A DNA stretch of 46,967 nucleotides from assembly GCA_031272085.1 (NCBI GenBank), contig JAISUN010000012.1, forward strand, positions 1 through 46,967, given 5' to 3'. This document shows positions 1-46,967 of the stretch, one piece after another. Each line of letters starts with the position of its first letter. Positions within the stretch are counted from its first letter, which is position 1. The notes under the pieces are model-generated. The model ran no database searches, had not been told where the DNA came from, and saw only the letters and a list, made by a program, of their open reading frames with translations. This stretch comes from Dysgonamonadaceae bacterium. Its GTDB lineage: Bacteria > Bacteroidota > Bacteroidia > Bacteroidales > Azobacteroidaceae. The translations under genes were made by a program, and so were the position numbers.

Positions 1-467
1 TGGAAAAATACATCGGTTATCTGACTGATTCTTACCTTTTTTATCCTGTACACAGGTTCGATATAAAAGGCAAACAACAGTTGGCAACACAAGAAAAATA
101 TTATCTTGTCGATATTGGATTTCGCAACGTAAGGTTAGGAAAATTTCAATATCAGGATGTCGGGCATATTTTGGAAAACGTTGTCTATTTGGAACTTCAA
201 CGGCGAGGTTATCAAATTTGGATTGGAAAAATCGGCGAATATGAAGTTGATTTTATTGTAAAAAATGCCGAAAACAAGGTTGAATATTATCAAGTTACAT
301 GGTCGATGGCTGATTCCGCTACTGCCGAAAGAGAATTGCGTCCATTCCGACACATTCCCGATAACTATCCGAAATATATTATCTCAACCGATTTGCTGAC
401 AGGCGAAATTGATGGGATAGAGCATATTAACGTAGTTGATTGGTTATTAAATAAAAATTTAAGATAA
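1..467 (+). CDS. AAA+ ATPase of the DUF4143 type, C-terminal part only (5' truncated by window edge)
   Basis: The frame is open from base 3 to the stop at 467, so the gene begins upstream of the window; the TTG at 81 is an internal codon, not a start. About 154 residues are visible. They match the C-terminal DUF4143-like half of the ATPases that carry an N-terminal P-loop domain: a KYYLVDIGFRN segment, then GHILENVVYLEL, then YEVDFIV and EYYQVT, a spacing reminiscent of a PD-(D/E)XK nuclease-like core. The P-loop itself is outside the window. The function of this family is not well defined; many members sit in mobile or variable gene neighbourhoods. A relative of the same broad class lies at 44928-46106. 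The next reading frame, at 474, is a short stub. Confidence 0.75.
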   Translation, partial: EKYIGYLTDSYLFYPVHRFDIKGKQQLATQEKYYLVDIGFRNVRLGKFQYQDVGHILENVVYLELQRRGYQIWIGKIGEYEVDFIVKNAENKVEYYQVTWSMADSATAERELRPFRHIPDNYPKYIISTDLLTGEIDGIEHINVVDWLLNKNLR

Positions 468-473
468 CAAACA

Positions 474-551
474 ATGGCAACACTGCAAAAAAACACCATA
501 ATCGACAGCAAATACACCGTCCTCCTCTTTATCAAAAGGGACAAGTTGTAA
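474..551 (+). pseudogene. Stub resembling the N-terminus of a Ser/Thr protein kinase-like gene
   Basis: An ATG six bases after the preceding stop opens a 25-codon frame (MATLQKNTIIDSKYTV...) that ends in TAA three bases before the stop codon of the convergent symporter gene. From memory, the pattern 'xKGTIIDxKYxVxxFI' is how several Bacteroidota protein-kinase-like proteins begin, just before the glycine-rich loop. Nothing of the remaining kinase domain follows. I infer a gene whose body was deleted. It could instead be a chance short frame. No homology search was possible. Confidence 0.35.
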
Positions 552-554
552 TTT

Positions 555-1904
555 TTAATCCATCCCCTCCGCGTCAAGCCGTCCGTCCCAAAGATATTTC
601 TTTGTTTCTGAAACGATTACGCCGCTCAACAGCACAAGGCAAATAAGATTCGGAATTGCCATAAGGCCGTTGAAAATATCGCCCAGATTCCAGACTACAT
701 CAAGCGAGAGGATTGTTCCGAGGAATACCATCACAAGATACAGCGCTTTGTAGGGCAAAACGGACTTTTTCCCGAACAGGTATTCAATCGATTTTTCGGC
801 ATAGTACGCCCAGCCGATAATGGTTGAAAATGTGAAAGTTACAAGCGAAACGGCAAGAAAAATGCTGCCGTAATGCGAAAAATAATGCCCGAATGCGTGC
901 TGGGTTATCGCAACGCCTTCCTTTCCCTCTGTCCACGCGCCGGTATTGACGAGAACCAAGCCTGTCAGAGCGCAAATTATGACCGTATCCCAAAACGTTC
1001 CCGACGAGGAAACAAGCGCCTGACGCACCGGATTGCGGGTTTGAGCGGCTGCCGCCACTATCGGAGCCGAGCCGAGTCCCGATTCGTTGGAAAACAAGCC
1101 CCGCGCAACTCCGTAACGAGCCGCCATCATCACCGTTGAACCTGCAAATCCGCCAACGGCTGCGTGTCCCGTAAATGCCGACTTTACAATCAAAACCAAC
1201 GACTGCCATAGCGTTTCGTATCCTAATGCCAAAATCAGCAGGCAGCCGGCAACGTAAAAAAACGCCATAAACGGTACAAGTTTGTCGCAAACCCGCGCTA
1301 TGCTTTTTATTCCGCCGATAATTATCGCTCCGGTCAGCAAAAACAGCGCGATTCCGACGTAAAGTTTGTTGAATCCAAAACTTTCGTTCAGCGCCGAGGC
1401 CATAGAATTTGCCTGCACCGAAGCGCCTATTCCGAAAGCCGCAATAGCAGTGAAAGCAGCGAAAAGCGCTCCGAGAAATTTACTCTTCAATCCGTATTCC
1501 AGAGCGTACATCGGGCCGCCTGAAAACGAGCCGTCGGCATTTTTTTTGCGGTATTTTATCGCCAGCAAACCTTCGGAATATTTTGTCGCAATGCCGAAAA
1601 CGCCTGTAATCCAAACCCACAGCACCGCGCCCGGCCCGCCGAGCGACACCGCCGTTGCAACTCCGATGATATTTCCCGTTCCGATAGTTGCGGCAAGCGA
1701 GGTTGCAAGTGCGCTGAACTGGCTGATTTCGCCGTGCGAACCCTTGTCGCTGCTGACCGATAATTTTATCGCCTTGCCTACATATCGCTGGATAAACCTC
1801 AAACGAAAAGTGAGGAAAAGATGCGTACCGAGCAACATTATCAGCAGAGGCCAGCCCCAAAGGAAGCCCGCCGTTTCGGATATAAAAGTTGAAATTTGTT
1901 CCAT
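555..1904 (-). CDS. Sodium:alanine/glycine symporter (AGCS family)
   Basis: A 449-residue polytopic inner-membrane protein that would import alanine or glycine with sodium. The AGCS hallmarks are visible: an N-terminal hydrophobic segment, the FSALATSLAATIGTGNIIGV region near residues 63-83, GGPGAVLWVW, GGPMYALEYGL and FSNESGLGSAPIVAAAA. The length is normal for the family. The start at 1904 gives the usual short N-terminus (MEQISTF). It lies downstream of the GlsB-like gene on the same strand, but a strong hairpin with a T-run separates them (1917-1956), leaving no room for an obvious promoter. It may therefore depend on read-through or on a promoter inside glsB. Confidence 0.9.
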   Translation of the reverse strand: MEQISTFISETAGFLWGWPLLIMLLGTHLFLTFRLRFIQRYVGKAIKLSVSSDKGSHGEISQFSALATSLAATIGTGNIIGVATAVSLGGPGAVLWVWITGVFGIATKYSEGLLAIKYRKKNADGSFSGGPMYALEYGLKSKFLGALFAAFTAIAAFGIGASVQANSMASALNESFGFNKLYVGIALFLLTGAIIIGGIKSIARVCDKLVPFMAFFYVAGCLLILALGYETLWQSLVLIVKSAFTGHAAVGGFAGSTVMMAARYGVARGLFSNESGLGSAPIVAAAAQTRNPVRQALVSSSGTFWDTVIICALTGLVLVNTGAWTEGKEGVAITQHAFGHYFSHYGSIFLAVSLVTFTFSTIIGWAYYAEKSIEYLFGKKSVLPYKALYLVMVFLGTILSLDVVWNLGDIFNGLMAIPNLICLVLLSGVIVSETKKYLWDGRLDAEGMD

Positions 1905-1916
1905 AATTCAGTATTT

Positions 1917-1956
1917 AAAAAATTTCCCCCTGCCGCAGTAAAGTGCCAGGGGGAAA
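1917..1956 (-). terminator. Intrinsic terminator (or attenuator) between glsB-like gene and alanine symporter
   Basis: A perfect 10-bp inverted repeat, TTTCCCCCTG at 1923-1932 and CAGGGGGAAA at 1947-1956, with a 14-nt loop. On the minus strand it is followed by six T (1917-1922). It sits 13-52 nt upstream of the symporter start codon, so it would end glsB transcripts or attenuate the symporter. Confidence 0.75.
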
Positions 1957-1977
1957 CGTCGATAAGGTCATTCCGCG

Positions 1978-2226
1978 CTAAAACAGTTTTTTTAGCAGCG
2001 AAATAAGCCAAACCAAAACTACGCCGCCGACAACAGCCGTAATGAGCGAGCCAATCAGACCGCTTCCTGCCGAAATTCCGAGAACTCCGAACAGCCAGCC
2101 GCCCAAAATACCGCCTACGATGCCGACGATGATGTTTACTAAAATTCCGAAGCCGCTCCCCTTAAAGAGAAGTCCTGCGAGCCATCCGGCTACTGCTCCG
2201 ATGATGATAAAATAAATCCATTCCAT
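1978..2226 (-). CDS. GlsB/YeaQ/YmgE family small membrane protein
   Basis: An 82-residue, very hydrophobic, glycine-rich protein (MEWIYFIIIGAVAGWLAGLL...) with three predicted membrane segments. It matches the transglycosylase-associated / GlsB-YeaQ-YmgE family, which is widespread, linked to stress in several bacteria and of unknown biochemical role. I chose the ATG at 2226 because it gives the family's normal N-terminus; an in-frame upstream extension of 14 residues starting at 2268 is unlikely. A TAnnTTTG-like element on the minus strand (2266-2273) lies upstream. A terminator-like hairpin follows the stop. Confidence 0.8.
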   Translation of the reverse strand: MEWIYFIIIGAVAGWLAGLLFKGSGFGILVNIIVGIVGGILGGWLFGVLGISAGSGLIGSLITAVVGGVVLVWLISLLKKLF

Positions 2227-2374
2227 ACACAATAATAATTTAAAAATGTAACAATAAAGAGTTTGCAAAAATAAGGGTATGTTTTGACCTTGGTTTTTAC
2301 GCGGGAAAGTTACAAATTATTTTTTATAAAAAAGCATTTTTTAATGTTTTTTCTTAAAATTGGCCATTTTTTTC

Positions 2375-4849
2375 TTAATCTAATTCAACAACTGTAATTC
2401 CTGCGCCTCCAAACTGGACGTGTTCGTCCTGAAAATGCTTCACGCCATCGACAGTCCGCAGGTAATCGCGGATGATTTGGCGCAAGGCTCCGGTGCCGGT
2501 TCCGTGTAAAATCCTGACCCTTCCGGCATTACACTGAATTGCGTCGTCGATGAAGTAGGTTGCGGCTTGCAGAGCCTCGTCGCCGCGCATTCCGCGCAAG
2601 TCTATTTCGGGCTTGAAATTCAGCATTTTTTTGTCCATCAGGTCTGCAAGATTGGAATCTTTTTTAGTCCGCGCCGTTTGTTTCGCTGCCTTGGAATTTG
2701 CGGGCTTGGCGGCTTCGATTTGCGAGGCTTTGAGGTTGGTTTTTATCGCTCCGAAAGCCACGATGTAGTAATCGTCCTTTTGGTCGAGAATTGTGCCGGC
2801 GGTTTGCTGTCCTTTCAACCTGACGGAATCGCCTATCTTGAAGCGCGAAGGCGCGAATTGGGGCTGCTTTAGCGCCTTCGCGCCTTCGTGCCTTCGTGCT
2901 TTCGTGCCTTCGCGCCTTCGCGCCTCTGCGCCTTCGCGCCCTTCTGCTTTCGTGCTTATAGAATTTTTGAAATCATCGAGGTTTTTGCGGATTTCGCGGG
3001 TTTTCGATTTTTCGGCCTGCGCCTCTTTTATTTCGCGGATAGTTTTTTCGATTTGCGAATTGGCCTCTGCAAGCAGGTTTTCGGCGTCTGTACGGGCTTT
3101 GTTGAGCCATTCGCGTTTTTGGGATTCAAAATTTTCGAGATTTTTGCGGTATTGTCCGGCAAGTTCTTCGAGCGATTTTTCCTCTCGGCGGATTTCCTGC
3201 CTTTTGGCTTCCCAATAGCGTTTGTCGCGGACAATATCCTGCAAATATTTGTCCAAATTGATGTAATCCTGTCCGACTTTTTCCGCTGCTTCGGCAATAA
3301 CATCTTCCGGAAGTCCGATTTTTCGGGCAATCTCTATCGCAAACGAAGAGCCGGGCTTGCCGACAGACAGTTGAAACAGCGGCTGCATCCCGTTTCGGTC
3401 GTACAACATCGCTCCGTTCACGACGCCTTCATGGTCTTCGGCGTAGGTTTTCAGGTTGTGATAATGCGTGGTAATCACTCCGAAGCAGCCTTTTTCGTTG
3501 AAGCGATGAAGCAGGGCTTCGGCAATCGCGCCTCCGATGCGGGGTTCGGTACCGCCGCCAAATTCGTCAATCAGAAGCAGAGTTTCGGAATTTCCGTTTT
3601 TGACCATAAATTTCATATTGGTCAGGTGCGAACTGTAAGTCGAGAGGTCGTTTTCTATGGACTGCTCGTCGCCGATGTCGATGAAAATATTGTTGAAAAT
3701 GCCGGTTTTCGAGCGTTCGCCGACGGGAATCAAAACCCCCGATTGCAGCATATATTGCAGCAGTCCTACGGTTTTCAGCAGAACCGATTTTCCGCCTGCA
3801 TTGGGGCCTGATACTACGAGGATTTTGTCCTTTGTATTAAGGTTAATATTCAGAGGCACAACGTTTTTCCCCTGTTTTTTATGCGAAAGGAAAAGCAGAG
3901 GATGTATGGCGTGCCGGAAGTCGATTTGCGGTTTGTCTTCGATTTCGGGCATAATGGCCTGTATTTCGTTGGCAAACAAGGCTTTGGCTCTGATAAAATC
4001 TATTTCGGCTAAAAAGAGGTATGAGTTCAGAATATCGGGGATTTCAGGCCTTATGCTGTCCGAAAATGCCGTCAGGATGCGGATTATTTCGCGTTTTTCT
4101 TCGCTTTCGAGTTCGCGTATTAGGTTGTTGGCTTCCACAACTTCTTGCGGCTCGATGAAAACGGTTTTTCCGGTAGCCGATTCGTCGTGAACTATACCGC
4201 TGATTTTTCGTTTGAAGGCGGGCAAAACAGGAATTGTGAGCCGTCCGTCGCGCATTGTAGGGCTTACGTCGGCGTCAATAAATCCTTCTGTTTGAGCCGT
4301 TTTCAGGATTTTTTGCAAAGTCCGCGAAATGCTGCTTTCTGTTTGAGCAATTCGGCGGCGGATTTCGGCGAGGGTAGGGGAGGCGTTGTCGCGGATTTGG
4401 CCGAAACGGTCGAGTATTGCGTCTATCTGTTTGGTAATATGGGGAAAAGCGGCAACGTCGGCTGCAAGCGCTTTCAGATGAGGATATGCGGCCGTTTCGC
4501 CTGTTTTTGAGGCTGAATGTGCAAAAAAATGCAGGATAGAATTTATAGTTTCTAACGAGCGGCGAAGGTCAAACAGTTCTTTTTCAGTAAGATATGCACC
4601 TTCAACCCGGATTTTTTTCAGTCCTTCGCGCAGGTCGTAATAGTTGTCGGACGGAAAATTGTCTTCCTTGGCCAAAATCTGCGTAAATTCGTGAGTTTGG
4701 TTGAGTTGGGCGGCAATCAGCGGATAATCGGTAGAAAAGCGCATTTCTTCGGCCTTTTCGAGGCCGAGCGGCGACAAACAATGAGCCGAAATGAGGCGGC
4801 GCACCGTGTCGAATCCCGTTTTCTGTTCAAAATTTTCAGGATAAATCAT
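2375..4849 (-). CDS. mutS2: MutS2: MutS-family ATPase with C-terminal Smr nuclease domain
   Basis: An 824-residue protein. In the MutS2 family it acts on branched DNA to limit recombination and, in some bacteria, on collided ribosomes. Visible in order: the N-terminus MIYPENFEQKTGF typical of Bacteroidota MutS2, a MutS core/lever region, Walker A GPNAGGKS near residue 346, Walker B LLLIDEFGGGTEP near 428, a long charged coiled coil (about 520-630), a low-complexity linker made of 8-residue repeats (about 631-660), a KOW-like segment and a C-terminal Smr domain with DLRGMRGDEA and HGTGTGALR. The linker derives from an 8-bp tandem DNA repeat. The gene has its own promoter, placed so close to the ATG that the mRNA may be leaderless. 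Confidence 0.95.
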   Translation of the reverse strand: MIYPENFEQKTGFDTVRRLISAHCLSPLGLEKAEEMRFSTDYPLIAAQLNQTHEFTQILAKEDNFPSDNYYDLREGLKKIRVEGAYLTEKELFDLRRSLETINSILHFFAHSASKTGETAAYPHLKALAADVAAFPHITKQIDAILDRFGQIRDNASPTLAEIRRRIAQTESSISRTLQKILKTAQTEGFIDADVSPTMRDGRLTIPVLPAFKRKISGIVHDESATGKTVFIEPQEVVEANNLIRELESEEKREIIRILTAFSDSIRPEIPDILNSYLFLAEIDFIRAKALFANEIQAIMPEIEDKPQIDFRHAIHPLLFLSHKKQGKNVVPLNINLNTKDKILVVSGPNAGGKSVLLKTVGLLQYMLQSGVLIPVGERSKTGIFNNIFIDIGDEQSIENDLSTYSSHLTNMKFMVKNGNSETLLLIDEFGGGTEPRIGGAIAEALLHRFNEKGCFGVITTHYHNLKTYAEDHEGVVNGAMLYDRNGMQPLFQLSVGKPGSSFAIEIARKIGLPEDVIAEAAEKVGQDYINLDKYLQDIVRDKRYWEAKRQEIRREEKSLEELAGQYRKNLENFESQKREWLNKARTDAENLLAEANSQIEKTIREIKEAQAEKSKTREIRKNLDDFKNSISTKAEGREGAEARRREGTKARRHEGAKALKQPQFAPSRFKIGDSVRLKGQQTAGTILDQKDDYYIVAFGAIKTNLKASQIEAAKPANSKAAKQTARTKKDSNLADLMDKKMLNFKPEIDLRGMRGDEALQAATYFIDDAIQCNAGRVRILHGTGTGALRQIIRDYLRTVDGVKHFQDEHVQFGGAGITVVELD
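2843..2956. repeat. Octanucleotide tandem repeat (GCGCCTTC) with adjoining inverted copy, inside mutS2
   Basis: About ten imperfect copies of GCGCCTTC/GTGCCTTC run from 2872 to 2956. An inverted copy lies at 2843-2854, so GCGCGAAGGCGC (2843-2854) and GCGCCTTCGCGC (2872-2883) form a perfect 12-bp inverted repeat. Because 8 is not a multiple of 3, three units encode eight residues, giving the protein repeat REGAEARR / REGTKARR / HEGAKALK in the MutS2 linker. Confidence 0.9.
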
Positions 4850-4853
4850 CAGG

Positions 4854-4884
4854 CAAAATTACTAAAATGTTTTGACATAACAAA
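4854..4884 (-). promoter_or_regulatory. Bacteroidota-type promoter of mutS2
   Basis: On the minus strand: TTTG (4884-4881), a 19-bp spacer, then TAATTTTG (4861-4854), which matches TTTG-N19-TAnnTTTG exactly. The start codon at 4849 begins four bases after the -7 element. Confidence 0.75.
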
Positions 4885-4924
4885 CAAAAAGCAGGCATGG
4901 GAAATTTTGTCTGATTTTTTTTGC

Positions 4925-4932
4925 TAACTTTG
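4925..4932 (+). promoter_or_regulatory. -7 element upstream of the Gfo/Idh/MocA gene
   Basis: TAACTTTG matches TAnnTTTG, 27 bp before the ATG at 4959. A TTTG occurs upstream at 4906-4909, but its 15-bp spacing is shorter than the usual 19-21, so the -33 box is weak. Confidence 0.5.
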
Positions 4933-4958
4933 CGCCGACAAATGAAATAATCAGTTTT

Positions 4959-5936
4959 ATGGAAACACAAAAAAAATACAAATGGGGAATAATCGGCGCA
5001 GCCCGCATCGCCAACAAGTTTGCCGAGGGTTTGAAAGTCCTTCCGAACGCTGAACGGTACGCTATTGCCGCCCGCTCGCTCGACCGCGCCGAAGAATTTC
5101 GCGCGAAACACGGTTTTCAAAAAGCCTTCGGTTCGTATGCCGAAATGCTTGCCGACCCTGAATTGGACGCGGTTTACATCGCGACAACCAACAATCTGCA
5201 TTACGAACACACGATGATGTGCCTCGAAGCAGGAAAGGCCGTCCTTTGCGAAAAGCCCTTTGCATCGAACCTGTTGCAGGTAAAAATGATGGTCGAAAAA
5301 GCCCGTGAAAAGAAGGTTTTCCTGATGGAAGCGCTCTGGACGCGCTTTATTCCCAGCACGCTCATGTTCTGGGAAAAAGCCAAAAGCGGGCTGATTGGCA
5401 AACCGCTGCTGTTTCAGTGCGATTTCGGCTTCGTTTCGCCTTTCGACCCCAAGAGCCGCGTTTATGCGCCTGAACTTGGCGGTGGCTCCGTTCCCGACAT
5501 CGGCATCTATCCGGTTTTCACGTCGATGATGCTGTTCGGAAAACCGAAAGAAATTCAGGTTTGCTCCGTTCCTGCGCCGACCGGCACCGACTGGACTACT
5601 GCCGTACTTTTCAAGCACGAAAACAACGAAATCAGCATGCTGTCCTCGTCTTTCGAGATGAAACTCAACAACGAAGCGCGGGTTTACGGCGAAGGCGGAC
5701 GAGTGATGCTTCACGCTCAATTCAGCGTCCCCACGCGGCTTTCGTTCAGGCTGCGCGATGAGATAGAAACCGATATTCCGGTTGAAACTCTTGGGAACGG
5801 CTACAATTACGAGGCCGCCGAAGTTATGAACTGCCTCGACCGCGGACTGACGGAAAGTCCAAGTCTGCCCCTGTCGTTTTCGCTTGATTTGATGGCGGTT
5901 TTGGATGAAATATGCGAAAAAGCGAGGCCAAAATGA
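4959..5936 (+). CDS. Gfo/Idh/MocA family NAD(P)-dependent oxidoreductase
   Basis: A 325-residue cytoplasmic dehydrogenase. The N-terminal Rossmann fold begins KWGIIGAARIANKFAEGL, and the family's EKP motif is present in AVLCEKPFASN near residue 100. It is followed by the C-terminal alpha/beta substrate domain with ELGGGSVPDIGIYPV. Members oxidise or reduce a sugar or a trans-dihydrodiol-like substrate; the substrate here cannot be read from the sequence. The stop codon overlaps the ATG of the downstream acetyltransferase (ATGA), so the two are translationally coupled. It has its own -7 element and is divergent from mutS2. Confidence 0.9.
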   Translation: METQKKYKWGIIGAARIANKFAEGLKVLPNAERYAIAARSLDRAEEFRAKHGFQKAFGSYAEMLADPELDAVYIATTNNLHYEHTMMCLEAGKAVLCEKPFASNLLQVKMMVEKAREKKVFLMEALWTRFIPSTLMFWEKAKSGLIGKPLLFQCDFGFVSPFDPKSRVYAPELGGGSVPDIGIYPVFTSMMLFGKPKEIQVCSVPAPTGTDWTTAVLFKHENNEISMLSSSFEMKLNNEARVYGEGGRVMLHAQFSVPTRLSFRLRDEIETDIPVETLGNGYNYEAAEVMNCLDRGLTESPSLPLSFSLDLMAVLDEICEKARPK

Positions 5937-6421
5937 TACGCAAAGCAAAAGCGGAAGATGCGGCTCAAATTGCCGATATTTACAACTATTACGTGCTGAA
6001 TACGGTTGTAACTTTTGACGAAGAGCCTGTTACAGAGCAGTTTATGCGCTCGAAAATCGGGAAAATTCTGTCTTTGGGTTATCCTTTTCTCGTTTACGAG
6101 CGAGACGGTACGATTGCGGGATATGCCTATCTTTCGGACTGGCGGCCGCACGCGGCTTACCGGATAACGCTCGAAACTTCGGTTTATTTGGCTCCGCAGT
6201 TCGCCGGAAAAGGCTTGGGCAGCGAATTATACGGCAAATTGATAGAAGAAGCCCGCCGGCTCGAAATCCGCTCGCTGATTGGAGTTCTGGGGCTTCCAAA
6301 CGAAGCCAGCCAAGGCTTGCACCGAAAATTCGGGTTCGCCTTGGCCGGCTGTTTCCCGAAAGTTGGCAAAAAATTCGGCCAACTCTGGGACGTCGAGTTT
6401 TATCAATTAACGCTTGTTTAG
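5933..6421 (+). CDS. GNAT N-acetyltransferase, phosphinothricin acetyltransferase-like
   Basis: A 162-residue GNAT-fold enzyme that would transfer acetyl from acetyl-CoA to an amino group. It starts MIRKAKAEDAAQIADIYNYYV and has the acetyl-CoA loop region TSVYLAPQFAGKGLGSELYGKLIEEAR (Q/RxxGxG/A class), followed by the PAT-like LHRKFGFALAGCFPKVGKKFG-type tail. I chose the ATG at 5933, which overlaps the upstream TGA, over an in-frame start 21 bases earlier. The natural substrate is unknown; resistance is not implied. It ends two bases from the convergent nucleotidyltransferase. Confidence 0.85.
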   Translation: MIRKAKAEDAAQIADIYNYYVLNTVVTFDEEPVTEQFMRSKIGKILSLGYPFLVYERDGTIAGYAYLSDWRPHAAYRITLETSVYLAPQFAGKGLGSELYGKLIEEARRLEIRSLIGVLGLPNEASQGLHRKFGFALAGCFPKVGKKFGQLWDVEFYQLTLV

Positions 6422-6423
6422 CA

Positions 6424-7329
6424 TCAGAACAGTTTTTCGGGATATTCGCCGCGGGCAATCAATTCGCGGATTTTGGCCACAACTCCGTCGCGGTCTTCCT
6501 TGTAAGTTACGCCGAACCATTTTGAGGGAGTATCAAGCACTTTTACGCGAGCTTTTCCGCTCGTAATAAGGTTATTAACTACCAATGGAATGAAAAATTC
6601 CGCTTTTGGATTATCCTTGTTTGCATTGAAAAAGTCGATAAACTGCCGGTCGGAATACTCAAAATATTCGGGCGTAAATCCCCACATATTCATCGAAACA
6701 GGAACATTCTCGCCAACAGGCTGCATTGCTCCGTTTTCGTCTTTGTACTTGATGATTCCGTCGGCGTCGCGGACGATGTAAGTGCGCTCTACGACCGTTG
6801 TCAGAAAATCTTCGTCGTTCTTTTCGCAGATTCCGCGGGCAACCGAACCGCTTTCGGACAGCGTATTTCCGAGCCGGTATCCAATCATACAGTAATCGTT
6901 TTGTTTGCCTTCGAGCGACGACAGATATTCGGCCAAAATCTTGAAACTTTCGCGGCCGTAAAAATCATCGGCGTTGATGACGGCAAAAGGCTCGTTGATA
7001 GCCTCTTTTCCCATCATTACGGCGTGATTTGTTCCCCACGGTTTTTCGCGGCCTTCGGGCAGGGAAAAACCTTTCGGCAGATAGTCAAGTTCCTGAAACA
7101 CAACCTCTACCGGCAAAACATTTTCATATTTTTTGAGGATTTTTGTGCGGAAATCTTCTTCAAAAGAGTGCCGGATAACGAACACAACTTTTCCGAATCC
7201 GCCTCTTTCAGCGTCGAAAATCGAATAGTCCATAATCGTTTCGCCGTTGGGGCCGAGGCCGTCCAACTGCTTCAATCCTCCGTAACGGCTGCCCATTCCG
7301 GCGGCCAGAACAAATAATACAGGTTTCAT
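6424..7329 (-). CDS. Sugar-1-phosphate nucleotidyltransferase-like protein
   Basis: A 301-residue NTP_transferase fold. The N-terminus has the nucleotide-binding signature LAAGMGSRYGGLKQL (residues 8-22) with GxGxR and a following Lys. The metal-binding acidic pair appears in INADDFYG near residue 119. The family activates sugar phosphates (NTP + sugar-1-P to NDP-sugar + PPi). It lies at the end of the minus-strand run containing the GH130 phosphorylase and epimerase, with 16 bp separating it from the symporter remnant. A role in using the released sugar phosphate is possible but not shown. Confidence 0.85.
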   Translation of the reverse strand: MKPVLFVLAAGMGSRYGGLKQLDGLGPNGETIMDYSIFDAERGGFGKVVFVIRHSFEEDFRTKILKKYENVLPVEVVFQELDYLPKGFSLPEGREKPWGTNHAVMMGKEAINEPFAVINADDFYGRESFKILAEYLSSLEGKQNDYCMIGYRLGNTLSESGSVARGICEKNDEDFLTTVVERTYIVRDADGIIKYKDENGAMQPVGENVPVSMNMWGFTPEYFEYSDRQFIDFFNANKDNPKAEFFIPLVVNNLITSGKARVKVLDTPSKWFGVTYKEDRDGVVAKIRELIARGEYPEKLF

Positions 7330-7345
7330 ATAATATGTAATTTAG

Positions 7346-7719
7346 TTAATCTTCGAATTTTTTGTACCAGTTTGTGTAAAGGATTATGGAACAGACGATT
7401 ATAATCATCAGTCCGGTTCCGGCAAACGTAAATTCCTTGCAGACAAGATAAATCGGCGCTGCAACGAGGCAGGTTTGCCAGACAATTCCGACCACAATAT
7501 TGGCAAAATCGCGCACAAAGTTAGTATTTTTTTTGAAATTCGAGTTATCGGCGAGGACTTTTTTGCAAACACGCTTCCAAAATCCCCATGGATGGGTCTT
7601 GCGGTAGAAATTTTCCGGGGTTTCTTCGTCAGTCGGAGCCGGGCCTGCTATTGAGTTCAAAAAGCGAGATAGACGGCAATAATGGCTATGTCAATTCCGC
7701 CAAGAAGAATTTTTCCCAT
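7346..7719 (-). pseudogene. Remnant of an SSS-family sodium:sugar symporter (N- and C-terminal ends only)
   Basis: Two frames abut here. An ATG at 7719 opens MGKILLGGIDIAIIAVYLAF, like the first membrane helix of SSS symporters, and stops at TGA (7659-7657). Directly after, in another frame, 104 codons from 7660 read LNSIAGPAPTDEETPENFYRKTHPWGFWKR... and end with two hydrophobic helices and NWYKKFED. The 'FYRKxxPWGFWKxV' tail is, from memory, typical of the C-terminus of Bacteroidota sodium:solute symporters. One extra T in the T5 run at the junction would fuse the pieces into a 124-codon frame. The roughly 400-500 central residues are missing, so I read this as an internally deleted, frameshifted symporter. 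A genuine small membrane protein starting at TTG 7660 is the alternative. Confidence 0.55.
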
Positions 7720-8924
7720 AACGATTCGGATTCAAGTAAGTATTTTATTGTGTTGATATTCAGGACTTCGAGACACATCCGCGCATTGTGACAAGGGCAT
7801 TTCCATGGTCCGGTCTTGTCTTCGACGCGGTTTTGTTTTCCCCTTTCCGAAACGCTCCAAATCCATTCGCCGAATTTGCGGTCGATAATTTTTTCTTCAA
7901 TGTATTTCCAGCATCGGCAGGCCGTTTTTAAATATTTTTCATCGCCCGAAAGTATATATGCATAGATTGAGCCGACAACCGTTTCGGCCTGCACCCACCA
8001 GTGCCGGTTTTTATCAATATGTTTAGCGGATGTTCTTTCGTAAGCCATACTGCCGTCCGCTTGAAGCCCTTCGTATGCGGCCTCAATAATTTCGAGCGAA
8101 ACAGGTATTGTTGATTTTTGTATTTCGCTGTCATTAAGGGCGATAGCGGCGTCAAACAGCAGCCATGCGGCTTCAATGTCGTGGCCGTAGGAAACAGTTT
8201 TTGAAAGCGGCTTCCATTCGCGGTTGAAAAACAGGTTCAGATGTCCGCTTTTTTTGTCCATAATTCGCTCGCAAAACAGATTGAGCAACTGCGTCTGGGC
8301 TTTTATGAGATGCGGGCTTCGCCAGACGCGCAGCAGGTTTGAATAAGATTCGAGGATATGCAGGTGGGTATTCATCGACTTCGGAGCGTTTAAGTCGCGT
8401 TCGCTCAAACGCATATCTTCAATCGGTTCCCATTCATTGGAAAAAGCCTCAATATATCCGCCGTTTACGGGGTCTAATGCGTATTTTTCCACTAAACGAA
8501 ACAGTCCTTTGGCATTTTCGAGCGCGTCGATTTTGCCTGTCGCGCGGTAATATTCCGAAAATCCGTATATTGCAAGACCTTGTGCGTAAGTCTGTTTGCG
8601 GCGGTCGATAGGAAAACCGCGGGAATTGACTTCCCAATAAACCCCGCTGTTTTCTTTGTCGATAAAATTATCGCAAATATAGTCGTAAGCACGGTTTGCG
8701 TAATCAAGATAATTCTTTTTATTAAAATAGCGGTAAGCGGCCGAAAAAGTCCACAGAATACGGGCGTTGAGAACAATACCTTTGCGTGCTTTTAGATGCG
8801 GGCGGTCGTAGCCGTCAATTCGCCCGTAAAAGCCGCCGTTTTCGGTATCTTTCATCTTTGTAAGCCAGTAAGGAAGTATATTTTCAACCAATTCGTCTTT
8901 CAGTTTCGATTGTAAAGTCTGCAT
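7686..8924 (-). CDS. Cellobiose/mannobiose 2-epimerase (AGE superfamily)
   Basis: A 412-residue (alpha/alpha)6-barrel enzyme of the N-acylglucosamine 2-epimerase superfamily. Members convert the reducing-end glucose of cellobiose to mannose, or mannobiose to mannosylglucose. Visible conserved pieces are PYWLTKMKDTENGGFYGRIDG near the N-terminus, the His-containing HLHILESYSNLLR, YGHDIEAAWLL, RHWWVQAETVVGSIYAY and the C-terminal GPWKCPCHNARMCLE, which together supply the active-site histidines known in the family. It begins 12 bp after the GH130 gene, so both are in one operon. This pairing matches the Bacteroides fragilis mannan pathway, where the epimerase makes the substrate for the phosphorylase. 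Confidence 0.9.
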   Translation of the reverse strand: MQTLQSKLKDELVENILPYWLTKMKDTENGGFYGRIDGYDRPHLKARKGIVLNARILWTFSAAYRYFNKKNYLDYANRAYDYICDNFIDKENSGVYWEVNSRGFPIDRRKQTYAQGLAIYGFSEYYRATGKIDALENAKGLFRLVEKYALDPVNGGYIEAFSNEWEPIEDMRLSERDLNAPKSMNTHLHILESYSNLLRVWRSPHLIKAQTQLLNLFCERIMDKKSGHLNLFFNREWKPLSKTVSYGHDIEAAWLLFDAAIALNDSEIQKSTIPVSLEIIEAAYEGLQADGSMAYERTSAKHIDKNRHWWVQAETVVGSIYAYILSGDEKYLKTACRCWKYIEEKIIDRKFGEWIWSVSERGKQNRVEDKTGPWKCPCHNARMCLEVLNINTIKYLLESESLWEKFFLAELT

Positions 8925-8936
8925 GAGGTAAATATT

Positions 8937-10112
8937 TTATTTTTTCAGATTCAATTTATTTTTTTCAATCAAGCGAATCACGGTTTCAACCGAAGTGCGC
9001 GAACGTCCGCCGTCGGGAGCGGTATTGAAGCAGTAATCGACCAATTTTTCGACGGTAGATGTCGCCACGTGCATTCGGGTATCGGAGGATGCGTAATATA
9101 TGAAAACCGAGCCGTCGCTGTCGGCAATCCAGCCGTTGGAAAACAGCACGTTTGAAACGTCGCCAATCCTTTCCTTTGCGTGCGGAGCCATAAAATACCC
9201 GCCCGGTTCGGCGATTACTTTCGAGGGGTCTTGCAGGTCGGTCATATAAAGGTAAAGCACGTAACGAAGTCCGGCTGCGCAGGCTCTCACGCCGTGAGCG
9301 AGATGAAGCCATCCGTAAGCGGTTTTTATGGGCGCAGGCCCTTCGCCGTTTTTAACTTCTTTTATGGTGTGGTATTGGCGGTAGTTGATTATTTTTTCCG
9401 ATTTTATTTCTGCGCGTTTTATGTCGTCGATTAAAGCCCAGCCTATTCCGCCGCCTTTTCCGGCGTCGATAAAGCCGTCCTGCGGGCAGGTGTAAAGCGC
9501 GTAGCGGCCATCCACAAATTCGGGATGAAGAACTACGTTGCGCTGTTGCGAAGCCGATTTCAGGTTGGGCAGCCGTTCCCAGTTTTGCATATCGCGGGTA
9601 CGGACAATGCCGCAGGCGGCGACAGCCGACGAAAGGGCGCCCGCGGCAGCCGCAGGGTCTTTGCGCTCGGCGCCGAAAAGGCCGTAAATCCATCCGTCGG
9701 CGTGAGCGGTCAGGCGCATATCATAAACGTTTGTTTCCGGATTGCTTGTGTCGGGCAAAAGAAGCGGTTTTTCCCAAAACCGGAAATTGCTTGTTCCGTT
9801 TGCGCTTTCGGCTATCGCAAAAAATGACTTGCGGTCGCAACCTTCAACCCGCGCAACGAGCAGGTATTTTTGCCCCCACCGTATTGCTCCGGCATTGAAT
9901 ACGCCGTTTATTCCGAAACGTTCCAAAAGGTTCGGATTATCGTCGGGGTCGAAATCGTAACGCCAAGTCAGAGGCGTGTGGGCAGCAGTCAGTACCGGAT
10001 TTTCCCAGCGCTGGAAAATTCCGTTAGATTTTTCAATTTTTTTGTTCTCTTTATTTAGCAATTCTTCCTGTTTATTAAACAGTTTCTGCATTTTTTTATT
10101 GAACTTCCTCAT
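8937..10112 (-). CDS. GH130 4-O-beta-D-mannosyl-D-glucose phosphorylase
   Basis: A 391-residue GH130 enzyme that phosphorolyses beta-1,4-mannosyl-glucose to mannose-1-phosphate and glucose in the cytoplasm. The protein shows [22 protein letters not shown], the [10 protein letters not shown] motif with its Asp at residue 131 (the position I recall for the catalytic Asp of the B. fragilis enzyme), a [15 protein letters not shown] loop, HLAHGVRA, and a C-terminal [13 protein letters not shown]. The length is normal for the mannosylglucose phosphorylase subgroup. It is the first gene of a minus-strand operon with the 2-epimerase. No mannanase, SusC/D pair or intact sugar transporter is in the window. 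Confidence 0.92.
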
Positions 10113-10158
10113 TGTTTAAAATACAATATTAGATATAACATTAGTCCTTTCCACCGCA

Positions 10159-10166
10159 CAAAAGTA
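10159..10166 (-). promoter_or_regulatory. -7 element of the GH130/epimerase operon
   Basis: On the minus strand TACTTTTG (TAnnTTTG) lies about 47 bp upstream of the GH130 start. No clear TTTG -33 box is seen at the right distance. The 200-bp gap up to 10313 carries this and the divergent promoter and nothing else I recognise. Confidence 0.5.
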
Positions 10167-10239
10167 CAAAAAAATCCGCATTTTCTAAATTTGACATTAA
10201 AAAAAAATTAATAATTCATTAAAAATATTAAATTTTATA

Positions 10240-10271
10240 TTTGCATTTGTTCAAAAAAACTTCTAACTTTG
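10240..10271 (+). promoter_or_regulatory. Consensus promoter of the carboxylase/decarboxylase subunit gene
   Basis: TTTG (10240-10243), a 20-bp spacer and TAACTTTG (10264-10271) match the Bacteroidota consensus. The ATG follows at 10313, leaving a leader of about 35 nt. Confidence 0.8.
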
Positions 10272-10312
10272 CCCCAAAATTTATAAACTTTGCTTACCAA
10301 ATAATACTTATT

Positions 10313-12094
10313 ATGGCGAAAGAGATTAAATTCAGTCTGGTTTACCGCGACATGTGGCAATCGTCCGGCAAATACCAGCCAAGAGTTGACCAATTGGAAC
10401 AAATTGCCCCGGTTATTGTCGATATGGGATGTTTTGCCCGCGTCGAAACCAATGGCGGAGCGTTTGAACAAGTTAACCTTCTTTACGGCGAAAACCCCAA
10501 CATTGCTGTCCGCAAATTTACTGCTCCGTTCAACAATGCCGGCATCCAAACCCACATGCTCGACCGCGGATTGAACGGCCTTCGTATGAATCCTGTTCCG
10601 TCCGACGTCCGGCGGCTGATGTACAAGGTGAAAAAAGCGCAGGGAGTGGACATAACCCGCATCTTTTGCGGCCTGAACGACACGCGGAACATTATTCCCT
10701 CAATCGGCTACGCAAAAGAAGGCGGTATGATTCCGCAAGCCGCGCTCTGCATCACGTATTCGCCGATTCATACGGTAGAATATTACGTCAATCTTGCCGA
10801 GCAACTTATCGAAGCCGGAGCCGAAGAAATCTGCCTCAAAGATATGGCAGGAATCGGACGTCCGTACAGCAATGGCCAGATTATCAAGGGAATAAAAGAC
10901 CGTCATCCCGACATTAAAGTACAATACCACGGACATACAGGTCCCGGATTTTCCGTAGCCTCGATGCTCGAAGCAGCCCGCGCGGGAGCGGATTATTTAG
11001 ACGTGGCAATGGAACCGCTCTCGTGGGGAATGGTTCATCCCGACGTCATCACAATCCGCGCAATGCTCAAAGACGCAGGTTTTCAGGTGGCCGACATCAA
11101 TATGGAAGCCTATATGGAAGCCCGCCGCCTCACGCAATCGTTTATCGACGATTTTCTGGGATTTTTCATCGACCCGGGAAATAAGATAATGACCTCGTTA
11201 TTAGTTGGTTGCGGATTACCCGGCGGAATGATGGGTTCGATGATGGCCGACCTCAAAGGCATGCACAACGCCATAAATCTTGCCCTCAAACAGAACGGCA
11301 AAAAAGAAGTTACGCTCAACAATCTTGTCGTTCAACTTTTCAACGAAGTAGAGCGTATATGGCCGATGTTGGGCTATCCGCCTCTGGTAACGCCTTTCAG
11401 CCAGTACGTTAAAAATATCGCGTTGATGAATATTTTCGCGGCTGCCAAAAATGAGCCTGCTTTTTCGATGATTGACAAGGACAGTTGGAATATGATTCTC
11501 GGCAAAACCGGAAAATTGCCCGGCCCGCTCGCGCCCGAAATCATCGAACTTGCAAAAGCCAACAATCTGGAATTTTACGATGGCAATCCGCAGGATGCTT
11601 TCCCCGACGAACTTCCACGATTTGAAGAAGAAATGAAAACTCTGGGCTGGGAAGAAGGTCCCGACCGCGAAGAACTGTTTGAATTTGCAATGCACGAGCG
11701 CCAGTACCGCGATATGATGTCGGGAGCGGCCAAAAACCGCTTCAATGCCGAACTCGAACAGGCCAAGGAAAAAGCCGGAACTCCGATTATCGTCAAGCGT
11801 CCGGTAGTGGAAATACCGATGTTCAATTTTGAAGAAATAAGCGCCGAATATCCGCATGCCAAGCCGGTTCACGCGCCCTGCAAAGGCAAAGTCATCTGGC
11901 AATACGACCTGATGAGCGCTTCCACTGCGCCATTTGAAGGCTCGACTATCGACAAGGGCGAAAACCTCTGCTATATCCAGAACTATTACGGCATAGAACC
12001 CGTAAAAGTCGGTTACGGAGGCACCATTGTCGGAACTTATGCCCGTCAGGGACAGGAAGTTATAAAAGGCGAGATACTCGCTTTCATCAATTAA
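10313..12094 (+). CDS. Oxaloacetate decarboxylase alpha / pyruvate carboxylase subunit B-like protein
   Basis: A 593-residue cytoplasmic protein. Residues 1 to about 460 form the HMGL-like carboxyltransferase TIM barrel: RDMWQSSGKYQPRVDQ, FARVETNGGAFEQVNLL, EEICLKDMAGIGRPY and KVQYHGHTGPGFSVASM (metal-binding His-x-His). The last 75 residues look like a biotinyl domain (APCKGKVIWQYD... GEILAFIN), but where the AMKM biotin motif should be the sequence reads QNYYGIEPVKVGYGG, so the lysine is absent. I recall similar lysine-less tails in Bacteroides homologues. The ATG at 10313 is preferred to a TTG 72 bases upstream, which falls in the promoter. It carries or exchanges CO2 on pyruvate/oxaloacetate, probably with a separate biotin carrier. 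Confidence 0.8.
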   Translation: MAKEIKFSLVYRDMWQSSGKYQPRVDQLEQIAPVIVDMGCFARVETNGGAFEQVNLLYGENPNIAVRKFTAPFNNAGIQTHMLDRGLNGLRMNPVPSDVRRLMYKVKKAQGVDITRIFCGLNDTRNIIPSIGYAKEGGMIPQAALCITYSPIHTVEYYVNLAEQLIEAGAEEICLKDMAGIGRPYSNGQIIKGIKDRHPDIKVQYHGHTGPGFSVASMLEAARAGADYLDVAMEPLSWGMVHPDVITIRAMLKDAGFQVADINMEAYMEARRLTQSFIDDFLGFFIDPGNKIMTSLLVGCGLPGGMMGSMMADLKGMHNAINLALKQNGKKEVTLNNLVVQLFNEVERIWPMLGYPPLVTPFSQYVKNIALMNIFAAAKNEPAFSMIDKDSWNMILGKTGKLPGPLAPEIIELAKANNLEFYDGNPQDAFPDELPRFEEEMKTLGWEEGPDREELFEFAMHERQYRDMMSGAAKNRFNAELEQAKEKAGTPIIVKRPVVEIPMFNFEEISAEYPHAKPVHAPCKGKVIWQYDLMSASTAPFEGSTIDKGENLCYIQNYYGIEPVKVGYGGTIVGTYARQGQEVIKGEILAFIN

Positions 12095-12121
12095 TGACTT
12101 GTTAATAGCCTAATTAGCAAC

Positions 12122-12161
12122 GAGAAAGCGCAAAGAAAACAATAATCTTTGCGCTTTCTTT
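12122..12161 (+). terminator. Intrinsic terminator after the carboxylase/decarboxylase gene
   Basis: AGAAAGCGCAAAGA (about 12123-12136) pairs with TCTTTGCGCTTTCT (about 12146-12159), a perfect long stem with a loop of about 9 nt followed by a short T-run. It separates the gene from the tRNA promoter. Confidence 0.8.
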
Positions 12162-12182
12162 TAAAAATTCAAAAATTTTTCT

Positions 12183-12190
12183 TACCTTTG
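12183..12190 (+). promoter_or_regulatory. -7 element of the tRNA-Arg gene
   Basis: TACCTTTG (TAnnTTTG) ends 15 bp before the tRNA. No clear -33 TTTG is present at 19-21 bp. Confidence 0.55.
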
Positions 12191-12205
12191 CAGTCCGAAA
12201 TAAAT

Positions 12206-12278
12206 GGCCCCGTAGTTTAGTGAATAGAACGACAGATTCCGGTTCTGTAGGTCGTGGGTTTGAGTCCCGCCGGGGTCA
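12206..12278 (+). tRNA. tRNA-Arg, anticodon CCG
   Basis: The cloverleaf folds by eye. The 7-bp acceptor stem pairs GGCCCCG with CGGGGTC (one G-U). The 5-bp anticodon stem ACAGA/TCTGT encloses loop TTCCGGT, giving anticodon CCG for the CGG codon. The T arm is GTGGG-TTTGAGT-CCCGC. The discriminator is A and CCA is not encoded. It is transcribed alone, between a terminator and the convergent PstS-like gene. Confidence 0.93.
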
Positions 12279-12305
12279 CACCGGAAAATATTGATTCATA
12301 ATTAT

Positions 12306-13301
12306 TTACTGCATACCCACAAATCCACATTCTTCGTAAACCGGCTTGGCATTGGCCGACTGCAACCACTCAAACATCCTGTATGCCATTGAGTTATGGT
12401 CTAAATCGCTGCGGACGGCGACGTTAACTTTCGAGATAAACGGATAAGTTTCGTCTTTGACTGTTGTTTCATCGGGAAAAACGCCGTTGATGGCAATTCG
12501 AGGCACAACGGCATCATAAGTCCTCATTATCAATTCTTTATAATTATTGAAGGTATAGCAGATTGCGTTGTCGTTTTCTATGACTTCGGTAAAAACCCAC
12601 GACATCTGCCCGATGGAACTTTCGGAAAATTCTGCCATTTCGAGGCCTCCCATAACCAATTCCCTCATTACCTCTTCGCTGCCGGAATTACGAGGACGGG
12701 TGTAAACTTTCATCTCGGCGTTTTGCCCGCCAACTTGCGCCCAGTTGGTTATTTCGCCGGTGTAAATCTGTCGTACCTGATTGACCGTTAGCGATTTTAC
12801 AGGATTATTAATATTGACGACGAACACAAAGGCGTCGGCGGCGACAGGCGTTTCTATAAGCGATACGCCTTTTGAGCGGGCATATTCCGCTTCGTCGGGA
12901 GATAAAGTTCTGTGTGTCAGGATTATGTCGGCGGCGCCGTCAATCAGATTTACAAAAGCGCCGTGAGTTTGAGAAGTTTTGACGCGCTCGGTGAAAATGG
13001 CGTATTCGTTGTCCGTAAGCGCTTCTCTTACAGGGAATACCTGCCATTCGGTCATAATAGCAGGCTCTTGCCAATAATAAGGACGATGGAGCAACTTACA
13101 GGCAATCATCGTATTAAGATGACGGCAGGAGGTAGAGCCGTCGATTCTGGGAAGATTATCGAAAGAAAAACCCTCAATCCCCGCTGTTTCAGGCGGTTCG
13201 ATAATAAGTTCGGGTTCGTTGTCCCCATTTTCGTTGAAAATACATCCTGCAAACAGCATTACAGAGAGAAATAAAACCAAAAAAAATTGCGCTTTCTTCA
13301 T
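12306..13301 (-). CDS. PstS-like phosphate/anion-binding lipoprotein
   Basis: A 331-residue periplasmic-type binding protein. The ATG at 13301 gives a lipoprotein signal peptide (MKKAQFFLVLFLSVMLFAGC, Cys 20); the in-frame extension upstream to 13379 is not credible. The mature part follows the PstS/PBP fold: LPRIDGSTSCRHL near the N-terminus (the phosphate-binding loop of PstS has a similar D-G-S-T), DIILTHRTLSPDE, VKSLTVNQVRQIYTGEITNW and TRPRNSGSEEVM. The KSLT...IYTGxITNW motif is diagnostic of PstS-like proteins. No pstC, pstA, pstB or phoU is adjacent, so it is an orphan binding protein. It converges on the tRNA gene. No clear promoter is visible. Confidence 0.85.
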   Translation of the reverse strand: MKKAQFFLVLFLSVMLFAGCIFNENGDNEPELIIEPPETAGIEGFSFDNLPRIDGSTSCRHLNTMIACKLLHRPYYWQEPAIMTEWQVFPVREALTDNEYAIFTERVKTSQTHGAFVNLIDGAADIILTHRTLSPDEAEYARSKGVSLIETPVAADAFVFVVNINNPVKSLTVNQVRQIYTGEITNWAQVGGQNAEMKVYTRPRNSGSEEVMRELVMGGLEMAEFSESSIGQMSWVFTEVIENDNAICYTFNNYKELIMRTYDAVVPRIAINGVFPDETTVKDETYPFISKVNVAVRSDLDHNSMAYRMFEWLQSANAKPVYEECGFVGMQ

Positions 13302-13492
13302 ATATATTAAATTTATTGTTTTACAAATAAGATGAAGGAAACGGGCAAAATGTTGTATGACTTGGAATGAAATTAACAATTTTTAACTATTTATTAATAC
13401 AGATATTTTTATGGATGATTTATTTCAATAAGCAAATTTTAAGGTAGAATTATAATAAAAAAAGGTAAAATTATTGTTACGATGTGATTTTT

Positions 13493-13525
13493 TTTGACTT
13501 GTTTTACTTTATTGTCGTAAATTTG
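13493..13525 (+). promoter_or_regulatory. Promoter of the DUF6057-like membrane protein gene
   Basis: TTTG (13493-13496), 21-bp spacer, TAAATTTG (13518-13525), then ATG at 13556. The spacing fits the Bacteroidota consensus. Confidence 0.65.
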
Positions 13526-13555
13526 TTCTACTTTTACATATTGAATTTAGTTAAT

Positions 13556-15355
13556 ATGAAAAAAGAATTAGTCAGTTTTGTTGTCTGCTGCGCCTTATTT
13601 GTCCTGTTCGCTTTCGGGATTACCGCCTTTTACAACAAGGAATTTTTGGCGTGGGCAAGCGAGATTTCACTCTTTCTTCCCACCCGTATGTTTTTGTTGC
13701 AAAATATGCAAACTGCCGGTGGATTATTGAGTTACGGAGGCGCGTTCTTCACGCAGTTTTTTTATTATCCGCTTTTGGGAAGCCTTATGCTCATAGTCTT
13801 GTTGTCGCTCGTTACATTCTTGGTTATCAAAGCGTTCCGATTTTCGGGACAGACGGTTTATTTATCATTCATTCCGGCACTGGCGCTGTTGCTTTCCGTT
13901 ACGGAAGTCGAATATGTTTTGTATTCCCTGAAAACGCCAGGATACTTGTTTTCCAACACCTTGGGCATAATCGTTTGCCTGTCGAGTTTATGGGGGTACC
14001 GGAATGTACAAAAAGACCTGATGCGAATGTCGCTGTTGCCGCTGTTTATTATTTTAACTTATCCTCTGTTTGGTTTTTATACCCTGTTTGCGGCAGTCCT
14101 TTGCGTTTTAACGGATTTGATTGAAAAACGGCCTCAAAAACTGCTGAAAATACTGATTACCATACTCCTTATCGGGATTGTTCCGTATCTGTACAGCCGC
14201 TTTATTTATACGCAAATGCCTTGGAGTGAAACCTATACAGCAGGGCTTCCCCATTTCTTTTTTACGCGGGTGGAATTGCCTTTATGGATACCATTTATTG
14301 TATTATTTCTGTCTTTATTGATATTTTCAGTGAATTTGCGTATTCAACAAAAGCGGTCAAAAATGAAAATGATTGTTTCGATATGCGTGTTTCTCATATC
14401 CATTTACGGCGTGTACGCCTTGTCGTATCGGAACAGCAATTTCAAAACAGAATTACAGATGTTGCAGGCTATCGAAACCGATGATTGGAACAGGGTTGTT
14501 TCCATCGGCGAACAGCAGCGGGGACAGCCCACCCGCCTGATTGTTATGTGCTGGAATCTGGCTTTATACAAATTAGGACAAGCCGGCGACCGTATGTTCG
14601 AGATGGACAACAATTCGGTAATGCCACAGACGCGCCGTCAAAGAATGGTTATGATGCACGCAGGAGCGAAACCGGTTTATTATCAATACGGAAAAATAAA
14701 TTATTGCTACCGCTGGTGTATGGAAGATTTGGTCGAATATGGGATGACGGTTCAGGATTTGAAATATATGGTCAAATGCGCATTGATGAACGGCGAATTG
14801 GCGCTGGCTTCAAAATGCAATAACATACTGAAACAGACGCTTTTCCATAAGCAATGGGCAAAACGCTATCAACAGTATATTGATAATCCGGAAATGATAA
14901 AAGAAGATGCGGAAATGAAAGCGATTTGCCCGCTGACAGCCTATCAAAACCTGCTCGACGGCGACAACAACATGTTGGAACTCTATATCCTGAACAGTTT
15001 TGCCTTTATGGAAGGCGGTACGCCCGAAGTAGTAGAAATGTCGCTGATATGCAATATGATATTGAAAAATATTGAACGCTTCTGGCCACGATTCTTTTTG
15101 TATGCCCGCACTCACAACCGCATTCCCGTGTGTTATCAGGAAGCGGCAGTCCTCTACGCTTATTTAGAAGGAGAAGTTGACGCCGGCAGCCTGCCTTTGG
15201 ATGATGCAGTAATTGATAACTTCAACAACCTGATATGGTTATCCAAGAAAAATACCGATATGTCGGACGAATACAACCGTAAAGCCTTCAAACCCCAATT
15301 CGGGAAAACGTTTTGGTATTACTATTTTTTCATTATAGATAATAAAATGAATTGA
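13556..15355 (+). CDS. Large membrane protein, DUF6057-like
   Basis: A 599-residue protein. The N-terminal half holds roughly ten hydrophobic segments with short loops (MKKELVSFVVCCALFVLFAFG... to about residue 300), ending in a segment IVSICVFLISIYGVYALSY. The C-terminal half is soluble and alpha-helical, with repeat-like stretches (RLIVMCWNLALYKLGQAGDRMFE; CALMNGELALASKCNNILKQTLFH) suggestive of TPR-like helices. It resembles the Bacteroidales family I recall as DUF6057; the function is unknown. The ATG at 13556 was chosen because the upstream in-frame GTG (13484) precedes the promoter. The convergent neighbour is the PD40/CXXCH lipoprotein, a pairing I believe recurs in Bacteroidales. Confidence 0.7.
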   Translation: MKKELVSFVVCCALFVLFAFGITAFYNKEFLAWASEISLFLPTRMFLLQNMQTAGGLLSYGGAFFTQFFYYPLLGSLMLIVLLSLVTFLVIKAFRFSGQTVYLSFIPALALLLSVTEVEYVLYSLKTPGYLFSNTLGIIVCLSSLWGYRNVQKDLMRMSLLPLFIILTYPLFGFYTLFAAVLCVLTDLIEKRPQKLLKILITILLIGIVPYLYSRFIYTQMPWSETYTAGLPHFFFTRVELPLWIPFIVLFLSLLIFSVNLRIQQKRSKMKMIVSICVFLISIYGVYALSYRNSNFKTELQMLQAIETDDWNRVVSIGEQQRGQPTRLIVMCWNLALYKLGQAGDRMFEMDNNSVMPQTRRQRMVMMHAGAKPVYYQYGKINYCYRWCMEDLVEYGMTVQDLKYMVKCALMNGELALASKCNNILKQTLFHKQWAKRYQQYIDNPEMIKEDAEMKAICPLTAYQNLLDGDNNMLELYILNSFAFMEGGTPEVVEMSLICNMILKNIERFWPRFFLYARTHNRIPVCYQEAAVLYAYLEGEVDAGSLPLDDAVIDNFNNLIWLSKKNTDMSDEYNRKAFKPQFGKTFWYYYFFIIDNKMN

Positions 15356-15397
15356 AATGAGAGAAATTCTGCGCACTGCATTTTCAGGATAACCATA

Positions 15398-16942
15398 TTA
15401 ATCATAAAAATTATCTTTTCCGTCGTCTTTTTCGTGTTTCATTGCCGGAGTGGATTTATCGTTGAACACGGACGGTAGAGCATCTTTCCTTATTACATTC
15501 GCCAATTCGCGAGGCGAAACGCCGACCGGCTGCGTCATAAATTCGGGAATATTGTAGGATTTGAAAAATGCGCCGTAAAAATCGGGGTCTTTCTGCGGCA
15601 AAATAAACGGTTTTCCGGCCTGTCCGTCCTTGAAATACGCTATATAGGGGCGTGTGTAAGAGCCGTCGTCGCGTCGCGAACTGAAAATAATCCACCGCCC
15701 GTTGGATGACCACGAATGATAACTTTCCACATCCGGACTGTTCAGTTCCGTCAACTCCCGCAATGAAAAATTTTCCGTGTCTAACAGGTACAAATCGCTG
15801 CTTTTGTGCCAGATATGAAAATTACCGAAATCGCCGAGCGTAATCAGTAAATATTTTCCGTCGGGCGATTCGCGGGGGAAAGTCGCACTCTTGCCGAATT
15901 TCGATGCTTCGTAAAGGGTATCCGGCGCCGAAAATTCGCGCGTAACCGGATTAAACGCTTTGCGGTAAAGATTATAGCGGAAATTTTCGTATTGCAGGAA
16001 AATTTCCCTGTCGGCTTTATTGACGCCTTCCGGATAGGCGGCCGCCACATAATACAGATATTTCCCGTCGCTGCTCCAAGAGGGAAAGGTTTCTAACAGC
16101 GCAGAATCGGCGGCAATATTGCTGACTTCATTTTTATCAATATCGTACAGTATCAAATCCGATTTTGAATCCATAACTTCAATTTTCTGGTTGTTGTTGG
16201 TATGGAAATTCTGCCCAGTATTGTTAGTCGAATAGGCAATCAGGTTTTCTGTCGGATGCCACGACGGATATACGCCCGCCGAAATCGTATGCTCGTTTTT
16301 CAGGTTGATTTTCTTGATTGCATCGCCTCTTACGATAACCGTTCCGCCCATATACGCCCTGACGTGAAACTGCATCTCGCCGGTTTCATTGTATTTTCGG
16401 AAACTGTGGCAGTTAATACATGGCCCATATTCGCCTTTGGCAAGTATTCGGCTGCTGAAAATAATTTTCTCGTCAAAATTTGTCAGGTTGCGCTGGTTGA
16501 TTGACATTGATTCGTAAGTAACATACGAAGGCTCTATCAGCCGGTAAGCGATATAACTGTCTATCGCATCGGGAGCGATATAGTTTTTCAGCGAAGGATA
16601 TTTCAGCCATTGTCCCTGCTTTTTCAGGTAAATATCTGCGTAAAGCGTATCGCCTTTGTTTTCTTCCAAAAGTTTTTTCCATTGCGCTAACGGGAATTGC
16701 GCTTTTCGCCCTTTGGCAAATATTTTATCCCCGTGCGAAGAATAAACAACTGTCAGATACTCGTCGGCTTCTGCCTGAATATTGAAATTTAGCGGCGCAA
16801 TATTATAAGGGATAACAATACCTGCATAATCGGGAGCGATAACTGCCGCATCTTTTTGAATCACTGCGTTTTCCGGAATTTTTTCGGAACAGGAAAACAC
16901 AGAGAACAATAGCAATGTACTGCAATAAATAATTTTTTTCAT
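15398..16942 (-). CDS. PD40 (TolB-like) beta-propeller lipoprotein with a CXXCH motif
   Basis: A 514-residue exported protein. The ATG at 16942 gives the lipoprotein signal MKKIIYCSTLLLFSVFSC (Cys 18). An N-terminal domain of about 150 residues is followed by GPCINCHSFRKY near residue 177, a CXXCH c-type haem motif. Then come several WD40/PD40 blades recognisable as YPSWHPTENLIAYSTN, TFPSWSSDGKYLYYVA, TFPRESPDGKYLLIT and YHSWSSNGRWIIFSSRR. It would sit on a membrane surface facing the periplasm or outside. The combination suggests a haem-bearing sensor or redox protein, but this is inference. It converges with the DUF6057-like gene, with 42 bp between the stops. Confidence 0.78.
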   Translation of the reverse strand: MKKIIYCSTLLLFSVFSCSEKIPENAVIQKDAAVIAPDYAGIVIPYNIAPLNFNIQAEADEYLTVVYSSHGDKIFAKGRKAQFPLAQWKKLLEENKGDTLYADIYLKKQGQWLKYPSLKNYIAPDAIDSYIAYRLIEPSYVTYESMSINQRNLTNFDEKIIFSSRILAKGEYGPCINCHSFRKYNETGEMQFHVRAYMGGTVIVRGDAIKKINLKNEHTISAGVYPSWHPTENLIAYSTNNTGQNFHTNNNQKIEVMDSKSDLILYDIDKNEVSNIAADSALLETFPSWSSDGKYLYYVAAAYPEGVNKADREIFLQYENFRYNLYRKAFNPVTREFSAPDTLYEASKFGKSATFPRESPDGKYLLITLGDFGNFHIWHKSSDLYLLDTENFSLRELTELNSPDVESYHSWSSNGRWIIFSSRRDDGSYTRPYIAYFKDGQAGKPFILPQKDPDFYGAFFKSYNIPEFMTQPVGVSPRELANVIRKDALPSVFNDKSTPAMKHEKDDGKDNFYD

Positions 16943-17116
16943 ATCGTAAATTTTATGTAAAGGTAATTTTTTTATTTGAAAATTCAGGTAAAATATCGGT
17001 AAAAAATACAACATAAATAGCCTCTCGAGGTAAAAATTTACAAAGAAGGCGTATTCTGAATAGCAGTTGAGAGTTCATATTATTTGACAAAAATTGGTAA
17101 ATAGTTAGTTTTAAGC

Positions 17117-17130
17117 GATGTGCGCACATC
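17117..17130. promoter_or_regulatory. Perfect 14-bp palindrome upstream of mnmA
   Basis: GATGTGCGCACATC is its own reverse complement. It lies about 44 bp upstream of the mnmA -7 element, in an AT-rich 270-bp gap where nothing else is recognised. It could be an operator for mnmA or for the divergent PD40 lipoprotein. Confidence 0.4.
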
Positions 17131-17173
17131 CAAAAAGTTTAACCAAAACCTTTATTATTTGAAAAAAATAATG

Positions 17174-17181
17174 TAATTTTG
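17174..17181 (+). promoter_or_regulatory. -7 element of mnmA
   Basis: TAATTTTG (TAnnTTTG) lies 32 bp before the start codon. The -33 box is not clear. Confidence 0.5.
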
Positions 17182-17213
17182 CACCCGTCTTAAATTTCCA
17201 TAAAAAAAACAGG

Positions 17214-18281
17214 ATGATGAATATTGCTGCTTTGGTTTCAGGCGGAGTTGACAGTTCGGTAGTCGTGCATCAGTTGAAGGAAGCGGGCTACGAACCGACA
17301 ATCTTCTATATCAAAATCGGTATGGAGGACAAGGATGGCTATATCGACTGTCCGGCGGAAGAAGACATAGAGATAACTACCTATATTGCAAAGAAATACG
17401 GCTGCAAAATGGAAGTTGTTTCGCTTCAAGAAGAATACTGGGACAAGGTGGTAAGTTACACTATCGACGCGGTGCGGCGCGGTCTGACGCCGAATCCGGA
17501 TATGATGTGCAACAAACTGATAAAGTTCGGAGTGTTTGAAGACCGCTGGGGGCGCCATTTCGACCGCATTGCAACCGGACATTACGCCACAACAACCGTC
17601 ATCGACGGCAAAACTCATCTTTCCACCGCCGCCGACCACGTGAAAGACCAGACATATTTTCTTGGCCAGGTCGATTATTTGCAGGTTTCTAAACTGATGT
17701 TTCCCATCGGAGGGCTGTTGAAGAGCGAAGTGCGCCAAATCGCAGCCGAACAGGGACTTCCAAGCGCAACCCGCAAAGACAGCCAGGGAATCTGTTTTCT
17801 TGGAAAAATCAATTATAACGACTTCATCCGCCGCTATTTAGGCGAGAAGGAAGGCAAAATCATAGAACTCGAAACGGGCAACATCCTCGGTCGGCACAAG
17901 GGTTTCTGGTTTCACACAATCGGACAGCGCAAAGGCCTCTATTTGAGCGGTGGCCCGTGGTTTGTGGTAAAAAAAGACGTCGAGAGGAATATAATCTACG
18001 TTTCGCAGGGCTACAATCCCGAAACTCAATACGGCAAAACGGTTAATCTTCAAGGTTTTCACTTCATTACCGAAGACCCATGGGGCGATTTTGAAGATAC
18101 AAAGGAGGTCGCTTTCAAAATCCGCCACACGCCGGAATTTACTTTCGGAACCGTCCGCAAAATCGGCGGCATTTACCGCCTCGAAACGGACGTGAAGATT
18201 CAGGGAATCGCTTCGGGACAGTTCGGCGTGGTTTACGACAAAGAGTGCAAACTCTGCATTGGCAGCGGAATGATTATATGA
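17214..18281 (+). CDS. mnmA: tRNA-specific 2-thiouridylase MnmA
   Basis: A 355-residue cytoplasmic enzyme that 2-thiolates uridine 34 of tRNAs for Lys, Glu and Gln using ATP and a sulfur relay. The PP-loop SGGVDSS is at residues 8-14. The two catalytic cysteines are in [12 protein letters not shown] (about residue 100) and SQGICFLG (about residue 195), and the central GHYATT and DQTYFLGQV motifs are present. Length is normal. ATG codons at 17214 and 17217 are both possible starts. The DUF4491 gene follows after 46 bp containing short AGTTAGT repeats. Confidence 0.95.
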
Positions 18282-18327
18282 TAGTTAGTAGTTAGTAGTT
18301 TTTGAACAAATTTTAAAATTTTAGAAA

Positions 18328-18633
18328 ATGATGCAATTTATTGAAACATATCATCTTACTGGAATATTGACAGGCCTCGCAACTTTTCTGATAATCGGCC
18401 TCTTCCACCCGCTTGTCATCAAGGGGGAATATTACTTCGGAACCCGCTGCTGGTGGGTATTTGTGCTGCTCGGCATAATCGGGCTTGCAGGCGCCGTCGT
18501 CTGGCACGAAAACTTCTTCGTGTCGGCTATTTGCGGGGTGTTTGCCTTCTCGTCGTTTTGGGGGATTGGCGAACTGTTTGAACAGAAAAAACGGGTAGAT
18601 AAAGGCTGGTTTCCCCGCCGCGAGAAGCGTTAA
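18328..18633 (+). CDS. DUF4491 family small membrane protein
   Basis: A 101-residue protein with three hydrophobic segments (GILTGLATFLIIGLFHPLV; WWVFVLLGIIGLAGAVVW; FFVSAICGVFAFSSFWGIGELF) and a basic C-terminus (KGWFPRREKR). It fits the Bacteroidota family I know as DUF4491, of unknown function. It lies behind mnmA on the same strand and may be co-transcribed. ATGs at 18328 and 18331 are both possible. It converges with the gene at 18641, with 7 bp between. Confidence 0.8.
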   Translation: MMQFIETYHLTGILTGLATFLIIGLFHPLVIKGEYYFGTRCWWVFVLLGIIGLAGAVVWHENFFVSAICGVFAFSSFWGIGELFEQKKRVDKGWFPRREKR

Positions 18634-18640
18634 AAACGCT

Positions 18641-19273
18641 TCATCGCCAGCGGAAACGGCTATCCCAGTAAAAATCTTCCCAATCTGCCCCGAATTTTAC
18701 GGCGGCGGAATCCATCCGCGTTGCAAAGCGGGAAGCGACTGAATCCCAGTCGATTCTTCTCAATTTTTGGTAGGAATGGCTAACCATAGAATCAATCTTT
18801 ATTTGCTTCGTATTGGCGTCGATAATGGAATCCAAATTCAAATTCCGGACTTTTTCCAGCGCTTTTTCCGAGATTGCGCGGGCTTTCCTCAAAATCGGGC
18901 TGTTATCGACCGTGATAATCGCGTCTTTCCCGTCGCGGGTCGTTATTGAATACATCGTTTCGCCAAACTGGAAATTCATCATCTCTTTGACGCCGCGTTT
19001 CTGGCTCACAGTGCGGTCGGCGTTGGATTCGTCCTTCTTGAACGCGGCCAAAAAATCTCCCACAAGTTTCTGATTATCCTTGATTTTCAGGTTGATAATC
19101 TTACGCTCGGTTTTACTCTCTTTCGATTTTTGCTTAATCACTTCCATATCAACCGATTCCAGATTTTCGCACTTTGAAATCAGGGCGTCGATACGCGACT
19201 GTGCATAAACTGCTGTGTTAAAACTTATTGCAAACAATACGGCTGCAATAAAACTGCTTTTTTCCGTTTTCAT
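18641..19273 (-). CDS. Exported protein of the ECF-sigma gene set (DUF5024-like)
   Basis: A 210-residue protein with a signal peptide ending near VYAQS (residues 23-26), then a charged helical body rich in Lys and Glu and a C-terminus with repeated Asp-Ser motifs (KIDSMVSH, IDWDSVASRF, RMDSAAVKF). It resembles small periplasmic proteins encoded after sigma/anti-sigma pairs in Bacteroidales (DUF5024-like, from memory; not certain). It is the last gene of a three-gene minus-strand unit, 13 bp after the anti-sigma-like gene. It may be a target or modulator of the signalling pair; the function is unknown. Confidence 0.6.
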   Translation of the reverse strand: MKTEKSSFIAAVLFAISFNTAVYAQSRIDALISKCENLESVDMEVIKQKSKESKTERKIINLKIKDNQKLVGDFLAAFKKDESNADRTVSQKRGVKEMMNFQFGETMYSITTRDGKDAIITVDNSPILRKARAISEKALEKVRNLNLDSIIDANTKQIKIDSMVSHSYQKLRRIDWDSVASRFATRMDSAAVKFGADWEDFYWDSRFRWR

Positions 19274-19286
19274 AAAATATAGTTTT

Positions 19287-19775
19287 TTAATTGTTAATGT
19301 CTAATATAAGTTCCTGTTTCTCAATCCTTTCCGCAACACGTTCCGACATTTCCCTGTCCATTGCAACCACGAACAGCGTTTTTTCGATTTCCGGCCCGAC
19401 AATTTTGGGGTCGGTAATTTTTTTGCCGTTGCGGATAATATAACTTCCCTCGTAAGGATTTTCGCTCGTCGCCGAAGCCGTGTGAAAATAAATTCCAAGT
19501 CCGAGCAAAACCGCTACTGATGCGGCAATTCCCGAAGTGAACCACAATCGTTTCTTCGCCTGCCGCTGTTCCGTATTTTCCTGTTTTGGCAACTCGTTTT
19601 CCTGACCGGAAACGCTGTCAAGTGCGGCAAAATCGGCAAACAGAGGCCGGTAAACCCGCAATTTGTCGGGGACCGCTCCGGCAGCAAAATATTCGTAAAT
19701 CTCGCGCTCTTCGGCCTTATTTGTTCTGCCCTCGAAAAAGCGGGAAACGAGTTCGGTAATCTGATTTTCGTCCAT
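19287..19775 (-). CDS. Anti-sigma-factor-like single-pass membrane protein
   Basis: A 162-residue protein. The N-terminal cytoplasmic part (ITELVSRFFEGRTNKAEEREIYEYFAAG) resembles the helical N-terminus of Bacteroidota anti-sigma factors. One transmembrane helix follows at about residues 80-99 (WFTSGIAASVAVLLGLGIYF) and then a periplasmic tail of about 60 residues. No zinc-binding HxxxCxxC motif is seen. It lies 9 bp after the ECF sigma gene, the usual arrangement for a sigma/anti-sigma pair. The periplasmic tail is much shorter than the FecR type used for TonB-dependent transporters, and no SusC/D genes are near. Confidence 0.65.
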   Translation of the reverse strand: MDENQITELVSRFFEGRTNKAEEREIYEYFAAGAVPDKLRVYRPLFADFAALDSVSGQENELPKQENTEQRQAKKRLWFTSGIAASVAVLLGLGIYFHTASATSENPYEGSYIIRNGKKITDPKIVGPEIEKTLFVVAMDREMSERVAERIEKQELILDINN

Positions 19776-19784
19776 ATCTTTAAC

Positions 19785-20279
19785 TTATTTATTTTCAATC
19801 AAATACAAATCCTTCAAGCGTTTTCTTGCTCTGGACAGATTCATTCTTACGGCTTCGGGGCTGCTGCCCGTCAAATCGGCAATTTCCTCTGTTTCAAGTC
19901 CTTCGATGTGCTTCATTCGGATAACGCTTTGCTGTAAAGCGGGCAAACCGGCTATAAGGCGCATCAACAGAGCAGTTTCATCTTTTTGTTCGAGGAGCAG
20001 GACAGGCGAAAGCGCCTCGCTGGGCAGGCGGTCGTTCAGTTCGCGGTTTTCCCTGTCGCGTTTCTTTAACTGATTAAGGCTCAAATTTTTAGTAATAGTC
20101 ATCGCCAAAGCCTCAACGTTTTCAACCGCTTCGAGTTCATCCCGCATAAACCACAACCTAAAATAAACTTCCTGCACTACGTCTTCTGCATCTGCCTTAT
20201 TACCAAGCCAATACTCGGAATACGACAGCAGCCGTCCGCGCAAATGTAGCGTCGCTTTCTTGAATTGTTCCTGTTCCAT
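19785..20279 (-). CDS. RNA polymerase sigma factor, ECF subfamily
   Basis: A 164-residue sigma factor. Region 2 reads LLSYSEYWLGNKADAEDVVQEVYFRLW (the DAEDVVQEVF-type core motif), and region 4 reads LPALQQSVIRMKHIEGLETEEIADLTGSSPEAVRMNLSRARKRL, a helix-turn-helix for the -35 element. It heads a unit with the anti-sigma-like and exported proteins. The 65-bp gap upstream, up to the end of rimO, contains GGAAACGTAACATTTCC (20305-20321), which may be part of its own promoter, but I cannot confirm that. Confidence 0.9.
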   Translation of the reverse strand: MEQEQFKKATLHLRGRLLSYSEYWLGNKADAEDVVQEVYFRLWFMRDELEAVENVEALAMTITKNLSLNQLKKRDRENRELNDRLPSEALSPVLLLEQKDETALLMRLIAGLPALQQSVIRMKHIEGLETEEIADLTGSSPEAVRMNLSRARKRLKDLYLIENK

Positions 20280-20344
20280 ACATTAATATAGACAATCGAA
20301 AAGCGGAAACGTAACATTTCCGGATGATTTTTTTTGATTTTTTG

Positions 20345-21643
20345 TTAAAATGAGGTTGTTCCCAGCAAATCGAAGTCCTGCGTTCCGGTAATTTTTACTT
20401 CGTAAAAACCGCCAATGTTCAGTTTTTCGGTTTTTGAAATCAAAACTTCGGGGTCAACTTCGGGCGAATCATATTCTGTCCGGCCTGTGTAATAGTCCGC
20501 TTCCTCGCTGTCGATGATAGTTTTCAGCGTTTTGCCGACTTTTTCTTCATTAATTTCAAAGGCGATTTTTTCCTGAACCGACATCAATTCTTCCAGACGG
20601 CGGTCTTTTATTTCGGCCGGGACGTCGTCGGCATAATGGCTGTACGCAAAAGTCCCTTCCTCGGCCGAATAGGGGAACGCGCCAAGCCGCTCGAAACGCA
20701 TCGTGCGCACAAAATCTATCAGGTCGGAAAATTCCTCGACTGTTTCGCCCGGAAAACCGACGAGCATTGTTGTCCGCAAGTGGATTCCGGGAACTTCTTC
20801 GCGGATTTTTTGCAACAGTTCGCTCATTTCGGCGCGGGTAATCTGGCGGCGCATCCGTTTCAAAACCGCATCGCTGCTGTGTTGCAAAGCAATATCGAGA
20901 TATTTGCAGACATTTTTGCGCTCGCGCATAACTTTCAGTAAATCAAGCGGAAACTGCCGCGGATAGGCATAATGCAGCCGCAGCCATTCCACGCCCTGAA
21001 TATCCGAAAGCCGGCTGACAAGCCGTGCCAAATCGAATTTACTGTAAATATCTTTGCCGTAATAAGTTAAGTCCTGCGCAATCAACTGAAATTCCTTAAC
21101 TCCGCGCGAGGTCAGCGAGCGGACTTCGGCTTCGATGTCTTCGATGCTTCGCGAAGCGTATTTGCCCGTCATCAGCGGGATTGAGCAATAGGCGCAGTGG
21201 CGGTCGCAGCCTTCGGCAATCTTCACGTAGGCGTAATGCGCGGGCGTTGTCAGAAAGCGTTCGGCCGAAAGGTCTTCCCGGAAAGGCTTGCCAAGGTCGG
21301 CCAAGAGTTGTTTCCAGTTGAATTTGCCGTAAAATTTATCGACTTCGGGAATCAGCGTTTGCAGTTCGCCCATATATCTTTCCGACAGGCAGCCCATTAC
21401 GAAGAGTTTCCGGATTTTTTTTCGCTTTTTTGCCTCGGCAAATTGCAGAATCATATTCACAGATTCCTCTTTTGCGCTGTCGATGAAGCCGCAAGTGTTG
21501 ATAACCACAATATCGCCCGAAGTTTCGGCCGGGTCGTGGCGGACGGTGAAGCCGTTCGCAAGGCATTGCTGCATAAGGCGTTCCGAATCGACAAGATTTT
21601 TGGAACAGCCCAGAGTTATAAAGTCGATTTTATTTTTCCTCAT
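20345..21643 (-). CDS. rimO: Ribosomal protein S12 methylthiotransferase RimO
   Basis: A 432-residue radical-SAM methylthiotransferase that modifies Asp 88/89 of ribosomal protein S12. The N-terminal MTTase domain begins MRKNKIDFITLGCSKNLVDSERL with the first cluster cysteine. The radical-SAM CxxxCxxC motif is GCDRHCAYCSIP near residue 147. The middle contains FQLIAQDLTYYGKD and RLHYAYPRQFP, and the C-terminus is a TRAM domain (VDPEVLI... GGFYEVKITGTQDFDLLG). The ATG at 21643 gives the normal N-terminus; it overlaps the ftsY stop by 14 bp, so the genes are coupled. An upstream in-frame extension inside ftsY is not used. Confidence 0.94.
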   Translation of the reverse strand: MRKNKIDFITLGCSKNLVDSERLMQQCLANGFTVRHDPAETSGDIVVINTCGFIDSAKEESVNMILQFAEAKKRKKIRKLFVMGCLSERYMGELQTLIPEVDKFYGKFNWKQLLADLGKPFREDLSAERFLTTPAHYAYVKIAEGCDRHCAYCSIPLMTGKYASRSIEDIEAEVRSLTSRGVKEFQLIAQDLTYYGKDIYSKFDLARLVSRLSDIQGVEWLRLHYAYPRQFPLDLLKVMRERKNVCKYLDIALQHSSDAVLKRMRRQITRAEMSELLQKIREEVPGIHLRTTMLVGFPGETVEEFSDLIDFVRTMRFERLGAFPYSAEEGTFAYSHYADDVPAEIKDRRLEELMSVQEKIAFEINEEKVGKTLKTIIDSEEADYYTGRTEYDSPEVDPEVLISKTEKLNIGGFYEVKITGTQDFDLLGTTSF

Positions 21644-22595
21644 CGCCACCAAACAGAGAATCCACAAATTCCCGTTTTCTGAAAACCTGTAAATCTTCGA
21701 TGCCTTCGCCAAGTCCGATGTATTTCACCGGAATCTTGAACTGGTCGGAAATGCCGATTACCACGCCACCCTTGGCCGTTCCGTCGAGTTTGGTAACTGC
21801 CAGCGCCGTAACTTCGGTAGCGGCGGTAAACTGCTTGGCCTGCTCGAATGCGTTCTGACCGGTAGAGCCGTCGAGGACGAGCAGCACTTCGTGAGGCGCT
21901 TCGGGAACGATTTTTTTCATCACGTTTTTTATCTTGGTCAGTTCGTTCATCAGGTTTATCTTGTTGTGAAGCCGTCCGGCAGTGTCGATGATTACCACGT
22001 CGGCGTCGTTTGCGCGGGCTGAACTTACCGTATCGAAAGCCACGGAAGCGGGGTCGGAACCCATTTTCTGCTTTACGATGGGAACGCCTACTCGCTCGCT
22101 CCAAATAGTCAGTTGTTCGACGGCTGCCGCGCGGAAAGTATCGGCTGCGCCAAGATAAACTTTCTTTCCGGCCTGCTTGAAGTGATATGCTAACTTGCCG
22201 ATAGTCGTGGTTTTACCAACTCCGTTCACGCCCACGACCATAATCACGTAAGGGTGTTTGTCGGCAGGCAGGTCGAAATCGGCCAATTCTTCGGTATCGT
22301 TGTCGGCTAACAGCGAAGATATTTCGTCGCGCAGGATGAACGAAAGTTCGTCGGAATTGATGTATTTATCTTTGGCGATGCGGTTTTCGATGCGCTTGAT
22401 GATTTTTATCGTGGTTTCCACGCCGACATCCGATGTAATCAGCATTTCTTCGAGGTCGTCGAGGACGGCCTCATCGACTTTGGAGTGGCCTGCAACGACG
22501 CGGGCGAGTTTCGAGAACACGCTTTCCTTGGTTTTCGACAGCCCCTTGTTGAGGTCGTCTTTCTTATCTTTTGTGAAAAAATTAAAAAGTCCCAT
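21630..22595 (-). CDS. ftsY: Signal recognition particle receptor FtsY
   Basis: A 321-residue SRP GTPase that docks SRP-ribosome complexes at the membrane. It has a short N-terminal segment (MGLFNFFTKDKKDDLNKGL), the N domain helices, and the G domain with G1 GVNGVGKTTTIGKLA (about residue 118), DTFRAAAVEQL, the G3 DTAGRLHNKINLM, TKLDGTAKGG (G4) and GLGEGIEDLQVF near the C-terminus. The acidic A domain of proteobacterial FtsY is absent, as is usual in this phylum. It is separated from the ribosomal-protein genes by a terminator and has its own -7 element. It overlaps rimO downstream. Confidence 0.95.
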   Translation of the reverse strand: MGLFNFFTKDKKDDLNKGLSKTKESVFSKLARVVAGHSKVDEAVLDDLEEMLITSDVGVETTIKIIKRIENRIAKDKYINSDELSFILRDEISSLLADNDTEELADFDLPADKHPYVIMVVGVNGVGKTTTIGKLAYHFKQAGKKVYLGAADTFRAAAVEQLTIWSERVGVPIVKQKMGSDPASVAFDTVSSARANDADVVIIDTAGRLHNKINLMNELTKIKNVMKKIVPEAPHEVLLVLDGSTGQNAFEQAKQFTAATEVTALAVTKLDGTAKGGVVIGISDQFKIPVKYIGLGEGIEDLQVFRKREFVDSLFGGDEEK

Positions 22596-22615
22596 TTGTA
22601 AATTGTTTATTTTTG

Positions 22616-22623
22616 CAAATTTA
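22616..22623 (-). promoter_or_regulatory. -7 element of ftsY, inside a 9-bp inverted repeat
   Basis: On the minus strand TAAATTTG (TAnnTTTG) lies 20 bp upstream of the ftsY ATG. TTGTAAATT at 22596-22604 and AATTTACAA at 22618-22626 form a perfect 9-bp inverted repeat around it. Confidence 0.5.
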
Positions 22624-22646
22624 CAAGAAATTTTTTAAAGGACAAT

Positions 22647-22686
22647 AAAAAAAACTTCTTCCCGCGATATTCGCACGGAAAGAAGT
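22647..22686 (-). terminator. Intrinsic terminator of the rpmB-rpmG-DUF4295 operon
   Basis: On the minus strand ACTTCTTTCC (22686-22677) pairs with GGGAAGAAGT (22663-22654), 10 bp with one G-U, loop of 13 nt, followed by eight T. It ends the ribosomal protein transcript before ftsY. Confidence 0.85.
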
Positions 22687-22716
22687 CCCCTCTTAAAATT
22701 TTCCTGTATGAAAAAC

Positions 22717-22869
22717 TTATTTGAAATAATCTTTAACCATCTCGTTGGGAATCATTTCTTCTTTGAAGACATAAGCCCCTGTTTTCGGCGATTTTAACAT
22801 CTTAATCACCTTGGAAAAAGAACGTCCTTCTGACTTTTCGCGGTATCCCGCAACGGTTTTCTTTGCCAT
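22717..22869 (-). CDS. DUF4295 family small basic protein
   Basis: A 50-residue protein starting MAKKTVAGYREKSEGRSFSK and ending EMIPNEMVKDYFK. It is lysine-rich and contains the conserved KVIKMLKSPKTGAYVFKEE core of the DUF4295 family. In Bacteroidota this gene regularly follows rpmB and rpmG, which suggests a ribosome-associated role, but none is established. It begins 13 bp after the rpmG stop and is followed by the operon terminator. Confidence 0.88.
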   Translation of the reverse strand: MAKKTVAGYREKSEGRSFSKVIKMLKSPKTGAYVFKEEMIPNEMVKDYFK

Positions 22870-22882
22870 GGTTTATACTGTT

Positions 22883-23071
22883 TTATTTGATTTCTTTGTG
22901 TACTGTCATTTTTTTGAGTATCGGGTTGTACTTTTTCAGTTCCAGACGACCGGTAGTATTTTTCCGGTTTTTGGTCGTGATGTAGCGCGAGGTGCCGGGC
23001 ATCCCGCTTTCTTTATGTTCGGTACATTCGAGTATGACCTGCACTCTGTTTCCTTTTGCTTTCTTTGCCAT
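22883..23071 (-). CDS. rpmG: 50S ribosomal protein L33
   Basis: A 62-residue protein, [20 protein letters not shown]..., with the L33 features [18 protein letters not shown] and the C-terminal [20 protein letters not shown]. It has one cysteine rather than the four of zinc-binding L33, so it is of the zinc-independent type. It lies between rpmB and the DUF4295 gene in a compact minus-strand operon. Confidence 0.95.
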
Positions 23072-23092
23072 TTTCTGTTTCCTCCCTTGTTT

Positions 23093-23332
23093 TTATAAGT
23101 TAATAAAACCTTTGTCGGACGCCTTTTTCAAAGCCGCATCCAACCCGATTTTATTGATAGTGCGCAGTCCGTTGGCCGAAATGTTAAGGCTTATCCAGCA
23201 GTCTTGCTCTACCCAATAAAATTTCTTTTTGAACAGGTTAACGTCAAACTTCCGCTTCGTTTTCAAGTTCGAGTGTGAAACGTTATTTCCCGTCATTGCT
23301 TTTTTTCCGGTAATTTCGCAAATTTTCGACAT
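23093..23332 (-). CDS. rpmB: 50S ribosomal protein L28
   Basis: A 79-residue protein starting [22 protein letters not shown], the standard L28 N-terminus, followed by [17 protein letters not shown] and [21 protein letters not shown]. It is the first gene of rpmB-rpmG-DUF4295, transcribed from a consensus promoter with a leader of about 25 nt. Confidence 0.95.
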
Positions 23333-23362
23333 TGTTGTATATTTTTTTTATTTTTGAGGGTG

Positions 23363-23393
23363 CAAAGTTACAAATTATTTTTTATGTAACAAA
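23363..23393 (-). promoter_or_regulatory. Consensus promoter of rpmB
   Basis: Minus strand: TTTG (23393-23390), 19-bp spacer, TAACTTTG (23370-23363), about 30 bp before the rpmB ATG. Confidence 0.8.
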
Positions 23394-23447
23394 ATATTTA
23401 CGAAAAAAATTATTTTTTTAATCAAAATATTATGTTCGGTGCGGCGC

Positions 23448-23483
23448 AAAAAATTCCGGCCTGCCGAAAAGACAGGCCGGAAT
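23448..23483 (-). terminator. Intrinsic terminator of the secreted-protein operon
   Basis: A perfect 11-bp inverted repeat, ATTCCGGCCTG (23453-23463) and CAGGCCGGAAT (23473-23483), 9-nt loop, with a T-run on the minus strand. It lies 29 bp after the stop of the fibronectin-type gene. Confidence 0.8.
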
Positions 23484-23511
23484 CTGGAAAAATTAAAATT
23501 AATCAGTTATT

Positions 23512-26500
23512 TTATCTTACAATCACCTTAAAGGTTTCCGTATTGGAAAGTCCGGTAACTTTCAGAAGAACAACTTGGGGTATATTTCCGGCGGAAATCA
23601 TAATGTTTTCAGAGCCTTTTATGTCGAAAACGTTCAACTTATTTCCTTTCAGGTCAAACAGTTGCACGCGTTCAACATAAACGCCGCCGCGGTTCAGGAT
23701 ATTGATTACGCCATTGGCTGCAAAAACTTTCAGGGTTTCGCCGCTGACAGAAGCAATGCTGCTAAACAGGGTTGTAAACTCGGCCTGCGCCGAATATGCG
23801 CTTTCCTTGTCGCCGCAATGGGCTTTCACGCGCCAGAGATAGGCGGTGTTGGGCTTCAAGTCGTCGAGCAGCAGTGATTTGGCGGTAAGTCCCAGAGTAT
23901 CTGTCCAAGTCGTAACCGAACCTTCGCGATAACGCAAATCCCATGTTGCCGCATCTTCGGAATCCCAAGTCAGCAATGCCGTAGTAGCGGTAATGCCGGA
24001 AGCCTGCAAATTGGTCGGAACGGGACATTCGGGAATAGCCGTTGTCGTGAATTTATAAACCGGCGACCAAACGCTGGTATCGCCTGCTGAGCAGATGCTG
24101 CGAACTTTAACCGAATACTGGGTTTCGGGAGTAAGTCCGGTCAGTTCTTTCGATTTTCCTTCTACAATCAGGCCTGCATTGTCGTCGAGAACCAATTCGT
24201 ATTTAGATGCGGCGCCTTCCCAAGAGATGGTTGCCGAGTTGTGGCCGAGCGGGTAAGCAAGCAGGTTGTAGGGTGCGAAGCAAGTGATTTCGAGCGTTTT
24301 AACCTTTGCCGGAGCAGTCCATTCGCTGGCGTCGCCTTCGGCCGCGCTGCACAATGCCTGAATGGTGTATTCATATTCCGTATTGTGAGTTAAACCTGTG
24401 AATTTAACCGAATTAACTGTAACTGTTTTCTGGCTCCATTCTTCTTTTCCGGCTTCGCGGAATTTTACCTTGAACGAAGCGGCTTCGGAAGTCCATTCAA
24501 GCGTAATATCGCTTGTAGTAGGCGTTGCAGTGATGTTTGCAACCGAAGCGCAGGGAGCAGTCGCCAGAGTAGTGAAGGTCAAGATGCTAACCTTTGCCGT
24601 ATCGCTTGCAGAGCAGGAATTGGTAATTCCAAATTCGTAAGTTGTAGCGGCGTCGAGGCCGGAATATGCTTTGCTGTTTTCTGTAATTTCGGAGTAAGTT
24701 TTAGCCGTTTCGCCTGCCTTGCGGAGGAATACGAGCCATTTATCGGATGTTCCTTCCCACGACAAAGTCGCTCCGGATGCGCTGACGCCCGATACAGCAA
24801 GATTGCTTGCCAATGGCGTGCAGGAAGAAGCGATGCTCAAACTGTCGATAGAAAGTACTGCGCTCGTGTTGCGGACAGTTTCGTAAATATAGAAACCTAC
24901 CTGATGAACGCCTTTTAAGCCGGTCAGCGCAATCTCGTCGAAGCCCGTTTCGGTAGCGCCGGAATAGGTTTTCAGGATTGTGTGGGTGTAAGCGTCTCCG
25001 TCTTTGTCGGCAATCACAACATATACCGAATCGCCCTCAACAAGCGTGTTGCCGGCAATCTGTAATTTGAGGGTGTAATTTACCGAGCCGTCGCCGAAAT
25101 CAAGCGGCGGAGCCAAAGCATAGCCGGTTGAAGGAGGCGAGGTTTTGCGGAACGACAAATTGAGGGTACCCAGAGAATTTAAGAGCGTGTGGTTAGTCGC
25201 GTCGGTCAGCGTCCAGCCTTCGCCGGCAGCAAAATTGGCGGCAGTAGTATAACCGTCGAAATTCTGGAAATACGGAAGTCCGTATCCGGTATTGAATTTC
25301 AAAGGCAATGTCCATGGGCTGTATTTCTGGAACAGAACGCTTGCGCGGACTTCGACTTCTACGGTTGTATCTGTCGGCAAATCAGTGAAATAGTAGTATG
25401 GAACGCTGGTTTCAATCGGTTCGCTCCAAGTTTGTCCCGCTTTGCGCCAGCGGATTTCCCAAGCGGTTTCTTCGCCTTCGCTGTGCCGTTGCCAAGTGAT
25501 TTTCGCATTTGAAGTTACGATGGAATCGACTGCAAGATTTATCGGCGCTTCATATTCGGGAATTTCTTCCACGATATACTTTGTAATTGCGAGCGAAAGC
25601 GTTCCGCCAACAACATCGCCGGTAATAAACGCCAATTTCAGTTTTACCGTTTCATTCGAGTATCCCGAAATCGGAATTATTTTTCCTGCAAACGTGCCTC
25701 CAAAGGCGTTTCCGTCCGCATTTGCAAAGGTGTAAACGGGCGTAAAATCGGTTTCGCCGTATTTTTGAACGAGCAGGACAATGCTGTCATTGTCAGCCCA
25801 TTCGACGTAATCGGTTGTAGTATAAGGCCTTGCCGAAGTCATGTGGGTTAATGAACCGTCAAGCACAAGCCGGCTCGCGCCATCGCCAAGTTTCAAATAC
25901 TGCGTAGTGATTGAGTTGTAGGAATTTGCCCTCACGCTGTTGCACGACAGATAGCCGCCGCGCGAAGTTGTAGAGTTGTTTTCGAGCCGGAAAGTGCCGC
26001 CTTCTTCTTCCCAGCCTTCGGGAATATCATAAGGCTTGAACTGTCCGAAATCCAGCACGTAAGGCAATATGCCCCAGGTAAGGACGTTCACTTTGCTGAC
26101 TGTGGAGGAAACGCTTTCGCCCTTGTAACTCCAAGCGGCAAAGTTAGTTAGCGTATTCGGGGTTAAGCCGGAAGCGGTAATTTCAGAGGCTGCGCCTTTG
26201 TAAATGACTGTTCCTCCGCCTGTTATGGCATCGCCAACGCTCAAATCGCTTGTCGGAGTTCCGAAAAGTCCGTCGTTCAACTGGTTGTTGTTATTGTCAA
26301 TCGCCCATTGGCCGACATTTTTCGCGATAATTACCTCATCGCCTGCGCTGTTGGCTGTTGCGGCGAGTTTTACTGCTTCAAATCCGTTTTCGACGAGCGA
26401 AAGTTCGGGAAGCGCGGGCAAAGTTGTAGCATTGCCTTGCACACGTCCGGCAGATGTAGCAAAATATTTCGGCCCGTTGAGGCAAGCGTCGTTAAAAGCA

Positions 26501-27603
26501 AAAATCAGAATTGTATAATTCGTCGAACCGTCGAGGTCATCAACCTTAAACGAGTTTCCGCTGTCCGAATAAATAACTTTCCATTTGCTGTTGATAGTGT
26601 CGCCAAGATTATAAACAACATTGTCGGTCGGTTTATCCTTGGTGCCAATCATACTGATGTTTTTCGCAATCATAACCAAATGTTTGTCGGCGTCGGTCGA
26701 GCCGGTAAACGTTCCGCTGATGGAAGTGGATGTCGCAGTCAGCACAAGGTCGGCCGGTTTAACGGTCGGCGTAGCGCAGGCGGGAGGCGGAGTGAACGAG
26801 AAAGTCAATCCGTCGGGGACGGTTACGTTGCGCAGCGAAACATTGCCGGTAACGCCGGCCGTAGCCGTGTTCCAGTTCGAGTTTTGCGATATGCTCACAT
26901 ATTTTGTATTACCCTGGACATTTCCTTTCAAGCCCGCTTCTGCCCAGATGATATTTCCGTTTGAGCAGGAAAAATTGTTGAAAATAAACTCGACGCGGTT
27001 GTCGGCCTGATAGAGTTTCAGTTGAAAATCCACATCCTGATAACTGTCGGTACTGCCCATCAGCAGCGTTATTTTCTTGAATTGAACGGTCAACGTCCGG
27101 CTGCCGTCTGCGCCCGAAAGCAGATAAGATATTTCGGTATTCCGGGTGGCGATTGTAGCCGTGGCATTGCCCGATGTGCGCGAAAATCCGAGCAGGTTTA
27201 TTGCGCCTTCGGTAAAACGTCCGTCGTCGGACAGCACTGCCGGCGAGGGATTTCCGCCGACGTTTACTGCATCGACCTTGAACGTTCCGTTGCCAAGATA
27301 GATAAAACCGTTGGGATTTACCGCAAACGAGTTGAAAACTGTTGAGCCGAAAGAGAAGTCAAATCCTATCGGAAAGCCACTTACATCGGCAACTTCGTCG
27401 ATGACGGTTTTTCCCGAAGCAAAAGCGTAATTTTCGAGCGACAGAGTATCAGCGCTCTGCGCTGCGCCGGAATAGACGACCGTTCCGCCCGATATTTCGG
27501 AATAGGTTCCGGTCGTGTTTGTGAAACTGTAACTGTTGATTTGAGCCTTTGTATGCACCGCAAACAGCAGGGCTGCAATCAGAATAGAAGTAATTCTTTT
27601 CAT
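23512..27603 (-). CDS. Large secreted multi-domain protein with fibronectin type III repeats and type IX sorting tail
   Basis: A 1363-residue exported protein (signal MKRITSILIAALLFAVHTKAQ). The first 270 residues form a beta-rich domain (NGFIYLGNGTFKVD). Further along is a jelly-roll-like segment starting LPYFQNFDGYTTAANF, reminiscent of cleaved-adhesin/MAM domains of gingipain-type proteins. At least five fibronectin type III-like modules follow: YEAPINLAVDSI..., CTPLASNLAVSG..., PCASVANITATP..., CFAPYNLLAYPLG... and CPVPTNLQASGI.... The last 80 residues (VINILNRGGVYVERVQLFDL... ETFKVIVR) resemble a type A T9SS C-terminal sorting domain. It is probably cell-surface attached or released. It is third in an operon with two other secreted proteins, and its terminator follows. 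The ligand is unknown. Confidence 0.8.
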   Translation of the reverse strand: MKRITSILIAALLFAVHTKAQINSYSFTNTTGTYSEISGGTVVYSGAAQSADTLSLENYAFASGKTVIDEVADVSGFPIGFDFSFGSTVFNSFAVNPNGFIYLGNGTFKVDAVNVGGNPSPAVLSDDGRFTEGAINLLGFSRTSGNATATIATRNTEISYLLSGADGSRTLTVQFKKITLLMGSTDSYQDVDFQLKLYQADNRVEFIFNNFSCSNGNIIWAEAGLKGNVQGNTKYVSISQNSNWNTATAGVTGNVSLRNVTVPDGLTFSFTPPPACATPTVKPADLVLTATSTSISGTFTGSTDADKHLVMIAKNISMIGTKDKPTDNVVYNLGDTINSKWKVIYSDSGNSFKVDDLDGSTNYTILIFAFNDACLNGPKYFATSAGRVQGNATTLPALPELSLVENGFEAVKLAATANSAGDEVIIAKNVGQWAIDNNNNQLNDGLFGTPTSDLSVGDAITGGGTVIYKGAASEITASGLTPNTLTNFAAWSYKGESVSSTVSKVNVLTWGILPYVLDFGQFKPYDIPEGWEEEGGTFRLENNSTTSRGGYLSCNSVRANSYNSITTQYLKLGDGASRLVLDGSLTHMTSARPYTTTDYVEWADNDSIVLLVQKYGETDFTPVYTFANADGNAFGGTFAGKIIPISGYSNETVKLKLAFITGDVVGGTLSLAITKYIVEEIPEYEAPINLAVDSIVTSNAKITWQRHSEGEETAWEIRWRKAGQTWSEPIETSVPYYYFTDLPTDTTVEVEVRASVLFQKYSPWTLPLKFNTGYGLPYFQNFDGYTTAANFAAGEGWTLTDATNHTLLNSLGTLNLSFRKTSPPSTGYALAPPLDFGDGSVNYTLKLQIAGNTLVEGDSVYVVIADKDGDAYTHTILKTYSGATETGFDEIALTGLKGVHQVGFYIYETVRNTSAVLSIDSLSIASSCTPLASNLAVSGVSASGATLSWEGTSDKWLVFLRKAGETAKTYSEITENSKAYSGLDAATTYEFGITNSCSASDTAKVSILTFTTLATAPCASVANITATPTTSDITLEWTSEAASFKVKFREAGKEEWSQKTVTVNSVKFTGLTHNTEYEYTIQALCSAAEGDASEWTAPAKVKTLEITCFAPYNLLAYPLGHNSATISWEGAASKYELVLDDNAGLIVEGKSKELTGLTPETQYSVKVRSICSAGDTSVWSPVYKFTTTAIPECPVPTNLQASGITATTALLTWDSEDAATWDLRYREGSVTTWTDTLGLTAKSLLLDDLKPNTAYLWRVKAHCGDKESAYSAQAEFTTLFSSIASVSGETLKVFAANGVINILNRGGVYVERVQLFDLKGNKLNVFDIKGSENIMISAGNIPQVVLLKVTGLSNTETFKVIVR

Positions 27604-27631
27604 ACACGTTAATTTAAATTATTATTGAATT

Positions 27632-29254
27632 TTATTTTGCTAATACTTTTTTTACCTCGAAGCCCCCATTTTTCAGGATTGATTTTTCGAGATACAGTCC
27701 CGAAGCGGGTTTTGAAGCTAATTTTTCGCCCGTTACGGCAAAATATTCGACTCCTACAACTTCGGAAGCCGGTTTTACCTTATTTAAAGAGGTAATCACG
27801 CCGTCGATTGTTCCGTTAAGGAAAAACCGCTGCGCGAAAATTCCTGCGTCATAAGCGCTTGAAGAAGAGCGTAAATCGCCCCAGGTAGCCACAAAGTAGT
27901 CGCCGCCAATCAGGGGCGAAATTATTGCCGAGCCTTTCGACGAGGATGAATTGGCTATTTCGAGCGGCGCTCTTGCTCCCCAGACTTCAACCGGAGCGGC
28001 CGGATTGGAAGTTACGTCAAGCAGATGCGCTTTCAGTACCTGCCCGCCGCCAAAATAATAGAGCAAAATTTTCCCGTTCACAGCCTCGATGTTGTAGCCG
28101 CTTAAATATTCGCCGACTTCGTAGCCGTTGGTATTTCCCGCCGAAAATGCCGGATTTGTGTCTTCCCAAAGCAGTTCGCCGTACTGATTGATTTTCTGAA
28201 TCATCAGCCGTTGAAAACTCTGGGTGCCGTTATATTCTTCCCAAACCATATACAGGTTTTTTGAAGCCTCGTCGTAAGCCATTTTAGGACGGAAAGCACG
28301 CATTCCGCTCAAACTTACCCGCAGGCCTTCTTCGCCGCCGGAAGTTACAAAACCCTGATTACCGTTCGATTCGATGTGGGAAACATAAACTTTCTCAACT
28401 TTTGATGCGTTTCGGTCGTCATACCAAGCGAAAAACGCTCCTCCGGCCTTGTCGGGAATTGCGCCGATACAGAGGTGCGCCGGAACGGTAAATCCGCCGC
28501 GGTAAACCGCCTTTTCGCCCGACCACACGCTTTCGCCGTCGAAGTCGAACTTGTTTACATAATATTCATAGCCTGCCCCCTTGGCGTAAAAAACCAAAAA
28601 CTGATTGTTTCCGGCATTTACCAAAATCGGAATAGTATAGTTTTTCTCGCTGTCGTACAACAGTTTAGCGCTACTCCAAAGAAATTTTCCATCCGACGAA
28701 ACACGCTCAATCGAAACGTAAGCCTTGCCGTCGGCATTATAAATGGCATGCGCAAAAACATAACTCCCGTCTTCCAAAGTTACCATTCGCAAACTTGTCA
28801 AAAGATTGTAATCATTGCCTTTGTTCAACAGCAGAGGCTCGTCCCAGAGCAAGTTTCCTTCGGGCGATATTTTATTTATCACGTAATAATAGGAATGCAG
28901 CGTGGAAATGTCCCTGCATTGCGAACTTGCCGTTATTGCGTTGCCGTCGTTGTCAATCCAGAGATTTTCATTGATAACAGTGTAGGTCGAGTTTGGAGCG
29001 TCGGTCAAAACTTTTCCCGAATATGGGAAAACGAGCAAGCCGTCGGGCCGAATAATCTGGCAGTAAGACGTACATCCCGGCGATTCCAACTTGTCGAGAT
29101 ACAGAAAAGTGTAACCGTCGGAATTTGTTTTCGCCTGATAACCAATATTATTGTCGGTCGTGGCGCGGGTGTTTTCTGACGGATTGTTTACCCATTGGGC
29201 GTTTGCCGAAACCAGCAAACACAATCCCAAAAAAGAGAGTAATAATCTATTCAT
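27632..29254 (-). CDS. Secreted propeller-like protein with a probable T9SS tail
   Basis: A 540-residue exported protein (signal MNRLLLSFLGLCLLVSANAQ). The body is built of repeats of about 50 residues that pair a 'KxSxEGNLLWDEP' or 'RVSSDGKFLWSS' strand with a following beta hairpin, as in beta-propellers made of G-x-x-L-W motifs. The C-terminus (EVVGVEYFAVTGEKLASKPASGLYLEKSILKNG) has the shape of a Por secretion system sorting tail: V-x-Y-F-x-x-x-G and P-x-x-G-L-Y-L-x-K. It lies between the Omp28-like and fibronectin-type genes with gaps of 24 and 28 bp, so all three are co-transcribed. No enzyme motif is seen. Confidence 0.7.
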   Translation of the reverse strand: MNRLLLSFLGLCLLVSANAQWVNNPSENTRATTDNNIGYQAKTNSDGYTFLYLDKLESPGCTSYCQIIRPDGLLVFPYSGKVLTDAPNSTYTVINENLWIDNDGNAITASSQCRDISTLHSYYYVINKISPEGNLLWDEPLLLNKGNDYNLLTSLRMVTLEDGSYVFAHAIYNADGKAYVSIERVSSDGKFLWSSAKLLYDSEKNYTIPILVNAGNNQFLVFYAKGAGYEYYVNKFDFDGESVWSGEKAVYRGGFTVPAHLCIGAIPDKAGGAFFAWYDDRNASKVEKVYVSHIESNGNQGFVTSGGEEGLRVSLSGMRAFRPKMAYDEASKNLYMVWEEYNGTQSFQRLMIQKINQYGELLWEDTNPAFSAGNTNGYEVGEYLSGYNIEAVNGKILLYYFGGGQVLKAHLLDVTSNPAAPVEVWGARAPLEIANSSSSKGSAIISPLIGGDYFVATWGDLRSSSSAYDAGIFAQRFFLNGTIDGVITSLNKVKPASEVVGVEYFAVTGEKLASKPASGLYLEKSILKNGGFEVKKVLAK

Positions 29255-29278
29255 ACTTTACTATTTTTTAAATATTGT

Positions 29279-31015
29279 TTATAAAATAATTTTTGTTCTA
29301 TAATTGCCTGATACAACGATATATACGCCGCGAGGCAAATGAGCCGCCGAAATAGAAACAGGTTTGCCTGTGCCGGTAAAGCGTTGAGATATAAGGCATT
29401 GCCCTGCTGCGGAATAAACTGCTACGGAAATTTCCCCGCCGAATTCGGCCGCAGAAACGACAATATTTTTCCGTCCGTCAACGTAAATGCGCGTTTCGGA
29501 CAGGTTTTGCTGCAATATTCCGGTAATATCGGGCTGTGAAGCGATGAAAAATTCGCGAAAGCCAAATGTCTGAATATCAATATTTTGAGCAAATAACGAA
29601 CCGTCGCCTCGCCGCAGTTTGTAAGAGCCGTTGCTTATGCCGTCGCCCCAATCGTCGGAAACTTCAAAGCAGTAAATCCGGCCGGCTTCCAACTTTGTGG
29701 TGTCTTTTACGGTCGTAATCAGGCCGTTGGTAAATCCGCCAAATTCCTTGACAAGGTTTCCGTCGCGGTCTTTTATCACAAAATGATTGTCGTTCGAGTA
29801 AATATCGGTTTTAATTTCCGAAATGATGGTGGGCGTAGTTTCGAGCGGTTTCAGAAAACTGCCCGAAAGCGCGGCGGCTGCAACCGCATTTCCGTTTACC
29901 GATGCGGCTTTTATACTGTAAGTATTTTCGTCGAGCGGGGTATATTCCTTAATCGGCAGGCGGATTTCCTTTTCCTGATACGAGGGTATTTCGCCCGTCC
30001 AACTCACATTTTGCACCGAATTGTTAACATTTACATCAAAATTGATAGCATTTATTAAATAATGTGATTCATTTTTTACCACAATGTTAAAGAAATTGAA
30101 AGCGTAACGTTGAGCAATTCCCTCTTTGGCTTGCGACAGGCTTATATTCAAGGGTTTAGTATAATTAAGATACGACGGTTTCGCGTCGGCAACGTTCAGC
30201 ACATCGCCTTTTCCGGCAGTTACAAAAGCCACAACGTCAATATCTTCCGCTTTCAGGGGGATATTATTTACACTTTCGGGAACAATGTATTCGTAATGCC
30301 TTGTAAAATAAGTATTTACAGCCGTATTGCGGATTGTGTCGCCCCAAAGCGGTGTAATCGAAGCCTTGAACATGTGGCGGTGGTTGTATTCGCTCTGAAT
30401 GGAGGCTCCGCTCTGAATGGAGGCTCCGCTCTGAAATCCGACGATATTGTCCTGTGTAAGAACAACATTCAGAAAGTTTTCGCTCGCCGCAACTGCACCG
30501 GTATAATAGCCTTCCACATCGACGGTCAATTTTCGCGTACTGCCTTCAAAATCCGCTTTCAGCCAGAGGTTTACGGGAGCGTCTTCGCCGGCGATTATTC
30601 GTGCGGCTTTCGTCCAGGAACTTCTGCCGAGAATTACAGGCTGTTCAAAGGGTTCGCCCGCGAATGTTACCGCTTTCCGGTTCAACATTCCGCAGGGATA
30701 GCCGTAGTCATTCGCCTTAAATTCAAGGTCTAATGCTTCGCCTTCGGCAATACGGTAATCCGGTTCGCCGCTGTTGGGAACTGCATAATGGCCTGAATGA
30801 ATATCGAGGATAAAGAGTTTGCCGGCGCGTGCCAAAAACAGGTTGTTTGCAACCCTGTCGCCGTCGGGACAATTACCGCAATGAATGCCTGTAAATACCT
30901 CTAATAGAATGTTTTTCTTTTGAATTTCGGTCGAAACTTCGTATGCTTTGGCGTTGTTAGTAACCAAAATTGTCAGAAAAAGTAATGCAACGAAAAACTT
31001 TGTCATACCTTTCAA
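29279..31015 (-). CDS. Omp28-like secreted protein with thioredoxin-like CXXC and T9SS tail
   Basis: A 578-residue exported protein (signal about residues 1-24). The Omp28 family start is visible: KKNILLEVFTGIHCGNCPDGD with a CXXC pair at Cys 46 and Cys 49, and GHYAVPNSG, in a thioredoxin-like setting. A beta-sandwich middle follows, and the C-terminus (TRIYVDGRKNIVVSAAEFG... LPRGVYIVVSGNYRTKIIL) is a good type A T9SS sorting domain. A tandem SGASIQ duplication (residues near 198-209) comes from an 18-bp DNA repeat. It is the first gene of the three-gene operon, with a promoter at 31027-31056. Confidence 0.8.
   Translation of the reverse strand: MKGMTKFFVALLFLTILVTNNAKAYEVSTEIQKKNILLEVFTGIHCGNCPDGDRVANNLFLARAGKLFILDIHSGHYAVPNSGEPDYRIAEGEALDLEFKANDYGYPCGMLNRKAVTFAGEPFEQPVILGRSSWTKAARIIAGEDAPVNLWLKADFEGSTRKLTVDVEGYYTGAVAASENFLNVVLTQDNIVGFQSGASIQSGASIQSEYNHRHMFKASITPLWGDTIRNTAVNTYFTRHYEYIVPESVNNIPLKAEDIDVVAFVTAGKGDVLNVADAKPSYLNYTKPLNISLSQAKEGIAQRYAFNFFNIVVKNESHYLINAINFDVNVNNSVQNVSWTGEIPSYQEKEIRLPIKEYTPLDENTYSIKAASVNGNAVAAAALSGSFLKPLETTPTIISEIKTDIYSNDNHFVIKDRDGNLVKEFGGFTNGLITTVKDTTKLEAGRIYCFEVSDDWGDGISNGSYKLRRGDGSLFAQNIDIQTFGFREFFIASQPDITGILQQNLSETRIYVDGRKNIVVSAAEFGGEISVAVYSAAGQCLISQRFTGTGKPVSISAAHLPRGVYIVVSGNYRTKIIL
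30392..30439. repeat. 18-bp tandem repeat inside the Omp28-like gene
   Basis: GCTCTGAATGGAGGCTCC occurs at 30392-30409 and 30410-30427, with a partial third copy from 30428. It encodes SGASIQ twice, in frame. Confidence 0.9.
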
Positions 31016-31026
31016 ATTAACATCTG

Positions 31027-31056
31027 CAAAGGTAATAAATATTTTGAAAAAACAAA
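31027..31056 (-). promoter_or_regulatory. Promoter of the secreted-protein operon
   Basis: Minus strand: TTTG (31056-31053), 18-bp spacer, TACCTTTG (31034-31027), 12 bp before the ATG at 31015. The short distance implies a very short leader. Confidence 0.6.
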
Positions 31057-31114
31057 TAAAAGGACATTATTTTTTCAAAAAACAGTGAAAAAAGAATTTT
31101 TTTTTGGATTTTTG

Positions 31115-31600
31115 CTAACTTACATTTCCGGTTTCGCCGTCAAAACTCAGCGGCATTTGCCGACGAAAAGCCTCTTTGAAGGAAATCAGGGTTTCGGTAC
31201 GCGAAAGCCCCAGCGGTTGCAGTTTTTCGTGAATTATCGACAGCAGGTGAGTGTTATTTTTTGCCAAAACTTTGATAAAAAGGTCGTATTTGCCTGTAGT
31301 ATAATGACATTCGAGAACTTCCGGGATTTCCGCAAGTTTATCTACCACGTAGCGGAAGTTGTTGGGGTCTTTCAGGTAAATGCCCATGTATGCGGCAGTT
31401 TCGTAGCCTATTTTGTCGTGGCTTATCAAAAATTCGGAGCCTTTAATTACGCCGAGGCTCATAAGTTTTTGCACCCGCTGATGAATGGCGGCGCCCGACA
31501 CATTGCAAGCCCGTGCTACTTCTAAAAAAGGGATTCGGGCGTTATTGGCAATTATTTCCAAAATCTGTTTGTCTAAATCGTCCAATTGATGTTCTGACAT
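31115..31600 (-). CDS. Lrp/AsnC family transcriptional regulator
   Basis: A 161-residue regulator. An N-terminal winged helix (LDDLDKQILEIIANNARIPFLEVARACNVSGAAIHQRVQKL, residues 7-47) is followed by the RAM/AsnC ligand-binding domain (YETAAYMGIYLKD... VLECHYTTGKYDLFIKVLAKN). These proteins form octamers that sense amino acids. It sits upstream of the secreted-protein operon on the same strand with 100 bp between, and divergent from the Spy-like gene. A TATATTTG -7 element (31628-31621, minus) precedes it. Its targets are unknown. Confidence 0.9.
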   Translation of the reverse strand: MSEHQLDDLDKQILEIIANNARIPFLEVARACNVSGAAIHQRVQKLMSLGVIKGSEFLISHDKIGYETAAYMGIYLKDPNNFRYVVDKLAEIPEVLECHYTTGKYDLFIKVLAKNNTHLLSIIHEKLQPLGLSRTETLISFKEAFRRQMPLSFDGETGNVS

Positions 31601-31747
31601 ACTCCAATTTTTATTTTGTGCAAATATAAAAAAATTTCATCAAAACAAAGCAAAAAATGTTAAATCTTCAATTCTTTTTTAAACTCTGTTATTTATAATC
31701 AGTCTATATTAGCGTAAAACTTCTTAAATTTTAAAAATTAGTTTCAA

Positions 31748-32149
31748 ATGAAAAAATTCTTATTAATGGCGCTTTTACTGTGCGGCTCAACGGTAATGTT
31801 TTCACAGCGTCCCGGCGGAGGACCCGGCGGAGGCCAATTCAGCCCCGAAGATTTTGCCAAACGGCAAACGGAGTGGATGACAAAAGAGTTGAATTTGACT
31901 GACGCCCAGATTGCGCCGGTAGATTCAGTAAATTTGCTGTATGCAAAAAAACAGCAGGAATTGTTTAAACCCGACGGCGACCGCGAAGCAATGCGCGAAG
32001 CCATGCAAACAATCAACGCTGAAAAGGAAGCGGCTTTTGCTAAAATCCTGACCGAAGAACAATTTAAGACTTACAAGGAAAAATCCCGCGAGATGTTCGG
32101 AAGAAGGGGAAATGGCGAGAATCGTCCGCCGCGTCCAAGAGACAATTAG
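31748..32149 (+). CDS. Small exported Spy/CpxP-like protein
   Basis: A 133-residue protein with a signal peptide (MKKFLLMALLLCGSTVMFSQ), a glycine-proline stretch RPGGGPGGG, then a helical body with the pattern TKELNLTDAQIAPVDSVN and ILTEEQFKTYKEKSREMFGRR. The 'LNLTxxQ' and 'LTxEQ' motifs are typical of Spy/CpxP-like periplasmic chaperones and related Bacteroidota proteins. The C-terminus is Arg/Pro-rich. It is transcribed alone and has its own terminator; the likely role is envelope stress protection (inference). Confidence 0.65.
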   Translation: MKKFLLMALLLCGSTVMFSQRPGGGPGGGQFSPEDFAKRQTEWMTKELNLTDAQIAPVDSVNLLYAKKQQELFKPDGDREAMREAMQTINAEKEAAFAKILTEEQFKTYKEKSREMFGRRGNGENRPPRPRDN

Positions 32150-32171
32150 TTTTCATAATTTTTTGAGGAAG

Positions 32172-32206
32172 ACAGGCCTTGCCGGACAAGCAGGCCTGTT
32201 TTTTTT
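32172..32206 (+). terminator. Intrinsic terminator after the Spy-like gene
   Basis: ACAGGCCT (32172-32179) pairs with AGGCCTGT (32192-32199), followed by eight T (32199-32206). Confidence 0.85.
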
Positions 32207-32228
32207 CGTTATTTTAAAAAATTTCGCT

Positions 32229-32236
32229 TACCTTTG
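32229..32236 (+). promoter_or_regulatory. -7 element of leuB
   Basis: TACCTTTG (TAnnTTTG) lies 35 bp before the leuB ATG. The -33 box is not clear. Confidence 0.5.
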
Positions 32237-32271
32237 CCCCCGATAATAATTATTTTAACCGCAAAATAAAA

Positions 32272-33342
32272 ATGAAACTGAAAATTGCTGTTTTGCCGGG
32301 CGACGGCATCGGCCCCGAAATCGTGGCGCAAGCCGTGGAGTCGGTAAAAGCCGTTTGCCGCAAATTCGGCCACGAAGCGCATTTCGAGGAAGCCCTCGTC
32401 GGCGCCTGCGCCATCGACGCCGTTGGCAGCCCCTATCCCGACGCTACGCACAAACTCTGTATGAACTCCGACGCAGTGCTGTTCGGCGCTATCGGTTCGC
32501 CGAAATACGACAATAATCCTAACGCAAAAGTCCGCCCCGAACAGGGTTTGCTGGCTATGCGCAAAAAACTCGGCCTCTACGCAAATATCCGTCCGGTGGC
32601 GACTTTCCCCTCGCTGCTCCACAAATCGCCGCTCCGCCGCGATTTGGTTGAAGGAGCCGACTTTATGTGCATCCGCGAGCTGACCGGAGGCATCTATTTC
32701 GGCCGTCCGCAGGGCAGAAGCGAAGACGGCGAAACGGCTTACGACACCTGCGTTTATTCGGTCGGAGAAATTGAACGAATCGTGCGTTTGGCCTACAACT
32801 ATGCGCTGAAACGCCGCCGCAAACTGACTGTTGTCGATAAGGCCAACGTGCTTTGCACTTCGCGGCTATGGCGGCAAGTTGCCCAGAATTTGGAAAAAGA
32901 ATATCCCGAAGTGGAAACCGAATATATGTTCGTCGATAACGTCGCAATGCAGATTATCCAGTGGCCGAAGCGTTTCGACGTTTTAGTAACGGAAAATATG
33001 TTCGGCGACATCCTGACCGACGAAGCCTCGGTTATTACCGGCTCGCTGGGGATGCTGCCTTCGGCCTCGATAGGCCTGCATACTTCGGTATTTGAGCCTA
33101 TCCACGGTTCGTATCCGCAGGCTGCCGGGAAAAATATTGCAAATCCGCTTGCCACAATACTTTCGGCTGCACTGATGTTTGAATATGCCTTCGATTTGAA
33201 GGAAGAAGGACTTGCAATCCGCCGCGCCGTTGACGCCGTCCTCGCAGAAGGTACTGTAACAGAAGATATTGCCGAAAACGGGAAGGCATTTTCTACTTCC
33301 GAAGTCGGCAAACGAGTTGTGGAAATAATTTTGAATGACTGA
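32272..33342 (+). CDS. leuB: 3-isopropylmalate dehydrogenase
   Basis: A 356-residue enzyme that oxidatively decarboxylates 3-isopropylmalate with NAD in leucine synthesis. Motifs in order: [105 protein letters not shown] and [15 protein letters not shown]. The [10 protein letters not shown] signature and length favour LeuB over isocitrate dehydrogenase. leuA, leuC and leuD are not in the window. The Sua5 gene follows within 22 bp. Confidence 0.94.
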
Positions 33343-33363
33343 ATTTTGAATTTTAAACAATTA

Positions 33364-33927
33364 ATGGAGGAAGAAGTTGCGAAAGCCTGTGCCGTACTGC
33401 GAAAAGGGGGCGTAATCGTTTATCCGACCGACACGATTTGGGGAATAGGCTGCGACGCTACTAACGAGGCGGCTGTGCAGAAGGTTTATGAAATAAAACG
33501 GCGTTCCGACACGAAATCAATGCTCGTTTTGTTAGATTCGGCCGACAAAATCGGCGTATATGTCGATGAAGTTCCCGAAATTGCTGAAAAATTGGTAGAA
33601 GTGGCCGAAAAACCGCTCACAATCATATATTCGGGAGCAAGAAACCTGGCTGCAAATCTTGTTGCCGAAGACGGCTCGATAGGGATCCGCATTACCCGCG
33701 AAGCCTTTTCACAGCGGCTTTGCCGGAAATTCGGGCGACCTGTGGTTTCCACCTCCGCAAATTTCAGCGGGGAGCCTTCGCCGCAAAACTTCTCTGAAAT
33801 AAATTCGGAAATTTTACGTTTATCAGATTATACCGTCGATTATCGCCACGATGAGAAGCAAAAGTCCGCTCCTTCGTCGATAATCAGGCTCGACGGCAAA
33901 GGTAACGTTAAGATAATCAGGGAATAA
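33364..33927 (+). CDS. Threonylcarbamoyl-AMP synthase (Sua5/YrdC family)
   Basis: A 187-residue protein that makes threonylcarbamoyl-AMP from Thr, bicarbonate and ATP for the t6A37 tRNA modification. The YrdC fold is visible: LRKGGVIVYPTDTIWGIGCDATN, YEIKRRSDTKSMLVLL, RKFGRPVVSTSANFSGEPSP and STSAN. The ATG at 33364 was chosen; a TTG 18 bases earlier is also in frame. The stop overlaps the ATG of the following transferase by one base, so translation is coupled. It forms a unit with leuB. Confidence 0.92.
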   Translation: MEEEVAKACAVLRKGGVIVYPTDTIWGIGCDATNEAAVQKVYEIKRRSDTKSMLVLLDSADKIGVYVDEVPEIAEKLVEVAEKPLTIIYSGARNLAANLVAEDGSIGIRITREAFSQRLCRKFGRPVVSTSANFSGEPSPQNFSEINSEILRLSDYTVDYRHDEKQKSAPSSIIRLDGKGNVKIIRE

Positions 33928-35336
33928 TGCGAAGAAAAACACTCATAAAATATGTTCTTACCGACTTCGTTTCAGCAAACGCAGCCTGGCTCATTTTTAA
34001 TATTGTCCGATATTTTTTGGTTGCCCGAAGCGAAGGATTTACTACGCTTTCCGGCTTCCTCGAATATGTCCATGTGCTTAAAGGACAAGTAATTATCCCC
34101 ATGGGATGGCTCGTTCTGCACTACTATTCGGGTTACTACAACACTCCGCTTGTGAAGTCGCGCATTTCGGAATTTTTTACAACCGCTTTTTGCGTTTTGC
34201 TTGGTTCGGTTATCGTTTTTTTCGGAATTGTGCTGAATCATTTGCCTGAATCAGAAGTAATTTATTATCAGCAATTTACGTCGCTTTTCCTGATAACTTT
34301 CGTTTGTACTTATTTTCCGCGGCTGATTATCACAAACGCTTCCCTGAAAAAAATCAGCGCAGGCGAGTGGAGCATCCGCGCATTGCTGCTCGGAACCGGC
34401 GAACGCGCATTTCAGACATGGCAAATGCTGATGAAGCCTTCCGGCGAAATGTCGTACAATGTTGCCGGATTCATAAAAACAGACGACAAAGAATCTGTAA
34501 ATGAGCAAATTAATGTACTTGGAAGCATTGACGATTTGGAAAACCTGATAAAGGAAACCGGCGCCGAAGAACTGATTGTGTCCACCGAAGCCGACAATGA
34601 CGAAGAATTTTTCCGCCTTATTTACTCGCTTTACCGCTACAAACTGCCTGTGAAACTGCCTTTAAGTTACACAAATATCCTGATGAGGGGAATGAAAATC
34701 CGCGCCATTACCGGAGTTCCGCTAATTGATATCACGAACAACAATTTTTCCGAAGCCGGGAAAAACATAAAACTTACGCTCGACAAAATTACGTCATTCC
34801 TTGTTTTGCTGCTGTTTTCGCCGCTTTACCTGTTTTTGGCGGCCAAAGTCAAGCGCGATTCCGAAGGTCCGGTTTTTGTCAGCCAGGAACGAATCGGACT
34901 TCAAGGAAAACCGTTTATGATGTACAAATTTCGCACAATGCGGGCTGATGCCGAACGCGAAGGCCCTTCGCTGTCGTCGGAAAACGACCCGCGGATTACC
35001 CGCTTCGGAACGACGATGCGCAAGTACCGCCTTGACGAATTGCCCCAGTTCTGGAACGTGCTGAAAGGCGATATGTCGCTTGTGGGGCCGCGTCCGGAGC
35101 GCAAGTATTACATCGACCAAATTGTGAAAATCGCTCCCGAATACTGCCTGCTTCACAATGTCCGTCCCGGAATCAGTTCGCTGGGAATGGTAAAATTCGG
35201 CTACGCCCGCAACGTCGAAGAAATGACCGAGCGGATGCAATACGACATCCTGTATTACGAAAATATGTCATTAATGCTTGATTTGAAGATACTTATCTAC
35301 TCGATGCGGACTATCTGGACGGGGAAAGGAATTTGA
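33927..35336 (+). CDS. Polyprenyl-phosphate sugar-1-phosphate transferase (undecaprenyl-phosphate glycosylphosphotransferase)
   Basis: A 469-residue inner-membrane protein that starts surface-glycan synthesis by moving a sugar-1-phosphate from a UDP-sugar to undecaprenyl phosphate. About four N-terminal membrane helices, a CoA-binding-like central domain (IRALLLGTGERAFQTWQML), another helix near residues 288-307, then the catalytic bacterial sugar transferase domain: SEGPVFVSQERIGLQGKPF, MYKFRTMRADAE, YRLDELPQFWNVLKGDMSLVGPRPE. The sugar is not predictable. No polysaccharide cluster is adjacent, and the coupling to Sua5 is probably positional only. Confidence 0.9.
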   Translation: MRRKTLIKYVLTDFVSANAAWLIFNIVRYFLVARSEGFTTLSGFLEYVHVLKGQVIIPMGWLVLHYYSGYYNTPLVKSRISEFFTTAFCVLLGSVIVFFGIVLNHLPESEVIYYQQFTSLFLITFVCTYFPRLIITNASLKKISAGEWSIRALLLGTGERAFQTWQMLMKPSGEMSYNVAGFIKTDDKESVNEQINVLGSIDDLENLIKETGAEELIVSTEADNDEEFFRLIYSLYRYKLPVKLPLSYTNILMRGMKIRAITGVPLIDITNNNFSEAGKNIKLTLDKITSFLVLLLFSPLYLFLAAKVKRDSEGPVFVSQERIGLQGKPFMMYKFRTMRADAEREGPSLSSENDPRITRFGTTMRKYRLDELPQFWNVLKGDMSLVGPRPERKYYIDQIVKIAPEYCLLHNVRPGISSLGMVKFGYARNVEEMTERMQYDILYYENMSLMLDLKILIYSMRTIWTGKGI

Positions 35337-35493
35337 AATTTCAATTAAAAACAGTATTTTTTCATCTTTACATAAACTTTATATTTTCCGGTCGTTTTGA
35401 TTGGCAATCTTTACATCTGATTCTTAACTTACTGATATTCAGCAATAATTTTTATTTTTTATATCTACATATTTTTTCGTAGAAAAAAGAATA

Positions 35494-35519
35494 TTTTTAT
35501 CAATGTGTTTTGATAAAAA
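35494..35519. promoter_or_regulatory. Inverted repeat at the phosphate-operon promoter (candidate operator)
   Basis: TTTTTATCAA (35494-35503) and TTGATAAAAA (35510-35519) are perfect reverse complements with a 6-bp spacer. The dyad centre falls about where the -33 box would be relative to the -7 element at 35527-35534, and no good TTTG is present at the normal spacing. This arrangement suggests a bound regulator. Confidence 0.55.
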
Positions 35520-35526
35520 AAATTTT

Positions 35527-35534
35527 TATCTTTG
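35527..35534 (+). promoter_or_regulatory. -7 element of the phosphate operon
   Basis: TATCTTTG (TAnnTTTG) ends 21 bp before the DUF47 start codon. The -33 region is occupied by the inverted repeat. The ten-base direct repeat ATCTTTACAT also lies upstream at 35364-35373 and 35407-35416. Confidence 0.6.
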
Positions 35535-35555
35535 TGGGATAAAATACAGAAAAAC

Positions 35556-36212
35556 ATGAGTAAAATATCCTTTTTTGCAAAAACGAACAAATTTATTGAA
35601 TTGATTGACGCTTTTCTCAACCGCGTTGACCAGAGCATGTTGCTCTTTCAGGAAGGGGTTGCAAATTACCTGTATAATAATGCTGAAAGTTTTAATAATA
35701 ATCTTACGCAACTCGCTGAATGTGAGACAGAATCCGACAAAATCCGCCGTGAAATAGAAATCGGACTTTACATGCAGTCGCTGATGCCACAGGTAAGAGG
35801 CGATATTATGAACCTGTTTGGCGAATTGGACAATCTGATTGACCTCGCAAAGAAAAATATTTTTCAGTTTGAGGTGGAATCGCCTCATATTCCGGCTGAA
35901 CTGATTACCGATTTTATCCGTCTGACCAAGGTTTCAGCCTCGGCGGCCGAGGCGGTAGTTTCGGCGGCAAAATCGTATTTTACTGAACCCGCGGGAGTTA
36001 AAGAAAGAATACACAGGGTTTATTTCTACGAAAAAGAAGCAGACGTCTATGCCGATATTGTCAGGCGGAAGATTTTCAAGGAAATGCCCGACCTCAAATT
36101 GAGCGAAAAATTTCATCTGCGCTACTTTACTCTGCATATCGAAAATATTTCCGATACGGCCGAGAAAGTTGCTGATTTACTGTCGATTATGGCTATCAAA
36201 CGAATAGTTTAA
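35556..36212 (+). CDS. DUF47 (PhoU-like, TIGR00153) phosphate-transport accessory protein
   Basis: A 218-residue all-helical cytoplasmic protein of the DUF47/PhoU-like family, whose genes usually sit next to PiT permeases and which is thought to regulate phosphate flux. Helical segments with metal-coordinating acidic patterns are visible: CETESDKIRREIEIGLY, GDIMNLFGELDNLIDLAKKN, VYFYEKEADVYADIVRRKIF and HIENISDTAEKVADLL. The ExxxD repeats are typical of PhoU. The start at ATG 35556 is preferred to a TTG eight codons earlier that overlaps the -7 element. It is the first gene of a seven-gene run, 30 bp before the permease. Confidence 0.88.
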   Translation: MSKISFFAKTNKFIELIDAFLNRVDQSMLLFQEGVANYLYNNAESFNNNLTQLAECETESDKIRREIEIGLYMQSLMPQVRGDIMNLFGELDNLIDLAKKNIFQFEVESPHIPAELITDFIRLTKVSASAAEAVVSAAKSYFTEPAGVKERIHRVYFYEKEADVYADIVRRKIFKEMPDLKLSEKFHLRYFTLHIENISDTAEKVADLLSIMAIKRIV

Positions 36213-36242
36213 CAATATATTTTTACCGCTAACAACTAATTT

Positions 36243-37991
36243 ATGGATTTGTTGAGTTGCTTTTTCCTGATAAGCGGACTGTTTCTCGGATGGTCTATGG
36301 GCGCCAACGACGCTGCCAATCTGTTTGGCACTGCGGTCGGTTCGCGCATGGTACGATTCAGGACGGCAGCCTTAATAGCATCGGTTTTCGTGATTATCGG
36401 CGCTACTCTGCAAGGTTCGGGAGCAACTCAAACGCTGAATGAACTTGGCGCAATCGACGCTATCGGCGGGGCTTTCACGGTTGCGCTCTGCTCGGGAGTG
36501 GTGGTTACTCTGATGGTGCGCTACCGCATTCCGGTTTCGACAAGTCAGGCTATCGTAGGCGCGATTTTGGGCTGGTGCTTTTATACATCTACGCCGATAA
36601 ACTGGCATACTTTGCTTAAAATAGTGAGCGCGTGGCTGTTAAGTCCGGTTTTCGGATGTATTTTCGCGGCTCTGTTTTATGTGATTGCCCGAAGATATAT
36701 CCGCCGTTCAAAAATCCATATTCTGAAAATGGAAGCGGTAATCCGCGTTTTATTAGTTATTGCCGGGGCTTTGGCAGCGTACAGTCTTGGGGCGAACAAC
36801 ATTGCCAATGTAATGGGAATTTTTGTAAATTCATTCTCGTTTTCAATTAATACTCAACTATTTACAATATCTTCATCAAAAGTTTTGTTTCTGCTTGGAG
36901 GAATTGCCATTGCTGTCGGAATTTTCACATACAGTTATCGTGTAATAGAAACAATAGGCCGTAAGGTGCTGAAAATGACGCCGATAATGGCGGTTGTAGT
37001 GGTTTTTACGCAGGCTATCGTCCTGTTTTTGTTTTCTTCGCCTCATATTTCAGGATTTTTGACGGCAATCGGACTTCCGGCAATACCTCTTGTGCCGGTT
37101 TCGAGTACTCAAATCGTGGTTGGAGCAATGCTGGGAATCGGCTTGACAAAAGGATTTCACGAAATAAAGTTCAACACTGTCGGCAATATCTTCATCAGTT
37201 GGATTGTAACTCCGGCGGCGGCGGCAATTCTCACTTTTTTTGCCCTGTTTTTTGTGCAGCACACGTTCAATATTCAAATTTCAAATCAGGCTTCAACTGC
37301 GCTGCCGACGCACATTATGCCTGCAAATACAGAATTTTTGGTTCCGCTGAAATTCAATATTTTGACCGTTTTGATGGCCGTTCTTCTTGTTGCGGCCATT
37401 GTCTATATCGTGATTTTAATAGTCCGCAATAAGGGACTTAAACAGTTGGAAATAAACGGCTTATCCGAAGAGCAGCGTTACACGGATTATCGTAAGGCAT
37501 TAACTGATATGGAGTTAAACACAGTAAAACAGGAAAATGACAAACTCTTGTCGAGCCTTGAATCCAAAAAACAGCAACTGATAACCTGGTCGTTGAGTAT
37601 CGGCGAACACCGAAAGCATTTGGAATCAGCGGCCGACCTGATAAAACAGGCTATTGCAGCCGAAGATGAAAAAAAGCGGGAAACTGTTTTACGGCAACTA
37701 CTTACGGATTTGAAGCAGAAATTGAGTTACAGCGGCGAAGTGGAAAATATCTACCTGCAAGCCAGGGCATTACACTCGTCGTTTATTGAAAAACTGAACA
37801 CAGTGGAGCCTCGTCTGACCGACAACGAAGTCAAACTTCTGATTTTGCTCCGTATTGGCCTGTCGTCCAAAGAGATAGCCCCATTGATGAATATATCCGT
37901 CAAGAGCGTGGACATCAACAGGCATCGACTGCGGAAAAAACTCAACCTATCGAAAGACGTGGTTTTATCGGAATATGCAAAAACATTATGA
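36243..37991 (+). CDS. PiT-family phosphate permease fused to a coiled coil and LuxR-type HTH domain
   Basis: A 582-residue fusion. Residues 1-405 are a PiT inorganic phosphate transporter: both duplicated signatures are present (GANDAANLFGTAVGSRM near residue 20; GANNIANVMGIF near 182), plus VSTSQAIVGAILG and VPVSSTQIVVGAMLGIGL. After the last helix (VAAIVYIVILIV) comes a charged coiled coil of about 110 residues (about 410-520; KQENDKLLSSLESKKQQL). The final 60 residues (523-582) are a LuxR/GerE helix-turn-helix: TDNEVKLLILLRIGLSSKEIAPLMNI followed by VKSVDINRHRLRKKL. The coiled coil plus HTH matches the tail of Bacteroidota TPR-HTH regulators. The frame is continuous with no sign of a frameshift. 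It lies in an operon with DUF47 and a phosphate porin. Confidence 0.9.
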   Translation: MDLLSCFFLISGLFLGWSMGANDAANLFGTAVGSRMVRFRTAALIASVFVIIGATLQGSGATQTLNELGAIDAIGGAFTVALCSGVVVTLMVRYRIPVSTSQAIVGAILGWCFYTSTPINWHTLLKIVSAWLLSPVFGCIFAALFYVIARRYIRRSKIHILKMEAVIRVLLVIAGALAAYSLGANNIANVMGIFVNSFSFSINTQLFTISSSKVLFLLGGIAIAVGIFTYSYRVIETIGRKVLKMTPIMAVVVVFTQAIVLFLFSSPHISGFLTAIGLPAIPLVPVSSTQIVVGAMLGIGLTKGFHEIKFNTVGNIFISWIVTPAAAAILTFFALFFVQHTFNIQISNQASTALPTHIMPANTEFLVPLKFNILTVLMAVLLVAAIVYIVILIVRNKGLKQLEINGLSEEQRYTDYRKALTDMELNTVKQENDKLLSSLESKKQQLITWSLSIGEHRKHLESAADLIKQAIAAEDEKKRETVLRQLLTDLKQKLSYSGEVENIYLQARALHSSFIEKLNTVEPRLTDNEVKLLILLRIGLSSKEIAPLMNISVKSVDINRHRLRKKLNLSKDVVLSEYAKTL

Positions 37992-38029
37992 TAATTTTGA
38001 ACATTTTTATTTACCTTTAAATAATATTT

Positions 38030-39397
38030 ATGAAGAACATTTTTTTATTAATTATCGCAGTCCTGCTTGGTTCAGGACTTTACGCACAGGGCGAGATTCA
38101 AGACGAATCCGCCGAGCGGAATCAGTACGGGAAAGCGGTTACCGACCGTAAAACCCTGCTCCCCGAAGTCAGGGACGGGATTTTGGTAATGCAATCGGCT
38201 GATAAGAGTTACAAATTCTGGTTCGACATCCGCGTTCAGACCGACGCTAACTATTTCTTCGACGCTCCTCACAGCAAGGGCTTCAATGAGTTAGGCGACG
38301 GTTATTCGCTTCGCAGAGCGCGTTTTGCGGCAAAAGCCGACCTTACGAAAAACTGGTACGGCGAAATCGACCTGAATTTTGCAAATGGAGTTTTTGAACT
38401 CGAAGACGCTTATTTGATGTTCCATACGGGCGGATTTCTTATCCGCGGAGGAAATTTCAAAGAAACTTTTTCGATGTCGGAAACTTCCTCCTCGCGCTAC
38501 ATCCCGTTTATGGAGCGCAGCATGGCGGTAGCGGCTTTTGCCCCCGGCCGCCAGATAGGATTCAACGCCCAGTATTCGTCGCGCTATCTGCTCGGCTCGC
38601 TCGGCGTTTCGTTTCAGGCCATAGAAGACGCTGAAACGCGCACTTTTGTGGAAGACAACAACAAGGATTTCGGTATGGATGAAAACGGCGCTTACTACGG
38701 GAAATTAGTATTCCAGCCCTTCAACAACGCCGATTACGGTCTGCATTTGGCGGGAGCCTATTCGTGGCGGAATCCGAAAACCAGCGAGGAAACACGCGGT
38801 ACAATACGTTACAGCACCCGCTCGTTGAGCAACATCAACCGCAAAAAATTTCTCGACACCGACAATATCGGCGATTACGACCACAATCAACTGTCGAACG
38901 CCGAAGTTGCCGTCTGGTACAAGCCCCTCGTAATTACGGGCGAATATCTTACGAATACCGTCAGCCGTACTAACGGACGCGAAGACCTGAATTTCGGCGG
39001 CTTTTACATTCAGGGAAACTGCCTGCTTTTCGGCGGCCGTCAAATTTATGTGAAATCGGAAGGCGAATTTACGCAGCCCGATTTAGGCAGGAAATGGGGC
39101 GATATTGAACTTACCTTCCGCTACGATTATATCAATATGAACTCCAAAGACATAACCGGCGGAGCAGCAGAAGGTTACACGGCAGGATTGAATTTTTACC
39201 TCAATAAAAACGTAAAATTTCAACTTAATTATTCTTACATCAATCACGACCGCTACGCTAACGGAAAAGGCAGTTTGGTAACAGGCCTCGACGCTAACGG
39301 CCAGCCAACCCGCAACCCGGCTAACGTAGCCGCCCCGAAAGGCGAAGGCGGACACGATTACAGCCTGCTCGGATTGAGATTTGAAGTTGATTTTTAA
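38030..39397 (+). CDS. OprO/OprP-type phosphate-selective porin
   Basis: A 455-residue outer-membrane beta-barrel (signal MKNIFLLIIAVLLGSGLYAQ). It shows the porin O/P pattern: YKFWFDIRVQTDANYFFD, LRRARFAAKADLTKNWYGEIDLNFANG, LEDAYLMFHTGGFLIRGGNFKETFSMSETSSSRYIPFMERSM, and a C-terminal aromatic end (LLGLRFEVDF). The family conducts phosphate or polyphosphate across the outer membrane. It is 38 bp after the permease-HTH gene, supporting a shared phosphate role. The substrate preference cannot be read from the sequence. Confidence 0.87.
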   Translation: MKNIFLLIIAVLLGSGLYAQGEIQDESAERNQYGKAVTDRKTLLPEVRDGILVMQSADKSYKFWFDIRVQTDANYFFDAPHSKGFNELGDGYSLRRARFAAKADLTKNWYGEIDLNFANGVFELEDAYLMFHTGGFLIRGGNFKETFSMSETSSSRYIPFMERSMAVAAFAPGRQIGFNAQYSSRYLLGSLGVSFQAIEDAETRTFVEDNNKDFGMDENGAYYGKLVFQPFNNADYGLHLAGAYSWRNPKTSEETRGTIRYSTRSLSNINRKKFLDTDNIGDYDHNQLSNAEVAVWYKPLVITGEYLTNTVSRTNGREDLNFGGFYIQGNCLLFGGRQIYVKSEGEFTQPDLGRKWGDIELTFRYDYINMNSKDITGGAAEGYTAGLNFYLNKNVKFQLNYSYINHDRYANGKGSLVTGLDANGQPTRNPANVAAPKGEGGHDYSLLGLRFEVDF

Positions 39398-39410
39398 TTT
39401 ATAAATCAGT

Positions 39411-41150
39411 ATGAAAATGAAAGCATTAAACAAAATATTAATGATTTTGGGCGCACTTTTTTTCTGCGCCTGCGTGGAGGACGAACCCGTTCCGCCTCCC
39501 GAAATGGGCGAATCGCCGGTCAAGATTAACGAAGCATATTCCAATGGCGGACGCTCGACCTACGGCGCTCTCGACTGGGTTGAACTCTACAATACATCCG
39601 ATGTTGCCGTAGATATTAGCGGCTACGTGATGTACGACAAAACCGACAAATCGGAAAAAGTTGTAGTACCTGCCGGAACTACGCTTGCAGCACACGGTTT
39701 CGCAGTTTTTGAAGTTGATATTGACGGAGGATTCGGCCTCGGCAGCGGCGGCGATATGGTTTATCTCGACGACGCCGGCGGCAAACTTATCGACCAGATT
39801 GAATTTGGTGCGCTCACTCCGGAACAGTCATACGCGCGGAATCCCGACGGCTCCGAAACATTCAAAATACAAACTCCTACTCCGGGAACATCCAATAGCG
39901 GAGCAGTCGCACTGCCTTCTGTTACAAACGTTTCCCACTCGCCTGCTTCGCCCACTTCGGATGAAGCGGTTACGGTAACGGCGACAGTTTCGGCAGGCGA
40001 AGGTTCTCTGACTTCGGTAAAAGTGCAATGGACGGTCAATTCCACAGCGCAAACCGACCTGACGATGGCTAATTCCGGCGACGTTTATACGGCAACCATT
40101 CCGAAACAGGCTGCCAATGCCGACGTAGCCTATTCTGTAACAGCAATTAACAGCCTTGGCGGAACTACTTCCGTTTCAGGCTCTTACACGGTTCGCGACG
40201 CAACAGTAGTCGATTATACCGGCCTTGTAATCAATGAGATAGACGGAAACGGCAAGTATATTGAACTTTACAACTCCTCGGCCGCCGCAATTTCATTGAC
40301 AGGAGTAAAATTAGTCAAAAACGAGAGCGGAACGTGGTGGACAGGCGGAGCGGTAAATATCGCAGCCGGAGGCCGTTACACAATAGCACAGAACGGCGAA
40401 TCGCCATCCGGAGCCGACGAACAAACAGGCTCAGCCGGAATTTCGCCGAAGCAAAATCTGAAATTTGAACTGAAATCGCCCGACGACCTTGTTCTTGATT
40501 CGCTAATCCGCACCAATGGCGGAAACTGGGGCGATGGAGTAACGCCCGATTACGGCAGCGGAACAAAATATTCCTATTCGCGCTGTCCCGACGGCAGCGG
40601 CGCTTTCGGCCTCGCTGTTCCCTCTTGCGGAGCGCCTAATCCGAGTATGCCGGCAGGCCCGATTCTGACTAACGGTTCGGCTGTAAATTACGGCGATTTG
40701 GTTATAAATGAAATTGATGGCAACGGGAAATTTATTGAAATTTTCAATAAAGGAACTGCCGCTGTTTCGCTGCAAAATGTTGTTTTGCGTAAAAACGAAA
40801 GCGCGGTATGGTGGACAGGCGGAGCGGTAAATATCGCTGCCGGAGGCTATTACGCAATAGCCCAGACAGGCCAAAGTCCCGCCGGAGCCAGCGAACAGAC
40901 AGGCGCAAGCGGCATCTCGCCCAAAAAGACCGTAAAATTTGAAATGCTTATCGGAAATATGTTCATCGACGGTTTCGCCAGAGTTAAAGCCGACGGAGTT
41001 CTCGATGCAGACTGCACTCCCGACTACGGCAGCGGCACAAAATACTCCTTCTCGCGCTGTCCCGATGGTACAGGCGCATTTGGTTTGGCAGTTCCCTCTT
41101 GCGGAGCGGCTAATCCGGCAAGTTCGGCCGGCGAAATTGCAACTAATTAA
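39411..41150 (+). CDS. Lipoprotein with three lamin-tail domains, two of them a recent tandem duplication
   Basis: A 579-residue exported protein. The N-terminus (LNKILMILGALFFCAC) looks like a lipoprotein signal. Domains: LTD 1 (about 35-165; VKINEAYSNGG... DWVELYN), an Ig-like domain (about 170-262; SPTSDEAVTVTATV), LTD 2 (about 268-415) and LTD 3 (about 427-570). LTD 2 and 3 both contain VINEIDGNGK, WWTGGAVNIAAGG and TPDYGSGTKYS. The DNA repeats show a 29-base identical stretch at 40335-40363 and 40809-40837, an offset of 474 bp. Lamin-tail domains in bacteria occur on surface proteins and with nucleases or phosphatases; no catalytic domain is present here. It is 13 bp after the porin. Confidence 0.82.
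   Translation: MKMKALNKILMILGALFFCACVEDEPVPPPEMGESPVKINEAYSNGGRSTYGALDWVELYNTSDVAVDISGYVMYDKTDKSEKVVVPAGTTLAAHGFAVFEVDIDGGFGLGSGGDMVYLDDAGGKLIDQIEFGALTPEQSYARNPDGSETFKIQTPTPGTSNSGAVALPSVTNVSHSPASPTSDEAVTVTATVSAGEGSLTSVKVQWTVNSTAQTDLTMANSGDVYTATIPKQAANADVAYSVTAINSLGGTTSVSGSYTVRDATVVDYTGLVINEIDGNGKYIELYNSSAAAISLTGVKLVKNESGTWWTGGAVNIAAGGRYTIAQNGESPSGADEQTGSAGISPKQNLKFELKSPDDLVLDSLIRTNGGNWGDGVTPDYGSGTKYSYSRCPDGSGAFGLAVPSCGAPNPSMPAGPILTNGSAVNYGDLVINEIDGNGKFIEIFNKGTAAVSLQNVVLRKNESAVWWTGGAVNIAAGGYYAIAQTGQSPAGASEQTGASGISPKKTVKFEMLIGNMFIDGFARVKADGVLDADCTPDYGSGTKYSFSRCPDGTGAFGLAVPSCGAANPASSAGEIATN
40206..41120 (+). repeat. Intragenic tandem duplication, unit about 474 bp
   Basis: Two copies of a lamin-tail module, about 40206-40660 and 40680-41130, share long near-identical DNA segments, including the 29-base match centred at 40349 and 40823. 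Confidence 0.8.
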
Positions 41151-41171
41151 AAATTTATAACACAATTTATT

Positions 41172-41816
41172 ATGGCAAAAGAAGAATTAAAAATCGGCGA
41201 AATTTCCAAACCGCGCTTTGAATACCGCTCATTCGGCCGCTGCTTCAAAAAACAGGCTGAACGTATGGCGCGGCTCTCGATTCCGGTTCCCGAAAAAGTT
41301 TGGGAGCGTAAATCGATAGAAACCTACATCGTGAGCCGTACCAACGACGTTAATAACACGAAAATCCGCGACGGCAAAATGGACATCAAAACTTTTGTAC
41401 AGGCTATCGACGGCTTTGAACAGTGGAATCCGTTAATGAAAGGCGAATTTCCGATTAGCGCCGAAGTTCTTGAAAAAGAGGTATTTCCGGCCTTCAAAGT
41501 TAACAATTTGCCCAAACTTGACAAAGCGCAATACACGCTCGGCGAATTTTTGGACATAATATGTTCAAATCCTGATTTACAGGCTGTTACTGTCGAAAAG
41601 GTACGCTACGGATATATGGTAAACGACACTATTTGCGAAACCGGCGATGTTTATATCAACGGCGCAAAAGTGGAAACCATAAATTCGGAATCTACCGAAC
41701 TTGAAGACATCCGAAAAACCGTTCATGATGTAGGTTTGGATGGGATTGAAAACATCAATTACCTTCAAGCCATCAAGCGCGTCATCGGAATGATTGACAA
41801 GCCTTTGGCAAATTAA
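41172..41816 (+). CDS. Unrecognised protein, possibly a divergent CYTH / triphosphate-tunnel fold
   Basis: A 214-residue cytoplasmic protein with no signal peptide. I do not recognise it by name. Its layout resembles a CYTH domain: an N-terminal strand KPRFEYRSFG where CYTH proteins have ExExK, charged strands (ETYIVSRTNDVNNTKIRDGKMDIK), EQWNPLMKGEFP, then VEKVRYGYMVND, a strand pair DVYINGAKVETINSESTE and a C-terminal helix pair ending NINYLQAIKRVIGM. The alternating Lys/Arg strands and the late Glu and Tyr fit the fold, but the ExExK motif is absent, so activity is doubtful. It lies 21 bp after the lamin-tail gene and 19 bp before a canonical CYTH gene. Confidence 0.55.
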   Translation: MAKEELKIGEISKPRFEYRSFGRCFKKQAERMARLSIPVPEKVWERKSIETYIVSRTNDVNNTKIRDGKMDIKTFVQAIDGFEQWNPLMKGEFPISAEVLEKEVFPAFKVNNLPKLDKAQYTLGEFLDIICSNPDLQAVTVEKVRYGYMVNDTICETGDVYINGAKVETINSESTELEDIRKTVHDVGLDGIENINYLQAIKRVIGMIDKPLAN

Positions 41817-41835
41817 CTATTTAATATTCAATATT

Positions 41836-42303
41836 ATGCAAGAAATAGAAAGAAAGTTTTTAGTCTTATCCGACGATTTCAAAAATGAAGTTAAAAAACA
41901 CACAAGAATTGTGCAGGCTTATTTGTCGTCTATCCCGGAACGCACTGTGCGCGTGCGGATTAAGGGCGATAAAGGTTATATTACCATAAAAGGCAAGGGC
42001 AACGACAGCGGGGCTGCACGTTACGAATGGGAAAAGGAAATTCCCGTCGCAGATGTGGAAGAACTGTTGAAAATTTGCGAGCCGGGCGTGATTGACAAAA
42101 TCCGGCACGAAGTTCCGGCAGGCCGCTTCAAATGGGAAATTGACGAGTTTTTCGGCGAGAATGAAGGCCTTACAATGGCTGAAATCGAACTCGACGACGA
42201 AAATGCCGCTTTCGAGCGTCCGGCGTGGCTTGGGAAAGAAGTTACCGGCGACCCGCGCTACTACAATTCCATGTTGATGAAAAATCCTTTCAAGAAATGG
42301 TAG
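41836..42303 (+). CDS. CYTH-domain triphosphate tunnel metalloenzyme
   Basis: A 155-residue protein with the signature EIERKFLV at residues 3-10 (ExExK), then QAYLSSIPERTVRVRIKGDKGYITIKGKGN, RYEWEKEIP, VIDKIRHEV, WEIDEFFGENEGLTMAEIELDDE and the C-terminal DPRYYNSMLMKNPF. Small bacterial members of this type hydrolyse inorganic tripolyphosphate with a divalent metal. The ATG at 41836 fits the family N-terminus. Its last codons overlap the ATG of the transporter gene by 7 bp. The phosphate-operon context fits a tripolyphosphatase role (inference). Confidence 0.88.
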   Translation: MQEIERKFLVLSDDFKNEVKKHTRIVQAYLSSIPERTVRVRIKGDKGYITIKGKGNDSGAARYEWEKEIPVADVEELLKICEPGVIDKIRHEVPAGRFKWEIDEFFGENEGLTMAEIELDDENAAFERPAWLGKEVTGDPRYYNSMLMKNPFKKW

Positions 42304-43901
42304 CCGAAGCGGTTCAGGGCGGAAAGCCTTTCGACCCATTGGATATGAACAATTATCGGGTTGAAAGGCTTCCAAAGCCCCAAAAATCAAAGTTTGAAAA
42401 ATGGATGTCGATAATCGGGGCGCCACTTGCTGTCGCAGTTTTCATCTGGCTTTACCGGTTTGCCGATTTTTCATTTCTCAACAACATAAATGCGGAGTTT
42501 CTCGACAAGGACGCCTCGAAACGCTATGCCGAAATCGGCGCGGCCGCCTTTACGAGAAGCAATTACGCAATGCTGGCAATTTTTGCGGCTGCCATAATAC
42601 TGTGGATTACCGAGGCTGTCCCGAATTATCTTACATCGCTGCTTGTGATACTTGCCATTGTGCTGACGGGCGTAACATCGGAAAAAACCGCTTACGCCCA
42701 ACTCGGCCATCCGGTAATGTGGCTCAATATTCTTTCGTTTGTATTAGCGAGCATGCTGGTTAAAACGCAGGTAGCCAAGCGGTTTGCCCTCTGGTTTGTG
42801 ATTCGCTTCGGGAAAAACGCTTCGATGATTATCATCAGTTTTATGGTCATAAATATTGTGCTGTCTGCCTTTATTTCGGCAACTACGGCCAAAGCGGCCA
42901 TTTTGCTGCCTATTTTTATGGTTGTAGCCGCTATTTACGGGGCTTCGAGCGATAAACGGAATAATTTCGGGCGCAATTTGGTTTTGCAAAATCTTTTTCA
43001 GATAAATATGGGCGCAACCGGCTTCATTACCGGCTCCGGCGCAAACTTGCTGGCCGGTTCGATGATTGCCGGCGCAATGGGCTGGCAAATTTTCAGTTTT
43101 CAGGACTGGTTTATTGCCGCTTTTCCGCTCTGCATAACGATTATGTTGATTGGATGGTTCGTCGGTACAAAAATATTTTTCCCTCTGAAAAAAGAAGAAC
43201 AGGTTCCGCAAATTGAAGGCGGAATCGAGCGTTTGAAAGCCGAATTGCACGCGCTTGGCCGAATGAAAGGCGAAGAATTCCGCGCTATCGGGATTTTTGT
43301 TGTAGTGCTGCTCCTTTGGGCTACCGACAAGCAGCACGGAATCAGCCAGACCGCCGTCGCTTTCGGAGGCGCTATCGTAGCCCTGCTGCCCGGAATAGGA
43401 ATCGTAAAATGGAACGACGTGGACATCCCCTGGCATCTGCTTCTGTTTTCGGCCGGCGCTTACACGCTTGGAGCCGGACTGGAAGCGACCGGATTGCCCG
43501 CAACCATCATCGATTCGGCATTCAATGCGTTTGGAATATCGCCCGATACGCCATTTTGGGCGATTTATCTGATTTTGACCGGAGCGATGCTGTTTTCGGC
43601 GCTGATGTTCGAGAGCAAAACGATGAGGGCGCTGATTTTCGTACCGATAGCGATAGGCGTCGCCCAGAAATTCGGATATCCGATTTTGAGCCTGTCTTTT
43701 CCGGTAGCCCTGTTGATAGAACACGTTTACGTGCTGCCGTTCAACAGCAAACCCGCCGCACTGCTATATACAACCGGCCATTACGGATGGAGCGACACTT
43801 TCAAGTTCGGCTTCACAATGATGTGCATCTCGTGGATAATCATCATCTTATGGGGCGAAACCGTATTGCGCTGGCTGGGTTATACAAGCGGAGTGTTCTG
43901 A
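42297..43901 (+). CDS. DASS/SLC13-like anion transporter
   Basis: A 534-residue inner-membrane protein with about 12 hydrophobic segments, related to the sodium-coupled sulfate/phosphate/dicarboxylate (SLC13) group. Recognisable parts: ITEAVPNYLTSLLVILAIVLTGV, LSAFISATTAKAAILLPIFMV, GATGFITGSGANLLAGSMI, PWHLLLFSAGAYTLGAGLEATG and SFPVALLIEHVYVLPFNSKPAALLYTTGHY. The usual Ser-Asn-Thr sodium-site motif appears as Ser-Ala-Thr in the first half. The ATG at 42297, overlapping the CYTH stop, was chosen; the first 40 residues form a cytoplasmic extension. It is the last gene of the phosphate operon. Substrate: an anion, possibly phosphate or a dicarboxylate. Confidence 0.82.
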   Translation: MVAEAVQGGKPFDPLDMNNYRVERLPKPQKSKFEKWMSIIGAPLAVAVFIWLYRFADFSFLNNINAEFLDKDASKRYAEIGAAAFTRSNYAMLAIFAAAIILWITEAVPNYLTSLLVILAIVLTGVTSEKTAYAQLGHPVMWLNILSFVLASMLVKTQVAKRFALWFVIRFGKNASMIIISFMVINIVLSAFISATTAKAAILLPIFMVVAAIYGASSDKRNNFGRNLVLQNLFQINMGATGFITGSGANLLAGSMIAGAMGWQIFSFQDWFIAAFPLCITIMLIGWFVGTKIFFPLKKEEQVPQIEGGIERLKAELHALGRMKGEEFRAIGIFVVVLLLWATDKQHGISQTAVAFGGAIVALLPGIGIVKWNDVDIPWHLLLFSAGAYTLGAGLEATGLPATIIDSAFNAFGISPDTPFWAIYLILTGAMLFSALMFESKTMRALIFVPIAIGVAQKFGYPILSLSFPVALLIEHVYVLPFNSKPAALLYTTGHYGWSDTFKFGFTMMCISWIIIILWGETVLRWLGYTSGVF

Positions 43902-43902
43902 T

Positions 43903-44835
43903 TTATTCCGCCTTTTCGTAGGCATCGACTATCCGCTGCACAAGTTTGTGGCGGACGATGTCTTTTTTGCTGAATTCGATTTGCGCAATGCCGGGAATAT
44001 CTTTCAAAACCTGCATCGCGTGAATTAATCCCGAACGTTGCGATGCGGGCAGGTCAATCTGCGTAATGTCACCGGTAACAATCATCTTGGCGTTCATTCC
44101 CATACGGGTAAGGAACATCTTAATCTGCTGAATGCTTGTGTTTTGCGCCTCGTCGAGGATAATCACGGCGTCGCTCAACGTGCGTCCGCGCATAAAAGCC
44201 AAAGGCGCAATCTGGATAATCTTGTTTTCGATGTATTCTTTCAGTTTCGCCATCGGAATCATATCTTCCAGAGCGTCGTAGAGCGGTTGCAGGTAGGGGT
44301 CGATTTTGTCCTTCATATCGCCGGGCAGAAAACCGAGTTTTTCGCCTGCTTCAACCGCCGGACGGCTCAAAATTATTTTCCGCACTTCTTTATTCTTCAA
44401 AGCCCTGACTGCCAGGGCAATAGCGGTATAAGTCTTGCCCGAACCCGCCGGCCCGATGGCAAACAGCAAGTCGTTGTCGGTAAAGGCATTAACCAATCGC
44501 TGCTGATTTTCGGTACGCGCCAGAATAGGCCGCCCGTTCATCCCGAAAATTATCAGGTTGTCCTGCTTTTGAACCGATGCGTTTTTGCCTTTGGCTATCG
44601 AGGTTACGGCCTCGTCGCTCAACAAATTAAGTTCGGCGCAATAGCGTTCCATTTCGCGGATTTTTTCCTCAAAATCAGCAAGTTCCTCTTCGTCGCCTAT
44701 CGCTTTAATGACATTTCCCCTCGCCACTATTCTCAACTTTGGATATAAAGACTTGATTAAGTGCAGGTTAGAATTATTAGCCCCGTAGAAAACCACAGGG
44801 TCTGCGTTGTCGATAATTATTACTCTCTCTATCAT
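43903..44835 (-). CDS. phoH: PhoH family ATPase
   Basis: A 310-residue cytoplasmic P-loop protein. Walker A is GPAGSGKT near residue 127 and Walker B is VIILDEAQN near 233, followed by FLTRMGMNAKMIVTGDITQIDLP and the C-terminal EFSKKDIVRHKLVQRIVDAYE. An N-terminal KH-like domain (LRIVARGNVIKAIGDEEELADFEE) precedes it. PhoH was first described as phosphate-starvation inducible and is now linked to RNA metabolism. It converges with the phosphate operon, one base from the transporter stop, and has its own consensus promoter. The placement next to phosphate genes may be coincidence. Confidence 0.92.
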   Translation of the reverse strand: MIERVIIIDNADPVVFYGANNSNLHLIKSLYPKLRIVARGNVIKAIGDEEELADFEEKIREMERYCAELNLLSDEAVTSIAKGKNASVQKQDNLIIFGMNGRPILARTENQQRLVNAFTDNDLLFAIGPAGSGKTYTAIALAVRALKNKEVRKIILSRPAVEAGEKLGFLPGDMKDKIDPYLQPLYDALEDMIPMAKLKEYIENKIIQIAPLAFMRGRTLSDAVIILDEAQNTSIQQIKMFLTRMGMNAKMIVTGDITQIDLPASQRSGLIHAMQVLKDIPGIAQIEFSKKDIVRHKLVQRIVDAYEKAE

Positions 44836-44855
44836 TCAAATTCCAAATTATTTTA

Positions 44856-44887
44856 CAAAAGTAGTCTTAATTTTCGTAAAACACAAA
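44856..44887 (-). promoter_or_regulatory. Consensus promoter of phoH
   Basis: Minus strand: TTTG (44887-44884), 20-bp spacer, TACTTTTG (44863-44856), 20 bp before the ATG. Confidence 0.7.
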
Positions 44888-44896
44888 AAAATTTTT

Positions 44897-44904
44897 TATC
44901 TTTG
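44897..44904 (+). promoter_or_regulatory. -7 element of the AAA+ ATPase gene
   Basis: TATCTTTG (TAnnTTTG) lies 23 bp before the ATG at 44928. A near -33 box TTTC is at 44872-44875 with a 21-bp spacer. Confidence 0.55.
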
Positions 44905-44927
44905 CCAACTTGTTTAGATGCAAATTT

Positions 44928-46106
44928 ATGGAATCCCTTTACAAAACTCATAAATATTTGATTGAACACCTCAATTTGCCGCTTCGCCGCAGGTTGATGG
45001 ACGAAATCAACTGGAACGACCGCCTGATTGGCATAAAAGGCTCGCGGGGAGTGGGAAAGACGAGTTTTTTGCTGCAATATGCGAAGGAGCATTTTGCGGC
45101 GGACGACAAGCGTTGCCTGTATATAAACCTGAATAATTTTTATTTTTCGGTAAAAACTATCAAGGATTTTGCAGGCGAATTTGTGAAAAACGGCGGAAAA
45201 GTCCTGCTCATCGACCAGATTTTCAAGTATCCCGAATGGGCGGAAGAACTGGCTTTTTGCTACGCACGCTATCCGAAACTGCAAATTATTTTTACCGGCT
45301 CGTCGGTTTTGAGGCTGAAAAATGAGAATTATCCGTTAGCAAACAAGGTTGTTTCCTACAATCTGCGCGGGTTTTCGTTCCGCGAATATTTGGAATTGGC
45401 GACAGGAAAAAAGTTCGAGGTCTATTCTTTGGAGCAGATTTTGAATGAACATTCAACTATCTCAAAATCAATATGTTCCCGGATAAAGCCTCTGGAACAT
45501 TTGCCGTCTTATATTCATCACGGCTACTATCCGTTTTTCCTCGAAAAGCGCAATTTTTCGGAAAACCTGCTGAAAACGATGAATATGATGTTGGAAGTTG
45601 ATGTGTTGAGTATCAACCAGATGGAACAAAATTACCTGCCGAAAATCCGCAAACTGATGTATCTTCTGTCCGAAGCGGCGCCTTCAAGTCCGAATGTCAG
45701 CAATTTGAGCAAGGAAATCGGCGCGTCGAGGGCTACGGTAATGAATTATATAAAGTATCTGAAAGATGCTCGATTAGTGAATTTGCTGTACGAAAAAGGC
45801 GAAGATTTCCCGAAAAAACCCCGGCTTGTTTATCTTCAAAATCCGAACCTGCTTTATGCTACGCGGATGATAACGGTTGACCCGCAAACTCTGCGCGAAA
45901 CCTTTTTTTACAGTCAGGTTCACAAAGATTACAAGGTTAATATGGGCGAAAAATCGGCGCAATTTTTGGTTGACGGGCAATATTTGTTTTCGGTAACGAA
46001 CGGCGTAAAAGATAAAAAATTATCCAATGCTTATTACGCTGCCGACGGCATAGAGAGCGGGGAAGAACGCATAATTCCGCTGTGGCTTTTCGGGTTTTTG
46101 TATTGA
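44928..46106 (+). CDS. AAA+ ATPase with winged-helix domain (DUF4143-ATPase relative)
   Basis: A 392-residue protein. The P-loop is GSRGVGKTSFLL near residue 39. The Walker B strand reads KVLLIDQIFKYPEW near residue 93, with Gln where the catalytic Glu usually stands. Sensor-like IIFTGSSVLRL follows, then LRGFSFREYLEL, a middle helical region, and a winged-helix segment LSKEIGASRATVMNYIKYLKDARLVNLL near residue 265. The C-terminus (about 300-392) corresponds to the DUF4143-like end but lacks a clear nuclease-like motif. The role is unknown. The ATG at 44928 is preferred over an in-frame TTG at 44910. It stands alone with its own promoter. Confidence 0.82.
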   Translation: MESLYKTHKYLIEHLNLPLRRRLMDEINWNDRLIGIKGSRGVGKTSFLLQYAKEHFAADDKRCLYINLNNFYFSVKTIKDFAGEFVKNGGKVLLIDQIFKYPEWAEELAFCYARYPKLQIIFTGSSVLRLKNENYPLANKVVSYNLRGFSFREYLELATGKKFEVYSLEQILNEHSTISKSICSRIKPLEHLPSYIHHGYYPFFLEKRNFSENLLKTMNMMLEVDVLSINQMEQNYLPKIRKLMYLLSEAAPSSPNVSNLSKEIGASRATVMNYIKYLKDARLVNLLYEKGEDFPKKPRLVYLQNPNLLYATRMITVDPQTLRETFFYSQVHKDYKVNMGEKSAQFLVDGQYLFSVTNGVKDKKLSNAYYAADGIESGEERIIPLWLFGFLY

Positions 46107-46179
46107 CCGTCAATTCATAAAAAAAACAAATAAAATAAAAAACTGCCATTTTGCAATGTCGAGATTACAAAATTATTTG

Positions 46180-46187
46180 TATCTTTG
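46180..46187 (+). promoter_or_regulatory. -7 element upstream of the 155-residue unknown protein
   Basis: TATCTTTG (TAnnTTTG) lies 64 bp before the ATG at 46252. The nearest upstream TTTG (46150-46153) is 26 bp away, longer than usual. Confidence 0.45.
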
Positions 46188-46251
46188 CAAATTCTTAACG
46201 TTTCTGTTCAAAACAAAAATTGGCTTTAAACAGATTAAAGGTACGTGATTT

Positions 46252-46719
46252 ATGGCAAAAATACGGGAAGACGACAATAATATTTACCTGAACGATTATA
46301 CGATTCCGAAAGGAATGGACAAATCGGATTTGAAAGCGAGGGAAAATATTATTTGGGCTATGATAGGCAAATGGATTTCAAAAAATCCGTTAAAACGCAG
46401 GAAGAATATTAATTTACAGGATTTTATTTACCTTCGTTTCGACGGGATGCAGGAAACAGTCAATAAGGCTGCGAGAAATTACAAATCTACTATGGCAATC
46501 AGCAGTTTGGACTACATCCTCGAAAATGCCGTAAAATCAGGAACGGATAAACCAATGTCGAAACGGCAGTCGGTTTTTGCAGAAATGATAATAATGTATG
46601 CGGATACAAAAGAGTATCTGCCATATTTTGAAAAAGTTAAGATGCTTGTTGGTATAACTAAACAAAAGAAAGATGCAAAGAAAATTCAATATTCAATTAC
46701 AGCAATTGAGCCGGTGTAA
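46252..46719 (+). CDS. Unrecognised 155-residue protein
   Basis: A soluble, basic, mostly helical protein starting MAKIREDDNNIYLNDYTIPKG. I do not recognise the family. Visible features: an acidic/asparagine-rich start, a basic stretch KNPLKRRKNINLQDFIYLRFDGMQ, a middle helix AISSLDYILENAVKSG and a lysine-rich C-terminus (KQKKDAKKIQYSITAIEP). There is no signal peptide or membrane segment. The gene stands alone, and its stop lies at the 3' end of the oppositely oriented candidate small RNA. Confidence 0.6.
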   Translation: MAKIREDDNNIYLNDYTIPKGMDKSDLKARENIIWAMIGKWISKNPLKRRKNINLQDFIYLRFDGMQETVNKAARNYKSTMAISSLDYILENAVKSGTDKPMSKRQSVFAEMIIMYADTKEYLPYFEKVKMLVGITKQKKDAKKIQYSITAIEPV

Positions 46720-46786
46720 AATAAAAAAGTCTTTTAGATTTACGCCGCAGGTTCGTGCATTGCTACTAAAAGACTTTGTTATTTAG
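46718..46786 (-). ncRNA. Candidate small RNA (about 70 nt) with own promoter and terminator stem
   Basis: On the minus strand a consensus promoter (46791-46821) is followed, from about 46786, by a short leader and then a perfect 12-bp stem: AAAGTCTTTTAG (46777-46766) and CTAAAAGACTTT (46737-46726), enclosing a 28-nt loop (46765-46738), then TTTATTTT. The final stem plus T-run works as an intrinsic terminator. The loop is GC-richer than its surroundings, with a possible inner GCA/TGC pairing. There is no reading frame of note. It is not a family I can name. The ends are estimates. Confidence 0.6.
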
Positions 46787-46790
46787 ACGA

Positions 46791-46821
46791 CAAAAGTACA
46801 ACTTTTTTTTGAAACAACAAA
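46791..46821 (-). promoter_or_regulatory. Consensus promoter pointing away from the oxidoreductase gene, into the hairpin region
   Basis: Minus strand: TTTG (46821-46818), 19-bp spacer, TACTTTTG (46798-46791). No protein gene begins downstream on this strand. Confidence 0.65.
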
Positions 46822-46863
46822 ATTTTGAAAATAATTTATTAGAAATAAAATTAAATATAGTAA

Positions 46864-46967
<104 letters not shown>

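Follow-up and report, generated by a model that had tools for sequence, protein, structure and literature searches.

A PiT-type permease fused to a LuxR-type DNA-binding domain in Bacteroidales: a probable membrane-tethered regulator with a candidate operator before its own operon

Regulators that combine a polytopic membrane domain with a C-terminal LuxR-type helix-turn-helix (HTH) in one chain are described from Coriobacteriia, where DadR, HcdR and CadR, predicted with 10-12 transmembrane (TM) helices, activate neighbouring genes in response to a substrate (PMC9734109). In the available part of that report their sensing is speculated on, a mechanism is not given, and the TM domain is not called a member of a transporter family. 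The protein described here, PiT-HTH, shares this architecture, but its putative sensor is a recognisable PiT permease encoded in an uptake operon, and, measured against the accessible account of the Coriobacteriia proteins (PMC9734109), an extra TM helix and a phased, multi-site candidate operator are features of its own. A transporter fold reused as the sensor of a signalling protein is likewise found in Ks-Amt5, an Amt ammonium-transporter module fused to a histidine kinase; according to the available portion of the report (PMC12918730) the output there is a kinase that needs a separate response regulator, whereas PiT-HTH carries a DNA-binding domain on the same chain. In Staphylococcus aureus, loss of PitR raises the expression of phosphate-responsive genes (PMC13170248). 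Pit and PitR resemble the PiT-HTH operon in permease domain and accessory gene, but in the accessible text the signal goes to the PhoPR two-component system and the permease carries no HTH (PMC13170248). The assignment of PitR to the DUF47 family is our own reading, as the term DUF47 is absent from the available part of that paper.

Within the order, the same linker-HTH module occurs in TPR- and Y_Y_Y-type regulators (loci L133-L139, L142, L143; paralogues L171-L178). The array-associated TPR-type members also resemble PiT-HTH in their recognition helix and carry the CTACA array described below; these regulators differ from PiT-HTH in their TPR or propeller sensor and in an array that follows the gene in the opposite orientation. 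A title search of the open-access literature found no paper on a permease-HTH or PiT-LuxR fusion, and a search of the same scope found no described operator for membrane-tethered HTH regulators.

The sequence analysed is a stretch of 46,967 nucleotides (the window) of contig JAISUN010000012.1 from a Dysgonamonadaceae bacterium (GCA_031272085.1). It contains a three-gene operon with the following parts:

35556..36212, + strand: first operon gene, DUF47/PhoU_div protein (Pit-accessory, PitR-like), 218 aa (PF01865, E = 2.5e-21)
36243..37277, + strand: PiT/SLC20-type permease domain, residues 1-345 (PHO4, 195 bits; PDB 6l85, phmmer E = 3.3e-29; signatures)
37278..37424, + strand: poorly conserved linker with an extra TM helix at about residues 376-394 (hydropathy, K/R count)
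37425..37790, + strand: helical linker common to TPR-HTH regulators (linker-HTH profile matches and alignment; heptad periodicity negative)
37791..37988, + strand: LuxR/GerE-type HTH, residues 517-582, with recognition helix ...VKSVDINRHRLRKKL (GerE score, alignment)
38030..39397, + strand: third operon gene, Porin_O_P outer-membrane porin, 455 aa (PF07396, E = 5.5e-42)

For the DUF47 gene the ATG at 35556 was chosen as start; the frame of the ORF caller opens at a TTG, 35532. The PiT-HTH gene, 36243-37991 on the + strand, is a single open frame without interruption, and its product of 582 aa runs from the PiT permease through the extra TM helix and the helical linker into the LuxR/GerE HTH. 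An uninterrupted fusion of this kind had been claimed by a sequence-only reading of the window and proved genuine: PHO4 and GerE both score above their Pfam cut-offs, and the 582-aa protein aligns end to end with 24 full-length homologues of other genomes at 25-50% identity, so the frame is not an accident of assembly. Pfam matches to a histidine kinase or receiver domain were absent from the protein up to E = 1. Some 2 kb ahead of the operon the contig carries leuB, which has a match at 73-88% identity in 34 of 42 other family genomes; the contig therefore belongs to its genome. The idea of a foreign contig was rejected, as no sign of it was seen: the GC content of the operon genes (41-49%) was compared with that of the window (46%), and leuB is close to its congeners.

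The PHO4 family (PF01384) matches residues 19-330 with 195.1 bits against a cut-off of 33.7 and covers profile positions 1-349 of 350; the closest solved relative of this front part is the phosphate transporter TmPiT (6l85, phmmer E = 3.3e-29). The two PiT signatures named by the earlier reading are present as SMGANDAANLFGTAV and SLGANNIANVMGIFV. We take a pair of GANDxAN motifs to be the signatures of the PiT/SLC20 family; in the window the first reads GANDAAN and the second GANNIAN, with N in place of D, a replacement shared by the other HTH-bearing sequences of the alignment except L087. The first signature retains GxND in 21 of the other 24 aligned sequences, the exceptions being L076 (GAQG), L083 (GSKD) and L087. 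The DUF47 and Porin_O_P neighbours suggest that the substrate in the window is phosphate; sulfate is possible as well, because a sulfate-permease model gives a weak match (89 bits against a cut-off of 400).

PiT-HTH is the sole PHO4-family protein in G416 and G361, and 26 of the 28 PiT-HTH genomes have another one, a count that includes G266, whose single PHO4 match is the other protein. The Pst ATPase model TIGR00972 matches in 13 of the 28 genomes at E <= 1e-60, and in 5 of the 28 above its curated cut-off; Pst therefore appears to be absent from many PiT-HTH genomes and present in some. In the genome of the window (G000, 82% complete) TIGR00972 had no match at E <= 1e-60. Judged by signatures and gene contents, PiT-HTH may be a transporter in some genomes and no more than a sensor in others, and the protein of the window perhaps still transports as well as senses.

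PiT proteins are thought to end outside the cytoplasm. A hydropathy scan revealed a strong extra helix beyond the permease at about residues 376-394 (mean 3.39), and in all 25 sequences, that of the window among them, the 15 residues behind it hold 2-6 K/R. Together these points would place linker and HTH in the cytoplasm. L090, with 7 K/R in the 25 residues before the helix against 4 in the 15 after it, and L067, with 3 before and 3 after, fit the positive-inside rule poorly. On balance, hydropathy and K/R count make a cytoplasmic C-terminus probable, which was the outcome of the topology check proposed by the earlier reading. The coiled coil it had described between permease and HTH was not recovered, since a hydrophobic-periodicity test of about residues 395-519 gave no heptad signal; the stretch is better called a helical linker. 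Conservation, expressed as the mean share of the commonest residue, is 0.70 in the HTH, 0.70 in the permease and 0.35 in linker and TM helix.

GerE domains bind DNA. In PiT-HTH the GerE model matches residues 525-577 with 31.8 bits (cut-off 23.5), and the proposed search with the tail alone as query gave 34.5 bits; the closest solved relative of the tail is EsrB (7vim, E = 0.0011). Alignment of the recognition helix, also asked for by the earlier reading, revealed that most conserved residues are retained, namely K, S, R, R, L, R and K, while one common Y is replaced by H and one common A by N; the helix of the window, NRHRLRKK, thus deviates from the consensus. The supposed kinship to the HTH of TPR-HTH regulators was borne out by a profile built from PiT-HTH tails, which finds such proteins, among them nine array-associated ones at E values from 1.1e-32 to 5.3e-53. 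The linker-HTH module also stands behind TPR, Y_Y_Y/propeller, PAS and receiver domains.

At E <= 1e-25, 41 of 393 genomes of the order matched, including that of the window; 39 of the 42 matches beyond the window were examined as wider stretches, with G271, G234 and G126 left out. The fusion has a patchy distribution and was seen in at least 27 of the 393 genomes, window included, a lower bound because three candidates per genome were scored, and additionally in G302, where TM helix and linker are present and the contig stops before the HTH. In 11 examined PiT genes of the order the HTH is absent. Within the family, the 44 other genomes gave no match at E <= 1e-20. A search of the phylum at E <= 1e-60 matched 13 of 395 genomes, which are the window and 12 from outside the class, and an HTH match was found in none of these 12 loci, nor in the stretches examined from Cloacimonadota, Synechococcus/Cyanobium, a Cyclobacteriaceae MAG and other named relatives. 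HTH-less PiT proteins with a DUF47 neighbour are common. An origin of the fusion in a single event was rejected, as the tree needs six changes of the HTH label, three of them forced by supported branches; the number of changes is unsure because of long branches (L087, L076). HTH-less PiT proteins from Cloacimonadota and from further lineages of the phylum (L034-L037, L185-L193) were noticed to be longer at the C-terminus by about 150 residues; this extension gave no Pfam match in L185, the only one scanned, and may lie outside the cytoplasm.

The order of the operon is mostly DUF47, PiT-HTH, Porin_O_P. DUF47 lies upstream of PiT-HTH in 28 of 28 genomes (G302 counted; in G415 on a separate contig piece). 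The porin adjoins PiT-HTH downstream in 24 of 28; three of the others are cut by contig ends (L084, L088, L089), and L079 has no porin match within 14 kb. The porin is also common in HTH-less operons outside the class (11 of 12 loci). In G119 (L071) the PiT-HTH gene contains an in-frame stop. Several observations concern individual neighbours. The DUF47 proteins of the window (35556-36212) and of L076 (5302-5946) are 76% identical, the adjacent PiT-HTH proteins 44% and the porins 46%. Directly after the porin, 39411-41150 of the window encodes a Lamin-tail-domain protein (PF00932, three stretches) that matches an ExeM-exonuclease model far below the cut-off and possibly serves extracellular nucleic-acid or phosphate scavenging. 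A gene for a transporter of the sodium:sulfate-symporter type (Na_sulph_symp, 42225-43901, + strand) and one for a PhoH-like ATPase (43906-44835, - strand) also lie near the operon.

Upstream of the DUF47 gene the window carries a short array of direct repeats and a promoter-like element:

35368..35372, + strand: candidate operator site 1, core TTACA in ATCTTTACATA (leave-one-out matrix triple; the only YTACA triple of its spacing)
35411..35415, + strand: candidate operator site 2, core TTACA in ATCTTTACATC, 43 bp downstream of site 1 (same matrix and pattern basis)
35465..35469, + strand: candidate operator site 3, core CTACA in ATATCTACATA, 54 bp downstream of site 2 (same matrix and pattern basis)
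35527..35534, + strand: promoter-like -7 element TATCTTTG, TAnnTTTG-like, 62 bp after site 3

Within the 250 bp that precede the DUF47 start codon in the 28 HTH operons, no 5-mer is more enriched than CTACA, with 61 copies in 27 of them, whereas 100 shuffles gave a mean of 9.8 and a maximum of 20 (L077 contributes only 99 bp of upstream sequence). Among HTH-less operons it was found in one of 10 from the order, as one copy, and in three of 30 more distant ones. Phased pairs occur in 18 of the 28 HTH operons and in 0 of 10 and 0 of 30 of these controls, which include several near-copies as well as L052 and L053, both lacking CTACA, whose upstream stretch is coding because DUF47 is their second gene. 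G159 has both kinds of operon, one with the HTH and one CTACA, the other an HTH-less PiT operon with none.

On the operon strand CTACA is typically located near -196, -153 and -98, with spacings of 42-43, 54-56 or 97-98 bp. A triple at the three spacings, scored with a leave-one-out matrix, was equalled by at most 4 of 300 shuffles in 24 of 27 testable HTH operons; the weak ones are L075 (9/300), L087 (13/300) and L079 (250/300), and HTH-less operons ranged from 9/300 (L095) to 235/300 in the same test. The triple of the window lies at -188/-145/-91 and no shuffle in 300 was as good, the spacings being taken from relatives; two of its three sites (TTACA) deviate from the consensus. The YTACA triple at the spacing of the window, a pattern written after the window sites had been seen, occurs once in the 2.63 Mb assembly, at the array, with 0 occurrences of a reversed control; the exact CTACA triple was not found in this genome. 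For the PiT-HTH operons, 48 pairwise distances of up to 140 bp yielded a period of 10.75 bp with a resultant of 0.75, a fit matched by 0 of 1000 sets with site positions jittered by at most 8 bp. By this measure the sites tend to share one face of the helix. Such an arrangement would be expected for a membrane-anchored binder, and other cooperative binders would give it too. We regard these direct repeats, CNCTACAW at distances of whole helical turns, as the probable operator of the PiT-HTH operon.

The motif TAnnTTTG, which we take to be the consensus of the -7 element, occurs between -45 and -20 relative to the start codon in 23 of 28 HTH operons and 5 of 40 HTH-less ones, a comparison that is not like with like because many of the latter come from other phyla. 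The -7-like element follows the last site at 56-73 bp (median 66) in the 22 of 26 operons where this distance was measured. The DNA target suggested by the earlier reading, 35490-35540, needs to be moved: it holds the promoter-like element, while the array common to the relatives lies at 35368-35469. Inside the suggested target, just before the -7-like element at 35498-35515, the window contains a perfect 6-bp inverted repeat, TATCAA-N6-TTGATA, a possible extra operator in this genome.

The array might instead belong to another DNA-binding protein, a TPR-HTH paralogue or a PhoB-like regulator, with the PiT-HTH operon only as a target and the HTH of PiT-HTH directed to other DNA or to none. The same kind of array indeed lies beside other proteins with the same HTH, and the PiT-HTH genomes G413 and G350 also hold a TPR-HTH gene with an array of its own. 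However, the array tracks the HTH of the permease and not the operon (CTACA in 27/28 against 4/40, phased pairs in 18/28 against 0/40), L079 loses recognition-helix residues and array together, and the four other linker-HTH proteins in the genome of the window have unlike recognition helices, the array pattern occurring once in it. We consider this explanation quite unlikely. The fusion, the retained HTH residues, the probable cytoplasmic C-terminus and the array that tracks the HTH together give good support, of a comparative kind, to the membrane-tethered transcription factor proposed by the sequence-only reading; its further suggestion that transport state controls DNA binding is treated below as a conditional model.

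The arrays beside other regulators deserve a separate description. The exact CTACA triple occurs in 61 of 393 genomes and a reversed control in about 80 (counted from the table), so in bulk the triple is at chance level and only its location is informative. In a hand-picked set, 9 of 14 intergenic-looking sites adjoin a linker-HTH gene; because this first choice of loci was made by eye, the 30 loci listed for the exact triple were examined. Twenty of these sites lie in long ORFs, none of them near a linker-HTH gene, and the other ten comprise three repeats (by eye), one PiT-HTH operon, three loci that adjoin a linker-HTH gene and three that adjoin neither. The nine array-associated loci (L133-L139, L142, L143) consist of a TPR-type regulator gene followed by an inverted phased CTACA array. 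Five of these regulators were scanned: all five match TPR families and four match GerE, below the cut-off, whereas L137 gave no GerE match in the profile scan. The recognition helix reads RYRLRK in all nine and resembles that of PiT-HTH. Among 14 linker-HTH paralogues of four genomes the recognition helices mostly differ, and no intergenic CTACA pair was found at these 14 loci, including L171 and L176, which have an RYR helix. Neighbouring genes are SusC-like by eye (L138, L142, L143), confirmed as redoxin (L136) and DUF6029 (L134), and in further cases sigma-like by eye.

At all nine loci the array follows the stop codon of the regulator and is inverted relative to it, and it is also inverted relative to the next gene in all seven loci that have one on the contig; a simple activator model would not predict this orientation. 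Four of the nine have an additional, fourth site at a distance of 11 bp from the third, and the PiT operon L083 has the same 11-32-54 series. In the 393 genomes the four-site pattern has four matches, each next to a linker-HTH gene or a PiT-HTH operon; these are the three places that suggested the pattern and one new locus, from the genus of one of the three. Its reversed control gave 14 matches, all in the repeat-rich G134.

Permease and DNA-binding parts were lost separately in some lineages. In L079 the recognition helix is degenerate (ATESETDTAIQSIRNKL) and the permease signatures are intact; it is the only one of 28 HTH operons without CTACA and also lacks an adjacent porin. L087 shows the reverse: PHO4 does not match and the permease signatures are lost, while GerE, DUF47, the porin and two CTACA 33 bp apart are kept. 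Its PiT-HTH homologue (L087:5997-7652) has a permease domain beyond PHO4 recognition and is possibly a receptor derived from a transporter. In L076, which the tree places as sister to the window, and in L083 the first signature is eroded and the HTH is intact. Within one genus, to which L090 also belongs, L088 keeps the tail up to the contig end together with the array, and L091 has lost the tail and has no array. Supported branches yield three independent contrasts; CTACA accompanies the HTH in a mean of 2.8 of them over random pairings, which gives direction and not significance because there are only three. It could be argued that the HTH is vestigial or an artefact of assembly and the protein a mere permease, given that HTH-less PiT proteins next to DUF47 are common and that the helix of the window deviates at one conserved position. 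The 24 full-length homologues, a conservation of the HTH equal to that of the permease, the array, and the lineages in which the HTH outlasted intact permease signatures (L087, and L076 and L083 for the first) make this very improbable.

From what is read directly in the DNA, namely fusion, operon, array, their co-occurrence, phasing and joint loss, we think it likely that PiT-HTH is a membrane-tethered autoregulator in which the PiT domain acts as sensor and an HTH oligomer on the array activates its own operon. We infer the topology, the binding of the HTH to the array, the activation, and phosphate occupancy or flux as the signal. The permease would end outside and the added TM helix would return the chain to the cytoplasm, where the helical linker would present the LuxR-type HTH. 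An HTH oligomer could then bind the row of CNCTACAW sites, spaced by whole turns, upstream of the operon. The operon would most likely be activated, a guess based on the upstream position of the sites; about 66 bp separate the nearest of them from the -7 box, and 62 bp in the window. A change in phosphate occupancy or flux might cause the permease, possibly with DUF47, to move the last TM helix and the linker, which would alter the placement of the HTH on the array and thereby the activity of the operon.

An ordinary autoregulator whose HTH binds the array constitutively, carried on a transporter and uncoupled from phosphate, is a rival reading: the sequence gives no sign of coupling, and linker and TM helix are poorly conserved (0.35). 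Yet the linker-HTH module sits behind sensors elsewhere (TPR, Y_Y_Y/propeller, PAS and receiver domains), DUF47 is adjacent in 28 of 28 genomes, and in the available part of the S. aureus report loss of PitR raises phosphate-responsive expression (PMC13170248). Constitutive binding appears unlikely to us, though it deserves serious consideration.

A more far-reaching version of the tethered autoregulator joins these observations, and we offer it tentatively, with more doubt than conviction. PiT-HTH would be a flux-reading transporter whose oligomers grip one face of a DNA stretch of about 100 bp, at sites separated by about 1, 3, 4, 5 and 9 turns, so that the DNA lies on the membrane. The array would represent an orientation-independent code for a class of tethered regulators rewired by exchange of the sensor (TPR, propeller or permease), and in some lineages (L087) the permease would have decayed to a pure receptor.

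If the proposed regulation is true, one polypeptide does a job that normally needs a transporter, a kinase and a response regulator. It would also provide a testable protein-DNA code, from recognition helix to phased CNCTACAW array, for membrane-tethered HTH regulators, and the lineages in which transport signatures and DNA-binding residues were lost separately serve as natural experiments. With the same array beside TPR-type linker-HTH genes, this code is a candidate operator code for a wider class of regulators.
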